From Actinomycetota bacterium (lineage in GTDB: Bacteria > Actinomycetota > Acidimicrobiia > Acidimicrobiales > JAJPHD01), in assembly GCA_021325455.1 (NCBI GenBank), contig JAJPHD010000009.1, positions 62,001-126,000 of the forward strand: a stretch of 64,000 bases of DNA, given 5' to 3'. The position numbers and the translations under genes are program-made. Positions 1-64,000 of the stretch are shown piece by piece. Numbering within the stretch: the stretch's first letter is position 1; every line of letters starts with the position of its first letter. A model generated the notes under the pieces. It ran no database searches and had not been told where the DNA came from. It worked only from the letters and a program-made list of their open reading frames with translations.

Positions 1-266
1 TCGGCCCCGCAGTACTGGCAGCGGTGGCCGTCCCGGGCGAATACGGCCCTCCGGTTGAGGGCCACCCTGGTCTGGTAAGGCACCTTCACGTAGTGGGCCA
101 GGCGCACCACCGACGGCTCGGGGAAGCAGGCACGCGCCGAGCGGAACAGGCCCTCGGTGGCATGGACCAGCTCGGCCTTCTCGGCCAGGATCAGCATGAG
201 GGCCCGCCGGGAGGTGACCACGCACAGCGCCTCGAAGCTGGCGTTGAGGACCAGGGCCCGGCTCAC
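1..266 (-). CDS. HNH endonuclease family protein, N-terminal part (cut by window edge)
   Basis: This reading frame has no stop inside the window. It starts at GTG 264-266 on the minus strand and runs off the left edge after 88 codons. The N-terminus reads VSRALVLNASFEAL and is followed by a compact alpha/beta region. The last visible residues contain a C-x2-C pair in HRCQYCGA. This is the usual beginning of the zinc-bound HNH (McrA-like) nuclease fold in many actinobacterial HNH proteins that start with a VLNA-x-ALCVV segment. The catalytic HNH histidines lie beyond the edge, so activity cannot be judged. Such genes are common as single chromosomal genes and need not be mobile. The family call is fairly firm and the substrate is unknown. 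Confidence 0.75.
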   Translation of the reverse strand, partial: MSRALVLNASFEALCVVTSRRALMLILAEKAELVHATEGLFRSARACFPEPSVVRLAHYVKVPYQTRVALNRRAVFARDGHRCQYCGA

Positions 267-350
267 CGCCTCACTCCTGGGGCGGCACCGTCGCTGGCAG
301 CGCCTCTGGCGCCCCAGCCGGGTCTAATGGTCGGTCCATCGGGGTCGAGA

Positions 351-593
351 CTAGCGCGCCAGGCCCCGTCGACCCTTGCACCACTCCAGCCAGGCCACCA
401 GGTCACGGACCTCAACGGTGGCATCAGCGTGACCCGTGGCGCACTCCAGGCGGAACCCGAGCCAGCCCGGGTCGGGCCGCGGGAGGGGCGGCCACCGCCG
501 CCACCACCCCCGGGGCGCAAGGGCCAGCAACGAGGTGGCCGCCGTGGCCCACAGCCCCGGCCGCCGAGCCAGGGCCCAGGCCAGCCGGCCCAC
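351..593 (-). CDS. small conserved-looking protein of unknown function
   Basis: An 80-residue product if it starts at GTG 591-593, which lies 2 nt after the stop of the upstream acyl-CoA dehydrogenase gene. An ATG at 629 is also in frame but would overlap that gene by 34 nt. The N-terminal third is hydrophobic and could be membrane associated (WATAATSLLALAPRGWW). It is followed by a Pro/Trp-rich turn (RWPPLPRPDPGWLGFR) and an acidic-aromatic end (DLVAWLEWCK). From memory, small actinobacterial proteins with a similar RWPFLPVPD...DLVAWLRW layout exist, but I know no function. Position suggests cotranscription with the dehydrogenase. The call rests on composition and layout only. Confidence 0.5.
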   Translation of the reverse strand: MGRLAWALARRPGLWATAATSLLALAPRGWWRRWPPLPRPDPGWLGFRLECATGHADATVEVRDLVAWLEWCKGRRGLAR

Positions 594-595
594 CT

Positions 596-1855
596 CTAGG
601 CGGGGCGGGCCCGGCGGCTGGCGTCCCATGGCCCGGTGTCGGCTCGGGGCTCCCGCGGCAGGCCCAGCACCATCTCACCGAGGATGTTGCGCTGGACCTG
701 AGAGGTGCCGGCGTAGATCGTCCCCGCCCTGGCGTTGAGGAAGGTCCCCGCCCAGGAGGCGGTGGAGTTGGGGGCACCCGGGTCGTCGGTCTGGAAGGCG
801 CTGGTGGGCCAACGACCGGTGGGAGCCAAGCCGTCCAGCCCGAGGATGTCCATGGCCAGCTCGGTCACCCTCCGGTGGTACTCGCTCCAGTAGAGCTTGA
901 AGATCGAGCCCTCAGGCCCGGGCCGGCTCCCTCGTAGGAAGGAGGTTAGGGCCCGGTACCCGAGGTAGCGCATGATCTCCACCTGCGAGTAGCACTGGGC
1001 CAGTCGCTGGCGGGTGACCGGGTCGCCCGTGGCCCCGCGCTCAGCGGCCAGGGCCAGCAGGCGGTCCAGCTCGGCCCGGAAGCGCAAAGGGAGGGTGGCT
1101 GCGGCCTGGCCCCGCTCGAACCCGAGGAGGGTCATGGCCACCGCCCAGCCGCCGTTGACCTCACCCACCACGTTCCCCAGGGCCGTGCGCGCTCCGGTGA
1201 AGAAGACCTCGTTGAACTCGGACTGCCCCGTGATCATCCTGATGGGCCTCACCTCCACACCGGGCTGGCCCATGGGCACGAGCAGGAAGGTGATGCCCCG
1301 GTGCTTGGGGGCGCCGGGATCGGTCCGGACCAACAGGAACATCCAGTTGGCCAGATGGGCGGCCGATGTCCAGATCTTCTGCCCGTCGATGACCCACTCG
1401 TCGCCGTCCCGCACCGCCCGGCAGGACAGGTTGGCCAGGTCCGAGCCGGCGTCGGGCTCCGAGTAGCCCTGGCACCAACGGTCCTCACCCGAGACGATCC
1501 TGGGCAGGAAGTGGCGGCGCTGCTGCTCTGTCCCGCAGGTGAGGATGGTGTTGCCGACCATCTGGATCCCGAAGGAGTCGTTGGGGCCGCCCCCGGGCAC
1601 CCCGGCCCGGGTCAGCTCCTCGGCCAGCACGACCTCCTCGAGGGGTCCGAGGCCCCCTCCCCCGTACTCGGCGGGCCAGGACACGGCGAGGAACCCATGG
1701 TCCCGCAAGGTCTCCCGCCACCAGGCGACGAACCCCGGGACCTCGTCGGGGCTCAGCCCGCCCAGGCCCCGCCATCCTGCGGGCAGGTGCTCGGACAGGA
1801 AACGGCGGACCCCCCGGCGGTAGGCCTCGGCCTCAGGCGGGTAGCTGATGTCCAC
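596..1855 (-). CDS. acyl-CoA dehydrogenase (IVD/LCAD-type catalytic base position)
   Basis: FAD-dependent alpha,beta-dehydrogenation of an acyl-CoA in the cytoplasm. The protein is about 419 residues, the usual length, and has the family signatures: CQGYSEPDAGSDLA for flavin and substrate binding, DGQKIWTSAAH, and the C-terminal TSQVQRNILGE segment. At the place where medium-chain enzymes carry the catalytic Glu (YEGT) this protein has YAGT. A Glu is instead present in LLGFERGQ, the helix position used by isovaleryl- and long-chain enzymes. The chosen start is GTG 1853-1855 (VDISYPPEAEAYR), matching the usual family N-terminus. An upstream start at 1882 is possible. The start overlaps the end of the ROK kinase gene by 23 nt, so the two genes are probably cotranscribed. 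The acyl substrate is not predictable. Confidence 0.9.
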   Translation of the reverse strand: MDISYPPEAEAYRRGVRRFLSEHLPAGWRGLGGLSPDEVPGFVAWWRETLRDHGFLAVSWPAEYGGGGLGPLEEVVLAEELTRAGVPGGGPNDSFGIQMVGNTILTCGTEQQRRHFLPRIVSGEDRWCQGYSEPDAGSDLANLSCRAVRDGDEWVIDGQKIWTSAAHLANWMFLLVRTDPGAPKHRGITFLLVPMGQPGVEVRPIRMITGQSEFNEVFFTGARTALGNVVGEVNGGWAVAMTLLGFERGQAAATLPLRFRAELDRLLALAAERGATGDPVTRQRLAQCYSQVEIMRYLGYRALTSFLRGSRPGPEGSIFKLYWSEYHRRVTELAMDILGLDGLAPTGRWPTSAFQTDDPGAPNSTASWAGTFLNARAGTIYAGTSQVQRNILGEMVLGLPREPRADTGPWDASRRARPA

Positions 1856-2747
1856 TTCCGCCCACGCTAGAGCCCGATCCAAGGCCGAGGGCCCTCCAGG
1901 CCACGGCGCCTGCGCCCACCAGGGGGCCCGAAGGGCCCAGGCCGGCCGGCACCACCTTCGTGCCGGCCGAGAACGGCAGTCTGGCCAGGGCGTCCACCTC
2001 CGCCTGGGCGGCGGCGAAGAAAGGATCGCCGAAGCCCAGAGCCACCGATCCCGCCACGACCGCCAGGTCCAGGTCCAAGAGGTTGGCCACCGAGGCCACC
2101 GCCCGGCCCACCAGGGTGCCGGTGCGGGCCACCACCTCCGGGGGAGCTTCCCGGGGGGGGCGCCCGGTCATGGCGGCGATGGCCGAGCCCGAGGCCTCGG
2201 CCTCCAGGCAGCCCGTCCCGCCACAACCGCAGGGCCGCCCGCCCGGCACCACCACCACGTGGCCCACGTGGCCGGCGTTGCCCGCCCCCCCGTGCAGCAG
2301 GCGCCCCTCCAGCACCAGGCCACCCCCCACCCCGGTCGAGACCACCATGGCCAGGAACCCGTCCCTGCCCCGGGCCGCCCCTACCCACCCCTCGGCCAGT
2401 GCCAGGGCCTTGGCGTCCACCTCTACGAACACGGGCAGGTCCAGCAGCTCCAGGAGCCTCTTGCGCAACGGGAAGCCGTCCCTCCACGCCGGCACGTTCA
2501 CGGGGAACACCGTCTCCCCCTCCCCGGTCATGGGCCCGACCGATCCCACCCCGCAGGCCACCGGCCCCTCCGGCCCCGCCTCCTCCCGGGCCTCGGACAC
2601 GAGAGCGGCAACGACCGAGAAGAGCTCCTCGGGGTCGGCACCAGTGGGAGTGGGGAGTTGGCGCGAGCAGGAGAGGCGGCCCCTTTCGCTGACCAGTCCT
2701 GCCGCCACCTTGGTCCCTCCTATGTCGAGCGCCAAGCACACGGGCAT
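1833..2747 (-). CDS. ROK family sugar kinase (glucokinase-like)
   Basis: ATP-dependent phosphorylation of a hexose, most likely glucose, in the cytoplasm. The 304 residues include the N-terminal phosphate loop LALDIGGTKVAAG and the ROK zinc cluster CGCGGTGCLEA. The catalytic region EVDAKALALAEGW has an Asp at the usual catalytic-base position, though the common N-D becomes V-D. The ExGH sugar-contact motif, normally Glu-x-Gly-His, reads HVGH here, so the Glu expected to contact the sugar hydroxyls is replaced by His. That leaves glucose specificity uncertain. The gene is divergent from the moxR gene, with about 90 nt between starts. It runs directly into the acyl-CoA dehydrogenase gene, which it overlaps. 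Confidence 0.85.
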   Translation of the reverse strand: MPVCLALDIGGTKVAAGLVSERGRLSCSRQLPTPTGADPEELFSVVAALVSEAREEAGPEGPVACGVGSVGPMTGEGETVFPVNVPAWRDGFPLRKRLLELLDLPVFVEVDAKALALAEGWVGAARGRDGFLAMVVSTGVGGGLVLEGRLLHGGAGNAGHVGHVVVVPGGRPCGCGGTGCLEAEASGSAIAAMTGRPPREAPPEVVARTGTLVGRAVASVANLLDLDLAVVAGSVALGFGDPFFAAAQAEVDALARLPFSAGTKVVPAGLGPSGPLVGAGAVAWRALGLGSGSSVGGSGHQLPA

Positions 2748-2837
2748 GCCGAAACGGTACCGTTGCCCATGAGTCCCAGGCGCCGCTCCCGGGTAGGGTG
2801 AGAGGGGCCGTCGAGCGGGAGGAGAAGGGCAGAGCCC

Positions 2838-3824
2838 ATGGTGGCCAGAGAGCGGTCGGTGGCCCTACCGGGGACCGACCTGGCCGGTTGCCTGGAGGCC
2901 ATAGCCAGCAACATCGAGCGGGTCATACAGGGCAAGGGCGACGTGATCCGCCTGGTCCTGATCTGCCTCATAGCCGAGGGCCACCTCCTCATAGAGGACG
3001 TACCGGGCGTGGGCAAGACCAGCCTGGCCAAGGCCTTGGCGCTCTCCCTGGACTGCCGGTGGTCGCGCATCCAGTTCACGCCCGACCTCCTGCCCTCGGA
3101 CGTGACCGGCGTCAACGTCTACAGCCGGGCCCAGGAGACATTCGAGTTCCGACCGGGCGGCATCTTCGCCAACATCGTCCTCGGAGACGAGATCAACCGG
3201 GCCTCCCCCAAGACCCAGGCCGCCCTGCTCGAGGCCATGGAGGAGGGGCAGGTGACGGTGGACTCCACCACCTACCCCCTACCTACGCCCTTCATGGTCA
3301 TCGCCACCCAGAACCCCATAGAGCACGAGGGGACCTATCCGCTGCCCGAGAGCCAGCTCGACCGCTTCCTGATGCGCGTGCAGGTCGGCTACCCGGCCCG
3401 GGACTCCGAGATGTCGATGCTGGAGGCCCATGCCGCCGCCCCCCTGATCGGCGACCTGGAGCCGGTGGCCGGGCCCCTCGACGTGGCCGCCCTGGTGGAG
3501 CAGGCTCGCAGCACCTATGTGGCGCCAGCGCTGCGGGGGTACATCGTGGACCTGGCCGCCGTCACCCGCTCCCATCCTGACCTGGCCCTCGGTATGTCAC
3601 CGAGGGCCGCCCTGGCCCTCCTCCGGGCCTCCCGGGCCCTGGCCGTGGCCCAGGGCCGGGACTATGTGATCCCCGACGACGTCAAGGCCATGGCCCGGCC
3701 CGTGCTCTCCCACCGGCTCCTCCTGTCGGCCGACGCCCAGCTGGCCGACCTCGACCCCGGGGAGATACTCGACGACATGCTGGCCCGCCTGCCGGTGCCC
3801 ACCGCCCGCCAGGCCACCCCGTGA
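2838..3824 (+). CDS. MoxR family AAA+ ATPase
   Basis: A 328-residue chaperone-type AAA+ ATPase of the MoxR group. The Walker A motif is PGVGKTS at residues 56-62, Walker B is LGDE at 115-118, and sensor 1 is ATQNP at 156-160. The MoxR-typical segments [18 protein letters not shown] and [13 protein letters not shown] are present, followed by a helical lid. In this family the ATPase remodels or activates partner proteins and is nearly always encoded beside a DUF58 protein. That is the case here, with a DUF58 gene 15 nt downstream and then a membrane transglutaminase. The start ATG follows a purine-rich stretch (gggaggagaagggcagagcc). Confidence 0.93.
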
Positions 3825-3839
3825 CCCAGCGGTGAGCTG

Positions 3840-5078
3840 ATGCCCAGCAGGCGAGGGTGGGAGGTGCTGGCCCTCGGGCTGGCAGTCATCATCCTCGGCC
3901 GGGTCCTGGGCCTGATCTCCCTCTACATGATCGGCACCGCCGCCATCGTCCTGGTGGGCGCGGCGGTGGCATGGGTCCGCCTGCACCGCTTCGAGCTGGT
4001 CGCCACCAGGATCCTGCGCCCCGCCCGGGTGGAGATGGGGTCGGCCGCCACCGTCGAGCTCCTCGTCAGCAACTACGGCATACGGCGCTCGCCGGTGCTC
4101 CTAGCCTCCGACCCCCTGGACGGCGGCCGGCGGGTGGCAGCCTTCGCCCTGGCCCCGCTCCAGCCAGGGGAGATGGGGAAGGCCACTTACCGGGTGCCGA
4201 CCGAGCGGCGCGGCATCCAATGGGTCGGGCCGCTCGACCTGGAGTTGAGGGACCCCTTCGGCGTGGCATCGATGCATGTCCGGGCGGCCGAGACCTCCCG
4301 GTTGACCGTGCTGCCCCGGATCGAGCGCGTCCCCCCACCGCCGGCAGGGCTCGGGTCGCACCCCGACTCGGGCCTCCACCAGCCCACCCTGCGGGGGAGG
4401 AGGGGCGAGGACTTCTACAGCCTGCGCCCCTACACGGTGGGCGACGACCTCCGGCGGGTCCACTGGCCATCGACCGCCCGGTTGGACGAGCTCATGATCC
4501 GCCAGGACGAGCGGCCCCGCCAGGACCAGGTCACGGTCCTGCTGGACCGGCGGCGGGCCGTGCACGATCGCGCCACCCTGGAGCTGGCCGTCTCCGCGGC
4601 AGCAAGCATCGTGGCCTCGGTGGCGTGGCGGGGGCGGGGCCTCGTCCGCCTGGTGGACACCAGCGGCACGGACACCGGCTACGGCATCGGGGCGGCGCAT
4701 GCCGACCGCATCATGGACCGCTTGGCCCAGGTGGCCGGCGACGGGCCCTCGTCGTGGACGCCGGGGCTGCACCGCATCCGCTCGCAGCCGGGGGCCGGTG
4801 TGCTGGTCTTCGTCACCACCGAGGCCGCAGGCGACTCCGAGGTGGAGGGCCTGGAGCACCTGCATCCCCGGTTCTCGCCCATCACCGTCATGGTCGATGG
4901 CCCGGAGGGGACCTCGGCCGCCGGCCAGGCCGGCGAGGGCCGCCCCAGGGTGGTGCGATGCGGCCAGGGAAGGCCGTTCCGGGACGCCTGGGCAGCGGCT
5001 GTCGGCGAGGGGCGGGCGGTGGCCCCGGGATGGAGGCCGCACCTGGCCCGCCCCAAGAACGCAGGGGGACACAGGTGA
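3840..5078 (+). CDS. DUF58 domain protein, partner of MoxR
   Basis: 412 residues. Two hydrophobic segments near the N-terminus (about residues 8-45) suggest membrane anchoring. They are followed by a beta-rich region and the DUF58 signature RRGEDFYSLRPYTVGDDLRRVHW at about 180-205 (seen in pieces GEDFYSLRPY and GDDLRRVHW). The C-terminal part resembles a von Willebrand-type fold, with DRR in the position usual for these proteins. It lies in the MoxR-DUF58-transglutaminase operon, 15 nt after moxR, and its stop overlaps the next start (GTGA, 5075-5078), indicating translational coupling. The exact role is unknown in most bacteria. A place in envelope protein maturation is an inference from the operon type. 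Confidence 0.9.
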   Translation: MPSRRGWEVLALGLAVIILGRVLGLISLYMIGTAAIVLVGAAVAWVRLHRFELVATRILRPARVEMGSAATVELLVSNYGIRRSPVLLASDPLDGGRRVAAFALAPLQPGEMGKATYRVPTERRGIQWVGPLDLELRDPFGVASMHVRAAETSRLTVLPRIERVPPPPAGLGSHPDSGLHQPTLRGRRGEDFYSLRPYTVGDDLRRVHWPSTARLDELMIRQDERPRQDQVTVLLDRRRAVHDRATLELAVSAAASIVASVAWRGRGLVRLVDTSGTDTGYGIGAAHADRIMDRLAQVAGDGPSSWTPGLHRIRSQPGAGVLVFVTTEAAGDSEVEGLEHLHPRFSPITVMVDGPEGTSAAGQAGEGRPRVVRCGQGRPFRDAWAAAVGEGRAVAPGWRPHLARPKNAGGHR

Positions 5079-7552
5079 GGGCCCCCTACACAGGCACGGC
5101 TGCCCGCCGTGTGGGGGTCCCGGTGGCTCGCAGCAGAGCCGGGCCGGCCGGCCACCTCCCGGCCACCTTGGCCCTCTCGGCGGTCACGCTCGTCACCGCG
5201 GCGGGGATGGGCCGGCTCTTCGAGGGGCTTTCCTACCTGCCCCCCGTCCTGCTGGCCGGCGCCGCCGCCCACCTCCTTGCCTTCGCCCTGCGCCGGTGGC
5301 GGGTCCCCGTGCCCCTGGCCGCCCTGGCCAGCGCGGCCGAGGTGGTGCTGGTGCCCACCTGGGTCGTCTTCCCGTCCCGGACCCTGTGGGGGATCCCCAT
5401 CGGTGACACCTGGGCCAGCGTCACCAATGCCCTGGCCCAGTCCCGCCTGGACTTCCAGACCATGCACGCCCCAGCGCCGGCCACGGCCGGGTTCCTGTTC
5501 CTGGCCATGGCGGGCATCGGCGTGGCGGCGGTGCTGGCCGACGCCGCGGCACTGCGCCTGGGGACGGCCATAGAGGGGCTCCTCCCCTCCTTCGGGATCC
5601 TGATCTTCACCGCCGGACTCGGCGTCAGCTCAGGGCGGGCGGCAGCCACCGGGGGCTGGGTGGCGGCTTCCCTGGTCTTCCTCCTGACCGTCGAGGTGGA
5701 GCACCGGTGGGGCTCGCTGGCCCACTTCACCACCGGCACCGGCGCTCGCTGGATGCTCGCCACTGCCGGCGCCGCCCTCTCCGTGGTGGCCATCCTCGGG
5801 GCCCTCGCTGTCGGACCCAGCCTGCCCGGCGCCGGTGCCCGGGCCCTGGTGAACTGGCACAGCCAGGGAGGCACGGGCAGGAGGGTGGCCCTCAGCCCCC
5901 TGGTGGACATCAGGGCCGAGCTCCTGAAGCCGTCGCGGATCGAGGTCTTCACGGTGGCCACCTCTGCTCCGGCCGGCTCGTACTGGCGCCTCACGGCCCT
6001 GGACGACTTCAACGGGGTGGAGTGGTCCGCCGACGACTACTACCGCCAGGTCGGCTCCGCCCTGCCGGGGGGGGCGGGGCCCGAGACCACCAGGACCCTC
6101 ACCCAGACCGTCACCATCAAGTCCCTCGACAGCGCCTGGCTGCCCGCCGCCTACCGCCCGGTGGCCGTGAGCGGGGTGCCCGGGGCCACCTTCGACCCCC
6201 GGTCCGCCAGCCTCATAGCCCCTTCAGCCACCACCAGGGGCCTGCGCTACACAGTGGTGTCCCGGGTCCCCAGCTTCACCCCCGCCGAGCTGAGCACGGC
6301 CAGGGTCGACACCGGGGACCCTGCCCTGGCCCGCTACCTGGCCCTGCCTTCGTCCCTGCCCCCCGCCATCGTCTCCCTGGCGCACCAGGTCGTGAGAGGC
6401 CAGACCACCCCCTACGGCAAGGCCCTCGCCCTGCAGGAGTTCTTCCGGCGCAACTTCACCTACAGCCTCAACGTCCCAGCCAGCAGCTCCGATGACGCCC
6501 TGGTGCAGTTCCTCTTCCACACCAGGAAGGGCTACTGCCAGCAGTTCGCAGGGGCCTACGCCGTCATGGCCAGGGCCGTGGGCCTGCCCGCCCGGGTGGC
6601 GGTGGGCTTCACCCAGGGCCAGCGCTCCGCCAACGGCGTCTACCACGTGCTGGCCCTCGACGCCCACGCCTGGCCCGAGGTGGACCTCGGCCAGTTCGGC
6701 TGGGTGCCCTTCGAGCCCACGCCGGGCCGGGGAGCGGCGGCGGCCGCCACCTACACCCATGTCCAGCCGGCCCAGGCCAACCCGGCCACGGCACCGGCCG
6801 CCACCGCCACCACCACGGCCACCACGACGGCCACCACTCCGGGGACGGCCAGGACCGGGGGGTCCTCCAAGATCGCCCCCCAGCTCCTGGGGCGGGGGCG
6901 GTTCCGGGCCGGAGGCGCCTCTCCGGCACCAGGCGGACGGTCCCGTGCTGCCAGCCCCGCCGCCGCCGACGCCGGGTGGGCCTTGCTCAGCACGATCGGG
7001 TTGGCGGCCCTTTGCCTGTGCTGCGTCCCCGCCCTGCTGCTGGCCCGCCGCCGGCGCCGGCGGGCCAGGGCGGCCGGCGAGGCCGAACGGGTACTGCTTG
7101 CCTTCGCCGAGGCCAGCGAGTCCCTGGCCCGCCTGGGGCGGGTGCGCCATCCGGCAGAGACCTTTGCCCAGTACGCGCGCCGGGTTGCTCCGGGGCTCCC
7201 ACCTGACGCCGCCCGGGCCGTCATCTTCCTCGCCGAGGCGGCCGAGCGAGCGGCCTTTGCCCCGGACGGCTCCTACGCCGGTGCCAGCGGGGGAAGAGCG
7301 GCGGCCGCCCTGGGCAAGGTCAATCGGGCCGTCCGGGACCAGGTCCCCGCTTCCCGCCGGCTGGCCTGGTGGTTCGATCCTCGCCCCCTTCTGGGCGGCG
7401 CACGGCGCCCCGACCAGGCAGGGGGCGCCCCCCTGTCCCTGGTTGCCCGCCTGGCCAGCCAGGACTTCGAGCTGCGGGTGAGCTCTCTCGATCCCGAGCT
7501 GGAGGAGGAGGCCGTCACCAGCAGCCCCAGGGAGCCGGCCACGCACCCGTAG
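5075..7552 (+). CDS. TgpA-like membrane transglutaminase-domain protein
   Basis: 825 residues from GTG 5075-5077, which overlaps the DUF58 stop as GTGA and has AGGGGG about 6-8 nt upstream. The protein begins with several membrane helices (to about residue 270) of the TgpA N-terminal type, followed by an exported domain. The transglutaminase-like core carries Cys488 in GYCQQFAGAYAVMARA and His531 in DAHAWPEV. Glu547 in WVPFEPTPG sits where Asp is the classical third residue. A low-complexity Ala/Thr linker (about 570-595) precedes another membrane helix near 637-655 and a cytosolic tail. Family members are thought to be cysteine proteases or amidases acting at the outer membrane face. The substrate here is unknown. 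Confidence 0.88.
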   Translation: MRAPYTGTAARRVGVPVARSRAGPAGHLPATLALSAVTLVTAAGMGRLFEGLSYLPPVLLAGAAAHLLAFALRRWRVPVPLAALASAAEVVLVPTWVVFPSRTLWGIPIGDTWASVTNALAQSRLDFQTMHAPAPATAGFLFLAMAGIGVAAVLADAAALRLGTAIEGLLPSFGILIFTAGLGVSSGRAAATGGWVAASLVFLLTVEVEHRWGSLAHFTTGTGARWMLATAGAALSVVAILGALAVGPSLPGAGARALVNWHSQGGTGRRVALSPLVDIRAELLKPSRIEVFTVATSAPAGSYWRLTALDDFNGVEWSADDYYRQVGSALPGGAGPETTRTLTQTVTIKSLDSAWLPAAYRPVAVSGVPGATFDPRSASLIAPSATTRGLRYTVVSRVPSFTPAELSTARVDTGDPALARYLALPSSLPPAIVSLAHQVVRGQTTPYGKALALQEFFRRNFTYSLNVPASSSDDALVQFLFHTRKGYCQQFAGAYAVMARAVGLPARVAVGFTQGQRSANGVYHVLALDAHAWPEVDLGQFGWVPFEPTPGRGAAAAATYTHVQPAQANPATAPAATATTTATTTATTPGTARTGGSSKIAPQLLGRGRFRAGGASPAPGGRSRAASPAAADAGWALLSTIGLAALCLCCVPALLLARRRRRRARAAGEAERVLLAFAEASESLARLGRVRHPAETFAQYARRVAPGLPPDAARAVIFLAEAAERAAFAPDGSYAGASGGRAAAALGKVNRAVRDQVPASRRLAWWFDPRPLLGGARRPDQAGGAPLSLVARLASQDFELRVSSLDPELEEEAVTSSPREPATHP

Positions 7553-7566
7553 ACGAGGAGGGCAAG

Positions 7567-7590
7567 CCGGGGGCTCCACAACTCCCCCGG
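7567..7590 (+). terminator. hairpin after the transglutaminase gene, possible terminator
   Basis: CCGGGGG (7567-7573) can pair with CCCCCGG (7584-7590) around a 10-nt loop, starting 15 nt after the transglutaminase stop. No T-run follows, so any termination activity is uncertain. That is common for GC-rich actinobacterial terminators. Confidence 0.35.
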
Positions 7591-7674
7591 TGAGCAAGCT
7601 CGCCCGGTGTTAGTTAGTCACCCCGGCAGCCCGGCCAGGCCATGGCCCGCCCGCCCCTCCCGGGGAGACCGCCG

Positions 7675-7704
7675 GTAGGCCCGGGCTCAGGCCCGATGGC
7701 CTAC
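7675..7704. terminator. strong hairpin between convergent genes, candidate bidirectional terminator
   Basis: The outer stem is GTAGGCC (7675-7681) with GGCCTAC (7698-7704). The inner stem is CGGGC (7682-7686) with GCCCG (7691-7695), closing a 4-nt loop, with only a 2-nt bulge between the stems. It sits between the convergent transglutaminase and DUF3040 genes and reaches into the last codons of the latter. There is no T-tract. Confidence 0.5.
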
Positions 7705-8069
7705 TCCTGACGAAAGCGGTCCCGGAAGTGCAGACGCACTCCCGGCTCTCGGGGGACCGAGCGGCCCCGGATGGACCCCGACAACTCCGCCCAGCCCGCC
7801 CGGGCAACGCTCCTGAGGTGGCGCTCCACGTAGATACTGGCCCCCAGCATCACGAGGAACCCCAGTGCCCCGAGGACGAGGGAGGTCGAGAAGCTGGCGA
7901 GCAGCAGGGCCAGGCCGCCCACGAACCACAACAGGCCCCACTTGCAGCTGCGCCCGGGCCGCCGGCCGGGGCCATCGCTGCCGACCCTGTGAGCGAGGAC
8001 GGGATCGTGCTCGTAGAAGGAGCGCTCTATCTGCTCGAGGATGCGTTGCTCATGCTCGGACAGCGGCAC
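7701..8069 (-). CDS. DUF3040 membrane protein
   Basis: 122 residues. The N-terminus MPLSEHEQRILEQIER is the hallmark of the actinobacterial DUF3040 family. It is followed by a basic linker and two adjacent hydrophobic segments (about residues 48-90, GLLWFVGGLALLLASF and LVLGALGFLVMLGASIY) that should form a membrane hairpin. The function of the family is unknown. It is often found near envelope or division genes. Here it is convergent with the transglutaminase gene and followed upstream by dinB in the same direction. Confidence 0.88.
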   Translation of the reverse strand: MPLSEHEQRILEQIERSFYEHDPVLAHRVGSDGPGRRPGRSCKWGLLWFVGGLALLLASFSTSLVLGALGFLVMLGASIYVERHLRSVARAGWAELSGSIRGRSVPREPGVRLHFRDRFRQE

Positions 8070-8130
8070 CGTGCCCTCCTAGCTCCCCCCTCTGGTTGCC
8101 CATGCTTGCAGCTGTCCGTACCGGCATCCC

Positions 8131-9501
8131 CTACTCCTCCGCCCCAAGATCATCGCGCATGCCACGGTCCTCAACAACGCGAGCCCCCCGCTCAGGCCCC
8201 CCAGGCGGCGTCCGGGGGCGGCTGGCCCGTGCGCCTCCCTGGGCCGGCCCCCACTGGGTGTCCCCCGCCCTCTTCACCTCGAGCCTGCGTCCCCGGGCCA
8301 GGGTGGCGGGGCCAACGGCGTCCTCTCCGAAGAGCTCCCGGACCCGGTCCACCGCTGCCGAGGCCGCTCCCCAGTCACCGGGGGGCCCGTCATCGCCGCC
8401 CAGGCCCTCGAAGCTGAGCTGGTGCCCGGACCTTTGGCCTCCCGCCGAGGTGAGGCCGGAGACGGCTACGCCGAGCAGCCTCACACCGGTTCGGACGTCC
8501 ACCCCTTGGAGCAGCCGGACTGCTGCCCGGGCGATAGGGGGACCGTCGGCCACGGGGTGGGCGCCGGTATGGGACCGGGTGATGGTGGAGAAGTCAGCGA
8601 AGCGCACCTTGATGGTGACCGTCCGGCCCTCCCGGCCCGCCCGGCGCAGTCGGGAGGCCACGGCGTCGGCCATACGCACGGCTTGGCGCTCGATCTCGGA
8701 CCGGTCCACCAGGTCCTCGGGGTAGGTCTCCTCGTGCCCGATGGACTTGACCTCCCGGTCGGGCTCCACGGCCCGCGGGTCCCGGGCCCAGGACAGCTCG
8801 TGCAGCTGGCGGCCAGCGGCCTTGCCGAAGACGGCGACCAGGGCCGCCGGTGGCACGGCCGCCAGGTCCCCCACCGTCTGGACCCCCATGCGGGCCAGCC
8901 GCGACGCCGAGGCCGGTCCCACTCCCCAGAGGGCTCGCACGGGCAAAGGGTGCAAGAAGGCCAGCTCCTCCTCGGCGGGCACGACCACCACCCCAGGTCC
9001 CGGGACGGTCCCGGTTGGGGTGGGGCGGGGCTTGGCCGCCTTGGATGCCAGCTTGGCGATCAGCTTGGACCGGGCCACCCCTACCGAGCAGTCCAGGCCC
9101 AGCCGGTTCCTTACCTCCCGGCGGACCTGCCAGGCGATGACGGGGCCGGGGCCGAAGAGCCGCCTGCCCCCCGAGACGTCCAGGAAGGCCTCGTCCAGCG
9201 CAATGCCTTCGACCAGGGGGGTGAAGGAGCCCAGCACCTCGTGGAGCCGCCGGCTCGCCTCGGCATAGGCCTCGTAGCGCCCGGGGAGGAAGATGGCCTG
9301 GGGGCAGAGCTGGCGGGCCCGTGCTGACGGCATGGCCGAGCGCACGCCGTAGAAGCGAGCCTCGTAGGAGCAGGACGCCACCACACCCCTGGGCCCCGAC
9401 CCTCCCACGATGACGGGGAGCCCTGCCAGCGAAGGGTCGGCCTGCACCTCCACGGCCACGAAGAAGGCGTCCATGTCGACGTGCAGGATCGAGAGGTCCA
9501 A
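8131..9501 (-). CDS. dinB: DNA polymerase IV (Y-family translesion polymerase)
   Basis: Error-prone bypass polymerase. The palm motifs are visible near the N-terminus: HVDMDAFFVAVE (first metal-binding Asp), SYEARFYGVRSAM, and DEAFLDVSG (second acidic pair). A helix-hairpin-helix thumb (LWGVGPASASRLARMGV) and the little-finger domain follow. I place the start at TTG 9499-9501 (LDLSILHVDMD) because GGAGGGGGG lies about 9 nt upstream and this leaves the PIG-L gene intact. A GTG/ATG-type start at 9633 would add 44 Gly/Pro-rich residues overlapping the neighbour by 74 nt. The product is about 456 residues, long for the family, with a C-terminal tail of about 60 residues rich in Arg/Gly. No LexA box was seen close by. 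Confidence 0.9.
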   Translation of the reverse strand: MDLSILHVDMDAFFVAVEVQADPSLAGLPVIVGGSGPRGVVASCSYEARFYGVRSAMPSARARQLCPQAIFLPGRYEAYAEASRRLHEVLGSFTPLVEGIALDEAFLDVSGGRRLFGPGPVIAWQVRREVRNRLGLDCSVGVARSKLIAKLASKAAKPRPTPTGTVPGPGVVVVPAEEELAFLHPLPVRALWGVGPASASRLARMGVQTVGDLAAVPPAALVAVFGKAAGRQLHELSWARDPRAVEPDREVKSIGHEETYPEDLVDRSEIERQAVRMADAVASRLRRAGREGRTVTIKVRFADFSTITRSHTGAHPVADGPPIARAAVRLLQGVDVRTGVRLLGVAVSGLTSAGGQRSGHQLSFEGLGGDDGPPGDWGAASAAVDRVRELFGEDAVGPATLARGRRLEVKRAGDTQWGPAQGGARASRPRTPPGGPERGARVVEDRGMRDDLGAEE

Positions 9502-9559
9502 AGACCTCTTCCCCCCTCCGGGGTTCAGGTCACCGGGCCCACCGGCCGGTGGCAAGCCC

Positions 9560-10327
9560 TCACCCCCGCAGCCGGAGCCTCCGGAACGCTTCGGCGAACC
9601 GGACCCCCGCCCTCTCACCGGCCTCGGCCGCACGCCGGCGGACCGCCTCCTCGGCCCAGGAGCCGGGGGTCCCTACCTGGGAGGCATGGCAGAGCACGGC
9701 CCGGACCTTGGCCTCGATGGTGTCGGACACGTCGACCCAGACGTCTGGCACCAGGGTCCCGGACAGGTAGATGACATCGACCTGGTGGGCCGGGCCAGCA
9801 TCGGGGAAGTAGAGGGGGAGCGCCGCCGCCGGTGACACGGCATCGAGGGTGGCCCACCCGATCACCCGGTGGTCACGGTGGTTGAGGTACTCCTGCCCGA
9901 ACACCGCCGCCTCTGGGTCGGGGCACACCACCACCTCCGGGCGCAGCTTGCGGACCAGGGCCACCAGCTCGGCCCGGAGGGCCCGGTCGTCCTCGAGCTC
10001 CCCATCGAGGCGGCCGAGGTGGTGCTGGCCGGCCACGCCGATCTCGGAGCCGGCGGCAGCCACCTCGCCCGCCCGGCGGGCCACCAGCTCGGCGGGCCGG
10101 GCCTCCGGGTCCAGGGTCCCCTTGTCGCCCCTGGTGGCGATGGCCACGTGAACCTCGGCCCCCATCCGGCTCCAGCGGGCCAGGGTCCCGCCGCATGACA
10201 CGTCGGGGTCGTCTGGATGAGCATAGACGGCGAGCACGCGCCCGGGGCGGTCCTCCACCAGCTCAGCGGGGCCTGGATGGGCTTCCAGCACCTCCCGCCC
10301 CAGGGCCGGCGCCCCTGCCACCTCCAT
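9560..10327 (-). CDS. PIG-L/LmbE family zinc deacetylase
   Basis: 255 residues of the family that removes N-acetyl groups from GlcNAc-type substrates, as in MshB, Mca and GlcNAc-PI deacetylases. The zinc-site signature AHPDD is at about residues 36-40, followed by SCGGTLARWSRMG. The downstream HRDHR segment supplies the second histidine region. The metal ligands His and Asp of the first motif are intact. Actinobacteria carry several paralogues, so a mycothiol role is possible but not shown. The gene lies 18 nt after the threonine aldolase gene and 58 nt before the chosen dinB start, so all three may be cotranscribed. Confidence 0.88.
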   Translation of the reverse strand: MEVAGAPALGREVLEAHPGPAELVEDRPGRVLAVYAHPDDPDVSCGGTLARWSRMGAEVHVAIATRGDKGTLDPEARPAELVARRAGEVAAAGSEIGVAGQHHLGRLDGELEDDRALRAELVALVRKLRPEVVVCPDPEAAVFGQEYLNHRDHRVIGWATLDAVSPAAALPLYFPDAGPAHQVDVIYLSGTLVPDVWVDVSDTIEAKVRAVLCHASQVGTPGSWAEEAVRRRAAEAGERAGVRFAEAFRRLRLRG

Positions 10328-10345
10328 GCCCGCCCGCCCCAGTCT

Positions 10346-11371
10346 CTAGGGGACGCTGGCCAGGGCCTTCATGGCCCGGTCCACTCCCTCGTCGTCCACG
10401 TCGTGGTGGGTCACCAGGCGGACCACCCCGGGGGCGATGGTCCCGGCCAGCACGCCCTCTCCCTCCAGGTGCTGGAGGACCCTCTCCGGCTCTGGGTGGC
10501 GGAAGACAACGATGTTGGTGTCCACCCTCGCCGGCTCGCACCCGGAGTCCGGCCACCGATCGGCAACCGCCTCGGCCAGGCGTCGAGCCCGCTCGTGGTC
10601 CTCGCCCAGGCGATCGACCATGGTCCGCAGGGCCACCAGCCCGGCGGCGGCGATCACGCCCGCCTGGCGCATGGCCCCTCCCAGGCAGGCCCGTTCCTCC
10701 CTGGCCACCGACATGACGTCGGCCGGGCCCGCCAGCATGGAGCCCACCGGAGCGCACAGGCCCTTGGACAGGCAGCACATGACGGTCGTGGCCGCCCCCG
10801 CCCAGGTGGAGGCGGGAACGCCGCTGGCCACCTCGGCGTTGAACAGGCGGGCGCCGTCCATGTGCACGGGTAGAGGCCGGGCCGAGGAGGCCAGCTCCTG
10901 GAGGAGGCCCAGGCTCCAGACTCGCCCGCCCGAGGGCATGTGGGTGTTCTCCACGCACACCAGGCCGGGCTGGGGCCAGTGGTGGTCGGCCGTCTCCCTC
11001 ACCCAGGCCACCTCGGCGGGTGAGATGGTCCCCTCGCTGTCGTCGAGGATGTGGAACTGGACCCCGGCGTTGCGGGCCGCCCCCCCGTGCTCGAAGGCCA
11101 CGATGTGCTGTTGGCGCCCCGCTATCACCACGGCGCCTGGCCGCGTCAGGCTGCGCAGGGCCACCTGGTTGCCCATCACCCCGGAGGGCACGAAGAGGGC
11201 TGCCTCCTTGCCGACGCGCTCGGCGAAGGCCTCCTCAAGGGCCACCACGGTGGGGTCCTCCCCGTACTGGTCGTCGCCCACCTCGGCCTCGGCCATGGCC
11301 CGGCGCATGGCGGGGGTGGGGCGGGTGACGGTGTCGGAGCGGAGGTCGACCAGACCGGCAGAAGTGCCCAT
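10346..11371 (-). CDS. low-specificity L-threonine aldolase (PLP enzyme)
   Basis: Cleaves L-threonine or L-allo-threonine to glycine and acetaldehyde. The protein starts with [12 protein letters not shown], the family hallmark, and continues with [10 protein letters not shown]. It carries the PLP lysine in [12 protein letters not shown] (about residue 200). About 341 residues is the normal size. The start chosen is ATG 11369-11371 ([13 protein letters not shown]). An in-frame ATG at 11389 would add six residues. The gene is divergent from the inositol monophosphatase-like gene, with about 60 nt between starts, and is followed by the PIG-L deacetylase gene. Beta-eliminating relatives such as phenylserine aldolases share the fold, so strict substrate preference is open. 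Confidence 0.88.
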
Positions 11372-11431
11372 ACCGCCAACCCTATCCATCCCGGCAGGCG
11401 CTCCCCAGCGCCGGGCCGCTAGACATCGTGC

Positions 11432-12238
11432 ATGCCTGACGCCGAACCCGCCGCCCTGCTGGAGCTGGCCACCTCCCTGGCCAGGAGGGCGGGCGCCCTG
11501 CTGGCCGAGGCTTCGGGGCGGGCCCGCACGGAGATCGGCACCAAGTCCAGCTCCACCGACATGGTGACGGAGATGGACCGGGCCAGCGAGGCGCTGATCC
11601 TCGGTGAGCTGGCCCGCTCACGCCCCGGAGACTCCATCCTGGCCGAGGAGGCCGGGACCAAGGGAGGGGACGGCCCCATCCGCTGGATCGTCGACCCCCT
11701 GGACGGGACGACCAACTACCTGTACGGCCTGCCCGCCTATGCCGTCTCCATCGCCGCCGAGGGCCCGGGGGGACCCCTTCTCGGTGTGGTGCACGATGCC
11801 AGCCGCCAGGAGACCTTCACTGCCCTGGCGGGCCAAGGTGCCTGGCTGAATGGCGTCCGTCTGCTCCGGCCCCCCGCGCCGGCTCTCGACCGCTGCCTGA
11901 TCGGGACGGGCTTCGGCTATAGCTCCGAGCGCCGCCGGGCCCAGGCCAGGCTGCTGCCCACCGTGCTGCCCTCGGTGCGTGACATCCGCCGGGTGGGCTC
12001 GGCCGCCATCGATCTGTGCTGGGTGGCTGCCGGCCGCCTGGACGGCTTCTACGAGGCCGGCCTGGGCCCCTGGGACCTTGCCGCCGGCATGGTGGTGGCG
12101 GAGGAGGCAGGGGCCTGGGTGGGATCGGTCCCGGGCGGGGCCGAGCTCCCCGACATGGCGGTGGCCGCCGCCCCGGGCCTGTCCGGGCCGCTCACTGCCC
12201 TGCTGGAGGAGGCCAGGGACCGAGCAGGCAGGCCGTAG
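11432..12238 (+). CDS. inositol monophosphatase family protein
   Basis: 268 residues of the Mg-dependent phosphatase superfamily (SuhB/IMPase). The metal-binding motifs are [12 protein letters not shown] (about 88-99) and [17 protein letters not shown] near residue 210. An upstream Glu of the metal site lies in ILAEEAG. Substrates in the family include inositol-1-phosphate, histidinol phosphate and 3'-phosphoadenosine nucleotides. Motifs alone do not decide among these. It faces the phosphofructokinase gene with only 6 nt between the two stops. Confidence 0.88.
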
Positions 12239-12244
12239 GGGGGC

Positions 12245-13273
12245 TCAGGAGAAGAACAGCTCGCCCACGTCGTGGAGCAGCGCCGGGTCGATGAACTTGG
12301 GCGCCACCGCCTCCCCGAGGGGGACCCTCACGATCTCGCCCCCTTGGAGAGCCACCATCTGGTCGAAGGCCCCGTCATGGACCGCCTCCACCGCAGCCAC
12401 GCCGAAGCGGGTGGCCAGGACCCGGTCGAAGGCGGTCGGAGTGCCACCCCGCTGGATGTGACCGAGGATGGTCACCCGGGACTCGAAGCCGGTGCGGCGC
12501 TCGATCTCCTGGGCCAGCACGGAGCCGATCCCACCCAGGCGCTCGTGGCCGAACTGGTCCACCTCCCCTGAGCGGACGACCAGCGTCCCCTCCTTGGGCT
12601 TGGCCCCCTCGGCCACCACCACGATGGAGGCAAAGCGGCCCTTGTGGTGCCTCCGGGTCAGGCTGTCGCAGATGACGTCGATGTCGAAGGGCTCCTCGGG
12701 CACCACGATCTCCGCCGCCCCCCCGGCGATGCCGGCATAGGTGGCGATCCAGCCGGCGTGGCGGCCCATGACCTCGCACACGATCACCCTGTCGTGGGAC
12801 TCGGCCGTGGTGTGCAGACGGTCTATGGCATCGGTGGCGATCTGCACGGCCGTGTGGAAGCCGAAGGTGACCTCGGTCCCCGACAGGTCGTTGTCGATGG
12901 TCTTGGGCACCCCCACCACCGGCAGACCGGCCCCGGCCAGCCGGTGGGCTACGCCCAGGGTATCCTCACCGCCCACGGCGATGACGGCATCGACGGCCTC
13001 GGCCTTGATGGTGGCCAGGACCGCCTCCTCCCCTCCCTCGACGCGGAATGGGTTGGTGCGGGACGTACCGAGGATCGTGCCCCCCCGGGGCAGGATGCCC
13101 CGGCACCTCTCCACGTCGAGGGGGATGACCCGGTCCTCGATGGCCCCCCTCCAGCCGTCGGCGAACCCCAGCACCACGTCCCCGAAGGAAACCTCACCCT
13201 TGCGCACCACGGCCCTGATGACGGCGTTCAGCCCCGGGCAGTCCCCCCCACCGGTCAGGACACCGATTCGCAT
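12245..13273 (-). CDS. 6-phosphofructokinase, residues of the pyrophosphate-dependent type
   Basis: Phosphorylates fructose 6-phosphate in glycolysis. 342 residues. The phosphoryl-donor loop is GGGDCPGLN (8-16), the catalytic loop is PKTIDND (123-129) with Asp127, and the sugar-site segment is MGRHAGWIA. At the two positions that separate donors in this superfamily the protein has Asp104 (GGEDT) and Lys124 (PKTIDND), numbered as in E. coli PfkA. ATP-dependent enzymes have Gly at 104. The Asp104/Lys124 pair is the known mark of PPi-using enzymes such as that of Amycolatopsis methanolica. I therefore predict PPi as donor and a reversible reaction. Biochemical dependence is untested. Automatic annotation would probably call it ATP-dependent pfkA. 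Confidence 0.9.
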   Translation of the reverse strand: MRIGVLTGGGDCPGLNAVIRAVVRKGEVSFGDVVLGFADGWRGAIEDRVIPLDVERCRGILPRGGTILGTSRTNPFRVEGGEEAVLATIKAEAVDAVIAVGGEDTLGVAHRLAGAGLPVVGVPKTIDNDLSGTEVTFGFHTAVQIATDAIDRLHTTAESHDRVIVCEVMGRHAGWIATYAGIAGGAAEIVVPEEPFDIDVICDSLTRRHHKGRFASIVVVAEGAKPKEGTLVVRSGEVDQFGHERLGGIGSVLAQEIERRTGFESRVTILGHIQRGGTPTAFDRVLATRFGVAAVEAVHDGAFDQMVALQGGEIVRVPLGEAVAPKFIDPALLHDVGELFFS

Positions 13274-13305
13274 GGCCTCCCTCTCCTAGCTGGCGTCGCT
13301 TCCTC

Positions 13306-13755
13306 TCAGGCGCTGGTCCGGGCGATTATGACGTCGCAGGGGGCATGATGGGAAACCCTGTTGGGCACGCTGCCGATGAGGAACCTCCTAGCTCCGCTCA
13401 TGCCCACGTTCCCCACCACTATCAGGCCGGCGCCCAGCTCGGAGGCCACGTCCAGGATGGCGGCCGCCGCCTCCCCCTCCACCGCCCGGGTCTCCACCTG
13501 CCTCACCCCTCGCCCGGCGGCGATGCCCCGTGCCTCGAGGAGCACCTCGTCCACCTCCTCCCTGGGGTTGATCATCCACCTGAGCTCCTCGGGCGTCTCC
13601 AGGCGCTGCCGGCGGAGCCTCTCCTCGGGCACCGGCTCGTAGGCGCTCACCACGACCAGGACCGAGCCCAGCCGGGCAGCCAGGTCAGCAGCCCGGCCCA
13701 CGGCCAGGCTGGCCGTCTCCGAGCCATCGGTACCCACCACGATCGTGTCGTACAC
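13306..13755 (-). CDS. universal stress protein (UspA family), ATP-binding type
   Basis: 149 residues, a single Usp domain. It begins MYDTIVVGTDGSETA and ends with the ATP-binding pattern G-x2-G-x9-G-S (GNVGMSGARRFLIGS), which is complete, followed by PCDVIIAR. Members of this type bind ATP and are induced under growth arrest or stress, with roles that differ between paralogues. It lies 32 nt downstream of nothing in its own direction and 32 nt before the start of the phosphofructokinase gene, so the two may be cotranscribed. Confidence 0.92.
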   Translation of the reverse strand: MYDTIVVGTDGSETASLAVGRAADLAARLGSVLVVVSAYEPVPEERLRRQRLETPEELRWMINPREEVDEVLLEARGIAAGRGVRQVETRAVEGEAAAAILDVASELGAGLIVVGNVGMSGARRFLIGSVPNRVSHHAPCDVIIARTSA

Positions 13756-13859
13756 GGCTCCCTCCGCCTCCAGGGGCCAGGACGGAAGGCCCCAGCTCCA
13801 CCCCGACAGGCTAACCCAGCTGACTTTGGCCGACCCCCGGGGGTCACTAGCGTGGTCGT

Positions 13860-14252
13860 GTGCGGCTCCTCCGGTCGCTCCGAACCAAGGTGCGCGAGAA
13901 CCTGGCCCTGCACCTCCTGGCCCTGTTCGTGGTGGCGGGCTGCTCGACAGCCGCCTGGTGGCAGCTGGGCCGGGCCCTGGGGGGCAACGGGCTCAGCTGG
14001 GCCTACGTGTTCGAGTGGCCCTTCTTCGCCATGTACGCGGTGTGGATGTGGTGGAAGCTCTCCCACGAGGACAAGGCCCAGGGCCCCGGCGCCCGGGCCC
14101 CCTCCCGGCCCCGGAGCCCCGAGGATGATGAAGCCGACCGGGTGGCAGCGGAGAGGCTGGCGGCCTACAACCAGTACCTGGCGGCCCTGGCTGCCGCCGA
14201 CCGGGAGCGCCAACGCCAGCGGGGGGAGAGGCGCGGCCACGCCCGCCACTAG
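13860..14252 (+). CDS. small membrane protein of unknown function
   Basis: 130 residues from GTG 13860. Two membrane helices are predicted by eye, at about residues 15-37 (ALHLLALFVVAGCSTAAWW) and 46-65 (SWAYVFEWPFFAMYAVWMWW). The loop between them reads QLGRALGGNGL. The C-terminal half is charged, Arg/Ala/Gln-rich and probably helical (YNQYLAALAAADRERQRQR). I recall similar actinobacterial proteins with a W-Q-x-x-R-A-x-x-GN...FEWPFFA pattern, annotated as conserved membrane proteins, but no function. It is divergent from the stress protein gene and convergent with the LysM gene, and stands alone transcriptionally. Confidence 0.6.
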   Translation: MRLLRSLRTKVRENLALHLLALFVVAGCSTAAWWQLGRALGGNGLSWAYVFEWPFFAMYAVWMWWKLSHEDKAQGPGARAPSRPRSPEDDEADRVAAERLAAYNQYLAALAAADRERQRQRGERRGHARH

Positions 14253-14287
14253 GCCGCGCCCGTCATCGGGTGATGATGGCCTCCACC

Positions 14288-14668
14288 TCAGCCCGGCGTA
14301 GTGCCGGGCAGGATCAGGCGCTGGCCCGCCTGGAGCTGTCCACCGTGCAGCTCTGCCTCCATCTGGTCCACCAGCGGGCGGGGGTCACCGCCGGGGTCCA
14401 GTCGGGTGGCGATCCCCCACAGGGTGTCCCCGGGCCGGGCCACGTACACCCGGCCCCGGCTCGGCGGAGCTGCGCCCCCCGCCGGCAGCCCGGCCACCGG
14501 CCTCAGCGCGGCCCAGCTCGGTACGCCCACGGCCGCAGCCAGGCACAGCGCCACTGTGGCCCTTCTCCTCCGGTAGGTGGCCGGTGTCTCCCGGCGGGAG
14601 CACCTGGCCGGCGGGGGGAGCCGGCCCGGCGCGGCCTGCCTTGGTACCCAGACCGTGACGGCTGCCAT
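14288..14668 (-). CDS. LysM-domain membrane protein divergent from lexA, likely SOS cell-division inhibitor
   Basis: 126 residues from ATG 14666-14668, which has GGAGG 6 nt upstream. A GTG at 14683 in the same frame lacks such a site. A basic N-terminal region is followed by one membrane helix (about 38-58, ATVALCLAAAVGVPSWAAL). An exported LysM domain then runs from VYVARPGDTLWGIATRL to the C-terminus. Known relatives by layout and position are Bacillus YneA, Corynebacterium DivS and mycobacterial ChiZ/Rv2719c, small LexA-controlled wall proteins that block division and are encoded beside lexA. Here the gene is divergent from lexA, and a perfect LexA box sits in its promoter spacer. Function is inferred from context and domain, not from close sequence identity. 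Confidence 0.82.
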   Translation of the reverse strand: MAAVTVWVPRQAAPGRLPPPARCSRRETPATYRRRRATVALCLAAAVGVPSWAALRPVAGLPAGGAAPPSRGRVYVARPGDTLWGIATRLDPGGDPRPLVDQMEAELHGGQLQAGQRLILPGTTPG

Positions 14669-14685
14669 GCCGCACCTCCTCACTA

Positions 14686-14701
14686 GGGAACGTCTGTTCC
14701 C
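14686..14701. promoter_or_regulatory. LexA-box-like palindrome next to the LysM gene
   Basis: GGGAACGTCTGTTCCC is a perfect inverted repeat apart from its central GTCT. It resembles the Gram-positive LexA box CGAACRNRYGTTYG but has G instead of C at the first core base and C instead of G at the last. It lies 18 nt upstream of the LysM start codon, over its ribosome-binding/leader region. Confidence 0.55.
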
Positions 14702-14714
14702 CTCCAGTGAATCG

Positions 14715-14728
14715 CGAACACATGTTCG
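14715..14728. promoter_or_regulatory. LexA (SOS) box, perfect match
   Basis: CGAACACATGTTCG matches the Gram-positive LexA consensus CGAACRNRYGTTYG and is a full palindrome that extends one base on each side (14714-14729). On the minus strand it fills the spacer between a TTGACG -35 element (14730-14735 read in reverse) and the expected -10 position of the LysM gene. LexA bound here should block that promoter directly. Confidence 0.88.
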
Positions 14729-14743
14729 CCGTCAAGTCAGAGC

Positions 14744-14757
14744 CGAACGGGTGTTTG
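14744..14757. promoter_or_regulatory. LexA (SOS) box overlapping the lexA -35 element
   Basis: CGAACGGGTGTTTG fits the consensus CGAACRNRYGTTYG at every position. It overlaps the first bases of the candidate lexA -35 hexamer TTGCGC (14755-14760), as expected for lexA autoregulation. Confidence 0.8.
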
Positions 14758-14783
14758 CGCCGGCCTGTCCCGGTGGGTAGCAT
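14755..14783 (+). promoter_or_regulatory. candidate lexA promoter
   Basis: The -35 TTGCGC (14755-14760) and -10 TAGCAT (14778-14783) are separated by exactly 17 nt and lie about 58 nt before the lexA start. LexA-box sequences flank the promoter on both sides. The hexamers are only moderately close to consensus. Confidence 0.5.
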
Positions 14784-14785
14784 GC

Positions 14786-14799
14786 GGAACGTCCGTTCG
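14786..14799. promoter_or_regulatory. degenerate LexA box at the lexA transcription start
   Basis: GGAACGTCCGTTCG matches the LexA consensus with two mismatches. It lies just after the candidate -10 element, near the expected transcription start of lexA. It is the fourth box-like palindrome within 115 nt. Confidence 0.5.
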
Positions 14800-14840
14800 G
14801 CGACGACGTCCCTTCGGCGGGAAAAGGCAGGCAGGTCCTC

Positions 14841-15470
14841 ATGGCTGAGCAGGTGACCGGCAAGCGGCGCGAGATCCTCGAGTTCATCGCCTCCCAGGTG
14901 AGGGAGCGCGGCTACCCGCCCTCCGTGCGGGAGATCGGGGAGGCGGTGGGGCTGGCATCGTCGTCGACCGTGCACTCCCACCTGCGCGTCCTGCAGCGGG
15001 AGGGGTACCTGCGCCGCGACCCGACCAAGCCCCGGGCCATCGAGGTCCGCTGGGAGCCCGCCTCGGGGGCCGCACTGGCCAGCCGCCCGGCCCGCCACGT
15101 TCCCCTCGTCGGCGAGGTGGCCGCCGGTCTAAACGTCCTGGCCCAGGAGAACGTGGAGGACGTCCTCCCCCTGCCCGAGGACCTGACCGGGACAGGTACC
15201 CTGTTCATGCTCCGGGTCAGGGGGGACTCGATGATCGAGGCCGGGATCCTGGACGGGGACTACGTGGTGGTCCGCCAGCAGCCCGAGGCGTCCCGGGGCG
15301 ACATCGTGGTGGCAGGGATCCCCGGAGACGAGGCAACCGTCAAGCGCTATACGACGAGGGGGCGCAAGGTGGTGCTGCAGCCCGCCAACCCTCGCATGGA
15401 GCCGATCGAGCTCGACCCCCAGGACGTCACCATCTACGGGCGGGTCGTCACGGTGCTGCGCCGGCTCTGA
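14841..15470 (+). CDS. lexA: LexA repressor
   Basis: SOS master repressor with RecA-stimulated self-cleavage. 209 residues. The winged-helix DNA-binding domain occupies about 1-70 (YPPSVREIGEAVGL, SSTVHSHLRVL). The cleavage site is Ala95-Gly96 in GEVAAG. The serine-lysine dyad is Ser130 in RGDSMIEAG and Lys168 in ATVKRY. All catalytic features are intact. The start ATG follows GGCAGG at 5-6 nt spacing. The upstream region holds several LexA boxes shared with the divergent LysM gene, so autoregulation is expected. The gene is convergent with dapD. Confidence 0.97.
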   Translation: MAEQVTGKRREILEFIASQVRERGYPPSVREIGEAVGLASSSTVHSHLRVLQREGYLRRDPTKPRAIEVRWEPASGAALASRPARHVPLVGEVAAGLNVLAQENVEDVLPLPEDLTGTGTLFMLRVRGDSMIEAGILDGDYVVVRQQPEASRGDIVVAGIPGDEATVKRYTTRGRKVVLQPANPRMEPIELDPQDVTIYGRVVTVLRRL

Positions 15471-15471
15471 C

Positions 15472-15492
15472 GGCCGCCAACTGGAGGTGGCC
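15472..15492. terminator. hairpin between lexA and dapD, candidate terminator
   Basis: GGCCGCC (15472-15478) pairs with GGTGGCC (15486-15492) in 7 bp including one G-U, with a 7-nt loop. It starts 2 nt after the lexA stop and separates it from the convergent dapD gene. No T-tract. Confidence 0.4.
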
Positions 15493-15502
15493 GCCCCCGG
15501 CG

Positions 15503-16330
15503 TCAGGTGGCCACGCCGTGGGTCCGCAGGATGTCGTTGAGGCGAGCCTTGTCATGGCGCTCACCCTCGGCGAGCCTCCTTATGACCAGGACACAGGGAA
15601 GCCCGAAGGTCCCTCCCGGGAACTCCCGGGAGCGGGTCCCGGCGATGGCGACGCACCAGGGCGGCACCACCCCCCGCCCCAGCTCGGCCCCCGTCTCCAC
15701 GTCGATGACCGGTATGGACGGGTTCAGCACCGCTCCGGCACCGAGCACTGCCCCCTCCCCCACCCGGGCCCCCTCCGTGACCATGCACCGGCTGCCGATC
15801 ATGGCCCCATCGCCCACCATCACCGGCGCCGCTTGGGGAGGCTCCAGCACCCCGCCCAGGCCAGCCCCCCCCGAGACATGGACGTCCCGCCCGACCTGGG
15901 CGCAGGAGCCCACGGTGGCCCAGGTGTCGACCATGGAGTTGGCCCCGACCCGAGCCCCGATGTTCACGTAGCTCGGCATGAGCACGACCCCCCTCTCCAG
16001 GAAGGAGCCCCAGCGAGCCAAGGCTCCAGGCACCACCCTCACCCCTGCGCGCGCATAGCCCTTCTTGAGGGGGATCCGGTCGGCATACTCGTAAGGACCC
16101 AGCTCGATCGTCTCCAGCGCCGACAGCCGGAACAGGAGCAGCACCGCCTGCTTGCACCACTCGTGGACGACGACCTCCCCGTCCCCGGGCCGCACCTCCG
16201 CCACCCGGGCCTCCCCCCTGTCCAGGAGGTCGACCGCCTGGTTCACCAGGGCCAGGGCCTCGGCGTCACCAGCCACAAGCTCCTCCCGCCGGCGCCACAG
16301 CTCGCCGATGCCCCTCTCCAGGTCTGCCAC
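15503..16330 (-). CDS. dapD: 2,3,4,5-tetrahydropyridine-2,6-dicarboxylate N-succinyltransferase
   Basis: Uses succinyl-CoA to acylate tetrahydrodipicolinate, committing flux to the succinylase branch of lysine and meso-diaminopimelate synthesis. 275 residues. An N-terminal helical region is followed by the family segment RIPLKKGYARAGVRVVPGA. A left-handed beta-helix of hexapeptide repeats comes next (NIGARVGANSMVDTWATVGS, VGRDVHVSGGAGLGGV). The C-terminal part reads GTFGLPCVLVIRR. The sequence resembles the E. coli-type enzyme. dapC lies upstream on the same strand, about 85 nt away, and dapF is in the same cluster, so most later steps of the pathway except dapE are here. Confidence 0.95.
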   Translation of the reverse strand: MADLERGIGELWRRREELVAGDAEALALVNQAVDLLDRGEARVAEVRPGDGEVVVHEWCKQAVLLLFRLSALETIELGPYEYADRIPLKKGYARAGVRVVPGALARWGSFLERGVVLMPSYVNIGARVGANSMVDTWATVGSCAQVGRDVHVSGGAGLGGVLEPPQAAPVMVGDGAMIGSRCMVTEGARVGEGAVLGAGAVLNPSIPVIDVETGAELGRGVVPPWCVAIAGTRSREFPGGTFGLPCVLVIRRLAEGERHDKARLNDILRTHGVAT

Positions 16331-16414
16331 TGGCGAGACCCTATCCCCGCCCGCTCGCCGGGCGGCCCGCTAGAGGGGCCGGCCCCGGCGGGCCTCCCGC
16401 TCCCCTGAGCCCGC

Positions 16415-17581
16415 TCAGGCCACTCCCAGCCGCCTGGCCACCAGGTCCAGGCGGTCCATGGGGGCGACCATGGCCACCCGGACATGAGATGACCCGGAGG
16501 GCCCGTACAGGTCTCCCGGGCTCACGAGCACCCCGCCCTGGCGGGCCAGGCGATCCGTCCACGCCCAGGCCGGCCCGCAGCCATCATCGCCTGTTGCCGG
16601 CTCCCGGGCGGGGACCGCCGCCCAGAGGTAGAAGCCCCCGGCGGGGAAGCCGGCCTCGAGACCCAGCCCTTCCAGGACGGATGAGAACCTCTCCAGCCTC
16701 TGGGCGTAACGGCGGCGCTGCAGGTCGACGTGGCGGTCATCTCCGAGCGCCACCACGGCGGCGGCCTGGACCGGTCCGGGAACCATGAGGCCGGCGTGCT
16801 TGCGCACCTCGCTCAGGTAGCCGACCAGGTCCGGGTCGCCGGCATAGAAGCCCACCCGCAGCCCGGCCAGGTTCGAGCGCTTGGAAAGGGTGTGCAGCGC
16901 CAGCACGCCCTCCAGCCCCTCCTCCAGGATCGTCCTCGGCCTCCCCCGCCACGTGAAGTCCACGTAGCACTCGTCGGAGAGGACAGGCACCCCATGGTCA
17001 CGCCCCCAGGCCGCAGCCGCGGCGAGGTCCTCCAGGGCTCCCGTCGGGTTGGCCGGGCTGTTCACCCAGAGCGCCAGCGCCCGTTCCGCATCCCCGGGGT
17101 CCACCGAGGCCAGGTCCAGCACCCCGCTGCCGCTCTGCACCAGGACCGGGACGGCCCGGCAGCCGGCCAGCCTGGCACCCATGGCATAGGTGGGGTAGGA
17201 GAGCTCGGGGTACAAGACGGTGTCCCGGTCAGGGCGGCGCAACCGCAGCCACTGGGCCACAGAGGCCACGAACTCCTTGGTCCCCACGCAGGCTGCCACC
17301 GCCTCGTCGGGTACCTCGACGGCGAAGCGGCGCCGCAGCCAGGCCCGGGCTGCCTCCCTGAGAGCGGGCGAGCCCACCGAGGGGGGGTAGCCACGCTCTG
17401 CTCCCGAGGAGGCCAGAGCCTCCACCACCTCCGGCGGCGGGGGGTCGCCAGGGGTCCCGACGGACAGGTCCACCAACCCCCCCTCGTGAGCAGCCGCCAG
17501 GGACCGTGCTCCGGCCAGGCGCTCGTAGGGGTAGGGCGGGGGGACGAAGCCTGCGGGGGGAGCCTTTGCTGTTTCTCTCAC
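16415..17581 (-). CDS. dapC: N-succinyldiaminopimelate aminotransferase (class I/II)
   Basis: PLP-dependent transfer of an amino group from glutamate to N-succinyl-2-amino-6-oxopimelate. 388 residues from GTG 17579-17581, which overlaps the hflX stop as GTGA. Class I motifs seen are VNSPANPTG (cofactor region), SDECYVDFTW, and the PLP lysine in TLSKRSNLAGLRVGFY. The substrate call relies on position beside dapD and dapF and on resemblance to actinobacterial DapC. By motif alone another aminotransferase specificity is possible. Confidence 0.88.
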   Translation of the reverse strand: MRETAKAPPAGFVPPPYPYERLAGARSLAAAHEGGLVDLSVGTPGDPPPPEVVEALASSGAERGYPPSVGSPALREAARAWLRRRFAVEVPDEAVAACVGTKEFVASVAQWLRLRRPDRDTVLYPELSYPTYAMGARLAGCRAVPVLVQSGSGVLDLASVDPGDAERALALWVNSPANPTGALEDLAAAAAWGRDHGVPVLSDECYVDFTWRGRPRTILEEGLEGVLALHTLSKRSNLAGLRVGFYAGDPDLVGYLSEVRKHAGLMVPGPVQAAAVVALGDDRHVDLQRRRYAQRLERFSSVLEGLGLEAGFPAGGFYLWAAVPAREPATGDDGCGPAWAWTDRLARQGGVLVSPGDLYGPSGSSHVRVAMVAPMDRLDLVARRLGVA

Positions 17582-18882
17582 GAGCCGTCCTCGCTTCCGT
17601 CCGAGCCGCCGGCGTCTCTGCCTGCCACCACGAAGGGTCGGAGCCGGGCCAGGGTGGCCGGCTCCAGGCGGGCACGCAGGCGTGTGCCGGTCTCCTCGTG
17701 GGACTCGACCAGCACCTCCCCCTCCCGGTGCACCGCTGCCACCACATCCCCCCGTTCGTAGGGAACCGCCATCTCGACCACGGGATCGAGCGCCCGCAGG
17801 CGGTCGCTGATGGCTACCAGGAGCCCGTCCACGCCCTCGCCGGTGAGGGCGGAGATGGCCACCGACCCGGGGTGGGCGGTGAGGGCTCGGGACGGGTCGG
17901 TCCCCGGGCGGTCGATCTTGTTGAAGGCCAGCAGCTCGGGGACGCTGGCGGCCCCGATGTCGGCCAGCACCCGCCTCACGGCATCGATCTGCGACTCGGC
18001 ATCGGGGGCCGACAGGTCGACCACATGGACCAGGAGATCCGACTCCGACACCACCTCCAGGGTGGAGTGGAAGGCCTCGACCAGCTCGTGGGGGAGCTTG
18101 CGCACGAACCCCACCGTGTCGGAGCACACCACGGCCTCCCCCCCCGGCAGGTCCAGGCGGCGCGTACGGGGATCGAGGGTGGCAAAGAGGCGGTCCTCCA
18201 CCAGCACCCCGGCATCGGTCAGCCGGTTGAGCAGCGTCGACTTTCCCGAGTTGGTGTACCCGACCAGCGAAACTGCCCGCTGGCGCGACCGCTGCCGGGC
18301 CCGGCGCTGGGTGCGCCGGGTCCGCTCCAGCTGGCGCAGCTCGGCCTCCAGCTTGGTCATGCGCCGGACCAGGCGCCGGCGGTCCACCTCCAGCTGGGTC
18401 TCGCCCGGGCCCCTGGTCCCGATACCGCCCGCCTGCTGGGACAGGCCCTTGCCCTTGCCTCTGAGCCGGGGCAGCCGGTAGCGCAGGAGGGCCAGCTCGA
18501 CCTGGGACTTCCCCTCCTGGGTATGGGCGTTCTGGGCGAAGATGTCGAGGATCACGGCCGTGCGGTCGATGGCAGTGCGACCGAGGATCCGCTCCAGGTT
18601 GCGCTGCTGGGCGGGGGTCAGCTCGTTGTCGAAGACGACCGTGTCGGCATCGACCTCCTCGGATAGCTGGTGGAGCTCGGCCGCCTTCCCCTTGCCCACG
18701 TAGGTGGCGGGATCAGGCTGGTCCCGACGCTGGAGGACCCGGGCCGCCTCGTCGGCCCCGGCCGTGTCCACCAGGCGGCTTAGCTCGTCCATGCCGGCCT
18801 CGGCCTCGTCCACCCCCACCGGGGGGATGGCCACGCCGACCAGCACGATCCGCTCCCGGAAGCTGCGCTCTATCAGGCTCAT
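17578..18882 (-). CDS. hflX: GTPase HflX
   Basis: Ribosome-associated GTPase that splits stalled or hibernating ribosomes. 434 residues from ATG 18880-18882, overlapping the dapF stop as ATGA. The N-terminal HflX domain contains DPATYVGKGKAAEL and FDNELTPAQQRN, followed by the glycine-rich segment GGIGTRGPGETQLE. The G domain shows G1 GYTNSGKSTL, G3 DTVGF, G4 NKID and G5 SALTG. It is embedded between dapF and dapC with 4-bp overlaps on both sides, so it is tightly coupled to the lysine/diaminopimelate genes. Confidence 0.95.
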   Translation of the reverse strand: MSLIERSFRERIVLVGVAIPPVGVDEAEAGMDELSRLVDTAGADEAARVLQRRDQPDPATYVGKGKAAELHQLSEEVDADTVVFDNELTPAQQRNLERILGRTAIDRTAVILDIFAQNAHTQEGKSQVELALLRYRLPRLRGKGKGLSQQAGGIGTRGPGETQLEVDRRRLVRRMTKLEAELRQLERTRRTQRRARQRSRQRAVSLVGYTNSGKSTLLNRLTDAGVLVEDRLFATLDPRTRRLDLPGGEAVVCSDTVGFVRKLPHELVEAFHSTLEVVSESDLLVHVVDLSAPDAESQIDAVRRVLADIGAASVPELLAFNKIDRPGTDPSRALTAHPGSVAISALTGEGVDGLLVAISDRLRALDPVVEMAVPYERGDVVAAVHREGEVLVESHEETGTRLRARLEPATLARLRPFVVAGRDAGGSDGSEDGS

Positions 18883-19697
18883 GAAGCCAACTCCACCTCC
18901 ACCTCGACCACCCCCACCCGCTCGGCCGGCCCCTCCAGGTAGGCCTCCCCACCGGACCACTCGACCTGCAGGTCACCTCCCGGGTTGTGCACGGTCAACC
19001 GGTCCCCGGCCACCAGGCCCATGGCGCCGGCCGCTGCCGCAGCCGCCACCGAGCCGCTGCCGCAGGCCAGCGTCTCACCCACCCCCCGCTCCCAGACCCG
19101 GATGGTGAGGGCCTGCCGGCCCGGCCTCGCCCATTCCACGTTGAGCCCGCCGCTCCGGCTGGCCTCGATGGCGGGCCCCAGCCTCCCGAGGTCGAGGGAG
19201 CCGAGCTCGGCCTCCACGAGCACCAAGTGGGGGTTGCCGAGCTGGACGAAGCGCCCCCTCCAGTGCCGGTCCTCCACCGCCACCTCCTCGTCGGCCGGGC
19301 TGACCGCCGGCACGCCCATCCCCACCCGGACCCGGGCCACCTCGGGCCTCCCTCCCGGGCCGACGTGCACGGCCCGCGGTCCGGCCACCGTGCCCACCAC
19401 CAGGTCCGGCCCCCTGACCAGCCCGTCCCATATGGCTGCCTGGGCCAGGCAGCGGATCCCGTTCCCGCTCACCTCCGCCTCCCCCCCGTCGGCATTGCGG
19501 AGCTCCATGCGCAGGTCGCAACCGTTGTCGCCGGCCATGACCCGCATCAGCCCGTCGGCCCCGATGCCCCGGCGGCGGTCGCACAGGCGCGCCACCGTGC
19601 CCGCGCTCAAGGGGAAGCGCCCGTCCAGGTCGACGAGCACCAGGAAGTCATTACCCAGCCCGTGGTGCTTGGCCATGCGCACGGTGGTCACAGCCAC
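18879..19697 (-). CDS. dapF: diaminopimelate epimerase with Ser in place of the first catalytic Cys
   Basis: Interconverts LL- and meso-diaminopimelate. 272 residues with the two-lobed fold: HHGLGNDFLV at the start, RNADGGEAEV before the first active-site loop, and LACGSGSVAAA for the second. The second catalytic cysteine, Cys212, is present. The first, normally in CGNG (Cys73 in Haemophilus), is Ser77 here: the codon AGC gives VSGNGIRC. Both thiols act as acid/base in well-studied enzymes, so this change may lower or alter activity. A nearby Cys83 exists. Operon position with dapC and dapD supports a true pathway role. It is preceded by miaA at about 110 nt and overlaps hflX by 4 nt. Confidence 0.9.
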   Translation of the reverse strand: MAVTTVRMAKHHGLGNDFLVLVDLDGRFPLSAGTVARLCDRRRGIGADGLMRVMAGDNGCDLRMELRNADGGEAEVSGNGIRCLAQAAIWDGLVRGPDLVVGTVAGPRAVHVGPGGRPEVARVRVGMGVPAVSPADEEVAVEDRHWRGRFVQLGNPHLVLVEAELGSLDLGRLGPAIEASRSGGLNVEWARPGRQALTIRVWERGVGETLACGSGSVAAAAAAGAMGLVAGDRLTVHNPGGDLQVEWSGGEAYLEGPAERVGVVEVEVELAS

Positions 19698-19806
19698 CAG
19701 TCTCCCAGGCCAGCCATTCCGTTACGAGCGTATTCCCCCTGGCTGGGGCCCCGGCCGGGTCCACCGGGGAGGGGTGGCCGGCCGGACCGGAGCCGACCGA
19801 CCACCT

Positions 19807-20724
19807 TCATCGCTCCAGCAGGGGCTCCACCCGGGACTCCGCCTCCTCGGGGGAGCCGACCCAGTCGATACGAGGATCCCGGCGGAACCATGCCAGTTGC
19901 CTGCGGGCGAAGGCCCTCGTGCGGCGGATGGTGGCCTCCACCGCCTGCTCCAGGGGCAACCCCTCCTCCAGGTGCGCCAGCAGCTCGCGGTAGCCGAGCG
20001 CCTGGCGGGCGGTCCGGGAGAGGCCCTCGGGCCGGGCCAGGAGCGTCTGCACCTCCTCCAGCCAGCCCGCTGCCATCTGGTCGTGGACGCGGCGGGCGAT
20101 GCGGGCAGCCAAGGCCCCAGGCGGCGGGGAGATGCCGACCATGGTCACCCCCCTGGGTGGGTAGGCGGTCAGCCCCGGGCCGAAGGAGGAGAAGGGACGG
20201 CCGCTCCCCAGGGTCACCTCCAGGGCCCTCACCACCCGCCGGCGGTTGGTCGGTGTCATCCGGGCCGCCGCATCGGGGTCCAAGGCGGCCAGGCGGGCAT
20301 GAAGGGCCGGCACCCCTCCCGGCCCCTCGGCCTCTTCCTCCAGCGCCGCTGCCACGTCCGGCCAGCGTCCCGGCAGATCGAGGTCGTCCACGATGGCCCG
20401 CAGGTAGAGTCCCGTGCCCCCCACCAGCAAGGGGAGGCGGCGGCGAGACGACAGGTCTTCCAGCACCTCCCGGGCGGCCAGCTGGAAGCGGCGCACCGAG
20501 AACTCTTCCGAGGGGTCCGCCAGGTCCAGGAGGTGGTGGGGCACCGAAGCCCGCTCCTCGGCGGTGGGCTTGGCCGTGCCAATGTCCATGCCCCGGTACA
20601 CGCTCATGGAGTCCACGGCGAGGATCTCAGCCCTACGATGCCGCCGGCCCAGGGCCAGGGCCAGGGAGCTCTTGCCGGCGGCGGTCGGGCCCACGATGGC
20701 CACCCCTCGCTCCAATGGAGCCAT
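19807..20724 (-). CDS. miaA: tRNA dimethylallyltransferase
   Basis: Transfers a dimethylallyl group from DMAPP to A37 of tRNAs reading UNN codons. 305 residues. The P-loop is GPTAAGKSS (12-20). The substrate Asp/Ser region is DSMSVYRGMDIGTAKPT and the DMAPP-site segment is GGTGLYLRA. The C-terminal tRNA-binding part includes RRTRAFARRQLAWFRRD. All family hallmarks are intact. The upstream neighbour is divergent (a PatB-type aminotransferase, about 140 nt between starts). dapF follows on the same strand. Confidence 0.96.
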   Translation of the reverse strand: MAPLERGVAIVGPTAAGKSSLALALGRRHRRAEILAVDSMSVYRGMDIGTAKPTAEERASVPHHLLDLADPSEEFSVRRFQLAAREVLEDLSSRRRLPLLVGGTGLYLRAIVDDLDLPGRWPDVAAALEEEAEGPGGVPALHARLAALDPDAAARMTPTNRRRVVRALEVTLGSGRPFSSFGPGLTAYPPRGVTMVGISPPPGALAARIARRVHDQMAAGWLEEVQTLLARPEGLSRTARQALGYRELLAHLEEGLPLEQAVEATIRRTRAFARRQLAWFRRDPRIDWVGSPEEAESRVEPLLER

Positions 20725-20866
20725 GTCCCCACGACGCTACCGGCAGGCCCGGCCGCAGCGGACGGACCGGCCCGCCCCGAGGTGGAGCGACGGGCTCCGG
20801 ACCTCCCGCCCGGGGGCCCCCTCGGTACCGTTAGCATGCCGGGGTGACCAGGGAGGACCACTGAGC

Positions 20867-22042
20867 GTGCCCGCCCTCCGGCTCCCGGCCGACCTTCTCC
20901 CCTCGGTCGCCGAGCTCAGGCGGCGTAGCGGCTTCAAGTGGAGCCACTACCCGCCCGACGTGCTGCCGGCCTGGATAGCGGACATGGACTTTCCTCCCGC
21001 TCCCGCCGTGCGCCGGGCCGTGCTCGCTGCCCTGGACCGGGGCGACCTCGTGTACCCCAACTTCGAGACCTGGGGTGGGCTGCCCCAGGCCTTCGCGGCG
21101 CGGATGGAGTCACTCTATGGATGGCGGCCGGACCCGGCCCGGACCGTGGTGGTGGGGGATGTCGTGCAGTCCATCTATCTCACCCTGCAGACCTGCACCG
21201 CTCCGGGGGACGGGGTTCTCGTGCAGACCCCCGTGTACCCCCCCTTCCTCCAGGCGGTGGCCGAGACCGGCCGGCGGCTCCTCGACAACCCCCTGCGCCA
21301 GGGGCCGAGCCGCTACGAGGTGGACCCCGGGGGATGGGCTGACCTGGAGGGGGCGCGCCTCCTGCTGCTCTGCAACCCCCACAACCCCACCGGACGCGTC
21401 CTGGAGCGGGCCGAGCTGGAGGCCCTGGCCGAGGTGGTCCTGGCCCGGGACCTGATCGTGGTCTCGGACGAGATACATGCTGAGCTCACCTGGGCGGGCC
21501 ACACCCACACCCCCTTTGCCATGTTGGGAGAGAAGGTGGCGGCGCGCACGATCACCCTCACCTCGGCCACCAAGGCCTTCAACATCGCCGGGCTGCGGTG
21601 CTCGGTGGCCCACTTCGGCAGCGCCGAGCTGCTGGCCCGGTTCCAGTCCGTCCCCGAGCACCAGAGGGGAGGGGTGGGGAGCCTTGCCATCGCTGCCACC
21701 CTGGCGGCCTGGCAGGAGGGCGGCGAATGGCAGGAGCTGGTCCGGGCCCAGCTCGAGGAGAACCGCCGCCTCCTCGGCTCCCTGCTGGAGGCCCACCTGC
21801 CGGGAGTGCGCTACCTCCCTCCTGAGGCGACCTACCTCGCCTGGCTGGACTGCCGCCAGTTGGGGATAGGTGCCGATCCCTGGCGCCACTTCCTCGACCG
21901 GGCCCGAGTGGCGCTGTCCGACGGAGCCGACTTCGGGCCTCCTGGCCGGGGCCATGTCAGGCTGAACTTCGCCACCTCCCCGGCCATCCTCACCGAGATC
22001 GTGGAGAGGATGGGTCGCTCGGTCGGGAGGGCAGGGGCCTAG
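20867..22042 (+). CDS. PatB/MalY-type PLP aminotransferase or C-S lyase
   Basis: 391 residues from GTG 20867-20869, with GGGAGGA 9 nt upstream. The fold is that of class I aminotransferases. The sequence IADMDFPPAP near the start and SDEIHAELTW are typical of the MalY/PatB cystathionine beta-lyase group. The PLP lysine is in TSATKAFNIAGLRCS, and the cofactor motif CNPHNPTGR is intact. The usual reaction is beta-elimination from cystathionine or cysteine S-conjugates. True transamination also occurs in relatives. The gene is divergent from miaA, and its stop overlaps the stop of the convergent mscS gene by 4 nt. Confidence 0.85.
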   Translation: MPALRLPADLLPSVAELRRRSGFKWSHYPPDVLPAWIADMDFPPAPAVRRAVLAALDRGDLVYPNFETWGGLPQAFAARMESLYGWRPDPARTVVVGDVVQSIYLTLQTCTAPGDGVLVQTPVYPPFLQAVAETGRRLLDNPLRQGPSRYEVDPGGWADLEGARLLLLCNPHNPTGRVLERAELEALAEVVLARDLIVVSDEIHAELTWAGHTHTPFAMLGEKVAARTITLTSATKAFNIAGLRCSVAHFGSAELLARFQSVPEHQRGGVGSLAIAATLAAWQEGGEWQELVRAQLEENRRLLGSLLEAHLPGVRYLPPEATYLAWLDCRQLGIGADPWRHFLDRARVALSDGADFGPPGRGHVRLNFATSPAILTEIVERMGRSVGRAGA

Positions 22043-23274
22043 GTTCCGCCCTCCAGCCCCCCCGGGCCCGGGGCCGGCGCCGGGGCGGGGGAGGGCATGG
22101 GCACCTCGGTCCGCAGGCGGGGCAGGGCGGTGGGGTGCTCCGACCGCAGGAACTCGATCAGGGCCTCCCTGACCTCGCAGCGCAGGTCCCAGAGCCGCGA
22201 GGCGTCGGCCGCGCTGACCAGGGCCCGCACGTGCATGGTGGCCGCACCGGCATCGGTCACCTGCAGGGCGCTGGCCTTGCCGTCCCAGTTCGGTGAGGCG
22301 GCCAGGACCTCTGACAGGCGCTGGCGCATGGCCTCCACGGGAGCGTTGAAGTCCAGGTCCAGGTCCACCGTCCCGAGCAGGTCCGAGGTCTGCCTGGTCC
22401 AGTTCTCGAAGGGGTTGGTGGCGAAGTAGGAGAAGGGCAGGACCAGCCGGCGCTGGTCCCAGACCTGGACCACCACATAGGCGAGGGTTATCTCCTCCAC
22501 CCGGCCCCAGTAGCCCGAGACCACAACCACGTCGTCCAGGCGGAGCGGTTGGGTTACGGCCATCTGCAGGCCGGCGATGACGTTGGAGAGGATCGGCTGA
22601 GCCGCTATGCCGGCGACCAGCCCGGCGAGGCCTGCCGACGCCAGGAGGCTGGCCCCGATGGCCCTCACCTGGCCGAAGCTGAGCAGGATGACGGCGGCGG
22701 TGACCACCACCACTCCGAAGATGAGCACCCGCCTTATCACCTGGACCTGGGTGTGTATGCGCCTGGCCCGCAGGTTGTCCCTCTCTGTGACCGAGAACCG
22801 CTCCAGCAGGAGGTCGTCGAGCACCCAGGTGACCTCGATGACGAGCCAGGCCAGGCCGGCTATGAGGAAGGCCCCCACGGCGTGCAGGAGCACGTTCCTC
22901 ACCCCGTGGGGGATGCCCTGGGTGAGAGGGAGGGCGATCTCCACCGCGGCCACCGGCAGCACGAAGCGAAGCGGCCGGCGCGAGCGGCCGACCAGGGACC
23001 TCTCCAGCGCCGCCCCGTGGCGCTGCCGGGCCTCCTCCGGGCGTGGGCGCCAGGGGGCGCCTCTTGGCCATCGGCCCCGGCGCCGGCGCCGGCCGCCGGC
23101 GACGTCGGTCCTGCCGGCCGCCTGCCCGGCCTCGGCCTGGGCGGCTGCCCTCTCGACCAGCCTGGCCATGACGGCGAAGGCCACCCCGTGGACGGCGAGG
23201 GCGACGACGACGGCACCGATCAGGGTGCCGGCCGCTACCGCCCCCGCGGCTACCACCGCGCTCATGGGCGGCAC
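22039..23274 (-). CDS. MscS-family small-conductance mechanosensitive channel
   Basis: 411 residues. One N-terminal membrane helix (about 10-35) is followed by a basic cytosolic stretch. Three more helices come between about 95 and 205, the last being the Gly/Ala-rich pore helix (ASAGLAGLVAGIAAQPILSN). The MscS beta domain signature QPLRLDDVVVVSGYWGRVEEI and a C-terminal alpha/beta domain follow. The end is Pro/Ala-rich. It should release solutes under hypo-osmotic shock. It follows ftsX on the same strand at about 60 nt, the place where many actinobacteria have smpB. Confidence 0.9.
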   Translation of the reverse strand: MPPMSAVVAAGAVAAGTLIGAVVVALAVHGVAFAVMARLVERAAAQAEAGQAAGRTDVAGGRRRRRGRWPRGAPWRPRPEEARQRHGAALERSLVGRSRRPLRFVLPVAAVEIALPLTQGIPHGVRNVLLHAVGAFLIAGLAWLVIEVTWVLDDLLLERFSVTERDNLRARRIHTQVQVIRRVLIFGVVVVTAAVILLSFGQVRAIGASLLASAGLAGLVAGIAAQPILSNVIAGLQMAVTQPLRLDDVVVVSGYWGRVEEITLAYVVVQVWDQRRLVLPFSYFATNPFENWTRQTSDLLGTVDLDLDFNAPVEAMRQRLSEVLAASPNWDGKASALQVTDAGAATMHVRALVSAADASRLWDLRCEVREALIEFLRSEHPTALPRLRTEVPMPSPAPAPAPGPGGLEGGT

Positions 23275-23335
23275 GGGAGCCCTCGGCAGGGATGCCTGGC
23301 CGGGGCTGGCAGGTCCGGAGGGGGGGACGGGACCC

Positions 23336-24229
23336 TCACACCTCCAGGAACCTGCGTACCCCGAGGGCCGAAGCCCCGGTGCCGATCACCGCACCCAGCA
23401 CGATCACGGCGGCAACGGTGAGGGCGACCTGGTGCCCGGTGACCAGTGCATACCTGAACAGGTTGGCCTGGAAGTGGGCGATCAGATAGGAGACCAGGTG
23501 CCCCATGCCGAACACCGCCCCCGCCGCCACCAAGGCGCCCACGAGCCCTTGGACGAGCCCCTCCAGCATGAAGGGCACCCTGATGAACCAGTTGGTGGCC
23601 CCCACCAGCTTCATCACGGCCACCTCCCGCCGGCGGGCGAAGATCGCCACCCGGATGGCATTGAGGATGAGCACCAGGGCCGACAGCAGCAGGACCACGG
23701 CCAGGGCGGCAATGACGATCTGCATCACGTCGGTGACCCGGAGCATGGCGTCCACGGCCTGGCGGTTGTAGAGGACCCTGTACACGCCCGGCTGGTGCTC
23801 GAAGCGCCGGCCCAGGGCGGCTGCCTGGTCGGCGTGGCGCAGCACTATGCGGAACGACGTGGGCAGGTCATCGGGCTTGAGGACCTTCAACAGGTCCGGC
23901 TGGGAGGAGAAGTACTGCTTGGCCTCCCGGTAGGACTGGGCCGGGCCCACGTAACGGAACGACTTGACCTCCGGGTCCCGGCTGAGCTGGTCGCGGACGG
24001 CCCGGATCTGAGCAGGCGTGGCGGCCGGGTAGGGCTGGCCGGCCGGCGTCATGTACACGATCAGCTCCACGCCCCCCCGCCATTTGCCCACCGCCCTGCT
24101 CACTCCCTGGTTGAGGAGCAGTGCCGCCCCCACCAGGGACAGCGACACGGCCACGGTCAGGACGGCGGCCAGCGTCATGAGGCGGTTGCGCCACAGGTTG
24201 CTGGCCATCTCCTTGACCGCGTAGGGCAT
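23336..24229 (-). CDS. ftsX: cell division protein FtsX
   Basis: Membrane partner of FtsE. The complex transmits ATP hydrolysis to peptidoglycan hydrolases outside the cell during division. 297 residues with the expected order: helix 1 near 20-42, an exported domain of about 130 residues (FRYVGPAQSYREAKQYF and neighbouring segments), then three helices between about 165 and 285. The MKLVGATNWFIRVPFMLEG motif of the FtsX/permease fold precedes the last helix pair. It follows ftsE by 17 nt. Confidence 0.95.
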   Translation of the reverse strand: MPYAVKEMASNLWRNRLMTLAAVLTVAVSLSLVGAALLLNQGVSRAVGKWRGGVELIVYMTPAGQPYPAATPAQIRAVRDQLSRDPEVKSFRYVGPAQSYREAKQYFSSQPDLLKVLKPDDLPTSFRIVLRHADQAAALGRRFEHQPGVYRVLYNRQAVDAMLRVTDVMQIVIAALAVVLLLSALVLILNAIRVAIFARRREVAVMKLVGATNWFIRVPFMLEGLVQGLVGALVAAGAVFGMGHLVSYLIAHFQANLFRYALVTGHQVALTVAAVIVLGAVIGTGASALGVRRFLEV

Positions 24230-24246
24230 GGTCCTCCTCCGCTTAC

Positions 24247-24933
24247 CTACACGTGTCCGTAGACGCCGCGAGCTTCGTCCCGCATGATCCGCCCCTGGTC
24301 CAGGGCTACCACACGCCGGCGCATCCGGTCCACGATCGAGGCGTTGTGCGTGGCCATCACCACCGTGGTCCCCGTGCGGTTGATGCGGTCCAGCAGCCGG
24401 GTGATGTCCTCCGAGGTGTCCGGGTCCAGGTTACCGGTCGGCTCGTCGGCCAGGAGGATGAGCGGCCGGTTGACGAACGCCCGGGCTATGGCCACCCGTT
24501 GCTGCTCGCCGCCCGAGAGCTGGTGAGGGAGGGCGTCCCTCCGCCGGGCCAGGCCCACCAGGTCGAGGATCTGGGGGACCTGGGCCGCGATCACGTGCCT
24601 GGGCCGCCCGATCACCTCCAGGGCGAAGGCCACGTTCTCGAACACCGTCTTGGTGGGGAGGAGCCGGAAATCCTGGAAGACGCAGCCGATATTGCGGCGC
24701 AGATAGGGGACCTTCCACCGGCTCAGCTGGCAGACGTTCTTGCCCGCCACCCAGATGGTGCCCTGGTCGGGGAGCTCCTCCCGCAGGACCAGGCGCAGGA
24801 GGGTGGACTTCCCCGACCCGGTGGGGCCGACGAGGAACACGAACTCACCCTTGGCGATGCTCACCGAGCAGTTGCGCAGGGCAATGACCGCGCCATGGTT
24901 GTACGTCTTGGTGACGTTCTGGAGTTCGATCAT
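24247..24933 (-). CDS. ftsE: cell division ATP-binding protein FtsE
   Basis: ABC ATPase of the FtsEX complex on the cytoplasmic face. 228 residues. Walker A is GPTGSGKST, the Q-loop region is VFQDFRLLP, the signature is [14 protein letters not shown], Walker B is LLADEP, and the switch His lies in [25 protein letters not shown]-like opening strands are typical. It lies about 95 nt after prfB and just before ftsX, the standard actinobacterial order prfB-ftsE-ftsX. Confidence 0.96.
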
Positions 24934-25027
24934 GGCTGGCTACGGAAGGCCCCTACGGCCACCACTCTGAGCAGCGAAGAAGGCTACCACCGGACCTCGC
25001 CGGGGCTGGTGGACCCCACCGGCCCGC

Positions 25028-26137
25028 TCACCCGCCATCCCGCCGGCTTCTCTGCCAGCGCAGGTAGGCCTCCATGAACTGGTCAAGCTCCCCGGAGAGC
25101 ACGGCTTCCACGTTCCCCGTCTCCTCCCCGGTGCGGAGGTCCTTCACCAGCTGGTAGGGGGCGAGCACGTAGGAGCGGATCTGGTTCCCCCAGCCGATGT
25201 CGCCCTGGGGCCCGGATATGGCGTCCAGCTCCGCCCGCCGCTCAGCCCTCTGGCGTTCCGCCAGCTTGGCGGCCAGGATCTGGAGGGCCCGGGCCTTGTT
25301 CTGGAACTGGCTGCGCTCGTTCTGGCAGGAGACGACGATGCCGGTGGGAAGGTGGGTGATCCGCACCGCCGAGTCCGTGACGTTCACGTGCTGGCCGCCC
25401 GCTCCCGAGGACCGGTAGGTGTCGATGCGCAGGTCCTTCTCGTCCAGGTCGACCTCGTCACTGGCATCCTCCATGAAGGGGACCACATCCAGCGAGGCGA
25501 AGCTGGTCTCCCGCCTGTGGGCGCCGAAAGGGGATATGCGCACCAGCCGGTGGACCCCCCGCTCGGCAGCCAGCAGGCCGTAGGCGTAGCGGCCCCGGAC
25601 GATGAAGGTGGCCGAGAGGATGCCCGCCTCCTGGCCCGGTGACACCTCGTCCACCTCCACCGAGAAGCCCCGGCGCTCGGCCCAGCGCAGGTACATGCGG
25701 AGCAGCATCTCGGCCCAGTCCTGGGCATCGGTGCCCCCCGCACCGGCATGGATGTCGGCCACCGCGTCCCGCTCGTCGTACTCCCCCCCGAAGAGGGCCC
25801 GTAGCTCGAGGGCATCGAGCTCCCTCGACAAGGAGGCCACGGCGGCCCCCACCTCCTCCTCGACTGAGTCATCCTCCTCCTCGACGGCCAGCTCGTACAG
25901 GGTCTTGGCGTCCGAGAGGCGGCCCCCCAGGGACTCGAGGAGGTCTATGTCGTCCTTGGCCCGGCCGTAGGCGGTGGTGACCTCACGAGCCCGGTCCGGG
26001 TCGTCCCACAGGTCGGGGCGCGCCACCTCCGCCTCCAGGGACTGGAGCTCGGCACGAAGCCGGGGGAGGCCGAGGTAGGCCTCGGCCTCCTCCACCCGCT
26101 TGGCCAGGGTGGCCAGCTCCCCGCTGAAGTCGCGCAC
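25028..26137 (-). CDS. prfB: peptide chain release factor 2
   Basis: Terminates translation at UGA and UAA. 369 residues. The stop-codon recognition tripeptide is SPF at 202-204 and the peptidyl-hydrolysis motif is GGQ at 247-249 in SGAGGQHVNVTDSAV. The frame is open from ATG 26137, so the programmed +1 frameshift found in many bacterial prfB genes is absent. It follows secA by 12 nt and precedes ftsE. Confidence 0.96.
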   Translation of the reverse strand: MRDFSGELATLAKRVEEAEAYLGLPRLRAELQSLEAEVARPDLWDDPDRAREVTTAYGRAKDDIDLLESLGGRLSDAKTLYELAVEEEDDSVEEEVGAAVASLSRELDALELRALFGGEYDERDAVADIHAGAGGTDAQDWAEMLLRMYLRWAERRGFSVEVDEVSPGQEAGILSATFIVRGRYAYGLLAAERGVHRLVRISPFGAHRRETSFASLDVVPFMEDASDEVDLDEKDLRIDTYRSSGAGGQHVNVTDSAVRITHLPTGIVVSCQNERSQFQNKARALQILAAKLAERQRAERRAELDAISGPQGDIGWGNQIRSYVLAPYQLVKDLRTGEETGNVEAVLSGELDQFMEAYLRWQRSRRDGG

Positions 26138-26149
26138 GGCCGGGGCTGC

Positions 26150-29029
26150 TCAGGAGCGGCCGTGGCAGAGCTTGTACTTGCGCCCGCTGCCGCACCAGCA
26201 GGGCTGGTTGCGCCCCATCCTCTCCGGCTCCGGGCGGCCGGCCGGGCCGAGGCCGCCCCTGGCGGGCGGACCTGGCGGATAGGCCACCCCCGCCTCGGGC
26301 GGTCCCGGCTCCTGCCAGGTCGGCCGGCGATCGGCACCTCGTGGCCCCGCCGGGCCGGGAGGGGATGGCGGGGCACCGGCCTCAGAGGCGGGGAGCGGAC
26401 CTCCGAGCACCCCATGCCCCTCCTCTCCCAGCGTGGCCAGCTCTGCGGCCGCCAGCTGGGACGCCGTCAGCTGGTCGGTGAGAACCGAGAGGTCCTGCAC
26501 GGGCTCCCCTGCGCCCAGGTATTGGGCCTGGGCCAGGTCGGGCTCGGGACCGGTCTCCTCCAGGACCTCGACATGGAGCACGTAGCGGAGATAGTCCTCG
26601 TCTATGGAGGCCATCATCTGGCCGAACATCTGGTAGCCCTCCCGCTGCCAGCTCACCAGAGGGTCCTGCTGGCCCATGGCCCTCAGGTTGATGCCCTCTC
26701 TCAGGTAGTCCATCTCGGCCAGGTGCTCGCGCCAGCGCTGGTCGATTATCTGCAGCATGATCTCGCGTTCCAGCTCCCGGGCGGTCTCGGCTCCCCCGGG
26801 CATCTCGGCCTCCCGCCTCTCGTAGTACTCCAGCGCCTCGGCCAGGATGCTCTCGGCGATCTGCTCCGTGCTCACTGCCTCGGCCAGGTCCTCAGCGGTG
26901 AACTCGGTCGGGTAGTACTGGTGCACCTCGGCCACCAGCCGCTCGAGGTCCCAGTCCTCGGGGAACTCCCCGGGGCAGGTGTCGGCCACGATGGTCTCGA
27001 TGGCCGACTCCAGGAGCTCCACCGTCCGTGCCCGCAGGTCCTCACCGTCGATGATCTGCATGCGCCGGGCGTAGATCACCTTGCGCTGCTCGTTCATCAC
27101 CTCGTCGTACTTGAGGACGTCCTTGCGGATCTCGGCGTTGCGCGCCTCGACCGTGTTCTGTGCCCGCTCTATGGCCTTGGTGACCATCCGGGCCTCGATG
27201 GGCACGTCTTCGGGCAGGGCCTTGCCCATCACCCAATTCATGGCACCGGTGGCGAAGAGGCGCATGAGCTCGTCCTCGAGGGAGAGGAAGAACCGGCTCT
27301 CCCCGGGGTCCCCCTGCCGTCCGGACCGGCCCCGCAGCTGGTTGTCGATCCGACGGCTCTCGTGGCGCTCGCTGCCGAGCACGTACAAGCCGCCCAGCTC
27401 CTTGACGCGCTCTCCCTCCATCCGGCACTGTTCGGCGAACTTGCTCACCAGCTCGGCGAGCCGGGCCCTGCCCTCCTCGCTCGACGGGTCGGTTCCTTCG
27501 GCCAGCGCCTCCTGGAGCGCCAGGCCCTCCGGGTTGCCCCCGAGGATGATGTCCACTCCCCTACCGGCCATGTTGGTGGCCACGGTCACGGCACCCAGGC
27601 GCCCGGCCTGGGCAACGATCTGGGCCTCCCGGGCGTGCTGCTTGGCATTGAGGACGTGATGGGGTATCCCCCGCTGGGTGAGAAGGCGCGAGAGCTGCTC
27701 CGACTTGGCCACCGATGCGGTGCCGACCAGGACCGGCTGCCCCCGCTCGTGACGCTCGGCGATGTCCTCCACCACGGCAGCGAACTTGCCCGCCTCGGTC
27801 TTGAAGATGACGTCCGAGTGGTCGACGCGGATCATGGGGAGGTTGGTGGGGATCGGGACCACCGGGAGGTTGTAGGTGTTGGCGAACTCGGAGGCCTCCG
27901 TCTCGGCCGTCCCCGTCATGCCTGCCAGCTTCTCGTAGAGGCGGAAGTAGTTCTGCAGGGTGACGGTGGCCCAGGTGTGGTTCTCCTCCTTGATGGTCAC
28001 CCGCTCCTTGGCCTCCACGGCCTGGTGCAGGCCGTCCGACCAGCGGCGGCCTTCCAGGATGCGCCCCGTGAACTCGTCTACGATCTTCACCTCCCCCTGG
28101 GCCACGATGTAGTCCTTGTCCCTCTTGTAGAGCTCCTTGGCCCGCAGAGCCTGGGTGAGCTGGTGGACGTAGTTCACCGCCACCGCCTCGTACAGGTTGT
28201 CCAGGCCCAGCTGGCGCTCCACCTTGGCGATCCCCTCCTCGGTGGGGACCACGGTGCGCTTCTCCTCGTCCACCTCGTAGTCCACGTCCCTGCGCAGGGT
28301 GCGGGCCACGCTGGCGAACTGGTAGTAGAGGCGAGCCGACTCCGTCGCCGGCCCTGAGATGATGAGCGGGGTCCTGGCCTCGTCTATGAGTATGGAGTCG
28401 ACCTCGTCGACGATCGCATAGACGTGCTCCCGCTGGACCATGGCGTCCCTGGTCCGGCACATATTGTCTCGGAGGTAGTCGAAGCCGAACTCCGTGTTGG
28501 TCCCGTAGGTGACGTCGCACTCGTAGGCCGCCCTCCGCTCGGCCGAGTCCTCCATCGTGGGCAGGACGAGACCCACGTCGAGTCCAAGGAAGCGGTATAT
28601 CTGGCCCATCCACTCGGCGTCCCGGGCGGCGAGGTAGTCGTTCACCGTCACCACGTGGACGCCTCGGCCCGTCAAGGCGTTGAGGTACACAGGCAGGGTG
28701 GAGACGAGGGTCTTGCCCTCGCCCGTCTTCATCTCGGCGATCCAGCCGAAATGAAGGGCCATGCCCCCCATGAGCTGGACGGGGAAGTGCCGCTGGCCGA
28801 TCGTCCTCCTGGCTGCCTCCCTGACCACGGCGAAGGCCTCGACCAGCAGGTCGTCGAGATCCTCGCCCTGGTCCAGCCGCTCCCGGAACTCCACCGTCTT
28901 GTGGGCCAGGGAGATGTCGTCCAGGGCCTCGACCTCGGGCTCCCTCCCCTCGATGATGGGCACGATCTCGGCCAGCCGCCGGACCTTCTTGCCCTCGCCG
29001 GCCCGGAGCAGCTTGGTGAACATGCTCAT
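26150..29029 (-). CDS. secA: preprotein translocase subunit SecA
   Basis: Motor ATPase that drives unfolded preproteins through SecYEG. 959 residues. The nucleotide-binding motifs include Walker A MKTGEGKTL and Walker B VDEVDSILIDEARTPL. The preprotein cross-linking domain, helical scaffold and wing follow in the usual order. The C-terminal zinc motif CWCGSGRKYKLCHGR is intact, which allows SecB or ribosome contacts in other bacteria. A Pro/Gly-rich linker of about 70 residues precedes it. The gene is downstream of the response regulator (about 160 nt) and upstream of prfB. Confidence 0.97.
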   Translation of the reverse strand: MSMFTKLLRAGEGKKVRRLAEIVPIIEGREPEVEALDDISLAHKTVEFRERLDQGEDLDDLLVEAFAVVREAARRTIGQRHFPVQLMGGMALHFGWIAEMKTGEGKTLVSTLPVYLNALTGRGVHVVTVNDYLAARDAEWMGQIYRFLGLDVGLVLPTMEDSAERRAAYECDVTYGTNTEFGFDYLRDNMCRTRDAMVQREHVYAIVDEVDSILIDEARTPLIISGPATESARLYYQFASVARTLRRDVDYEVDEEKRTVVPTEEGIAKVERQLGLDNLYEAVAVNYVHQLTQALRAKELYKRDKDYIVAQGEVKIVDEFTGRILEGRRWSDGLHQAVEAKERVTIKEENHTWATVTLQNYFRLYEKLAGMTGTAETEASEFANTYNLPVVPIPTNLPMIRVDHSDVIFKTEAGKFAAVVEDIAERHERGQPVLVGTASVAKSEQLSRLLTQRGIPHHVLNAKQHAREAQIVAQAGRLGAVTVATNMAGRGVDIILGGNPEGLALQEALAEGTDPSSEEGRARLAELVSKFAEQCRMEGERVKELGGLYVLGSERHESRRIDNQLRGRSGRQGDPGESRFFLSLEDELMRLFATGAMNWVMGKALPEDVPIEARMVTKAIERAQNTVEARNAEIRKDVLKYDEVMNEQRKVIYARRMQIIDGEDLRARTVELLESAIETIVADTCPGEFPEDWDLERLVAEVHQYYPTEFTAEDLAEAVSTEQIAESILAEALEYYERREAEMPGGAETARELEREIMLQIIDQRWREHLAEMDYLREGINLRAMGQQDPLVSWQREGYQMFGQMMASIDEDYLRYVLHVEVLEETGPEPDLAQAQYLGAGEPVQDLSVLTDQLTASQLAAAELATLGEEGHGVLGGPLPASEAGAPPSPPGPAGPRGADRRPTWQEPGPPEAGVAYPPGPPARGGLGPAGRPEPERMGRNQPCWCGSGRKYKLCHGRS

Positions 29030-29107
29030 GGCGGTTCCATGCTACCGGCCCTGGCCTGGGCGTCCCGGGCGGGCAGCTACGGTCATTTCGCCCGGGATCC
29101 TCCCTGT

Positions 29108-29139
29108 GGCCCAGGAGAGGGCGGGGATCGCCCTGGGCC
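29108..29139. terminator. hairpin between the response regulator gene and secA
   Basis: GGCCCA (29108-29113) pairs with TGGGCC (29134-29139), and GGGCG (29119-29123) pairs with CGCCC (29129-29133), with a 5-nt bulge. It lies after the regulator's stop and before secA on the minus strand, so it could attenuate or end transcription. No T-run follows. Confidence 0.35.
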
Positions 29140-29187
29140 CGGCGCCCGCCGGGCTGCACGGGTCCGGGCCGCGCCGGGGAAGAGCTC

Positions 29188-29907
29188 TCAGAGCCCGTCG
29201 GTCTCTATCAACCTCTCCCGCACGGCGTACATGACAGCCTGCATCCGGGAGTGCAGATGGAGCTTCTCCAGGATGTTGCGGACGTGGTTCTTGACCGTGT
29301 TGTCGGAGATGAACAGGCGCTGCCCGATCTCCCGGTTCGAGAGCCCCTTGGCGGCCAACCCCAGGACCTCGAGCTCGCGTCCGGTGAGGACGGGGGCGGG
29401 GAAACGAGCCTCGGCCCTCTCGGCCAGGGCCGAGAACTCGCTCAGGAGCTTGGCGGCCATGGAAGGCGTGATGAGGCTCTGGCCCTGGGCCACGGCCCGG
29501 ATGGCATCGGCCACCTGCTCGACAGAGATCTCCTTGAGCAGGTACCCGCTGGCGCCCGCCTTGACCGCCTCGAAGAGGTCCTCGTCCTCGTCGCTCACGG
29601 TGACCATGAGGATCTTGGTCGTCGGTGCCAGGGCGTGCACCGCTCGGGCCGCTTCGATACCGGTCACCTTCGGCATGCGTACGTCCATCAAGATGACGTC
29701 GGGAGCCAGCTCCTCGGCCTTGGCGACCGCCTCCTCCCCGTCCTCGGCCTCGGCCACGATCTCGATGCCCGGCTCGTCGGCCAGCACCGCCCTCAACCCC
29801 CGGCGGAAGAGGGCTTGGTCGTCGGCGATGATGACCCGCAGGGTCTGGTCGCCCGGGCCGAGCCCGGTCTCCACGCCGGTCTCGATGTCGGTGTCGGTCA
29901 CGGTCAC
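29188..29907 (-). CDS. NarL/FixJ-type response regulator
   Basis: 239 residues. The receiver domain (about 23-140) has acidic pocket residues DD at 29-30, phosphoacceptor Asp75 in LMDVRMP, and the conserved Lys in GYLLKEIS. The LuxR-type helix-turn-helix at about 170-235 includes LTGRELEVLGLAAKGLSNREIG and NTVKNHVRNILEKL (in pieces). A Thr/Asp-rich N-terminal tail of about 22 residues precedes the receiver. No histidine kinase is encoded in the window, so its input signal is unknown. The start lies 8 nt after the hpf stop, so it is almost certainly cotranscribed with hpf. Confidence 0.93.
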   Translation of the reverse strand: MTVTDTDIETGVETGLGPGDQTLRVIIADDQALFRRGLRAVLADEPGIEIVAEAEDGEEAVAKAEELAPDVILMDVRMPKVTGIEAARAVHALAPTTKILMVTVSDEDEDLFEAVKAGASGYLLKEISVEQVADAIRAVAQGQSLITPSMAAKLLSEFSALAERAEARFPAPVLTGRELEVLGLAAKGLSNREIGQRLFISDNTVKNHVRNILEKLHLHSRMQAVMYAVRERLIETDGL

Positions 29908-29915
29908 CCCTTCGC

Positions 29916-30560
29916 TCAGATGGAGTCGATGAGGCCGATGTCCCCGTCGTTGCGCCTGTAGACCACCGCCGGCCGGTCCGTCTCTGCGTTCGTGAAGAAG
30001 AAGAAGTCGTGGGCCAGGAGGTCCATCTCGAGCACGGCCTCCTCCGGTGTCATGGGCTTGATGGCGAACTGCTTGACCTTCACGATCCGGCCGGCCCCGT
30101 CCACCGCCCCAGCCCCTCCTGCCTCATCGAGCTCCTCCTCTCCGGTGCCCGGGCTGACGCCGCCGCGCCGGGCAGAAGCGGGGCGGGAACCCGGGCGACG
30201 AACGGGGGCGGCCCCGCCAGCGGCCGCCACCTTGGGGCTGGCGTGGTGGCGGGGGTGGGACCGGCCCACCAACCTTCCCTTCAGCTTCTCCATCCGGTGC
30301 TCCAGCTTGTCCAGCACCCGATCCACGGCCACGAGGGTGTCCGCCGCCGACGCCCGGGCCCGCAGAACCGTACCACGTCCCACGACCCTGACCTCGCAGA
30401 CCTCCTTGTCCGCTATGCGGGGGTTGCGCTCCTCGGTGAAGTTCACCTCGGCCCGCTCCACCCCGTCCAAGTACCTGCTCAGGTGCCCCACCTTCTCCTT
30501 CACCACGGACCGAACGTCCTCGGGCACCTCGACGTTGCGGCTACGGATGGAGATGTCCAA
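29916..30560 (-). CDS. hpf: long-form ribosome hibernation promoting factor
   Basis: Binds the 30S subunit and pairs 70S ribosomes into inactive 100S dimers in stationary phase. 214 residues from TTG 30558-30560, with AGGGAG about 7 nt upstream. The N-terminal ribosome-binding domain (1-100, LDISIRSRNVEVPEDVR) is followed by a Pro/Arg/Gly-rich linker. The C-terminal dimerisation domain reads IVKVKQFAIKPMTPEEAVLE and DFFFFTNAET. This makes it the long form, able to dimerise without RMF. A roughly 300-nt region with strong RNA-folding potential precedes the gene. The response regulator gene follows at 8 nt. Confidence 0.94.
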   Translation of the reverse strand: MDISIRSRNVEVPEDVRSVVKEKVGHLSRYLDGVERAEVNFTEERNPRIADKEVCEVRVVGRGTVLRARASAADTLVAVDRVLDKLEHRMEKLKGRLVGRSHPRHHASPKVAAAGGAAPVRRPGSRPASARRGGVSPGTGEEELDEAGGAGAVDGAGRIVKVKQFAIKPMTPEEAVLEMDLLAHDFFFFTNAETDRPAVVYRRNDGDIGLIDSI

Positions 30561-30684
30561 CGCTGGCTCCCTTGCTCGTGTGGGCCGAAGCCCAAAGGTG
30601 GGGTCCGGAGGTCCGCGCCGCCTCCAGGTGGCGGTGGCCCCCCTCGGCGGGCAGTGCCCCGGGGGTCCCGGCGGGATGGAAAGG

Positions 30685-30980
30685 CGATGGGCAACGTGCG
30701 GCTGACCTGGTCTTTGCCCCCACACTCGCCTGCGGAGGAGGTGGCCGGCCGGGAGCCGGCGGCCGTGGGCCCGGGGCCCACCGCCCTGCAGCCCCCAGGG
30801 TGGCCGGCGTCGCTCCTTCACCGCCGGAGGCCGCCCATCGGCCTCTCAGCAGGCAGGTCTTACTCCTAAGCCGCACCATGCTCAGCAACCACGGGTCGCC
30901 TTACGTGGGTCGTTTCGCCTGCGGCTGGCGTCGACTTGCAACCACAGACCCGCACGCAGCCCATCCCCCGCGAGTGTAGG
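30685..30980 (-). ncRNA. candidate raiA-motif structured RNA upstream of hpf
   Basis: This stretch has no convincing gene but high folding potential when read on the minus strand. CCTACACTCGC (30980-30970) pairs with GCGAGTGTGGG (30729-30719) over 11 bp, closing a domain of about 260 nt. Inside it are hairpins CCACG/CGTGG (near 30907-30890), CTTA-GGAG-TAAG (30870-30859) and CCGGCG/CGCCGG (30827-30804). CGATGGGC (30840-30833), inside the domain, is complementary to GCCCATCG (30692-30685), outside it, which makes a pseudoknot. GTGGTTGC occurs twice (around 30945 and 30891). A conserved RNA called the raiA motif is known upstream of hpf/raiA genes in Firmicutes and Actinobacteria. Position, size and a pseudoknot agree with it. 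I could not compare the consensus, so the family name is inference. Confidence 0.6.
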
Positions 30981-31025
30981 CCTGCGGCGCAGGCGGTGCG
31001 GGAGGGAGGTGGGGAGCCCCGGACC

Positions 31026-32087
31026 TCAGCCCTGGCGGAGCTGGCTCTTCAACCGGGTGAGCACGGGGGCAGGGCCGGGGTCTATGCCTGACTGAGCTGC
31101 CAGGTGGAGCGAGACGAAGTCGCCGATCATGACCAGGTCGAGCAGCTGAGCCAGCTCCCCCTCACCGGCGGCCCGCACCTCGCACACGTCGGCCACCGCT
31201 CCGGCCAGGATCTCGCCCACCAGGGCAAAGCGCCGGGCAACCTGGGGGTGCTCTCCGTCGTGGCGGAGGTTCACGACCGTGATGAGCTTCCTGGTCACGT
31301 CGGCCAGCCTGGCCCAGCCCTCGACCTCGTTGTGGCACAGCTCGGGGTAGACGGCCCAGAAGGCCGGGGACTTGGCGTTCTCGTTGACCTGGGTCTTCCA
31401 CCGCAGGGCAGCGGTCATCCCCAGGGCGCGCGAGCTGTGGACGAGGGGGATGGTGTTCCCTATCCTGGCCGCCACTTCGGCCGCCACGCTGTCCCCCCCG
31501 AGAAGCTGCTCCCGGCGGCGCCGGAGCTGGGCCACAGCCAGCTCCACCCAGCGGGAAGCGCCCGGGAACAGCCCGATGGACTCCAGCACCACCAGGATGG
31601 GGATCGCCATGGCGCCGATGGCGGCCCGGGGCTCGGGCAGGTCGCGGGGCACCCCGACCAACGGGAGCTCGGCTCTCTGGGCCAGCTCGGCCAGCTGGCC
31701 GCCCCCGGTCACCACGACCATCTTGGCCTGCTGGCCGAGGCTCTCCCCGGCGGCCTCGACCGTCTCCTCGGTGTCGCCCGACCACGACACGGCGAAGACC
31801 AGGCTGGCTGGGCCCACGAAAGCCGGGGGGGTGTAGGACTTGACGACCGTCACCGGTACTGGCAGGTAGGGGCCCGCCACCGCCAGCACCACGTCGCCGG
31901 CCACGCCGCTACCCCCCATGCCCAGGACCACCACGTTCTCGATCTGCTCCCGGGCGGGCAGCCCCGCCACGTCCGCCGCCCGCTCGGCTGCCGACGCCAC
32001 CTGATCGGGGAGGCCGGCGTGGGCCTCCAGCATGCCTTCGCTGTCCAGCGCCCCCAGTCCCGGCACGCGCCCGGCGAGGTCGCTCAC
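31026..32087 (-). CDS. bifunctional phosphoglucose/phosphomannose isomerase
   Basis: Interconverts fructose 6-phosphate with glucose 6-phosphate and mannose 6-phosphate. 353 residues from GTG 32085-32087, overlapping the previous stop as GTGA. Two SIS domains are seen. The first contains VVLGMGGSGVAGD, the phosphosugar-binding Ser/Thr loop VSWSGDTEET, and the second has RWKTQVNENAKSPAF and CHNEVEGW (the Glu and His expected in catalysis). This short form is known from archaea and actinobacteria. It lies downstream of a Trm112-like gene and phosphomannomutase, a layout that directs glycolytic sugars into mannose or glucose nucleotides. Confidence 0.88.
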   Translation of the reverse strand: MSDLAGRVPGLGALDSEGMLEAHAGLPDQVASAAERAADVAGLPAREQIENVVVLGMGGSGVAGDVVLAVAGPYLPVPVTVVKSYTPPAFVGPASLVFAVSWSGDTEETVEAAGESLGQQAKMVVVTGGGQLAELAQRAELPLVGVPRDLPEPRAAIGAMAIPILVVLESIGLFPGASRWVELAVAQLRRRREQLLGGDSVAAEVAARIGNTIPLVHSSRALGMTAALRWKTQVNENAKSPAFWAVYPELCHNEVEGWARLADVTRKLITVVNLRHDGEHPQVARRFALVGEILAGAVADVCEVRAAGEGELAQLLDLVMIGDFVSLHLAAQSGIDPGPAPVLTRLKSQLRQG

Positions 32088-32419
32088 GTCGCCGTCTCCT
32101 CGCCAGGCCGGGGATGGGGAGGGCCGGAGCCGGCCTCGCTGGCGAGGTCTCCTGGCCTGGACGAGGGCGACCCGGCCGGGGCCCCGGGGTCGAAGGTGGG
32201 CTTGATGCCCTCGGCCTCGGCTTTGGCCATCAGCCGGGCGTGCTCCTCCTCCCCCACCGACTCGGCCTCCTCCACCAGCATGATGGGGATGTCGTCCCTG
32301 ATGGCGTAGCGCCGGCGGAGGCGGGGGTTGTAGAGGGACTCCTCGTCGGCGAAGTAGAGGAGAGGGCCCTTGTCCTCGGGGCAGGCCAGGATCTCCAGGA
32401 GCATGGGGTGCAGGGGCAT
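32084..32419 (-). CDS. Trm112-like small protein
   Basis: 111 residues. The opening MPLHPMLLEILACPEDKGPLLYF and the segment YAIRDDIPIMLVEEA match the Trm112/YcaR family, of which only the first Cys of the usual zinc set (ACPED) is seen. The last 35 residues are Pro/Gly/Ser-rich and look disordered. Eukaryotic and archaeal relatives activate methyltransferases. The bacterial role is unclear. The gene sits between phosphomannomutase (2 nt away) and the isomerase (GTGA overlap), an arrangement I recall in other actinobacteria. Confidence 0.82.
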   Translation of the reverse strand: MPLHPMLLEILACPEDKGPLLYFADEESLYNPRLRRRYAIRDDIPIMLVEEAESVGEEEHARLMAKAEAEGIKPTFDPGAPAGSPSSRPGDLASEAGSGPPHPRPGEETAT

Positions 32420-32421
32420 GG

Positions 32422-33879
32422 CTACCTTCCTTCGTCCCTCGGGCCCCCAGCGTCGTCGGCGGCGGCCGAGGCGCCCTTGCCACCGGAGCCCGGCCCGTCC
32501 CCGCCCGGCGTCCCCGCCCGGGCGGCCTCGAGGGCGGAGAGGACCTCCGCCACGTGGCGGTCGCAGGAGGCCCGGTCACCGGCCTCCAGGTTGAGGCGGA
32601 GAAGGGGCTCGGTGTTGGAGGGGCGCAGGTTGAACCACCAGTCGCCCAGGTCGGCGGTGAGCCCGTCCAGCCGGTCGAGGGAGGCCCGCCCGGCGTAGGC
32701 AGCCTCCATGGCGTCTACGACCGACCGGGGGTCGTCCACTTGGATGTTGATCTCCCCGGAGTTGGCGTAGCGTTCCAGGGGCCGGCGCAGCTCCGACAGG
32801 GGCTGACCCGCCCTGGAGACGACTTCCAGGACCACGGCGGCGGCGATCAGCCCCGAGTCCGCCCGGTAGTTGTCCCGGAAGTAGTAGTGACCGGAGTGCT
32901 CCCCCCCGAAAACGGCCCCGGTTTCGGCCATGACGGCCTTGATGAAGGAATGGCCCACCCGGGTACGCACAGGAGTCCCCCCGGCCTCAGCGATGACCTC
33001 CGGGACCACCTTGGAGCAGATGAGGTTGTAGAGGATGGTGGCTCCGGGGTGCTTGGCGAGCATGGCCTGGGCCACGAGGGCAGTGGTGATGGAGCCCGAG
33101 AGCGGCTCGGCTTGGTCGTCGACGAGGAACACCCGGTCGGCGTCACCGTCGAAGGCCAGGCCGACGTCGGCGCCCGTCTCGCGCACCCTGGCCTGGAGGT
33201 CCACCAGGTTCTCGGGCTGGATGGGATCGGCAGGATGGTTGGGGAAGGTCCCGTCCAGGTCCCCGTAGAGGATCTCCAGGCGGAAGGGGAGCCGCTCGAA
33301 CACCCGGGGGACCACCAGCCCGCCCATGCCGTTGGCGGTGTCGGCCACCACCCGGAGGGGTCTGAGCGAGGCGGCGTCGACGAAGGACACGACGTGGTCC
33401 GCGTACTCGTCCAGGAGGTCCATGCGCTCGACCCGGCCCGGGCCGCTCCCCCCCGACCCTGGTTCGCCCCCCCCGGCCTCCTCCTGGAGGGCCATGCGCT
33501 GGATCTCGGCCAGTCCCGTGTCCTGCCCCACCGGGCGGGCCCCTGCCAGGCACAGCTTGATCCCGTTGTAGCGGGCCGGGTTGTGGGAGGCGGTGAACAT
33601 GGCTCCCGGGGCGTCGAGGTGCCCCGACGCGAAGTAGAGCAGGTCCGTCGAGGCCAGGCCGAGGTCGACGACCGCCGCCCCCTCGGCCGTGGCCCCGTCC
33701 ACGAAGGCCGCCACCAGCTCCGGGCCGGAGGGCCGCATGTCCCGGGCCACCAGCAGGCGCTCAGCGCCTGTGAAGCGGGCAAAGGCGGCCCCGACTGCCC
33801 GGGACAGGGCAGAATCCAGCTCGTCAGGAACGACGCCGCGCACGTCGTAAGCCTTGAAGACCGAGGCTGGAGCGGGCAT
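32422..33879 (-). CDS. manB: phosphomannomutase/phosphoglucomutase
   Basis: Moves phosphate between C6 and C1 of mannose or glucose. 485 residues in the four-domain alpha-D-phosphohexomutase fold. The sequence starts VFKAYDVRGVVPDEL. The catalytic phosphoserine loop is FTASHNPARYNGIK, the metal site is DGDADR in AFDGDADRVFLVD, the sugar loop is GGEHSGHYYF, and the C-terminal phosphate-binding part is LRPSNTEPLLRL. All are intact. It is the first gene of a three-gene unit with the Trm112-like and isomerase genes, supplying mannose 1-phosphate for surface glycans or F420-free glycoconjugates. Confidence 0.93.
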   Translation of the reverse strand: MPAPASVFKAYDVRGVVPDELDSALSRAVGAAFARFTGAERLLVARDMRPSGPELVAAFVDGATAEGAAVVDLGLASTDLLYFASGHLDAPGAMFTASHNPARYNGIKLCLAGARPVGQDTGLAEIQRMALQEEAGGGEPGSGGSGPGRVERMDLLDEYADHVVSFVDAASLRPLRVVADTANGMGGLVVPRVFERLPFRLEILYGDLDGTFPNHPADPIQPENLVDLQARVRETGADVGLAFDGDADRVFLVDDQAEPLSGSITTALVAQAMLAKHPGATILYNLICSKVVPEVIAEAGGTPVRTRVGHSFIKAVMAETGAVFGGEHSGHYYFRDNYRADSGLIAAAVVLEVVSRAGQPLSELRRPLERYANSGEINIQVDDPRSVVDAMEAAYAGRASLDRLDGLTADLGDWWFNLRPSNTEPLLRLNLEAGDRASCDRHVAEVLSALEAARAGTPGGDGPGSGGKGASAAADDAGGPRDEGR

Positions 33880-33979
33880 GGCAGGCAGAGACTAACCCAA
33901 ACGGCCGCCCGGGGCCCAGGGCCGGGCGGGCCCGGCCCAGCTCGACCCAGCGTCCTCTCAACCTGGGGTCCCCGTGGGC

Positions 33980-36793
33980 CTAGGGGTCCCGGGCCTCCAC
34001 CAGCTCGCGTTCCCCGGCTCCTGAGTCAGCGCCCGGGCCCGCAGGAGGCTCGCCGGGGCCGTCCTCCCCTTCCTCGCCGCGCCGGCCCCGGGCCCTCTCC
34101 AGCAGGGGCCTGTGCTCCGGCATGGGCACTGGCCCGCGCCAGCCCATCCACACCACGCCGGCCAGGCCGGCCAGGGTGACGGCGATGCCGGCCCAGTCCC
34201 CCTTGGTCCTGCCGTAGACGAGGGAGACATGGTGGGAGCTCGGGACGACCACCATCAGGTTGGGGGTCACCCTCCAGGGGCCCCGGGCCCCGTGGGCCTG
34301 CCAGTTCGGGAAGTACGAGGTCTTGACCAGGACCGGGGTGCCCGTCCTCGTGACGTCGAAGCTGATGCGGTTGTCGCCCTGGCTGACATGGCTCACCGCT
34401 GTGGGGGGAACCGGGACCGCCGGCGTCCGCTCGTGGGCGTGCTGCCCACCCAGGTCCAGGGTGCTGGCGCGGACCCGAGGCCACGATGGGGGACCGCTCT
34501 CGGCCAGGACGACCCCCCAACGCCGGGGGTGCATGTACCAGGGGATCGAGACCTTCAGCCAGCCGGGGCCCGTCCTCGCCACCGCGGTGAGGACCACTGG
34601 TCGATGAGACAGGGGCACCACCGTCGAGGAGTCGTGGACCAGGTAGATGTCCCAGGTGCGCTTGATGGTCTTGTTGCCCACGACCGTGGGCCACGGCCCG
34701 GAGGTGGCGATCCTGGTGAGGGAAGGGTCCCGGGCGGCCTGGGCCTCGGCCTGGGGCGTGAAGGCCATGTAGTAGCGGACGCCCAGCAGCTGCAGGTGCT
34801 GGACGCCCGCGGCCACGTCCAGGGGCCCGTAGGGAAGGTTGGCCTCCGCCTCCGACGGGTGCAGGGAGAGCTCGGCCTGGTTGATGAAGTGGTAGGGGGT
34901 GGTGGCCGAGGACTCGAACAGCAGGCCCTCCATGGAATCGATGCAGCCCCGTGTCCAGAAGGGCAGGAGCATCAGGGCCATGGGCGTGCCGAGATCGTTG
35001 AGCTCGGGCCCGTACTCCCACATGGCCCGGCCGCAGCCGTACCGCTTGCCCACCCGGGCCATGGTGCGCATGAGGGCGTGGTACTCGGGCCAGGTCGACT
35101 TGCCCTGGTAGCCCGAGTAGTTCCAGCGCACCCAGTCGGGAACGAAGCTCTGCTGCACCGGGATCGGGATCCACGAGAGCCCGAGGGGCACCACCACCAC
35201 GGCTGCCGCCGCCACCCCGGCCAGGAGGGGGGTGGCCACCGCTGCCACCGGGCCCGCCCGGGTGAAGCCCCGGAGGTCCCTCCCCGCCGCCATGTGGGCC
35301 ACCGCCTCCGGCCTCCAGCGACGGGCCCGCCTGGCCAGCTTGACGAAAGGCCCGACCCCCGAGCCCTCGGCCAGGGCCACCCACAGGTCAAAGGCGGCCG
35401 GGCCCAGAGACGGCTGGCGCCGAGCGAGGTGGGCAGCCTCGCCCAAGGCCTCCTTCAGCTCGTAGGCGCGGGCCAGGTCGGGATCGAGGTCCAGGGCCAC
35501 CCGGGCGGCATCCCTCTCGCCCTGACCCCAGTCAGTGGGGTCCTGGTCCAGGTCGGCCCGCTCCCTGGCCAGGGGGTCGAGGCCCTGCCTGATGGCCTGC
35601 ACCAGCTCGGGATGACCGGCGAACCGCCTCGCCACCTCGTCCCCCGTCGCCCAGAGCGCCCCCAGGGCCGCCTGGCCCAGGTTCCGGCGTCCCGGCCAGC
35701 GCGCCTTCCTGCGCCCCCACAGGTCGGCAGCCAATATCCCCAGCTCGGCCGCCGCCACCCCCGCCAGCAGGTACACGCAAAGGATCCAGAAGGGCAGCAG
35801 GCGGGCGTTGTAGAGCTTGCTCGTGGGGTCAAGGATGAACATGGCGGCGGACAGCCCCGCCATGACGATCAGGAAGGTCCCCACCCTCCGGCGCCGGACC
35901 AGGGAGATCACCGCTCCCACGGCGGCCAGGGCCACCGCCCACAGCAGGCTCTCGGGGAACATGCTGGCCACGTAGGTTGTGACCTTCTGCCAGCCCATGT
36001 TGGTCGTGTAGGGCAGCCCCAGGTAGAAGGGGATGACCCAGAACCCGGTGATGGCCACGCCTGCCGCCGCCACCGTCACCGCCCAGCGCAGGCGGTAGCG
36101 GTCCCACCGGGCCAGGACCAGCACGACAGCCCCTATCCCGGCCCAGAAGGCGGGCACGAAGTGGCACAGGGCGGACACGGCCAGAAGGAAGGCGGCCAGG
36201 GCCCGGCGCTTCCCGGTCCGCAGGCCATCGGCCACGAGGCCAAGGAACATGAGGGCAAAGGCCAGGCTGAGGGAGAAGCCGAACTCCCCGGCCAGGGTGG
36301 AGGCGATGTTGCCTCCGTAGATGGTGAAGCTCTGGTCGAAGAGGAAGGGCAGCGTGGCAGCTGCCAGGCAGGCGGGGCCGGGCCGGCGCATACCCGCTCC
36401 CCGCCCAAAGAGGTAGGCGCTGAGCGGCAGCAGCAGCGAGCCCGCCGCCGTGACCAGCTTGAACGCCACGTTGTAGGGGGCGACCAGGTTGAGGATGGCC
36501 ACGAAGAGCGCCGGCAGCGGGAAGTAGAAGGTGTACTGGGGATAGCCGTCGTACCACCAGGGGCTCCAGCCCGTGAGGCGGAAGTGGGGGAGCAGGTGGT
36601 GCTCCATGTACCAGGGCAGGGCCACGTGGGCGCCGGTGTCACCGCCGGCGGTGGTGGTGTTGGCAAAGAGGAGAGAGGGGTCCAGCTGCCAGAAGACGAG
36701 CGCCGTGGCCCCCCCCACGACGAGGACGGTCACCAGGTCAGGGAGGCTGAGCTGCGGCAGGAGGCGGAGGGCCCGATGGCGCATCCCGCCCAT
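33980..36793 (-). CDS. large polytopic membrane protein, GT-C/YfhO-like, unknown substrate
   Basis: 937 residues from ATG 36791-36793; ATG 36784 is an alternative. About nine membrane helices lie in the first 370 residues. The first outer loop carries Asp in TTAGGDTGAHVALPWYMEH, as in GT-C glycosyltransferases that use lipid-linked sugars. A charged soluble insert of about 150 residues, Arg/Ala/Leu-rich, separates these from another helix near 530. A large exported region follows, and a last helix near 875 precedes a charged tail. The exported end (SYFPNWQAHGARGPWRVTPN) resembles the C-terminal part of YfhO-type proteins. I infer a sugar transferase or lipid-linked glycan handler. No member with known function came to mind. 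Confidence 0.7.
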   Translation of the reverse strand: MGGMRHRALRLLPQLSLPDLVTVLVVGGATALVFWQLDPSLLFANTTTAGGDTGAHVALPWYMEHHLLPHFRLTGWSPWWYDGYPQYTFYFPLPALFVAILNLVAPYNVAFKLVTAAGSLLLPLSAYLFGRGAGMRRPGPACLAAATLPFLFDQSFTIYGGNIASTLAGEFGFSLSLAFALMFLGLVADGLRTGKRRALAAFLLAVSALCHFVPAFWAGIGAVVLVLARWDRYRLRWAVTVAAAGVAITGFWVIPFYLGLPYTTNMGWQKVTTYVASMFPESLLWAVALAAVGAVISLVRRRRVGTFLIVMAGLSAAMFILDPTSKLYNARLLPFWILCVYLLAGVAAAELGILAADLWGRRKARWPGRRNLGQAALGALWATGDEVARRFAGHPELVQAIRQGLDPLARERADLDQDPTDWGQGERDAARVALDLDPDLARAYELKEALGEAAHLARRQPSLGPAAFDLWVALAEGSGVGPFVKLARRARRWRPEAVAHMAAGRDLRGFTRAGPVAAVATPLLAGVAAAAVVVVPLGLSWIPIPVQQSFVPDWVRWNYSGYQGKSTWPEYHALMRTMARVGKRYGCGRAMWEYGPELNDLGTPMALMLLPFWTRGCIDSMEGLLFESSATTPYHFINQAELSLHPSEAEANLPYGPLDVAAGVQHLQLLGVRYYMAFTPQAEAQAARDPSLTRIATSGPWPTVVGNKTIKRTWDIYLVHDSSTVVPLSHRPVVLTAVARTGPGWLKVSIPWYMHPRRWGVVLAESGPPSWPRVRASTLDLGGQHAHERTPAVPVPPTAVSHVSQGDNRISFDVTRTGTPVLVKTSYFPNWQAHGARGPWRVTPNLMVVVPSSHHVSLVYGRTKGDWAGIAVTLAGLAGVVWMGWRGPVPMPEHRPLLERARGRRGEEGEDGPGEPPAGPGADSGAGERELVEARDP

Positions 36794-36902
36794 CCTGCCT
36801 GATCGACCCCCTGGGCGCAGATCGCCCCCCGAAACGGCACCTCCGCCCGTACCGCCCTCCCTGTCCCCGGACCGGTGCTGCCAGCGGGCAGGGGCCCCGC
36901 TG

Positions 36903-37748
36903 TCAGTGCAAGCGGGCCAGAGCCAGGGCCACCACCGTCGCGCAGTTGAAGGTGGCGTGGGCCACGATGCCAGGCCCCAGCCGGTGGAAGGCCTCGGCCA
37001 GCACACCGAGGACGAGCCCGAAGACCCCGAGCCCCAGGGCGATGATGAGCCCCTCGCCATGGGCCAGCCCGAAGGCCGCCGCCGTCGCCACCACGGCCAC
37101 CGCCGGTCCGGCCCACCGGCCCGCCACCGCCAGGCTCCGGTCCAGGGAGCGCAGGAGCAGACCTCGGAAGAACAGCTCCTCCACCACCGGTGCCCCCAGC
37201 ACGATGAAGACGGCCAGCACGGCGAAGCCCGCCCCCCGGGCGTGGCCGGTGAGGGAGAGCGCAGGGTGGGACAGCACCCGGTTGAGATGGGGGAAGGAGG
37301 GCCTGAGGGGTATGTAGACCGCCGGCACCAGCACGAACTGGGATCCGAGGCCCGCCGCCACGCCGATGGGCAGGTCCGGCCAGGGCCGGAGGCGCAGGCC
37401 GAAGTCCCTGCTCAGGCGGCCCGACCCCCACGCCCGGCTCGTCACCAGGGCAGCACCGAGGAGGCCCACCCAGAGCCCGACCAGGCTGGCTATGACCACG
37501 GCAGGCACCTGCTGGGGCCGTCCCGACGAGGTGGGGACCCCCCCGACCAAGGTCACGACGGCGACCAGGACGGCGGAGACGAGCGAGCCCACGAAGAAGC
37601 CTGCTGCCGCCAGCAGGACCCCCCAGGGGCTGGAGCCCGGCCTGGCAAAGAGGGTGGACCGGTCCCGGTGCCTGCCAGGGGTGAGGCCGCCCTGCGGCCG
37701 CGGGGGCCGGGCGGGGGGCTCCTCCCCCGAAGCCAGGGTCCTGCTCAG
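36903..37748 (-). CDS. CPBP/CAAX-type intramembrane metalloprotease
   Basis: Roughly 281 residues with about seven membrane helices. The catalytic motifs of the Abi/CPBP family are present: EELFFRG (Glu-Glu-x3-Arg), FGLAHG (His) and HATFN (His/Asn). The start is uncertain. CTG 37746-37748 overlaps the DUF3499 stop as CTGA and has GGAG 6 nt upstream. GTG 37815-37817 would overlap DUF3499 by about 70 nt. Bacterial members include immunity proteins and regulators. The target here is unknown. Confidence 0.82.
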   Translation of the reverse strand: MSRTLASGEEPPARPPRPQGGLTPGRHRDRSTLFARPGSSPWGVLLAAAGFFVGSLVSAVLVAVVTLVGGVPTSSGRPQQVPAVVIASLVGLWVGLLGAALVTSRAWGSGRLSRDFGLRLRPWPDLPIGVAAGLGSQFVLVPAVYIPLRPSFPHLNRVLSHPALSLTGHARGAGFAVLAVFIVLGAPVVEELFFRGLLLRSLDRSLAVAGRWAGPAVAVVATAAAFGLAHGEGLIIALGLGVFGLVLGVLAEAFHRLGPGIVAHATFNCATVVALALARLH

Positions 37749-37942
37749 CCCGGTCTCCGGCGGTCCTCCCGGGTCCAGCCTCTCGGCACCCGCAGGCCGT
37801 CGGCGTGGGCGGGGCACATGCCCCAGGCTAGGGGGCCGGGGCCGGGGGCATCGTCCAGCCACACCATGCGGGAGTCGTAGTCATAGGTCAGGTACGCTGA
37901 GGCCGGCGCCCCGCATCCGGGGCGAGCACAGGCGGAGGGCAC
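37745..37942 (-). CDS. DUF3499 family small zinc-ribbon-like protein
   Basis: 65 residues. CARPGCGAPASAYLTYDYDSR near the N-terminus and CPAHADGLRVPRGW near the C-terminus are the actinobacterial DUF3499 pattern. Four possible metal ligands are C-x4-C and C-x2-H. The function is unknown, but the family is widely conserved in Actinobacteria, often near manB and the phosphosugar isomerase genes, as here. It ends with a 4-nt overlap on the CPBP protease start. The start is GTG 37940-37942. It is divergent from ftsH with about 110 nt between starts. Confidence 0.88.
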   Translation of the reverse strand: MPSACARPGCGAPASAYLTYDYDSRMVWLDDAPGPGPLAWGMCPAHADGLRVPRGWTREDRRRPG

Positions 37943-38052
37943 GAGCTCAAACGCTAGCCTGCACGCGGCTGCCTTCTTTTCGTATCCGGCTCATAGCTGG
38001 CCTTGACCTCCTGGGCACTGCTATGGGCCCCCCGACGCCTACCATTGTGCTC

Positions 38053-40107
38053 ATGAGTCGTCAACCACCGGACCTCCGCCCAGACCGGCCGGGCAGACCG
38101 GGCGGCGGCCCGGGAGGTCCTGGGAGCCCGGAGCAGAGCTGGCGCTGGGCCGCCTTCGTCCTCATCGGCCTGGTCATATTGGCCATCGCCGTCTCGTCCT
38201 TCCTCTCCCACACGCCGAGCACCAAGATCTCCTACAACCAGTACCTGTCCGACCTGAGCTCCCATCAGGTCTCCTCGGCCCTGGTCAACAACGCCACGGG
38301 GCAGATCACCGGCTCCCTCAAGAACGGCACCCCCTACGTGGTGGACGGCCCCAGCCCGCTGCCCAACAGCGAGTACAACGCCCTCCACGCCAGCGGGGTC
38401 AACGTCAACTACACCACGCCGAGCCAGAACGGGCTGATCTCCAACCTCCTCTACATCGGCCTGCCGGTGGTGTTCCTCATCGCCTTCTTCGTGTGGATGA
38501 ACCGCAGGGCGCAGGGTCAGATGTCGGGGATCATGTCCATCGGACGGTCCAAGGCCAAGCTGTTCAGCACCGACCGCCCCCGAACCACCTTCAACGACGT
38601 GGCTGGCTACACGGGTGTCAAGCAGGAGATCAGCGAGGTGGTGGAGTTCCTGAAGACACCCGGGCGGTTCCGGGACATCGGGGCTCGCATCCCCAAGGGG
38701 GTCCTGCTGGTCGGGCCACCGGGCACGGGCAAGACCCTGCTGGCCCGGGCCGTGGCCGGCGAGGCCGGGGTGCCCTTCATGTCCGTCAGCGGCTCGGACT
38801 TCATGGAGATGTTCGTGGGGGTGGGGGCGAGCCGGGTGCGGGACATGTTCCAGACGGCTCGCAAGCAGGCCCCCGCCATCATCTTCGTGGACGAGATCGA
38901 CTCCATCGGGCGCAAGCGCGGAGCCGGCCTGGGCGGCGGCCACGACGAGCGGGAGCAGACCCTCAACCAGATGCTGTCGGAGATGGACGGCTTCGACACC
39001 ACGGAGGGGATCGTGATGATGGCCGCCACCAACCGGCCCGACATCCTGGACCCCGCCCTCTTGCGTCCCGGGCGCTTCGACCGTCAGATCGTCGTCCCCC
39101 TCCCCGACCTGGACGAGCGGCTGCCCATCCTGATCGTCCATTGCCGAGACAAGCGCATGGGCCCCGACGTGGACCTGGAGCTGGTGGCCAGGGGGACCCC
39201 CGGCATGAGCGGGGCCGACCTGGCCAACCTCGTGAACGAGGCGGCCCTCCACGCCGTGCGCCGGGGCAGCGATGCGGTGGAGATGCGGGACTTCGAGGCG
39301 GCCCGGGACCGGGTCCTCATGGGACAGCGCCGGGACTCCCTTGTCCTCACCGAGCAGGAGAAGGAGCGGGTCGCCTACCACGAGGGTGGCCACGCCGTGC
39401 TGGCCTACGTCCTCCCGCACGCCGACCCCCTCCACAAGGTCACCATCCTGCCCACAGGCATGGCCCTTGGCGTCACCCAGCAGCTGCCGCTGGAGGAGCG
39501 CCACATCTACCCGGCCGAGTACATCGAGGACTCCCTGGCCGTGCGCATGGGAGGCAGGGTGGCCGAGCTGCTCGTGTACAAGAACCTGTCCACGGGGGCT
39601 GCCAACGACCTGGTCGGCAACACCGAGCTGGCCCGGAAGATGGTGCGGGAGTACGGGATGAGCTCGCGCATCGGCCCCATGGCCTGGGGTTCCCAGGGCA
39701 TGGTCTTCCTGGGCGAAGACCTCATGCACTCCCGTGACTACTCGGAGGACACCAGCCGGATCATCGACGAGGAGGTGGAGCGCATCCTGCGCGAGGCCGA
39801 GGAGCGGGCTACCGAGTACCTGACCAGGCACAAGTCGGGCCTCGACGCGGTGGCCCACGCCCTGCTGGAGCGGGAGACCCTGGACGGCGACAGCGTGGCC
39901 CGCCTGGTGGACGAGGCATACGGGCGACCGGTCCACGCCGGCGAGGAGCGCCCCCAGCCCCATCGCTTCGCCCTCCCCGAGGAGGTGGTGGGCAATGGTG
40001 CTGCCGCCCCTGCCCGCCATCCTGACGGCTCGGGGGGGACACCAGGCAACCACGTCGAGGAGAGCGGGGCGCAGCACACCGGATGGCACCGCTCCTCCGA
40101 TGCCTAG
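38053..40107 (+). CDS. ftsH: ATP-dependent zinc metalloprotease FtsH
   Basis: Membrane-bound AAA+ protease for damaged and short-lived proteins. 684 residues from ATG 38053. Helix 1 lies at 33-50, a small exported domain at 52-128, helix 2 at 130-149. The AAA module has Walker A GPPGTGKT (221-228), Walker B IIFVDEID (276-283) and the SRH region [20 protein letters not shown] (in parts). The zinc motif is HEGGH at 443-447. The C-terminal 40 residues are Pro/Gly/His-rich and probably disordered. A short N-terminal Pro/Arg/Gly stretch precedes helix 1. The next small gene starts 13 nt downstream. Confidence 0.97.
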
Positions 40108-40120
40108 CTGTGCGGGTGCC

Positions 40121-40369
40121 ATGAGCGATCACCGGGAGCTGGCCTCGACCCTTCGTGACGCGGCCTACACGGCCATCGGCCTGGGAGTGCTGGGCCTCCA
40201 GAGGGCCCATGTCCGCCGGCGGGAGATAGAGCGCCAGCTGGTCGAGCTCTCCCGGGACCTGGACGAGCGGGTGGCGCCCGTGCTGGACGAGCTGGAGAGG
40301 CGCCTTCCTGGCCAACTGGCAGCTGCCTTCCGCCAGGTACGCCAGCAGGTGGTGAGGAGGCCGGCCTAG
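40121..40369 (+). CDS. small helical protein of unknown function downstream of ftsH
   Basis: 82 residues from ATG 40121 (MSDHRELASTLRDAAYTAIG). The first 30 residues hold a short hydrophobic stretch (AAYTAIGLGVLGLQRA). The rest is a charged amphipathic helix with alternating Arg/Glu/Leu (RRREIERQLVELSRDLDERV). Proteins of this layout occur as conserved hypotheticals in actinobacteria, but I know no function. It begins 13 nt after ftsH, so it is probably cotranscribed. It could be a small membrane-associated partner, which is speculative. Confidence 0.6.
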   Translation: MSDHRELASTLRDAAYTAIGLGVLGLQRAHVRRREIERQLVELSRDLDERVAPVLDELERRLPGQLAAAFRQVRQQVVRRPA

Positions 40370-40377
40370 CCCCTCGG

Positions 40378-41280
40378 TCAGCGGGTGACCAGGGTCTCCC
40401 TCCACTCGGCCAGCACGTCGGCCAGCGTCTGCTCCAGGCTCACTTCGGGCCGCCAGCCGGTGGCCTGCACCAACCGGCTCGGGTCCCCCCGCAGCACGGC
40501 CACGTCAGCGGGGCGCATCAGCCCCGGGTCGGGCTCCAGGCGCAGGTTGGCATCCACCAGGGCGGCCAGACGCTGCACCACCTCCTTGATGGCAACGTCC
40601 CTCCCGCTGCAGACGTTGTAGACCTGGCCCGGCTCACCTGACAGCACGAGCAGCCGGTAGGCGCGCACCACGTCCCGCACGTCGGTGAAATCCCGGCGGG
40701 CCGACAGGTTCCCCACCTTGATCGTGGCCCGGCCCTCCCGGGACGCCTCCAGGATGCGGCGGGCCATGGCCGGCACCACGAAGTCCGGAGACTGCCCCGG
40801 GCCGACGTGGTTGAAGGGCCGGGCCCTCAAGACCGCCAAGCCGTGGGCCAGGTGGGCCTGGACGCCGAGGAACTCCGCCGCCACCTTGCTGGCGGCATAG
40901 GGGCTCACGGGCCTGAGAGGCGAATCCTCCCCTATGGGGAGATCGGCCGGCTGGACCCGCCCGTAGACCTCGGCCGAGGAGACGAGCAGGACCCTCGGTC
41001 GGCCCCGGCAGGCCCGTGCCGCCTCCAGCAGGGCGAGGGTCCCCAGGGCGTTGACCCGCAGCGCCTCCTCAGGGTGCTCCCAGCTCCGGCCCACATGGCT
41101 CCACGCTGCCAGGTGATAGACGGCATCGGGCTCCCAGGCGACCATCACCTCCTTCAGGGCCTCCCCACGGGTGACATCCAGGTCAGCGGGGGCCTCGGCT
41201 ACCTCGTCCCCCAGGTCCCGGAGGTGGGGCACGAGCCAGCTCCCCACGAAGCCCCTGCTCCCGGTGACGAACGCCCGCAC
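40378..41280 (-). CDS. NAD(P)-dependent nucleotide-sugar reductase/epimerase, RMD-like
   Basis: 300 residues of the extended short-chain dehydrogenase family. The nucleotide-binding loop is VTGSRGFVGSWL, and the catalytic Ser and Tyr-x3-Lys are in VSSAEVYGRV and SPYAASKVAAE. The segments RPFNHVGPGQSPDFVVP and GNLSARRDFTDVRDV are typical of GDP-4-keto-6-deoxymannose reductase (RMD) and of GDP-mannose 4,6-dehydratase relatives. No GDP-mannose 4,6-dehydratase was recognised in the window, so the exact substrate is open. It is convergent with the small gene after ftsH and divergent from the PNGase A-family gene. Confidence 0.82.
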   Translation of the reverse strand: MRAFVTGSRGFVGSWLVPHLRDLGDEVAEAPADLDVTRGEALKEVMVAWEPDAVYHLAAWSHVGRSWEHPEEALRVNALGTLALLEAARACRGRPRVLLVSSAEVYGRVQPADLPIGEDSPLRPVSPYAASKVAAEFLGVQAHLAHGLAVLRARPFNHVGPGQSPDFVVPAMARRILEASREGRATIKVGNLSARRDFTDVRDVVRAYRLLVLSGEPGQVYNVCSGRDVAIKEVVQRLAALVDANLRLEPDPGLMRPADVAVLRGDPSRLVQATGWRPEVSLEQTLADVLAEWRETLVTR

Positions 41281-41431
41281 CCGACCACGGTACCCCGCCC
41301 GCGGGGAGCCACCGGACCGAGCCCGGTGGACCTGGGACCGGGCCCGGTCTCCTCGGTTCCGCGGGGTGGCCCCCAGCCAAGAGGAGAAGTGGCAGGTACG
41401 ACCGACAGTGGAGGAGCTCTCCCGGTGTCCT

Positions 41432-41437
41432 TATGAT
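41432..41437 (+). promoter_or_regulatory. possible -10 element for the PNGase A-family gene
   Basis: TATGAT lies 39 nt before the start codon, in a locally AT-richer stretch of an otherwise GC-rich gap. The -35 region at 17-nt spacing (TGGAGG) is poor. The gene's ribosome-binding site GGAGG (41466-41470) is 6 nt before ATG. Confidence 0.3.
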
Positions 41438-41476
41438 TCAATGTGACTTCGGCACCACTAAGAGTGGAGGGTAGGG

Positions 41477-43129
41477 ATGCGGGCTCGATGGTTGGTGGCG
41501 GTCATGGCCACGGTGGGCATGAGTGGCCTCGTCGTCCCCCCGGCCTGGGCCGGCGAGGGCGTCTCCTATCAGAACCCGGTGACGGCCGATCGGCCCGTTC
41601 CCGTCCCTCCCACCCCATCGTGCACCGTGACCTTGGCCAGTGACTACGTCACCAACGCACCCTCGGGAGCGCCTCAGGACTACCAGGGGACCTTCGATCC
41701 GCCAGCCGGTTGCCCCGGCCCTTGGGCCAAAGTGGTCCTGCACTGGACGGGCCAAGAGGCCGGCCGTCAGTACGACCGCGCTGGTGAGGTGACCCTGGGC
41801 GGCGCCGAGATCTTCTTCACCTCCACCCCGGAGCCCGACCCAGCCGGGATCACCTGGCATGCCGAGAAGGATGTCACCGAGTACACGTCCCTCTTCACCC
41901 CCGGGCAGCCCTATACGATCAGCGTCCCCAACTACCTGAACAGCGTCGACACGGGTGTCATGCACATCTCCGTCTCGTTGACGTTCTACGAGCCCGACGC
42001 CGCCTACCCCGCACCTCGGACTCCGAACGAGGTGATCGGGTTGGGGACCCAGTACCTGGCCAGTCCTCAGGATGTGGCCACATTCCACCTCACAGGCCTT
42101 CCGAGAAACCTCACCCGGGCATTGGTCGAGGTCTACCCCAAGGGCAATGCCTGCGACGAGTTCTGGTACGGGGGCCTTCCCAACGACTTCGTCTCCGCCC
42201 ATCCCTCCGCCGGGCTATGCGGAGGAGGCCCCTACCGGGAGATCGACGTGTCCCTCGATGGGCAGCCCGCCGGAGCCACCATTCCCTTCCCGAACATATT
42301 CACCGGGGGGATCAACCCGTTGCTCTGGCGCCCCATTCCGGCAGTGGACGCCTTCAACCTGCAACCCAGGGACATCAACCTGACCCCCTTCGTCGGTCAA
42401 CTCACCGACGGGGACAGCCATGCCCTCACAATGTCCATCACCAATGCCCAGTCGTACTGGTCACTCACGCCCAACCTTCTTCTCTATACCGACCCGAGCA
42501 CCAGTCAGACAACTGGAGCACTCACCGAGGACACGCTGTCCCAGCCGACCAGCATCACGGCCAGTGAACAGACCGGGGCTGGGCACGTCAACTACACCGT
42601 AAGTGCTCGCCGCTCCGGGACGCTCTCGGGGTGGGTGCAAACCCCGAGTGGACGGGTCACGACCACCATAACCACGAGCCTCAGCTTCGCCAACACCAAC
42701 GTCTTCGAGCTCCGGAACTACCGCCAGCAGACGACGAGCAATCAAACCCTCGAGACCGTCACCACCACCCAGGGTCCCAGCGGCACCGAGGTGAGCATCA
42801 CCAAGGAGCAGGACCCCCTCACCGCAGTGGAGATGTTCCAACAGCCGACCAGGACGAACTGGTTCCTGTTGCCTGCCCATGTCGTGGCATCGAAGACGGT
42901 GGTCACCTCGCAGTCCGAGAATGGGACCCTCGTCTTCGCCAGCCGGCTGGCCAACACCACCTCGGGGTCGGGCGTCCTGTCAGAGTACGACAGCGGCCAG
43001 TACCGCCTGGCCAACGGGACGGACCGCCAGACCTATGAGTACAGCGACTCGACGGGCGTGTGCTACGACCACCGCATCACCGCCGCACAGGGCTCTGTGA
43101 CCTCGGACCGCCTGAGCACCAGCTGCTGA
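41477..43129 (+). CDS. secreted peptide-N-glycosidase A (PNGase A) family protein
   Basis: 550 residues with a classical signal peptide: basic MRARW, a hydrophobic core, and cleavage after AWA at 25. The mature protein carries the hallmark segments of the plant/fungal/bacterial PNGase A family: WHAEKDVTEYTSLF (127-140), GNACDEFWY (223-231), GPYREIDVSLDG (251-262), PFPNIFTGGINPLLWRPI (270-287) and LTPFVGQLTDG (302-312). In this family the enzyme hydrolyses the GlcNAc-Asn bond of N-glycans. The C-terminal 220 residues are Thr/Ser/Asn-rich, mostly beta in appearance, with several N-x-S/T sequons and a terminal Cys. GC and codon use look lower than in neighbours by eye. It stands alone, between a divergent reductase and convergent glycosyltransferases. 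Activity is untested. Confidence 0.85.
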   Translation: MRARWLVAVMATVGMSGLVVPPAWAGEGVSYQNPVTADRPVPVPPTPSCTVTLASDYVTNAPSGAPQDYQGTFDPPAGCPGPWAKVVLHWTGQEAGRQYDRAGEVTLGGAEIFFTSTPEPDPAGITWHAEKDVTEYTSLFTPGQPYTISVPNYLNSVDTGVMHISVSLTFYEPDAAYPAPRTPNEVIGLGTQYLASPQDVATFHLTGLPRNLTRALVEVYPKGNACDEFWYGGLPNDFVSAHPSAGLCGGGPYREIDVSLDGQPAGATIPFPNIFTGGINPLLWRPIPAVDAFNLQPRDINLTPFVGQLTDGDSHALTMSITNAQSYWSLTPNLLLYTDPSTSQTTGALTEDTLSQPTSITASEQTGAGHVNYTVSARRSGTLSGWVQTPSGRVTTTITTSLSFANTNVFELRNYRQQTTSNQTLETVTTTQGPSGTEVSITKEQDPLTAVEMFQQPTRTNWFLLPAHVVASKTVVTSQSENGTLVFASRLANTTSGSGVLSEYDSGQYRLANGTDRQTYEYSDSTGVCYDHRITAAQGSVTSDRLSTSC

Positions 43130-43139
43130 GGCGCTCGCC

Positions 43140-44342
43140 TCAAACCCTCCGGCGCGCCGCCGCCCGGTAGGCGTCAACGTGGCCCTCGACACTCGCCCCC
43201 CAGGTGTAGCGGGAGGCGACCTCCAGACCCCTGGCCCGGCGCGCCGCGAGGCCGTCGTCCCCCCGTACCAGCATGTCCAGAGCGCCGGCCAGGCCCTCGA
43301 TGTCCCCCGGCTCGACCAGCAAGGCGGCCCCGTCGGCCAGCTCCTCCATCACCGTTCCGGCCGTGGTCACCAGGGGGGTCCCCGTGGCCAGGGCCTCCAG
43401 GACGGGGAGACCGAAGCCCTCCTCGAGGGCGGGATAGGCCACGGCCGCCGCCCGCCGGAGCAACTCGGGCACGGCCGCTTCCGGCACGTAGCCCAGCCGG
43501 ACCACCCGTTCGGGGTGGCGGGCCTCGGCGATGACCTGGGCGAGGGCCTTCTCCCCCCAACCCGGGGCGCCAGCCACCACGAGGCGCAGGCTGGGATGGG
43601 CCGGGCACATGCGGTCGAAGGCCTGAACCAGGGTAGGGACGTCCTTGCGGGGCTCCACGGTGCCCATGAAGGCCACGTAGGGCCAGTTGATCCCGAGCCG
43701 GGCCAGGACCTCGGGCATGGGCGATCCGGGGCCTCCGCCCCCCTCGGGGGGGGCGGGGCTGAACCGGTCCAGGTCCACTCCGTGGGGCACGACCCGGACC
43801 TCGCCCGCCGGAGGGCACAGCTCCATCAGCCTCCTCGCCGTGGTATGGCTGACGCAGACCAGCACTTCGGCCTGGGCCGCCGCCACCCGCACCGCCCGGC
43901 GGAAGACGACGACCTTTGAACGGTCGTGCCACTCGGGGTGGTCGAAGAAGGTGAGGTCGTGGATCGTCACCACCTTGGGCACCGATGCCCCCTCCGGCAT
44001 GGTGTAGTGCGGGCCGTGGTGCACGTCCACGGGGAGGCGGGCCAGCAGCCGCGGCAGGCGGGCCTGCTCCCAGAGCAGCCGCATCGGCCGGGGATCGGGC
44101 ACCACGGCCTGCACCGAGGCCCGGGGCACGGCCCCCCTCCACCGCCGGGCGTCGCCGGAGCGTGCCAGCAAGGTCAGGTCCAGGTCCGCTCGGGACCCCA
44201 GCGCCTGGGCCAGGGTGACCGTGTAGCGGCCGGCTCCCGCCGGCCTGGCGGGCACGGCGCTCACGTCCAGGCTGACCGCCAAGCGCTCGTCGGCACCTGT
44301 CCCCCGGTCGGCCTCTACCGACCGGTTGGACGGGCCCCTCAT
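43140..44342 (-). CDS. GT4-type glycosyltransferase (first of three, last in operon)
   Basis: 400 residues from ATG 44340-44342, overlapping the upstream gene's stop as ATGA. GT-B fold: the N-terminal domain includes PVDVHHGPHYTMP and VVTIHDLTFFDHPEW. The C-terminal nucleotide-binding domain includes FMGTVEPRKDVPTLVQAF, the G-x-x-P segment, and the E-x7-E motif PALEEGFGLPVLEALATG, which retains both glutamates. This is the GT4 pattern seen in mannosyl- and other hexosyltransferases. The donor is probably a GDP- or UDP-sugar but cannot be read from the motifs. The first 30 residues are charged and lie before the fold. Confidence 0.88.
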   Translation of the reverse strand: MRGPSNRSVEADRGTGADERLAVSLDVSAVPARPAGAGRYTVTLAQALGSRADLDLTLLARSGDARRWRGAVPRASVQAVVPDPRPMRLLWEQARLPRLLARLPVDVHHGPHYTMPEGASVPKVVTIHDLTFFDHPEWHDRSKVVVFRRAVRVAAAQAEVLVCVSHTTARRLMELCPPAGEVRVVPHGVDLDRFSPAPPEGGGGPGSPMPEVLARLGINWPYVAFMGTVEPRKDVPTLVQAFDRMCPAHPSLRLVVAGAPGWGEKALAQVIAEARHPERVVRLGYVPEAAVPELLRRAAAVAYPALEEGFGLPVLEALATGTPLVTTAGTVMEELADGAALLVEPGDIEGLAGALDMLVRGDDGLAARRARGLEVASRYTWGASVEGHVDAYRAAARRRV

Positions 44343-45409
44343 GCCGCCTCCTCCCAGACCTCGACATGGGCCCTCGCTGCCTCGGCCCAGGTGAGCCGGG
44401 ACGCCCGGGCCCTCCCCCTGGCCACCAGATGGGCCCGTAGCTCCTCGTCGGTGGATGCCGCCACGATGGCCTCCGCCATGCGACCGACGTCGCGCGGGTC
44501 CACCTCCAGGGCCTGGCCGGCGGTGCTCGGCATGGGGCTGGCCACGACCGGGGTGCCAAGGGCCATGGCCTCGATGGCTGGGAGGCCCCACCCCTCCAGC
44601 AGAGGGACGTAAGCCAGGCAGCGGGCGGCGGCGTAGAGCCCGCTCAGCTCGCCGGCGCTGGCCTCTCCCAGGAGGACCACACCCGGCGGGGCCGCCAGCC
44701 TGGGACCCCAGCCCCGCGGGCCCACCACAACCAGGGGCCAGGGCTCGGGCAGCCTGGGCCGGGCCTGGGCGAAGGCCTGAACCAGGCGGGCCAGGTTCTT
44801 GCGGGGCTCCATGGTGCCCACGCTCAGCAGGTAGGGGCCCTCCACTCCGGCCTGCGCCAGCCTGGCTCGCGCCGCCTCCCGGTCCGGGGGGGCCAGGTGG
44901 TCGCAGCCCTCTTCCACCACCGTGACCGTACCGGCAGCCACCCCTGCCCGCACGAGGGCGTCGGCGGTGGCGGTGGAGGGAACGATGAGCCTGCGCGCCC
45001 GGGACAGGGTCCGGGCCAGCGCCGCCTCGTGCCAGCGGCGGGCCCGGGGCGGGAAGGTCTCGGGCAGGCAGCGCCACGCCAGGTCATGGACACAGGCAAC
45101 GGCTGGCACGGGCCCGGTGGGGGGAAGGGCCACCGACACGGCGTGGACCAGGTCCAAGCCGCCGACTTCGGGTACCAGGCCAGCGTGCCAAGCCCGGCTG
45201 GCCAGCAGGCCGGGCAGGCGGGACGCCCGGACAGGGGGCCCCAGGGCCGCCAGGGGGTCGGGCCGGCGCTGGGGCCGACTGGCCAGCAACAACAGCTCCG
45301 GCGCCTCGCCGCCGAGCTGGGCCAAGCCCTGGATGAGCCCGCGCGCGTAGGTCCCGATCCCGCCGGGGACCGCCCGGCGGAGCTGCTCGACGACCAGACC
45401 GACCCTCAC
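44339..45409 (-). CDS. GT4-type glycosyltransferase (middle of three)
   Basis: 356 residues from GTG 45407-45409, whose GTGA overlaps the preceding stop. The N-terminal domain begins MRVGLVVEQLRRAVPGGIGTYARG, with the glycine loop that binds acceptor or donor phosphate. The C-terminal domain shows SVGTMEPRKNLARLVQAFA and VPLLEGWGLPAIEAMALGTPVV, the E-x7-E motif. Overlaps on both sides indicate tight coupling with the neighbouring transferases, so the three proteins probably add successive sugars to one glycan. The donor is unknown. Confidence 0.88.
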   Translation of the reverse strand: MRVGLVVEQLRRAVPGGIGTYARGLIQGLAQLGGEAPELLLLASRPQRRPDPLAALGPPVRASRLPGLLASRAWHAGLVPEVGGLDLVHAVSVALPPTGPVPAVACVHDLAWRCLPETFPPRARRWHEAALARTLSRARRLIVPSTATADALVRAGVAAGTVTVVEEGCDHLAPPDREAARARLAQAGVEGPYLLSVGTMEPRKNLARLVQAFAQARPRLPEPWPLVVVGPRGWGPRLAAPPGVVLLGEASAGELSGLYAAARCLAYVPLLEGWGLPAIEAMALGTPVVASPMPSTAGQALEVDPRDVGRMAEAIVAASTDEELRAHLVARGRARASRLTWAEAARAHVEVWEEAA

Positions 45410-46530
45410 CCTCCCCCCTTCCGGCTGGACACAGCCTCTGCGTACAGCCTGGCCAGCCCCTCAGCACAGTCGGCCCAGCGGTAGCTCCCGACCCTGGCGC
45501 GCCCCCGCTGCACCAGTTGGCGCCTCACCGCCTCGTCGTCCAGTACCCGGCTGAGGGCTGAGGCCAGGGCGACCGGGTCTCCTACAGGCACCAGCTCCGC
45601 CCCGTCGCCCAGCACCTCCGGCAGGGCGCCGGCCCTGGTCGCCACCACCGGTACCCCGGCTGCCATGGCTTCCAGGGGCGGGAACCCGAATCCCTCGTAG
45701 ACGGAGGGGTAGGCGAACGCGGCAGCCCCTGCCAACAGCGAGTCCCGCCGCTCACCCCCCACCCATCCGAGACGGAGGATCCGCCTCCGGTGGGGGGACC
45801 GTTCCAGGGCGGCGGCCATGTCAGCCACCCCCCACCCGTCCGGCCCGGCCAGCACCAGGGCCACGTCCGGGTGGCCGGAGGCCAGCTCGTCGAAGGCTCT
45901 CACCAGTCCCGGGAGGTCCTTGCGGGGCTCCACGGTCCCGAGGGCCAGGATGTAGCGCGACGTACCGGAGGGGAGGGTCAGGGCCCTCTGCCCCGTCCCG
46001 GCCGGACGGTCCGGCAACCACACGCCGTGGTGCACCGCCCGCACCCGCTCCGGGTCCACCCCGAGCAGCTCGACGACCTCCTGGGCCACCCAGTGAGAGG
46101 GGGTATGCACCCAGGCCCCCCGGGAGGCGGCCCGGCGCACCAGGGCAGGAAAGCGCCTGCTCACCGGCTCGCACATCTCGGGGAAGCGCAGGGCCGTGAG
46201 GTCGTGCACGGTTACGACCCTGGCCGCCCGCCGGGCCGGCGGGACGACGAAGTTGGACCCATGGACAAGGTCCATCGGTCCGGCCAGCCACTCGATGGGC
46301 GGAAGCTCGGTCATGCTCCAGGCCCAGTGCAGGGGGCGGGCGGGCAGGGGGCGGTCCACCCGGACGACGCCGGCCGGCAGCCGGCAGGCCAGGGCGTGGC
46401 GGGTCCTCCAGGTCACGGCGAAGGCGCGGACTTCCAGATCCCCCCGAGACGCCAGCGCCCCCAGCGCCCCGGAGCAGAAGGTGGCCACCCCGGTCCGGGT
46501 CCCGAGGAGCGGAGTGGCATCCATGGCCAC
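45406..46530 (-). CDS. GT4-type glycosyltransferase (first in three-gene operon)
   Basis: 374 residues from GTG 46528-46530, with GGAGGGG 9 nt upstream, giving the usual family opening VAMDATPLLGTRTGVATF. A GTG at 46596 in frame would add 22 residues without a good ribosome site. Motifs are HDLTALRFPEM in the N-domain, LGTVEPRKDLPGLVRAFDEL, and YPSVYEGFGFPPLEAMAAG with the E-x7-E pair. Its promoter region would lie in the gap shared with the divergent cofD gene. The acceptor and donor sugars are not predictable. Confidence 0.86.
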   Translation of the reverse strand: MAMDATPLLGTRTGVATFCSGALGALASRGDLEVRAFAVTWRTRHALACRLPAGVVRVDRPLPARPLHWAWSMTELPPIEWLAGPMDLVHGSNFVVPPARRAARVVTVHDLTALRFPEMCEPVSRRFPALVRRAASRGAWVHTPSHWVAQEVVELLGVDPERVRAVHHGVWLPDRPAGTGQRALTLPSGTSRYILALGTVEPRKDLPGLVRAFDELASGHPDVALVLAGPDGWGVADMAAALERSPHRRRILRLGWVGGERRDSLLAGAAAFAYPSVYEGFGFPPLEAMAAGVPVVATRAGALPEVLGDGAELVPVGDPVALASALSRVLDDEAVRRQLVQRGRARVGSYRWADCAEGLARLYAEAVSSRKGGG

Positions 46531-46651
46531 GCGCAGCCGCCCCTCCACCGCACCGGAGCTCAGGGCTCCGGCCGGTCGGGTCCGGGTGGCTGGCACGCTG
46601 GCCAGCCTTCCACACGCACAGACCGGGAGCGACAGCGCCTACCCTCCGAGC

Positions 46652-47587
46652 GTGATCACCGCCCTGGCCGGAGGCGTAGGTGCTGCCCGGCTCCTGGCGC
46701 CCCTGTGCCGGGCGGTGGGGCCCGCTCGGGTTCACGCCGTGGTCAACACCGGCGATGACGAGGTCCTCCATGGCCTGCACATAAGCCCGGACCTCGACAC
46801 CGTCACCTACACCCTCGCCGGCGCCGCCAACCCCACGACAGGTTGGGGCCTGGCGGGCGAGACCTGGCGGGTCATGGAAGCCCTGGAGCGCTACAGGGGC
46901 CAGACCTGGTTCCGCCTGGGGGACCGGGACCTGGCCACCCACCTGTACCGGACCCAGCGCCTGGCCGAGGGGGCCCCCCTGTCGGCCGTCGCGGGGGAGA
47001 TCGCCAAAGCCTGGGGCATTCGATCTCACCTCATGCCGATGACAGACGACGAGGTGCGGACCCGGGTGACCCTGGCCGGCGGCGAGGAGGTCAGCTTCCA
47101 GGACTACTTCGTGCGCCGCCGGCACTCGGTGGCGGTGACCGGGCTGCGCTTCGAGGGGGCGGCAACCTCCCGCCCTGCCCCGGGGGTCCTGGAGGCGGTG
47201 GCGGGGGCGGAGCGGCTAATCATCTGCCCTTCCAACCCACTGGTCTCCATTGCCCCCATCCTGGCCGTGCCGGGGGTCGAGGAGGCCGTGAGGGCCCGGC
47301 GCCAAGACGTAGTTGCCATCTCGCCCATCGTGGCCGGGGCCGCCCTCAAGGGCCCCGCTGACCGGCTCTTGGCCGAGCTGGGCCACGAGGCGTCGGTGGT
47401 AGGAGTGGCCCGTCTCTGGGCACCCATAGCGGGGACCCTGATCGTCGACGAGGCCGATGCCGGCCTGGCCAGGCAGGTGGAGGCGGAGGGCATGGACTGC
47501 CTGGTGGCCCCCACGGTGATGGACCGCCCCGGGGTGGGTGAGTCCCTGGCCCGGCTGGCCGTCGGAGATACGCTGAGCGCCTCCTGA
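46652..47587 (+). CDS. cofD: F420 biosynthesis transferase (CofD/FbiA)
   Basis: Transfers the lactyl-phosphate-type moiety (phosphoenolpyruvyl in actinobacteria, phospholactyl in archaea) from the guanosine carrier to the deazaflavin FO. 311 residues from GTG 46652. The opening ALAGGVGAARLLAPL and VNTGDD are the CofD signatures, and PSNPLVSIAPILAVPGV carries the C-terminal site. cofE follows after 5 nt, matching the usual F420 gene pair. The other genes (FO synthase and CofC/FbiD) are not in the window. The presence of this pair says the organism uses F420, fitting an actinobacterium. Confidence 0.95.
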   Translation: MITALAGGVGAARLLAPLCRAVGPARVHAVVNTGDDEVLHGLHISPDLDTVTYTLAGAANPTTGWGLAGETWRVMEALERYRGQTWFRLGDRDLATHLYRTQRLAEGAPLSAVAGEIAKAWGIRSHLMPMTDDEVRTRVTLAGGEEVSFQDYFVRRRHSVAVTGLRFEGAATSRPAPGVLEAVAGAERLIICPSNPLVSIAPILAVPGVEEAVRARRQDVVAISPIVAGAALKGPADRLLAELGHEASVVGVARLWAPIAGTLIVDEADAGLARQVEAEGMDCLVAPTVMDRPGVGESLARLAVGDTLSAS

Positions 47588-47592
47588 GCCCC

Positions 47593-48291
47593 ATGGGACC
47601 CGTCACCGTCATCCCCGTGCCCGGCTTCCCGGAGGTGCGCCCGGGGGACGTGCTGTCCGACCTGGTGGCCGAGCGCGCCGATCTGGCCGACGGGGACGTG
47701 GTGGTGGTCACCCAGAAGGTCGTCTCCAAGGCCGAAGGCCGTCTGGTCCCGGTGAAGCCCGATGACCGCCCCTCGGTGCAGGCGGTGGTGGAGGCCGAGG
47801 CCGTCCGCGTGCTGAGGCGCAGAGGGGACCTGCTCATGACCGAGACCCGCCACGGGTTCGTCTGCGCCAACGCCGGGGTGGACCTCTCCAACGTCGAGAG
47901 GGGGTGGGCGGCCCTGCTCCCGCTCGACCCCGACCGCAGCGCCCGCAGGCTGCGCGACGGCCTGAGGGCCAGGCTGGGAGTGCAGGTGGGAGTGATCGTG
48001 TCTGACACGTTCGGTCGGACCTGGCGGCGAGGCGTGACCGACGTGGCCATCGGCTGCGCCGGCGTGGCCGGGGTGGTCGACCTCAGGGGCACCGAGGACG
48101 CCTTGGGACGCCAGCTCGTGGCTACGGAGGTGTGCGTGGCCGACGAGATCGCCGGTGCTGCGGAGCTGGTGATGGGCAAGGCCCAGGGGGTGCCGGTGGT
48201 GATCGTGAGAGGTCTCGAGGGATCATGGCTCCGGGAGGCTTCGGTGCGAGGGGAGATCGTGCGCCCTCATGCCGAGGACCTGTTCCGGTAG
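47593..48291 (+). CDS. cofE: coenzyme F420-0:L-glutamate ligase (CofE, stand-alone FbiB N-terminal domain)
   Basis: Adds the gamma-linked glutamate tail to F420-0 using GTP. 232 residues. The motifs are VVVTQKVVSKAEGR, GFVCANAGVDLSN, VIVSDTFGRTWRRGVTDVAIG and ATEVCVADEIAGAAELVMGKA (in pieces). Mycobacterial FbiB has an extra C-terminal nitroreductase-like domain. This protein ends right after the ligase domain, so that reductase domain is not fused here. It lies 5 nt after cofD and is probably cotranscribed. Confidence 0.94.
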   Translation: MGPVTVIPVPGFPEVRPGDVLSDLVAERADLADGDVVVVTQKVVSKAEGRLVPVKPDDRPSVQAVVEAEAVRVLRRRGDLLMTETRHGFVCANAGVDLSNVERGWAALLPLDPDRSARRLRDGLRARLGVQVGVIVSDTFGRTWRRGVTDVAIGCAGVAGVVDLRGTEDALGRQLVATEVCVADEIAGAAELVMGKAQGVPVVIVRGLEGSWLREASVRGEIVRPHAEDLFR

Positions 48292-48351
48292 GCCACGGCC
48301 CAGGTTCCTGCCCCGGCACGGCCTCGCCCGCCCTCCGGTCGGCCCGGCCTC

Positions 48352-48369
48352 CTACCGGCCCTACCGGCC
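48352..48369 (+). repeat. short tandem repeat, two copies of CTACCGGCC
   Basis: Two perfect adjacent 9-nt units (48352-48360 and 48361-48369) lie in the non-coding stretch after cofE. Their role is unknown and they may be chance in this GC-rich gap. Confidence 0.5.
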
Positions 48370-48398
48370 TGCCCGCGGCGGCTCCGCCCGGCTGGCCC

Positions 48399-48683
48399 TC
48401 AGGCCAGGATCCGGCTCAGCCCGGCCACGGCAATGAGGTCGAGCACCACGACTGGCGCCGCCTGGTAGAGGCGGCTGCGCGCCTGGCGGGTGCAGGCCGG
48501 GGTGGCATGGCGAGGCGGCCTGCTCCCTGGGACGGCGGGCCCTGGTCGAAGACCTGGTAGACGGCTGGCCGGCAGCTGTGGGAACGAGGTTGAGTACGGC
48601 AGGATGGCATAGGCCACGGCCCAGAGGGCCACCCCCAAGGCCCCCAGCTGGACGAGCCGGCGGAGCACCCCCACGACCGCCAA
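48399..48683 (-). CDS. possible small membrane protein, perhaps frame-damaged
   Basis: 94 residues if intact, in the largest gene-poor gap of the window (48292-49018). A hydrophobic N-terminal helix (LGALGVALWAVAYAIL) and a hydrophobic C-terminus (PVVVLDLIAVAGLSRI) are separated by a Pro/Arg/Gly-rich middle. GC at third codon positions is high at both ends but drops in the middle. There the neighbouring frame reads better (AVYQVFDQGPPSQGAG). That pattern suits two compensating frame changes in a decaying gene or assembly errors. The rest of the gap shows no other feature I can support. Confidence 0.35.
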   Translation of the reverse strand: MAVVGVLRRLVQLGALGVALWAVAYAILPYSTSFPQLPASRLPGLRPGPAVPGSRPPRHATPACTRQARSRLYQAAPVVVLDLIAVAGLSRILA

Positions 48684-49018
48684 GCGCCATTGCCTCGGGA
48701 GCGGTTCGGCGGGGCCCCGGACGGGCCTGCCCGGGGGGACCAGCCGCTGGCCGCCGGCAGGTTGGCCAGCAGGAGCGGGAGCCCCCGGGGGAGCGCCGGG
48801 GGCGAGACGGAGCGGCCAGCAGGCACCTCCCTGCCCTGGGCCTGGAGAGGCCGCGCCCTTTCCCCCGCATGCCCGGATCCCTCCCGGCCGGGCGGTCCCG
48901 GGGAGGGGTGGGCCTGGCCGGCGGCCCGGCTCCGGCCGGTGCGATCACCCTGCCCCGGTCCCCGGCCCCCCCCGGTGCCGTTGTTCTCCGTGTCCGACCC
49001 TCCTCCCCAGCAGCGGGG

Positions 49019-49981
49019 TCAGCCCCTCGTCCTCCTCACCGAGTCCAGCACGGCAGCGGTGCCCTCCGCCAGAGCGGTCCAGGGAGCCCATCCCAGGACC
49101 TTGCGAGCCTGGGCCGGGTTGAGAGCGGAGCGTTGCAGCTCCCCGGGCCGAGGGGGCGCCAGGGTGGGTGCCCGCTCCACCCCGGCGGCACGGGCCATGG
49201 TCTCGTAGAGCTCCCTGACCGAGGTCTCGACCCCCGTCCCGATGTTGAGGACCTCCCCCCCGCCACGGCCCCCGGCCCTCACGAAGGCATCGACCACGTC
49301 GTCCACGAAGACGAAGTCGCGGGTCTGGCTCCCATCCCCGTAGATGGTGCAGGGCTCGCCGGCCAGCAGATGGCCGGCGAAGATGGCGACCACCCCGGCT
49401 TCGCCGTGGGGGTCCTGGCGGGGCCCGTACACGTTGGCCAGGGCCAGGGCCGAGAAGTCGAGGCCGTGCAGCTCTCGATAGGCGACCAGGTAGTCGATGG
49501 CCGACTTCTTGGACACTCCGTAGGGGGACAGCGGCCGCCAGGGGCAGTCCTCCGCCAGGGGCAGGAGGGCGGGGTCCGGGTCCCCGTAGAGGGTGCCGCC
49601 GCTGGCGGCCAGCACCACCCGCTCGGCGCCGGCAGCCCGGGCCCCCTCGAGGACCCTGATGGTGCCCAGGATGTTCACGTCGGCGTCGAAGTGGGGGCGG
49701 GCCACGGACACCCGCACGTCGGCCTGGGCGGCCAGGTGGTAGACGACCGACGGGCGCCGCCGGGACATCAGGCGGACCAGGTCCTCGGAGCGGATGTCCA
49801 TCTGGTGGAAGGTGAGGCGCCCTGCTCCTGACGCCCGGGCATCGGACAGGTTCGCCAAGGACCCCGACGAGAGGTCGTCGATGACATCCACCCGCCGGCC
49901 CTCGGCCAGTAGCCGGTCCACCAGGGTCGAGCCGATGAAGCCCGCCCCACCGGTGACCAGGGCCAAGCCGGGATCGCTCAT
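49019..49981 (-). CDS. GalE-like NAD-dependent nucleotide-sugar epimerase/dehydratase
   Basis: 320 residues from ATG 49979-49981, overlapping the previous stop as ATGA. The Rossmann loop is VTGGAGFIGSTLVDRL, the catalytic residues are in AASGGTLYGDP and SPYGVSKKSAIDY (Tyr-x3-Lys), and the substrate site is NVYGPRQDPHGEAGVV. By sequence it is nearest to UDP-glucose 4-epimerase-like proteins. Related enzymes make UDP-galacturonate, UDP-arabinose or UDP-xylose derivatives. It is the last gene of the surface-glycan operon. With UDP-glucuronate and UDP-xylose made upstream, a 4-epimerase acting on one of these is a reasonable guess. Confidence 0.85.
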   Translation of the reverse strand: MSDPGLALVTGGAGFIGSTLVDRLLAEGRRVDVIDDLSSGSLANLSDARASGAGRLTFHQMDIRSEDLVRLMSRRRPSVVYHLAAQADVRVSVARPHFDADVNILGTIRVLEGARAAGAERVVLAASGGTLYGDPDPALLPLAEDCPWRPLSPYGVSKKSAIDYLVAYRELHGLDFSALALANVYGPRQDPHGEAGVVAIFAGHLLAGEPCTIYGDGSQTRDFVFVDDVVDAFVRAGGRGGGEVLNIGTGVETSVRELYETMARAAGVERAPTLAPPRPGELQRSALNPAQARKVLGWAPWTALAEGTAAVLDSVRRTRG

Positions 49982-51051
49982 GGCCCCATGCGGGCGCCAC
50001 TGGCCCTCACCCCGTCGGCGACGGTCACCCGGTTGCCCACCACGCAGAGGTCGCTCAGCCAGGCCTTGGACCCCACCCGAGCCCCCTCCCCCACTATGGA
50101 GCCCTCCACCACCGCCCCGGCACCGACCACCGCCCCGGCCATCACCACCGAGCCTTCCACCAAGGCCCCTCCTTCGATCCTGGCCCCGATCCCGACGACC
50201 GACCCCGAGACCCGGGCCTCGCGGGCCACGAAGGCGGCGTCGGCCACCAGGGCCGGCCCGGCTATTTCCCCGTCGATGACGGGGGACCCTGTAGCCCAGC
50301 GCCCCCCGCCCAGGTCCCTGGCGCCCGGCGCCGGGGGGGTCCCCCGCACCCCCGAGATCAGGTCCTTGCAGGCCGCCAGGTAGCTGGGGAGCGTCCCTGC
50401 ATCCACCCAGTAGGCGTCGGATGCCCAGGCCCACAAGGCGCCGTCGGCCACCATGGAGGGGAAGGTGTCCCTCTCCACCGACACCGGCCCCCCGGCGGGG
50501 ATGCGGGCCAGCACCGAGGGCTCCATGACATAGGTGCCGGCGTTGATGAACCGGGAGGGATAGGGGGGACCTGGCTTCTCCAGGAAGGCCTGGACCCTGC
50601 CCTCCCCATCCGTTGTGACCACACCAAAGGCCGACGGGTCGGCCACAGGAGCCAGGTGGATGGTGGTCTCCGCTCCGATCCGACGGTGGAATGCAACCAA
50701 GGCGGACAGGTCGGCGTCGGTGAGGACATCGCCGTTGACGGCGAGGAAGGTCTCCTCCACCTCCGCCTCGGTGGCCGCAAAGCGGATGGCTCCCCCCGTG
50801 TCCAGGGGCAGGGGGTCGACGGCATACATGAGGCGGACCCCGCACGCCTTTCCGTCGGGGTAGGCGGAAAGGAAGGCGTCGGGACGGTAGCCGAGGGACA
50901 GCACGGCCTCGTCCACTCCGTGGGCTGCCAGGTGCCCGAGCACCCGCTCGATCATGCGGACCTCCACCACGGCGAGGAGCTGCTTGGGGGTGTCCAGGGT
51001 GAGGGGGCGGAGGCGGGTCCCCTCCCCGCCCACCAGGACCACGGCCTTCAC
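49978..51051 (-). CDS. sugar-1-phosphate nucleotidyltransferase with left-handed beta-helix tail
   Basis: 357 residues from GTG 51049-51051 (GTGA overlap with the preceding gene). The N-terminal nucleotidyltransferase domain opens VVLVGGEGTRLRPLTLDTPKQ and shows NGDVLTDADLS, EKPGPPYPSRFINAGTYV and WVDAGTLPSYL. The C-terminal hexapeptide repeats run from about 270 to the end (VAREARVSGSVVGIGARIEG and similar). The pattern is that of GDP-mannose or UDP/dTDP-glucose pyrophosphorylase relatives. The mannose-1-phosphate guanylyltransferase type is my preferred call because phosphomannomutase is in the window, but this is inference. Confidence 0.85.
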   Translation of the reverse strand: MKAVVLVGGEGTRLRPLTLDTPKQLLAVVEVRMIERVLGHLAAHGVDEAVLSLGYRPDAFLSAYPDGKACGVRLMYAVDPLPLDTGGAIRFAATEAEVEETFLAVNGDVLTDADLSALVAFHRRIGAETTIHLAPVADPSAFGVVTTDGEGRVQAFLEKPGPPYPSRFINAGTYVMEPSVLARIPAGGPVSVERDTFPSMVADGALWAWASDAYWVDAGTLPSYLAACKDLISGVRGTPPAPGARDLGGGRWATGSPVIDGEIAGPALVADAAFVAREARVSGSVVGIGARIEGGALVEGSVVMAGAVVGAGAVVEGSIVGEGARVGSKAWLSDLCVVGNRVTVADGVRASGARMGP

Positions 51052-51788
51052 GGCTTGGTGGTGGAGGTGTGCTTGGCGTGCCTCCCGTGGGCGGTCGTCG
51101 AGGTGCGCGCCCCGGGGGCAGTGGTCGAGGTGGTCACGGGGGCCGAGGTGGCGGCCGAGGCCTTGAGGAGGTTGGCGGCCGAGGGTGGCTTGGGGATGTT
51201 GGCGCCCGCAGGCACAAAGGCAATGGTGATGAGCTGCCCGTTCTCGAGCAGCAGGCCGGCCGGGTCGCTCACGACGTGGCCGGTCGAGGAGGCCAGGCTG
51301 TTCCACACCTTCACCTGTACCTGGCCGGGCTTGGCACCGCACAGGTCCCCGTCGTGCCATACCTTCTTGCCCGGGTAGCGGAGCGTGGAGGAGGACAGCT
51401 CCATGCCCGGGTAGTCCTTCACGAACCGCCCCAGGGTGGCGTCGTGCCCGGTGTCGGGCTGGCCCGCAAGCGGCTGGATGTTGATGATGCCCTGCCCCAA
51501 GGTGTTGATCCCGACCTGGGAGGCGTTCGGGTTGGGCTTGGGGGCGGGCTGCAGCTTGCCGCAGATGTCGAAGGCGAAGGCGGCGTGCCAGTGGTCGTGG
51601 ACAGTCGGCGGGACGGCAGAGGCCGGGTGGTGGGCCTGGTAGCGGCTGAAGCCCACCGTGGCCAGCCCGAGCAGCACCACGATCACCAGCGTGATGTAGT
51701 AACCAAAGGGGGTCTGGCGCCGGCGGGTCCGGCTCCCCCCTGTGCGGGCGGCACGGGCGATCTTCCTGCCTACCGGTCCTCGAGCCAT
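51048..51788 (-). CDS. membrane-anchored exported protein of unknown function
   Basis: 246 residues. A strongly basic N-terminus is followed by one membrane helix (about 30-48, YITLVIVVLLGLATVGF). The exported domain begins VHDHWHAAFAFDICGKLQP and carries two Cys that could pair (ICG and LCGAK). The last 45 residues are Ala/Thr/Ser-rich with repeated TTST-like elements, resembling a wall-spanning or glycosylated tail. I recall similar DHWHAAF domains in other Acidimicrobiia as hypotheticals, with no function. Its place in the middle of the glycan operon, with GTGA coupling to the nucleotidyltransferase, points to a role in envelope assembly. Confidence 0.7.
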   Translation of the reverse strand: MARGPVGRKIARAARTGGSRTRRRQTPFGYYITLVIVVLLGLATVGFSRYQAHHPASAVPPTVHDHWHAAFAFDICGKLQPAPKPNPNASQVGINTLGQGIINIQPLAGQPDTGHDATLGRFVKDYPGMELSSSTLRYPGKKVWHDGDLCGAKPGQVQVKVWNSLASSTGHVVSDPAGLLLENGQLITIAFVPAGANIPKPPSAANLLKASAATSAPVTTSTTAPGARTSTTAHGRHAKHTSTTKP

Positions 51789-51803
51789 GGTCGAAGCAGC
51801 ACC

Positions 51804-52700
51804 CTACCCGTTGTCGGAGGGCGAAGGGGCTCGCCTCGAGCTCAGCCAGTAGCGGCCGCACGCCAGCGCCCCTCTCACGGCCAGTCCGGTGGCCACGACC
51901 GGGAGGAGGGCCCGCCGGCGCCCCTTGGTCGTCCGGCCGGCGAAGTGCAGCAGCGACCGGTGATGGGCGGCGATCATGCGATAGGGGTGCCGTCCGGCCG
52001 AGACGCCCTGCAGGTGGGTCACCCGGGCGGAAGGCTCGTAGGCCACCTCCCACCCGGCCTGCCGGGCCCGCCAGCACAGGTCCACGTCCTCGGAGTACAT
52101 GAAGTAGGACTCGTCGAAGCCCCCCAGCCCCTCTAGCACCGACCGCCGGGCGAGGAAGCAGGCACCCGATACCCAGTCGACCAGCCTCGGTTCCGAATGG
52201 TCCCAGTCGGCCATGTGATACCGGCGGCTCCAGCGGTTGTTGGGAGCGACCAGCCCGAGGAAGCCGTGGCCCACGGCGTCGGCCAGGCGGGGAAAGGTGC
52301 GGGCCGAGGGGTACAGGCGGCCGTCGGCCTCCTCGAGGCGGGGCCCCACCAGGGCGACCCGGGGGCTGGCGTCGAGCGCCGCCACCAGCGCCGCCACTGC
52401 GCCGCCCTGGACGATGATGTCGGGGTTCCCGACCAGGACCAGCTCGTGCCGGCAGGCGGCCAAGCCCCGGTTGGCCCCTGCGCCGTAGCCGGCGTTCCGC
52501 CCCGTGTCCACCACCCTGGTGCCAGGGTCGGCCGCCCGCAGGGCGTCTATGGACCCATCGGTGGACCGGTTGTCCACCACGACCACCTCCTGCACGCCCT
52601 CTGACCGTAGGCTCCTCACGCACCTGAGCAGGTGGGGCCCGGCGTTGTAGTTGACGATCACGGCCCCCACCCGCTCGCCGACCGGTACGGGAGCGGTCAC
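51804..52700 (-). CDS. GT2-family glycosyltransferase, rhamnosyltransferase-like
   Basis: 298 residues from GTG 52698-52700 (GTGA overlap with the UXS stop). GT-A fold: [39 protein letters not shown], and the nucleotide-binding Asp region LVGNPDIIV. The acceptor-side motif [19 protein letters not shown] is typical of WbbL-like rhamnosyltransferases. Because the rml genes are in the same operon, transfer of rhamnose or a related 6-deoxysugar to a lipid-linked or polymer acceptor is likely. The C-terminus has a weak hydrophobic stretch that could associate with the membrane. Confidence 0.86.
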
Positions 52701-53659
52701 GGGGCGCCAGGAGGCGGGACCGCCGGCCGGCCCAGTCGCTCCTTCAGCCAGGCCGCCGTCCGGGCCAGCCCCTCCCGGAGGTCGACTCCCGGCTCCCAGC
52801 CGAGCAGCCGGCGGGCGAGGGTGATGTCAGGCCGGCGGCGGGCAGGATCGTCCACCGGCAGCGCCTCGAAGACGACCTCTGAGGTCGAGCCCGTAACGGC
52901 CAGCACCTCGGACACCAGCTCGAGGAGGGTGAACTCGGCAGGGTTGCCGATGTTCACGGGGCCGGTGTGGGCCGAGTCCAGCAGGGCGAGGATGCCGCGC
53001 ACCTCGTCGTCCACATAGCAGAAACTCCGGGTCTGGCTGCCGTCCCCGTACACGGTGAGAGGCTTGCCCTCCAGGGCCTGCACGAGCAGGTTCGACACCA
53101 CCCTGCCGTCGTGGGGCCGCATCCTCGGGCCATAGGTGTTGAAGATGCGCACGATGCCCACGCTCAGGCCGTGGCTGCGGTGGTAGGCCATGGTCAGGGC
53201 TTCGGCGAACCGCTTGGCCTCGTCGTAGACGCCGCGTGGGCCGACCGGGTTGACGTGCCCCCAGTAGCCCTCGACCTGGGGATGGACCTCGGGGTCACCG
53301 TAGACCTCGCTGGTGGAGGCCAGCAGGAAGCGCGCCCTTTTGGCCTTGGCCAGGCCGAGGCAGTTGTGGGTCCCGAGGCTCCCCACCTTCAGGGTCTGGA
53401 TGGGGAGCTCGAGGTAGTCCCGAGGTGAGGCGGGGCTGGCGAAGTGGAGCACGGCGTCCACGGGGCCGGGGACGTCCAGGTAGCTGCTCACATCGTGGCA
53501 GCGGAACTCCATGCCCGGGTGGTCGAGGAGGCCGGCCAGGTTGTCGAGCGTCCCCGTCACCAGGTTGTCGATGCACACGACCTGGTCGCCCCGTCCCAGC
53601 AGGGCCTCGCAGAGGTGGGAACCGAGGAAGCCGGCCCCTCCCGTCACCACCGCCCTCAC
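52697..53659 (-). CDS. UDP-glucuronate decarboxylase (UDP-xylose synthase)
   Basis: Oxidises and decarboxylates UDP-glucuronate to UDP-xylose, using bound NAD. 320 residues from GTG 53657-53659 (GTGA overlap with the dehydrogenase gene). The Rossmann loop is [66 protein letters not shown] (Tyr-x3-Lys) and [17 protein letters not shown] are strongly typical of UXS enzymes. The gene directly follows UDP-glucose dehydrogenase, which makes its substrate. Together they give a two-step route UDP-glucose to UDP-glucuronate to UDP-xylose. Confidence 0.9.
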
Positions 53660-54936
53660 TGACGGCCCATCCCGAGATAGCGGAATCCGGCCAGCCGCAT
53701 GGAGGCGGGCTCCAGGAGGTTGCGGGCATCCACCAGGCAAGGAGAGGCCATCACGGACCTCACCTTGTCGAAGTCCAGCCAGCGGAGCTCGTCCCACTCC
53801 GTGAGCAGGGCCAGGACCGAGGCCCCCTCGCAGGCCTGATAGGGATCATCACAGAGCTCGATGCCTGCCAGGTCGGGCTGCGGGCCGCGTACCGTCGGGT
53901 CGTACGCCCGCACCCTGGCGCCGGCAGCCACGAGGGCAGCGGCTATGGCGACGGCGGGCGACTGCCTGCGGTCGTCGGTCCGGGCCTTGAAGGTGAGGCC
54001 CCACACGGCGACCTGCGCCTCCTCCAGGGGGCCGCCCACCATGGTCGCGATCTTGGCCAGGACCCGGGATCGTTGCTCGTCGTTGACCTCGATCACCCCT
54101 CGCAGCAGGCTGAAGTCGTAGCCGGCGTCCTCGCCTATGCGGACCAGGGCCCTCGTGTCCTTGGGCAGGCAGCTCCCGCCCCAGCCCGGGCCGGGCTTCA
54201 GGAACTCGAAGCCGATGCGCCGGTCGTAGCCCATGCCGAGGACGACGTCCTTGACATCGGCCCCTACCGCCTCGCACAGGTTGGCGACGGCATTGATGAA
54301 GCTGATCTTGGTGGCGAGAAAGGCGTTGGACGCGTACTTGATGGTCTCGGCCGAGGCCGGGTCGGTGACCATCACCGGCGCCCGCACCTGATCGAAGAGG
54401 GCGGCCACCCTGATGGCAGCAGCCTCGTCGTCGGCTCCTATCACGATGCGGTCGGGGTGCTCGCAGTCGTGTATGGCCGAGCCCTCACGGAGGAACTCCG
54501 GGTTCGAGACCACGGCCACGTCGGGCCGGGCCAGCGCCCTCTCGACCACTCGCGTCGACCCCACCGGGACGGTGGACTTGTTGATGACGACGGACCCGGG
54601 CTCGAGGACGGGCCCGATCTCGGTGGCGGCGTCGACTATGTAGGACATGTCGGCCGACCCATCGGGCCGCTGGGGCGTGGGCACGCACAGGAAGACGAAC
54701 TCCTGGCCCGGCACGGCGGCTGCGGCGCCGAGGACGAACCTGAGCCGGCCCGAGGCCAGGCCCTCCCTCACCAGGCCCTCCAGCCCCTCCTCCACGATGG
54801 GGATACGGCCGCCATTGAGCATGGCCACCTTCTCCGCCACCACGTCGGCACACAACACGTCATGGCCGAGGCGGGCGAGGAAGGCGCCCGTGGTGAGGCC
54901 CACGTACCCCGTCCCGACCACCGCCACCCTGCTCAT
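53656..54936 (-). CDS. UDP-glucose 6-dehydrogenase
   Basis: NAD-dependent four-electron oxidation of UDP-glucose to UDP-glucuronate. 426 residues from ATG 54934-54936 (ATGA overlap with rmlD). The N-terminal NAD loop is [16 protein letters not shown]. The catalytic Cys is in [16 protein letters not shown], with the preceding Lys in [17 protein letters not shown]. The C-terminal domain has [17 protein letters not shown]. All are intact. The product feeds the next gene, UXS. Confidence 0.95.
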
Positions 54937-55778
54937 ACCGCCACCAGCTCCTTCACCAGCACCTCGAGGGACTCCTCCCAGGCCGGGAGCAGGGGGAGGC
55001 CCGAGAGGCGCAGGGCAGCATTGTCCAGCACCGAGAAGGGGGGGCGGGGAGCCGGCCGGGGCGGCTGGAGCGAAACGGTGGCGATGGGCTCCACCCGCCC
55101 GGGATCGAGGCCGGCGGCGCCCAGCACGGCCCGGGCGAAGCCGTACCAGGTCGTCTGGCCCTGGTTGGTCACATGGAAGAGCCCCGGCCGGCGCTCCACC
55201 GCCAGGCGCATCACCACCCCGGCCAGGTCGGCCGCCATGGTGGGGCTGCCGTGCTGGTCGTCCACGAACCGCAGGGGCCCCGGCTCCCGGGCCAGGCGCA
55301 GCACGGTGCGAGCCATGTTGGACCCGTGGCGCCCGCAGACCCATGAGGTGCGCACGATGGTGGCCTCGGGGGGGCAGGCGTGCTCCCCCCCCAGCTTGGA
55401 ACGCCCGTAGACGGAAAGGGGATGGGGGTCGTCCCACTCCGTGTAGGGGCGGCCGCTCGCCCCGTCGAACACGTAGTCCGTCGACAGGTAGCAAAGATGG
55501 GCACCGCACCACCGGGCTGCCTCGGCCACGTGGCGGGTGCCGAGGGCGTTCACCAGGTAGGCCCGGTCGGGGTCCTCCTCGCAGGCATCCACCGCCGTCC
55601 AGGCCGCGGTGTGCACGATGACGTCGGGGCTCGTTCCCGCCACCAGCTGGAGGACGGCATCGCGGTCGGACACGTCGAGGCGGGAATGGTCCAGGGCCAC
55701 CACGTCCCACCTCGGCCCGAACGCTGCCGCCACCTCCTGGCCTACCTGGCCCCCCGCCCCGGTGATGACCACCCGCAT
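54933..55778 (-). CDS. rmlD: dTDP-4-dehydrorhamnose reductase
   Basis: Reduces dTDP-4-keto-L-rhamnose to dTDP-L-rhamnose with NAD(P)H. 281 residues. The nucleotide loop is ITGAGGQVGQEVA. The catalytic Thr/Tyr/Lys are in YLSTDYVFDG and YGRSKLGGEHA. The C-terminal part has VLDNAALRLSGLP. It is 3 nt from rmlB, and its stop overlaps the next start. The usual 3,5-epimerase gene rmlC is not in the window, so either it is elsewhere or the pathway makes a different 6-deoxysugar. Confidence 0.92.
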   Translation of the reverse strand: MRVVITGAGGQVGQEVAAAFGPRWDVVALDHSRLDVSDRDAVLQLVAGTSPDVIVHTAAWTAVDACEEDPDRAYLVNALGTRHVAEAARWCGAHLCYLSTDYVFDGASGRPYTEWDDPHPLSVYGRSKLGGEHACPPEATIVRTSWVCGRHGSNMARTVLRLAREPGPLRFVDDQHGSPTMAADLAGVVMRLAVERRPGLFHVTNQGQTTWYGFARAVLGAAGLDPGRVEPIATVSLQPPRPAPRPPFSVLDNAALRLSGLPLLPAWEESLEVLVKELVAV

Positions 55779-55781
55779 GAG

Positions 55782-56783
55782 CTACCAGGCCGTCTCCTGG
55801 ACGGGGGCCCGGCCCCGCCGGGGCTCCCACCACTCCCGGTTCCCGGCGTACCAGGCCACGGTGGAGTCCAGGCCCTCCCGGAACCCCACCTCTGGCTCCC
55901 ACCCCAGCTCGCGGCGGATCTTGGTCGAGTCGAGGAGGTACCGCCGGTCGTGGCCCGGACGGTCGGGGACCACCATCTTGAGGGAGGAGGGCCGGCCGGT
56001 GGCGGCGAGAACGAGGTCGGCGACGTCCTCGATGCTCGCCTCCTCACCACTGCCCACGTGGTAGGTCTCGCCCACCCGGCCCCGCTCGAGGACGGCCTCG
56101 ACGGCCCGGCAGTGGTCCGACACGTGCAGCCACTCTCTCCGGTTGCGGGTGGAGGCGTACATGGGGAGGGGCTGGCCATCCAGAGCCCTGGTGGTGAAGA
56201 GGGGGATGAGCTTCTCGGGGAACTGGAAGGGCCCGTAGTTGTTGCAGCAGTTGGTGATGGTGGTAGGCAGCCCGTACGTCTCGCCGTAGGCGCGCACGGC
56301 ATGGTCCGCGCCCGCCTTGGAGGCGTTGTAGGGAGTGCGGGGCCGGTAGGGGGACTGCTCGGTGAAGGCCTCGGGCGAGTCGAGGGCCAGATCGCCGTAC
56401 ACCTCGCAGGTCGAAATGTGGTGGAAGCGGGCCACCCCCGCTCGTCTGGCCGCCTCCAGCATGGTCTGGGTGCCGAGCACGTTGGTGCGGAAGAACAGCC
56501 CCGGGTCCAGGACCGCCAGGCTGTTGTGGGACTCGGCGGCGAAGTTGACGATGGTGTCGACGCCGTGGGCTGCGATGGCCTCCTCGGCCCGGTCCAGGTC
56601 GCAGACATCGGCGTGGACGAAGACGATCCCGCTCTCGACGTCAGCCAGGCTCTCCCGGCTGCCGGCATAGGTGAGGGCGTCGTAGACGACCACGGGCCCC
56701 TCGTGGCCGGCCAGCCAGTGGCGGACGAAGTTGGACCCGATGAACCCGGCCCCGCCGGTCACGAGCAGCCTGCCAGATGCCAT
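55782..56783 (-). CDS. rmlB: dTDP-glucose 4,6-dehydratase
   Basis: Converts dTDP-glucose to dTDP-4-keto-6-deoxyglucose with bound NAD. 333 residues. The Rossmann loop is VTGGAGFIGSNFVRHW. The active-site Thr-Asp/Glu-Glu region is STCEVYGDLALDSPEAFTE and the Tyr-x3-Lys is in TPYNASKAGADH. The substrate region is TITNCCNNYGPFQFPEKLIPL (in parts). All are typical of RmlB. It lies between rmlA (about 40 nt) and rmlD (3 nt). Confidence 0.95.
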   Translation of the reverse strand: MASGRLLVTGGAGFIGSNFVRHWLAGHEGPVVVYDALTYAGSRESLADVESGIVFVHADVCDLDRAEEAIAAHGVDTIVNFAAESHNSLAVLDPGLFFRTNVLGTQTMLEAARRAGVARFHHISTCEVYGDLALDSPEAFTEQSPYRPRTPYNASKAGADHAVRAYGETYGLPTTITNCCNNYGPFQFPEKLIPLFTTRALDGQPLPMYASTRNRREWLHVSDHCRAVEAVLERGRVGETYHVGSGEEASIEDVADLVLAATGRPSSLKMVVPDRPGHDRRYLLDSTKIRRELGWEPEVGFREGLDSTVAWYAGNREWWEPRRGRAPVQETAW

Positions 56784-56822
56784 CGGGGCGCCAGGCTAGA
56801 GGCTGGGGGGCCGAGGGCTGGG

Positions 56823-57938
56823 TCAGGCCAGATCGACCCGTGAGTGGTCGCCCAGCATCAGGCGGACGGCCCGGGGGCGGCGGCTGGTCCGGGAGACCTC
56901 CACCATCTTGCCCACGAGGGAGTCCTCCACCCTCGGTATGTCGATGATCCGGCTCTGCTCCAGCACCACCGAGTGCTCGATCTCGGACCGGACTATCTCG
57001 CAGCCGTAGTAGACGGAGGTGAAGGGGCCGATGAAGCTGTCCACGATCCTGGTGCCCTCGCCGATGATGGCCGGTCCTCTGATGGTGGAGCGCACTATCT
57101 GGGCCCCGTCCTGCAGGACGACCCGCCCCTCCAGGCGGGAGTCCCCGTCCACCTCACCGTGGTTGGCGGGCTCCAGGCCCTCCAGGACCAGACGGTTGCC
57201 TTCCAGGAAGGCGTCCAGCTCCCCCAGGTCCTTCCAGTACCCGTCCACCACCTGGCACCGGACCCGGTGGCCGTGGTCGATCAACCACTGGATGGCATCG
57301 GTGATCTCCAGCTCCCCCCGGGCCGACGGGGAGATGGACGCCACCGCCTCGTGGATGCGGGCATCGAAGAGGTAGACACCCACCAGGGCCAGGTCAGAAG
57401 GGGGATGGGCCGGCTTCTCCACCAGGCCCACCACCTCGCCGGCGGGGTCCAGCACGGCCACCCCGAACCGCTGCGGGTCGGGCACCCGGGCCAGCAGGAT
57501 CTGGGCCGCCGGGGACTTGCCCTGGTCTCCCTCCAGGCCCTGGAAGGTGCCGCTCAGCCGCTCCCGCTCCCCCTCGAAGTCGGCCACCAGGCCGGTGATG
57601 CCCTGGCGCAGCAGGTTGTCGCCCAGGTACATGACGAACTCCTCGTCCCCCAGGAAGGGCTGGGCGATGAGGACGCCGTGGGCCAGCCCCAGGGGCGCTT
57701 CCTGGGGGATCCAGGTCACCTCCAGCCCCCAGGCCGAGCCGTCCCCCACTGCCGCCTCCACCTCGGCCCTGGTGTCGCCCACCACGACCCCCACCTGGCG
57801 GATCCCGGCCTCGGCCATGGCCTCCAAGGCGTAGAAGAGGATGGGCTTGTTGGCCACCGGCACCAGCTGCTTGGCGCTGGTGTGGGTGATGGGCCGGAGG
57901 CGGGTGCCGGCTCCGCCGGCGAGGATCAGGCCCTTCAC
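56823..57938 (-). CDS. rmlA: glucose-1-phosphate thymidylyltransferase, long form
   Basis: Makes dTDP-glucose, the first step of the rml pathway. 371 residues from GTG 57936-57938. The nucleotide loop is ILAGGAGTRLRPITHTSAKQ. YLGDNLLRQGI, EKPAHPPSDLALVGVYLF and ITDAIQWLID are all present. The protein is about 80 residues longer than enterobacterial RmlA because of a C-terminal hexapeptide (left-handed beta-helix) region (IIGEGTRIVDSFIGPFTSV). This matches the long RmlA/StrD type of actinobacteria. The start lies 4 nt after the LCP gene stop. Confidence 0.92.
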   Translation of the reverse strand: MKGLILAGGAGTRLRPITHTSAKQLVPVANKPILFYALEAMAEAGIRQVGVVVGDTRAEVEAAVGDGSAWGLEVTWIPQEAPLGLAHGVLIAQPFLGDEEFVMYLGDNLLRQGITGLVADFEGERERLSGTFQGLEGDQGKSPAAQILLARVPDPQRFGVAVLDPAGEVVGLVEKPAHPPSDLALVGVYLFDARIHEAVASISPSARGELEITDAIQWLIDHGHRVRCQVVDGYWKDLGELDAFLEGNRLVLEGLEPANHGEVDGDSRLEGRVVLQDGAQIVRSTIRGPAIIGEGTRIVDSFIGPFTSVYYGCEIVRSEIEHSVVLEQSRIIDIPRVEDSLVGKMVEVSRTSRRPRAVRLMLGDHSRVDLA

Positions 57939-57942
57939 GGCG

Positions 57943-59667
57943 TCACGACCTGCAGGCGGTGGGGTCCCACGGGGGGGGCTTGGTGGAGCCCGAGGGGGTG
58001 GCGGTCCCCCCGGCTGAGGAGCCGGTTCCCGACCCCCCTGCCGAGCCTCCCGCACCTCCCGAGGGGGCCGATCTCACCGCCCCCGGCGAGGCCTTGGTGC
58101 TGATCCCCCCGTAGCTGGCCCCGGTCGTGAGGGTGATGACCGAGCCGCCCATGTTGGGGTCTTCGTTGATGGTGGCGCCGCCCTTCACGTGCTCGGCCAA
58201 GGTGCGGGCCTCGGCCTCGTGACCGGGCCCGTAGGTGACGATGGAGGATAGATAGCCATAGGAGTTGGCATCTCCGTAGTTGACCACCTTGAAGCCGGCA
58301 CTGCTGAGGGCCTGGGCCGCCTGCTGGGCCTGGCCCGTCGCTCCCGAGCCGTTCAGGACCTCGACGTGGACCGACGAAAGAGCCACCGTGGGCGGAGGGG
58401 AATGCCGGGCGGCGGGGCGCCGGCTCCCCCCGGCGGGGGCGGGCATCCCGTAGCTCTCCCAGGCCCGGATGACGGCCTTGTCCGCCGACCACTCGGGCTG
58501 GAGCACGTCCGCCCCTCCCGGGGTGACATAGGGGGTCCCGGGCATGGTCCATGAGGGGGTGCTGCCCGGGTTGGCCCTGCCGAACTCGCTGATGAGGCGC
58601 AGGATGTCCGAGGTCGAGAAGCGGCTGTCCACCCGCACGTCCCCCACCGCCTTGGAGACCAGCGAGTTGGCCACGAAGGGATTGTGGATCCCGCGGTGCA
58701 CGGCCGTCTGGGCCAGCACCCGCAGGAACTCGTGCTGGCGGGTTATCCTCCCCAGGTCCCCGGTGCCCTCCGGTATCCACTGGCCGCCCTTGTAGTACTG
58801 GTAGAAGCGGCTGCGGGCCAGGGCCAGGGCCATCTTGCCGTTGAGGTGATGGTTGCCGGCGGTGGGAATGTCCAGGCCCGACTCCGCGTCCCTGGCGGGG
58901 TAGGGGAAGTACATGCATATCCCCCCCACCGTGTTCACGATGCCCTCCAGGCCGGTGAAGTTGACCTCGATGTAGTGGTTGATGGGGATCCCGTAGTCGT
59001 GCGTGATGGTCTGTATGAGCTGGCTGGGCCCATTGTTGAAGGCCGAGTTGATGCGGTTCACGGTGCTCGTGCCGGCGATGTGCACGTAGCTGTCCCGGGG
59101 TATGGAGAGCATGGCCGCCTTGCCGGTGGCGGGGATCAGGTGCACGAGCACGATGACGTCGCTGCGTTGCCCGGCAGCCTGGGCCGTGCTGCCGTACTCG
59201 GCCTGCTGGGACTTGCTGAACCCGGATCGGCTGTCCGAGCCCACCAGCAGGATGGTCTCGGGCTTGCCGGGAGGCGGGGGGGCGGCCGTGCGACCGACCC
59301 CCTGGAGGCCGTGCACCACGACCTTGGGTATCTGGCTCACCTTGTAACGGGCGTAGAGATAGGTCGATGCCGTTCCCGCCATGCACAGGACGACGATGAC
59401 GTTGAGCACGAGCAGGGCCCGCCTGGGCCAGCGCCGGGCCGGGCGCTGTCGGTGGCGGGGAGAGGGGGGACCGCCGGGGGGCCGGCCCGCCCAGGGGGCC
59501 CAGCGGCGGTGCCGATAGCGCCGGCGCCGGTGCTCGCCCCCCCGCCGGGGGATCTCGAGGGCGGGATCGGGCCGCTCCGGCGCCACCACGCCCCCCCTCG
59601 GGAGGTCCTCGCTGGCCGGCAGGTTGATCCAGACGCGCCCGCCCCGCCCGCTGCCGAGGTCAGCCAT
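57943..59667 (-). CDS. LytR-CpsA-Psr (LCP) family protein with LytR_C domain
   Basis: 574 residues. A long basic Pro/Arg cytosolic region (1-82) is followed by one membrane helix (about 85-105, LLVLNVIVVLCMAGTASTY). The exported LCP domain shows ILLVGSDSR, RSDVIVLVHL, LSIPRDSYV and TVNRINSAFNNG, the Arg/Asp residues that bind the polyprenyl pyrophosphate. The LytR_C domain (VHVEVLNGSGATGQAQQA) follows, then a Gly/Ser-rich tail. LCP enzymes attach undecaprenyl-linked glycans to peptidoglycan. It is the first gene of the rml/UXS operon, so it is the probable ligase for that polymer. Confidence 0.92.
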   Translation of the reverse strand: MADLGSGRGGRVWINLPASEDLPRGGVVAPERPDPALEIPRRGGEHRRRRYRHRRWAPWAGRPPGGPPSPRHRQRPARRWPRRALLVLNVIVVLCMAGTASTYLYARYKVSQIPKVVVHGLQGVGRTAAPPPPGKPETILLVGSDSRSGFSKSQQAEYGSTAQAAGQRSDVIVLVHLIPATGKAAMLSIPRDSYVHIAGTSTVNRINSAFNNGPSQLIQTITHDYGIPINHYIEVNFTGLEGIVNTVGGICMYFPYPARDAESGLDIPTAGNHHLNGKMALALARSRFYQYYKGGQWIPEGTGDLGRITRQHEFLRVLAQTAVHRGIHNPFVANSLVSKAVGDVRVDSRFSTSDILRLISEFGRANPGSTPSWTMPGTPYVTPGGADVLQPEWSADKAVIRAWESYGMPAPAGGSRRPAARHSPPPTVALSSVHVEVLNGSGATGQAQQAAQALSSAGFKVVNYGDANSYGYLSSIVTYGPGHEAEARTLAEHVKGGATINEDPNMGGSVITLTTGASYGGISTKASPGAVRSAPSGGAGGSAGGSGTGSSAGGTATPSGSTKPPPWDPTACRS

Positions 59668-59805
59668 GACGGGCCACCCTACCAGCGGGTTCCCTCTCTC
59701 CCGACGCGCCCGGGGGCCTCCCGGGACCGGGCATCACGACCCCAGGACCCCTGGGGAGGGCCAACGGTTCCGCCGGGGGCCAACCCGAGAGGGGGGACGA
59801 AGGCC

Positions 59806-60951
59806 CTAGCCCACCGGCAGGCCCAGGCCCCGGCTTATGACCAGGCGCTGGACCTCGCTCGTGCCTTCCCCTATCTCCAGGATCTTGGCGTCGCGGTAGA
59901 AGCGGGCCACGGGCGTCTCATCGATGAAGCCGTAGCCACCGAATATCTGGGTGGCCTCCCGGGTGGCGGACACGGCGGCCTCGGTGGCAAGAAGCTTGGC
60001 CATGGCCGCGGCCTGCTTGAACGGACGGCCGTGGTCCTTCAGCCAGGCCGCCCGGTAGGTGAGGGCCCGGGCCGACTCCACGGCCACGGCCAGGTCGGCG
60101 CATTTGAATGCCACGGCCTGGTAGCGCCCAATGGGGCCGCCGAAGGCCTGGCGGCTCCCGGCGTAGGCCACGGACTCCTCCAGGCAGGCCTGGGCCAGGC
60201 CCACCGCCAGTGCGGCAATGGCGATGCGCCCGTCGTCCAGGATGGCGAGGAACTGGGCGAGGCCCCTCCCCTCCTCCCCGAGGAGGTTGTCAGCAGGGAC
60301 CCGGCAGCCGTCCAGCGTGAGGCCGTGGGTGTCCGAGGCGTGCCAACCCATCTTGCGGTAGGGGGGCTCGACGATGAGGCCAGGGGTCCCCGCCGGCACG
60401 ATGATGGCCGAGATCCCCTCCCCGGGCCCGGTACGGGCCGTGACCGTGATCACCGAGGTGATCGGGGTGCCGGAGTTGGTGATGAAGGCCTTGGAGCCGT
60501 CGATCACCCACTCGTCACCCTCCCGCCTGGCCCGGGTCCGGGTGGCGCCGGCATCGCTGCCACCATCGGGCTCGGTGAGCCCGAAGGCCCCGAGGGCCTC
60601 CCCGGCACACAGGGCGGGCAGCCACTCATCCCGCTGGGCGTCGGTGCCGAACTGGAATATGGGGTTGGCGCCCAGCCCTACCCCGGCCGACAGCGTGATG
60701 GCCAAGGAGGAATCCACCCGGCCCAGCTCCTCTATGGCCAGACACAGGGTCGTGAAGTCCGCCCCCGAGCCCCCGTACCTCTCGGGGAAGGGCAAGCCGA
60801 ACAGGCCCAGCTTCCCCATGGCCAGCACGGTGTCCAACGGGAAGTGGTGGTCCCGGTCCCAGGCCTCGGCATGGGGCGCGATCTCCTGCTCGGCGAACTC
60901 CCTCACAACCTTGCGGAAGGCCTCCTGCTCGGGCGTGAAGTCGAGGTCCAT
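59806..60951 (-). CDS. acyl-CoA dehydrogenase, SCAD/MCAD-type
   Basis: 381 residues from ATG 60949-60951 (MDLDFTPEQEAFRKVVREF). The flavin/substrate segments are FGLTEPDGGSDAGATRT, DGSKAFITNSG and RMG-like YRKMGWHASDTH. The catalytic Glu is present in the C-terminal loop IGEGTSEVQRLVISRGLG, unlike the other acyl-CoA dehydrogenase at the left end of the window. Size and motifs fit short- to medium-chain enzymes. It is divergent from the class IV aminotransferase gene, with only 28 nt between starts, so their promoters must overlap or face away. The substrate is not predictable in detail. Confidence 0.93.
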   Translation of the reverse strand: MDLDFTPEQEAFRKVVREFAEQEIAPHAEAWDRDHHFPLDTVLAMGKLGLFGLPFPERYGGSGADFTTLCLAIEELGRVDSSLAITLSAGVGLGANPIFQFGTDAQRDEWLPALCAGEALGAFGLTEPDGGSDAGATRTRARREGDEWVIDGSKAFITNSGTPITSVITVTARTGPGEGISAIIVPAGTPGLIVEPPYRKMGWHASDTHGLTLDGCRVPADNLLGEEGRGLAQFLAILDDGRIAIAALAVGLAQACLEESVAYAGSRQAFGGPIGRYQAVAFKCADLAVAVESARALTYRAAWLKDHGRPFKQAAAMAKLLATEAAVSATREATQIFGGYGFIDETPVARFYRDAKILEIGEGTSEVQRLVISRGLGLPVG

Positions 60952-60979
60952 ACCGCTTCTGATCGTAGGCTGTGAGGCG

Positions 60980-61831
60980 ATGACCAGCGCACCTTCCTCC
61001 CTACCCGCCCCGGTCTGGGTGAACGACCGCCTCGTCCCCGGCGAATCCGCCGGGGTCTCGGCCTTCGACCACGGGTTGGTCACCGGCGACGGCGCCTTCG
61101 AGACGGTCCTCATACGGGGAGGGGAGGCCTTCGCCCTTTCCCGGCACCTGGCCCGCCTGGCCCGCTCGCTGAAGGGACTGGGCCTGGACCCCCCGGCCGA
61201 GGACCTGGTCCGCCAGGCGTGCGCCGCCGTGCTCGGATCCTGCGGGCTGGACCAGGGCCGCTTGCGCATAACCGTCACGGGCGGTCCCGGGCCCCTCGGG
61301 TCCGACCGGGGCGAGGGGCCCCCCAGCCTGGTGGTGGCGGCCTCCCCCCTGGACCCACCGGCCCCCAGCGTGGCCGTGTCGGTGGTCCCCTGGCCGCGCA
61401 ACGAGCGGGGGGCCCTGGCTGGCCTCAAGACCATCTCGTACGCGGAGAACGTGGTGGCCCTGGCCTATGCCCACGGACGAGGGGCCGGCGAGGCCGTCTT
61501 CGCCAACACGGCGGGCCTGCTCTGCGAGGGCACCGGCTCCAACGTGTTCCTGGCCCAGGGGGGGCGCCTGACCACGCCCACCCTGGCCTCGGGCTGCCTG
61601 GACGGGGTGACCAGGGCTCTGGTCCTCGAGTCATGCGAGAGTGCTCTCGAGCAGGACGTGCCCGTCGGCGCCCTGGCCGGCGCCGAGGAGGCCTTCCTCA
61701 CCGGCACCACCCGGGGCGTGCAGCCCATCGCCTCCGTGGACGGCACCCCTCTTCCTGCCTGCCCCGGGCCCCTCACCCGGGCCGCTGCGGACGCCTACGC
61801 CAGGCTGGTGGACGCCGGCTCGGACCCGTGA
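60980..61831 (+). CDS. class IV PLP aminotransferase (aminodeoxychorismate lyase- or BCAT-like)
   Basis: 283 residues from ATG 60980. Class IV features: VWVNDRLVPGESAGVSAFDHGLVTGDGAFET (in parts) at the start, the PLP lysine in GLKTISYAENVVALA, and the C-terminal Glu/Thr-rich site EAFLTGTTRGVQPIASVDG. The SAFDHGLVTGDGAFET segment fits 4-amino-4-deoxychorismate lyase (PabC) and related D-amino acid and branched-chain aminotransferases. Context (birA, biotin carboxylase) does not decide among these. It is convergent with birA, with a terminator hairpin between. Confidence 0.85.
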   Translation: MTSAPSSLPAPVWVNDRLVPGESAGVSAFDHGLVTGDGAFETVLIRGGEAFALSRHLARLARSLKGLGLDPPAEDLVRQACAAVLGSCGLDQGRLRITVTGGPGPLGSDRGEGPPSLVVAASPLDPPAPSVAVSVVPWPRNERGALAGLKTISYAENVVALAYAHGRGAGEAVFANTAGLLCEGTGSNVFLAQGGRLTTPTLASGCLDGVTRALVLESCESALEQDVPVGALAGAEEAFLTGTTRGVQPIASVDGTPLPACPGPLTRAAADAYARLVDAGSDP

Positions 61832-61882
61832 GGAGCTCCGGCCCTGCTCCCGTCCCGGGGAAGGCCCACGATCCGCCGGGCA

Positions 61883-61903
61883 CCGGCCGCGGGAAGCGGC
61901 CGG
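61883..61903. terminator. hairpin between the class IV aminotransferase gene and birA, candidate bidirectional terminator
   Basis: CCGGCCGC (61883-61890) and GCGGCCGG (61896-61903) form a perfect 8-bp stem with a GGGAA loop, midway in the 99-nt gap between two convergent genes. There is no T-run on either side, but the position and stem strength support it. Confidence 0.55.
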
Positions 61904-61930
61904 CATGCCCCCACGGCCCGGCGTACCGCC

Positions 61931-62722
61931 TCAGGCCGGTCTGAGGTGCACCACATCGCCCGCGGTGACGCGGCGCAGGCACACCCCCACGTCGATCAGC
62001 AGGTGGCCCTCGGGAGTGACGTCGGCCACGGTGCCGGTGAAGGTCTCGTCGACCAGGTCCACCCGCACCAACCGCCCCACGGTGGAGCAGCGCCGGCGGT
62101 ACTCGCTGGCCTGGGCGGCCTGCCCGGAGAGATCCCGGAGGGCCTCGTAGCGGTCTTCCAGGGACGCGAGGAGGGAGGCGAGGAGGCGCTCCCGGTCCAC
62201 CTCGAAGCCCACCAGCTGGCTGAGGGCCACGCCCCCTTCAGGGGGGCCGGCCTGGTCCGCGGGCCAGTTCACGTTGATCCCCGCACCCACCACCACCGCC
62301 TCCACCTGCCCCGAGACGGCCATCGCCTCGGCCAGGACCCCACCCAGCTTCCGCCCCCCCGCCAGCAGGTCGTTGGGCCACTTGAGGTCCGGGTCCACGC
62401 CGGCCTCCACCCGGCAGGCGTCGGCGGCAGCCAGGGCCATCACCGCCGTGGCCAGGTAGAGGTGCTCGCCGTCCAGGGGGGGCCTCATGAGGACCGAGAC
62501 CAGGAGGGAGGTCCCCGCCGGAGCCTCCCAGGTCCGCCCCAACCGCCCCCTGCCGGCCGTCTGGTGGTCAGCCACCGCCACCAGGCCTTCGGGGGCCCCC
62601 TCCCGGGCCCGGCTGATCAGCCAGGCGTTGGTGGAGTCGATCGAGCCGAACCGCCGGATGTCGCTGAACCGGGTGGCCCCGGGCTGCGATGTGGCGCCGG
62701 TGTCGGGCATGGCGGTAACCAT
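61931..62722 (-). CDS. birA: biotin-[acetyl-CoA carboxylase] ligase, monofunctional
   Basis: Activates biotin to biotinyl-AMP and attaches it to the carboxyl carrier protein. 263 residues. The biotinyl-AMP loop is [13 protein letters not shown], the biotin-binding part is [18 protein letters not shown], and the C-terminal SH3-like domain follows ([16 protein letters not shown]). The N-terminal helix-turn-helix found in the E. coli enzyme is absent, so it is a ligase and not a repressor. It is divergent from the biotin carboxylase gene, with 44 nt between starts, a sensible functional pairing. Confidence 0.94.
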
Positions 62723-62766
62723 ATGACTGTGGGGATCGGTTCCCCACGCAGAGAAAGGCTGCTCGC

Positions 62767-64000
62767 GTGCTGACCAAGGTCCTCATCGCCAACCGGGGGG
62801 AAATAGCGGTGCGGGTGATCCGCACTGCTCGGGAGATGGGCATCCCGACGGTGGCCGTCTACTCAGAGCTGGACCGCGATGCCCTGCACGTGCGCCTGGC
62901 GGACGAGGCCTACGCCCTCGGAGGCCAGACGGCAGCCGAGAGCTACCTCAACACCGAGGCCATCTTGCAGGTGGCTTCCCGCAGCGGGGCCGATGCCATC
63001 CACCCCGGCTACGGCTTCCTGTCCGAGAACGCCGGCTTCGCCCGGGCCGTGCGGGAGGCAGGCCTGGTCTTCGTGGGGCCGCCCGCCGAGGCCATCGAGG
63101 TGATGGGGGACAAGATCAGCTCCCGCCTGGCCGCTCAGCGGGCCCAGGTGGCCGGAGTGCCGGGGACGACAGAGGTGCTCACCTCGCCTGAGCAGGTCGT
63201 GGCCTTCGGCGAGAAGGCCGGGTGGCCGGTCGCCATCAAGGCTGCCTACGGCGGGGGGGGCAGGGGGATGCGGGTGGTGCCCGATGCCGCCGCCGCGCCA
63301 GCGGCGCTGGAGTCGGCCCAGCGGGAGGCCGAGAAGGCGTTCGGCCGGGGTGACAGCTACCTGGAGCGCTATCTCACCTGGCCCCGCCACATCGAGATGC
63401 AGGTGATCGCTGATACCCATGGCAACGTGCTGTGGTTGGGGGAGAGGGACTGCTCCTGCCAGCGACGGCACCAGAAGCTGGTCGAGGAGAGCCCCGCCCC
63501 CGGCTTCCCCGACGAGGTGCGCCAGGCGATGGGCGAGGCTGCGGTGCGGGTCTCCCGGGCCTGCGGCTACGTCAACGCCGGCACCGTGGAGTTCCTCTAC
63601 CAGGACGGGGAGTTCTACTTCCTGGAGATGAACACCCGCCTCCAGGTGGAGCACCCCATCACGGAGATGGTCACGGGCCTGGACCTGGTGGCCCTGCAGC
63701 TCGAGGTGGCCGCCGGGGAACGGCTGGGTTTCACCCAGGAGGAGATCGCTCGGCGCGGGCATGCCATCGAGTGCCGCATCAATGCCGAGGACCCTGCCGG
63801 TGGGCGCTTCCTCCCCTCACCGGGGCGCATCACCCGCTTCCGGCGGGCCGACGGGCCCGGCGTGCGCACCGATGCCGGCTACGAGGCCGGTGACACCGTG
63901 AGCCAGTTCTACGACAACCTGGTGGCCAAGCTGGTGGTCTGGGCGCCGGACCGGGAGGCCGCCAGGCGGCGGATGCTCCGGGCGCTGGAGGAGACCGAGA
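62767..64000 (+). CDS. accC: acetyl/propionyl-CoA carboxylase, biotin carboxylase subunit (5' part, cut by window edge)
   Basis: ATP-dependent carboxylation of biotin on the carrier protein. 411 codons are visible from GTG 62767-62769, preceded by GAGAAAGG 8 nt upstream. The frame runs off the right edge. The N-terminal domain starts [16 protein letters not shown] with [12 protein letters not shown]. The ATP-grasp Gly loop is [10 protein letters not shown], and the active-site segment [18 protein letters not shown] is complete. In many actinobacteria this gene continues into a biotin carrier domain (AccA-type alpha chain), but the C-terminus is outside the window, so I cannot tell whether it is fused. 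Confidence 0.95.

Follow-up and report, generated by a model that had tools for sequence, protein, structure and literature searches.

The 465-nt gap ahead of hpf (positions 30561–31025, minus strand, of the window, the 64,000-nt stretch of DNA analyzed here) contains a raiA-motif RNA, also called ModT, and 24 genomes of the same order retain such an RNA while having no detectable hpf. The window RNA (30693–30958, minus strand) matched the Rfam raiA model RF03072 over its full length (model positions 1–209 of 209, at 30958–30693) with 127.2 bits and an E value of 6.4e-31, compared with a gathering score of 101.3 bits, and it was the sole above-threshold Rfam covariance-model match in the 64-kb window. 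It is a further member of the known raiA/ModT family, which confirms the identity that the original prediction had proposed for the gap; the refuting outcome named there, lack of a covariance-model match, did not occur. The usual position of raiA RNA next to hpf has prompted the suggestion that it is connected with ribosome hibernation. The 24 RNA-bearing genomes without HPF point to an HPF-independent function and make the hibernation link directly testable. Taking the evidence together, we consider it likely that an RNA of ∼281 nt is made from its own promoter, with read-through into hpf, and acts in trans rather than by switching hpf.

The gap lies between a gene for a phosphoglucose/phosphomannose isomerase-type (PGI-type) SIS protein (31026–32084; PF10432, 135.7 bits) and hpf (29916–30560; PF02482, 62 bits, and PF16321, 90 bits), both on the minus strand. 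hpf encodes a long-form ribosome hibernation factor, and its TTG start at 30560 is 132 nt past the end of the RNA model and is preceded by a Shine–Dalgarno sequence (AAGGGAG, 30573–30567). A LuxR-type response regulator gene (29188–29907; PF00072 and PF00196) and secA (26150–29029; synteny assessed by tblastn with the window protein) follow on the same strand. Named relatives of the window HPF protein come from Actinomycetota assemblies, several of them labeled Acidimicrobiales, which suggests an Acidimicrobiales-like order for the window. The common neighbors of raiA RNAs are comFC upstream (74%) and raiA/hpf downstream (66%), as quoted in PMC11706538 from Soares (2024). The window RNA is likewise placed between an upstream gene and hpf, with a PGI-type gene instead of comFC, which is not obligatory for members of the family; 14 relatives likewise have a PGI-type gene at ≤1.5 kb on the upstream side of the RNA. 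The earlier view that the gap holds no supportable gene and precedes hpf was borne out: the gap is non-coding, hpf is real by both of its domains, and a conserved protein across the region was rejected, with each RNA-strand frame open through the RNA in at most 9 of 59 genomes. Antisense frames are open through it in up to 29 of the 59, as expected for GC-rich DNA, and the lengths of the order's RNAs are evenly spread over the three residues modulo 3.

Within the order, raiA RNA was found in 59 of 198 genomes, that of the window included, as a single copy in each and always above threshold; a search of the window genome with RF03072 revealed no second copy. In a sample of the phylum, 110 of 296 genomes carry it. 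The window RNA ranks among the lower-scoring of the 59 copies, and the fold of 30966–30685 is above chance (z −3.6).

Structure was analyzed with the 59 RNAs of the order plus their flanks. Stem P1 of the Rfam model (5′ arm UGCGUGCGG, 30950–30958; 3′ arm CCGCACGUU, 30693–30701, minus strand) had 96% paired cells and 131 double changes vs. a shuffle mean of 27, as predicted for a helix maintained by compensatory change. On either side of the model, the adjoining eight positions had 72% paired cells vs. 52% in shuffles, and 109 double changes vs. 45, with 0 of 1000 shuffles as good. These shuffles break the relatedness of the sequences; registers of the extension slid by 1–3 positions, which preserve relatedness, all dropped to background. 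Because the flank covariation is strong and the slid registers are at background, GATGGGC (30959–30965) pairs with GCCCATC (30686–30692) as the foot of P1. This GATGGGC had been noted as a second copy that might serve as an alternative pseudoknot partner of GCCCATC; the pairing is real and covaries, but it belongs to the P1 extension.

The P3 loop (AGCCGCA, 30920–30926, minus strand) and the pk-L strand (UGCGGCU, 30869–30875, minus strand) form pk-1, which links the P3 loop to the P5–P6 junction. All seven pairs form in the window and in 54 of 54 genomes in which both halves were located by pattern, and the closing pair shows an A-U to G-C change. The cryo-EM structure of the Clostridium acetobutylicum raiA RNA likewise shows a pk-1 of 7 bp joining the P3 loop with pk-L (PMC11751092); the P1/P3 layout and pk-1 are common to the window RNA and the clostridial one (RF03072; 9CXF, 9ELY). 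Relative to RF03072, the window P1 is longer by 7 bp and has a U-U mismatch where the extension joins, and the RNA measures 266 nt vs. the 209 positions of the model, with the extra sequence in the variable region. A lineage-variable hairpin (GAGGCC-GAUGGGC-GGCCUC, 30827–30845, minus strand) is an insertion with respect to the model.

The loop of this hairpin is the 5′ arm of an 8-bp pseudoknot that the original prediction had drawn to GCCCATC near the 3′ end. This loop-to-3′-end pairing is not conserved among the 59 genomes: all eight pairs form in one of them, the window's own, and the mean number of pairs was 6.31 of 8 with a genome's own arms and 6.26 with swapped arms. The 465 nt contain 7 complementary 8-mer pairs vs. 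7.5 in shuffles, not above chance, and 11 repeated 8-mers vs. 7.8, which we also counted as not above chance. A proposed repeat, GTGGTTGC, was rejected as meaningful: the copy at 30945 belongs to the conserved core and that at 30892 to a local hairpin, and both are present within the RNA in 16 of the 59 genomes only.

A putative −10 hexamer, TACACT (30973–30978, minus strand), precedes the RNA. TANNNT is present at the corresponding site in all 59 genomes, beginning 14–20 nt and ending 8–14 nt ahead of the model start, vs. 1–2 of 59 in control windows of equal width further upstream. Its identification as a −10 box comes from genome comparison only; a sigma-70 consensus scan found no −35 consensus or full promoter. 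The promoter next to the RNA would start transcription at the foot of P1, near 30966 (predicted to ±2 nt, minus strand), 7 nt past the box and one base ahead of P1. The ∼281-nt RNA is then expected to fold into the known compact core of P1 with its lineage extension, P3 and pk-1. An 11-bp helix proposed earlier, CCTACACTCGC/GCGAGTGTGGG, contains the TACACT hexamer in its 5′ arm. Should the box act as the −10 element, this arm would precede the start site and probably lie outside the RNA. When the 465 nt were shuffled with dinucleotides preserved, 85 of 100 sequences contained complementary stretches of ≥11 nt, and the pairs of the helix beyond the hexamer are poorly kept (12 of 41 and 14 of 41 at its inner end), and the helix was rejected. 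Every sequence quoted in the original prediction does occur where it had been placed, and the non-coding interval, the covariance-model match and the above-chance fold stand. Most of the helices named earlier do not belong to the RNA. The pairing at the P1 foot covaries, whereas the 11-bp helix and the 8-bp pseudoknot, two of the structural arguments for a raiA RNA, reduce to promoter sequence or chance.

hpf follows the RNA on the same strand in 33 of the 59 genomes, 24–181 nt (median 46) past the end of the model, and in 22 of these 33 the spacing is ≤60 nt. A Shine–Dalgarno-like sequence precedes hpf in 31 of the 33, and a terminator-like site separates it from the RNA in one. RNA and hpf therefore probably share a transcript in these 33 genomes. 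In the window, a scan found no terminator between the RNA and hpf, so RNA polymerase very probably continues into hpf; the RNA would then form the 5′ portion of a transcript that includes hpf, from which it is presumably processed out, unless its fold protects it. A loose terminator scan flagged 12 of the 26 unlinked loci vs. 1 of the 33 linked ones, but the scanned stretches are unequal in length and the unlinked figure is not interpretable. The closest hpf relative, at 62% identity, has hpf and no raiA RNA in the 5.9 kb surveyed, even at E ≤ 1 (locus L032), indicating that hpf also occurs without an adjoining RNA in close relatives.

Among the 26 unlinked genomes, 24 gave no match at E ≤ 1 to any of PF02482, PF16321 and an HPF profile of the lineage, which was built from the order's own HPFs and detects short forms missed by PF16321. 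The exceptions are G116, with hpf elsewhere in the genome, and G102, in which the RNA borders the end of one contig and hpf the start of a second, so that the two may be adjacent. HPFs that lack the C-terminal PF16321 domain are short forms of ∼95–125 aa (G031, G047, G072 and G004), and long forms are present elsewhere in the order. Completeness is ≥90% and contamination ≤5% in 23 of the 26 unlinked genomes, and 22 of these 23 lack PF02482. The RNA scored equally well with and without hpf (medians 146.6 and 145.5 bits, p 0.49), and P1 likewise did not differ. Across the 198 genomes, 35 have both RNA and HPF, 24 the RNA alone, 86 HPF alone and 53 neither (Fisher p 0.75, only a guide since the rows are related genomes). 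RNA and HPF are distributed independently within the order, and with the 24 genomes that have the RNA and hpf nowhere, this weakens the link to ribosome hibernation that had been drawn from the position of the RNA. Outside the order, HPF was present in 80 of 80 RNA-bearing actinobacterial genomes tested, and the decoupling is therefore so far limited to the order. There, hpf is often distant from the RNA or on the other strand; in one family of the phylum sample (f85) RNA and hpf are far apart or on separate contigs throughout.

The 24 hpf-less genomes with equally well-scoring RNA argue against cis control of hpf or an obligatory HPF partner. Ligand-responsive control of hpf by a cis-acting riboswitch or leader agrees with the same-strand hpf a short distance downstream in 33 of 59 genomes and with the Rfam type label of RF03072 (Cis-reg; riboswitch). 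We consider it improbable, given that leaders of 24–60 nt in 22 genomes leave little room beyond the Shine–Dalgarno sequence for an expression platform, no terminator was found in the window, the RNA is kept where hpf is missing, in genomes beyond the order hpf is often distant or oppositely oriented, and clostridial ModT mutants are complemented in trans (PMC11706538). A review judged the location of raiA RNA inconsistent with a riboswitch (PMC11477304), and the RNA's own promoter box, the scant room for an expression platform and its survival without hpf agree with that judgement. Some cis effect could exist in the 33 genomes with closely linked hpf, and the window copy itself may exert translational control of hpf.

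To a similar degree we doubt that the RNA partners HPF or hibernating ribosomes, with both RNA and protein partner arising from a single transcript. The shared transcript inferred in 33 genomes and probing that hints at protein binding by ModT in Clostridioides difficile (PMC11706538) would fit such a role, but the RNA scores equally well in the 24 genomes without HPF, and the two are unassociated across the 198 genomes. That the gap is GC-rich intergenic DNA with chance hairpins and no functional RNA, as the chance level of the long helix and the 8-bp pseudoknot might suggest, has next to no probability, being already refuted by the full-length RF03072 match and the P1 covariation, with the promoter box present in 59 of 59 genomes.

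The window product is most likely a trans-acting structured RNA that in this case happens to head the hpf transcript. As ModT does in clostridia, it would act on the transition from growth to stationary phase, and not as an on/off switch of hpf. ModT of C. difficile belongs to the same RNA family, and its RNA is started by a single intergenic promoter (PMC11706538). There, termination sites and a PTS operon follow; the window RNA has no terminator in view and is followed by hpf. The persistence of the RNA in HPF-less genomes is not stated in the literature surveyed, which leaves out the main synteny paper (Soares 2024), and priority is not claimed; retention of raiA RNA without hpf is useful new evidence.

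Most hpf-less loci retain the usual neighbors, namely the response regulator or secA downstream, or the PGI gene upstream. The response regulator directly follows the RNA in several hpf-less relatives and secA does so in others. In L065 and L078, both hpf-less, the response regulator beyond the RNA is encoded on the opposite strand, convergent with it. In L010, L013, L015 and L083 secA starts ∼40 nt past the RNA, which there resembles a secA leader instead of an hpf leader. On a RecA tree of 58 RNA-bearing genomes, in which several RecA genes have inserts and many branches are weak, hpf presence switches ∼10 times, and at least four switches are forced by well-supported branches. The switch count alone is blind to gain vs. 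loss; the preserved gene order, however, favors loss of hpf. These data lead us to favor, with some reserve, the view that (i) hpf was lost repeatedly from lineages that kept the RNA with its promoter box and, in most cases, its neighbors; and (ii) the role of raiA RNA in the order is conserved and HPF-independent. If so, the hpf-less lineages are natural knock-outs in which the RNA is uncoupled from HPF-based ribosome hibernation. The RecA genes of L120/L122, L121, L145/L152 and others in the order are split, either between model positions 198 and 193 or past position 245, by stretches that stay within one long open frame, in an intein-like arrangement.
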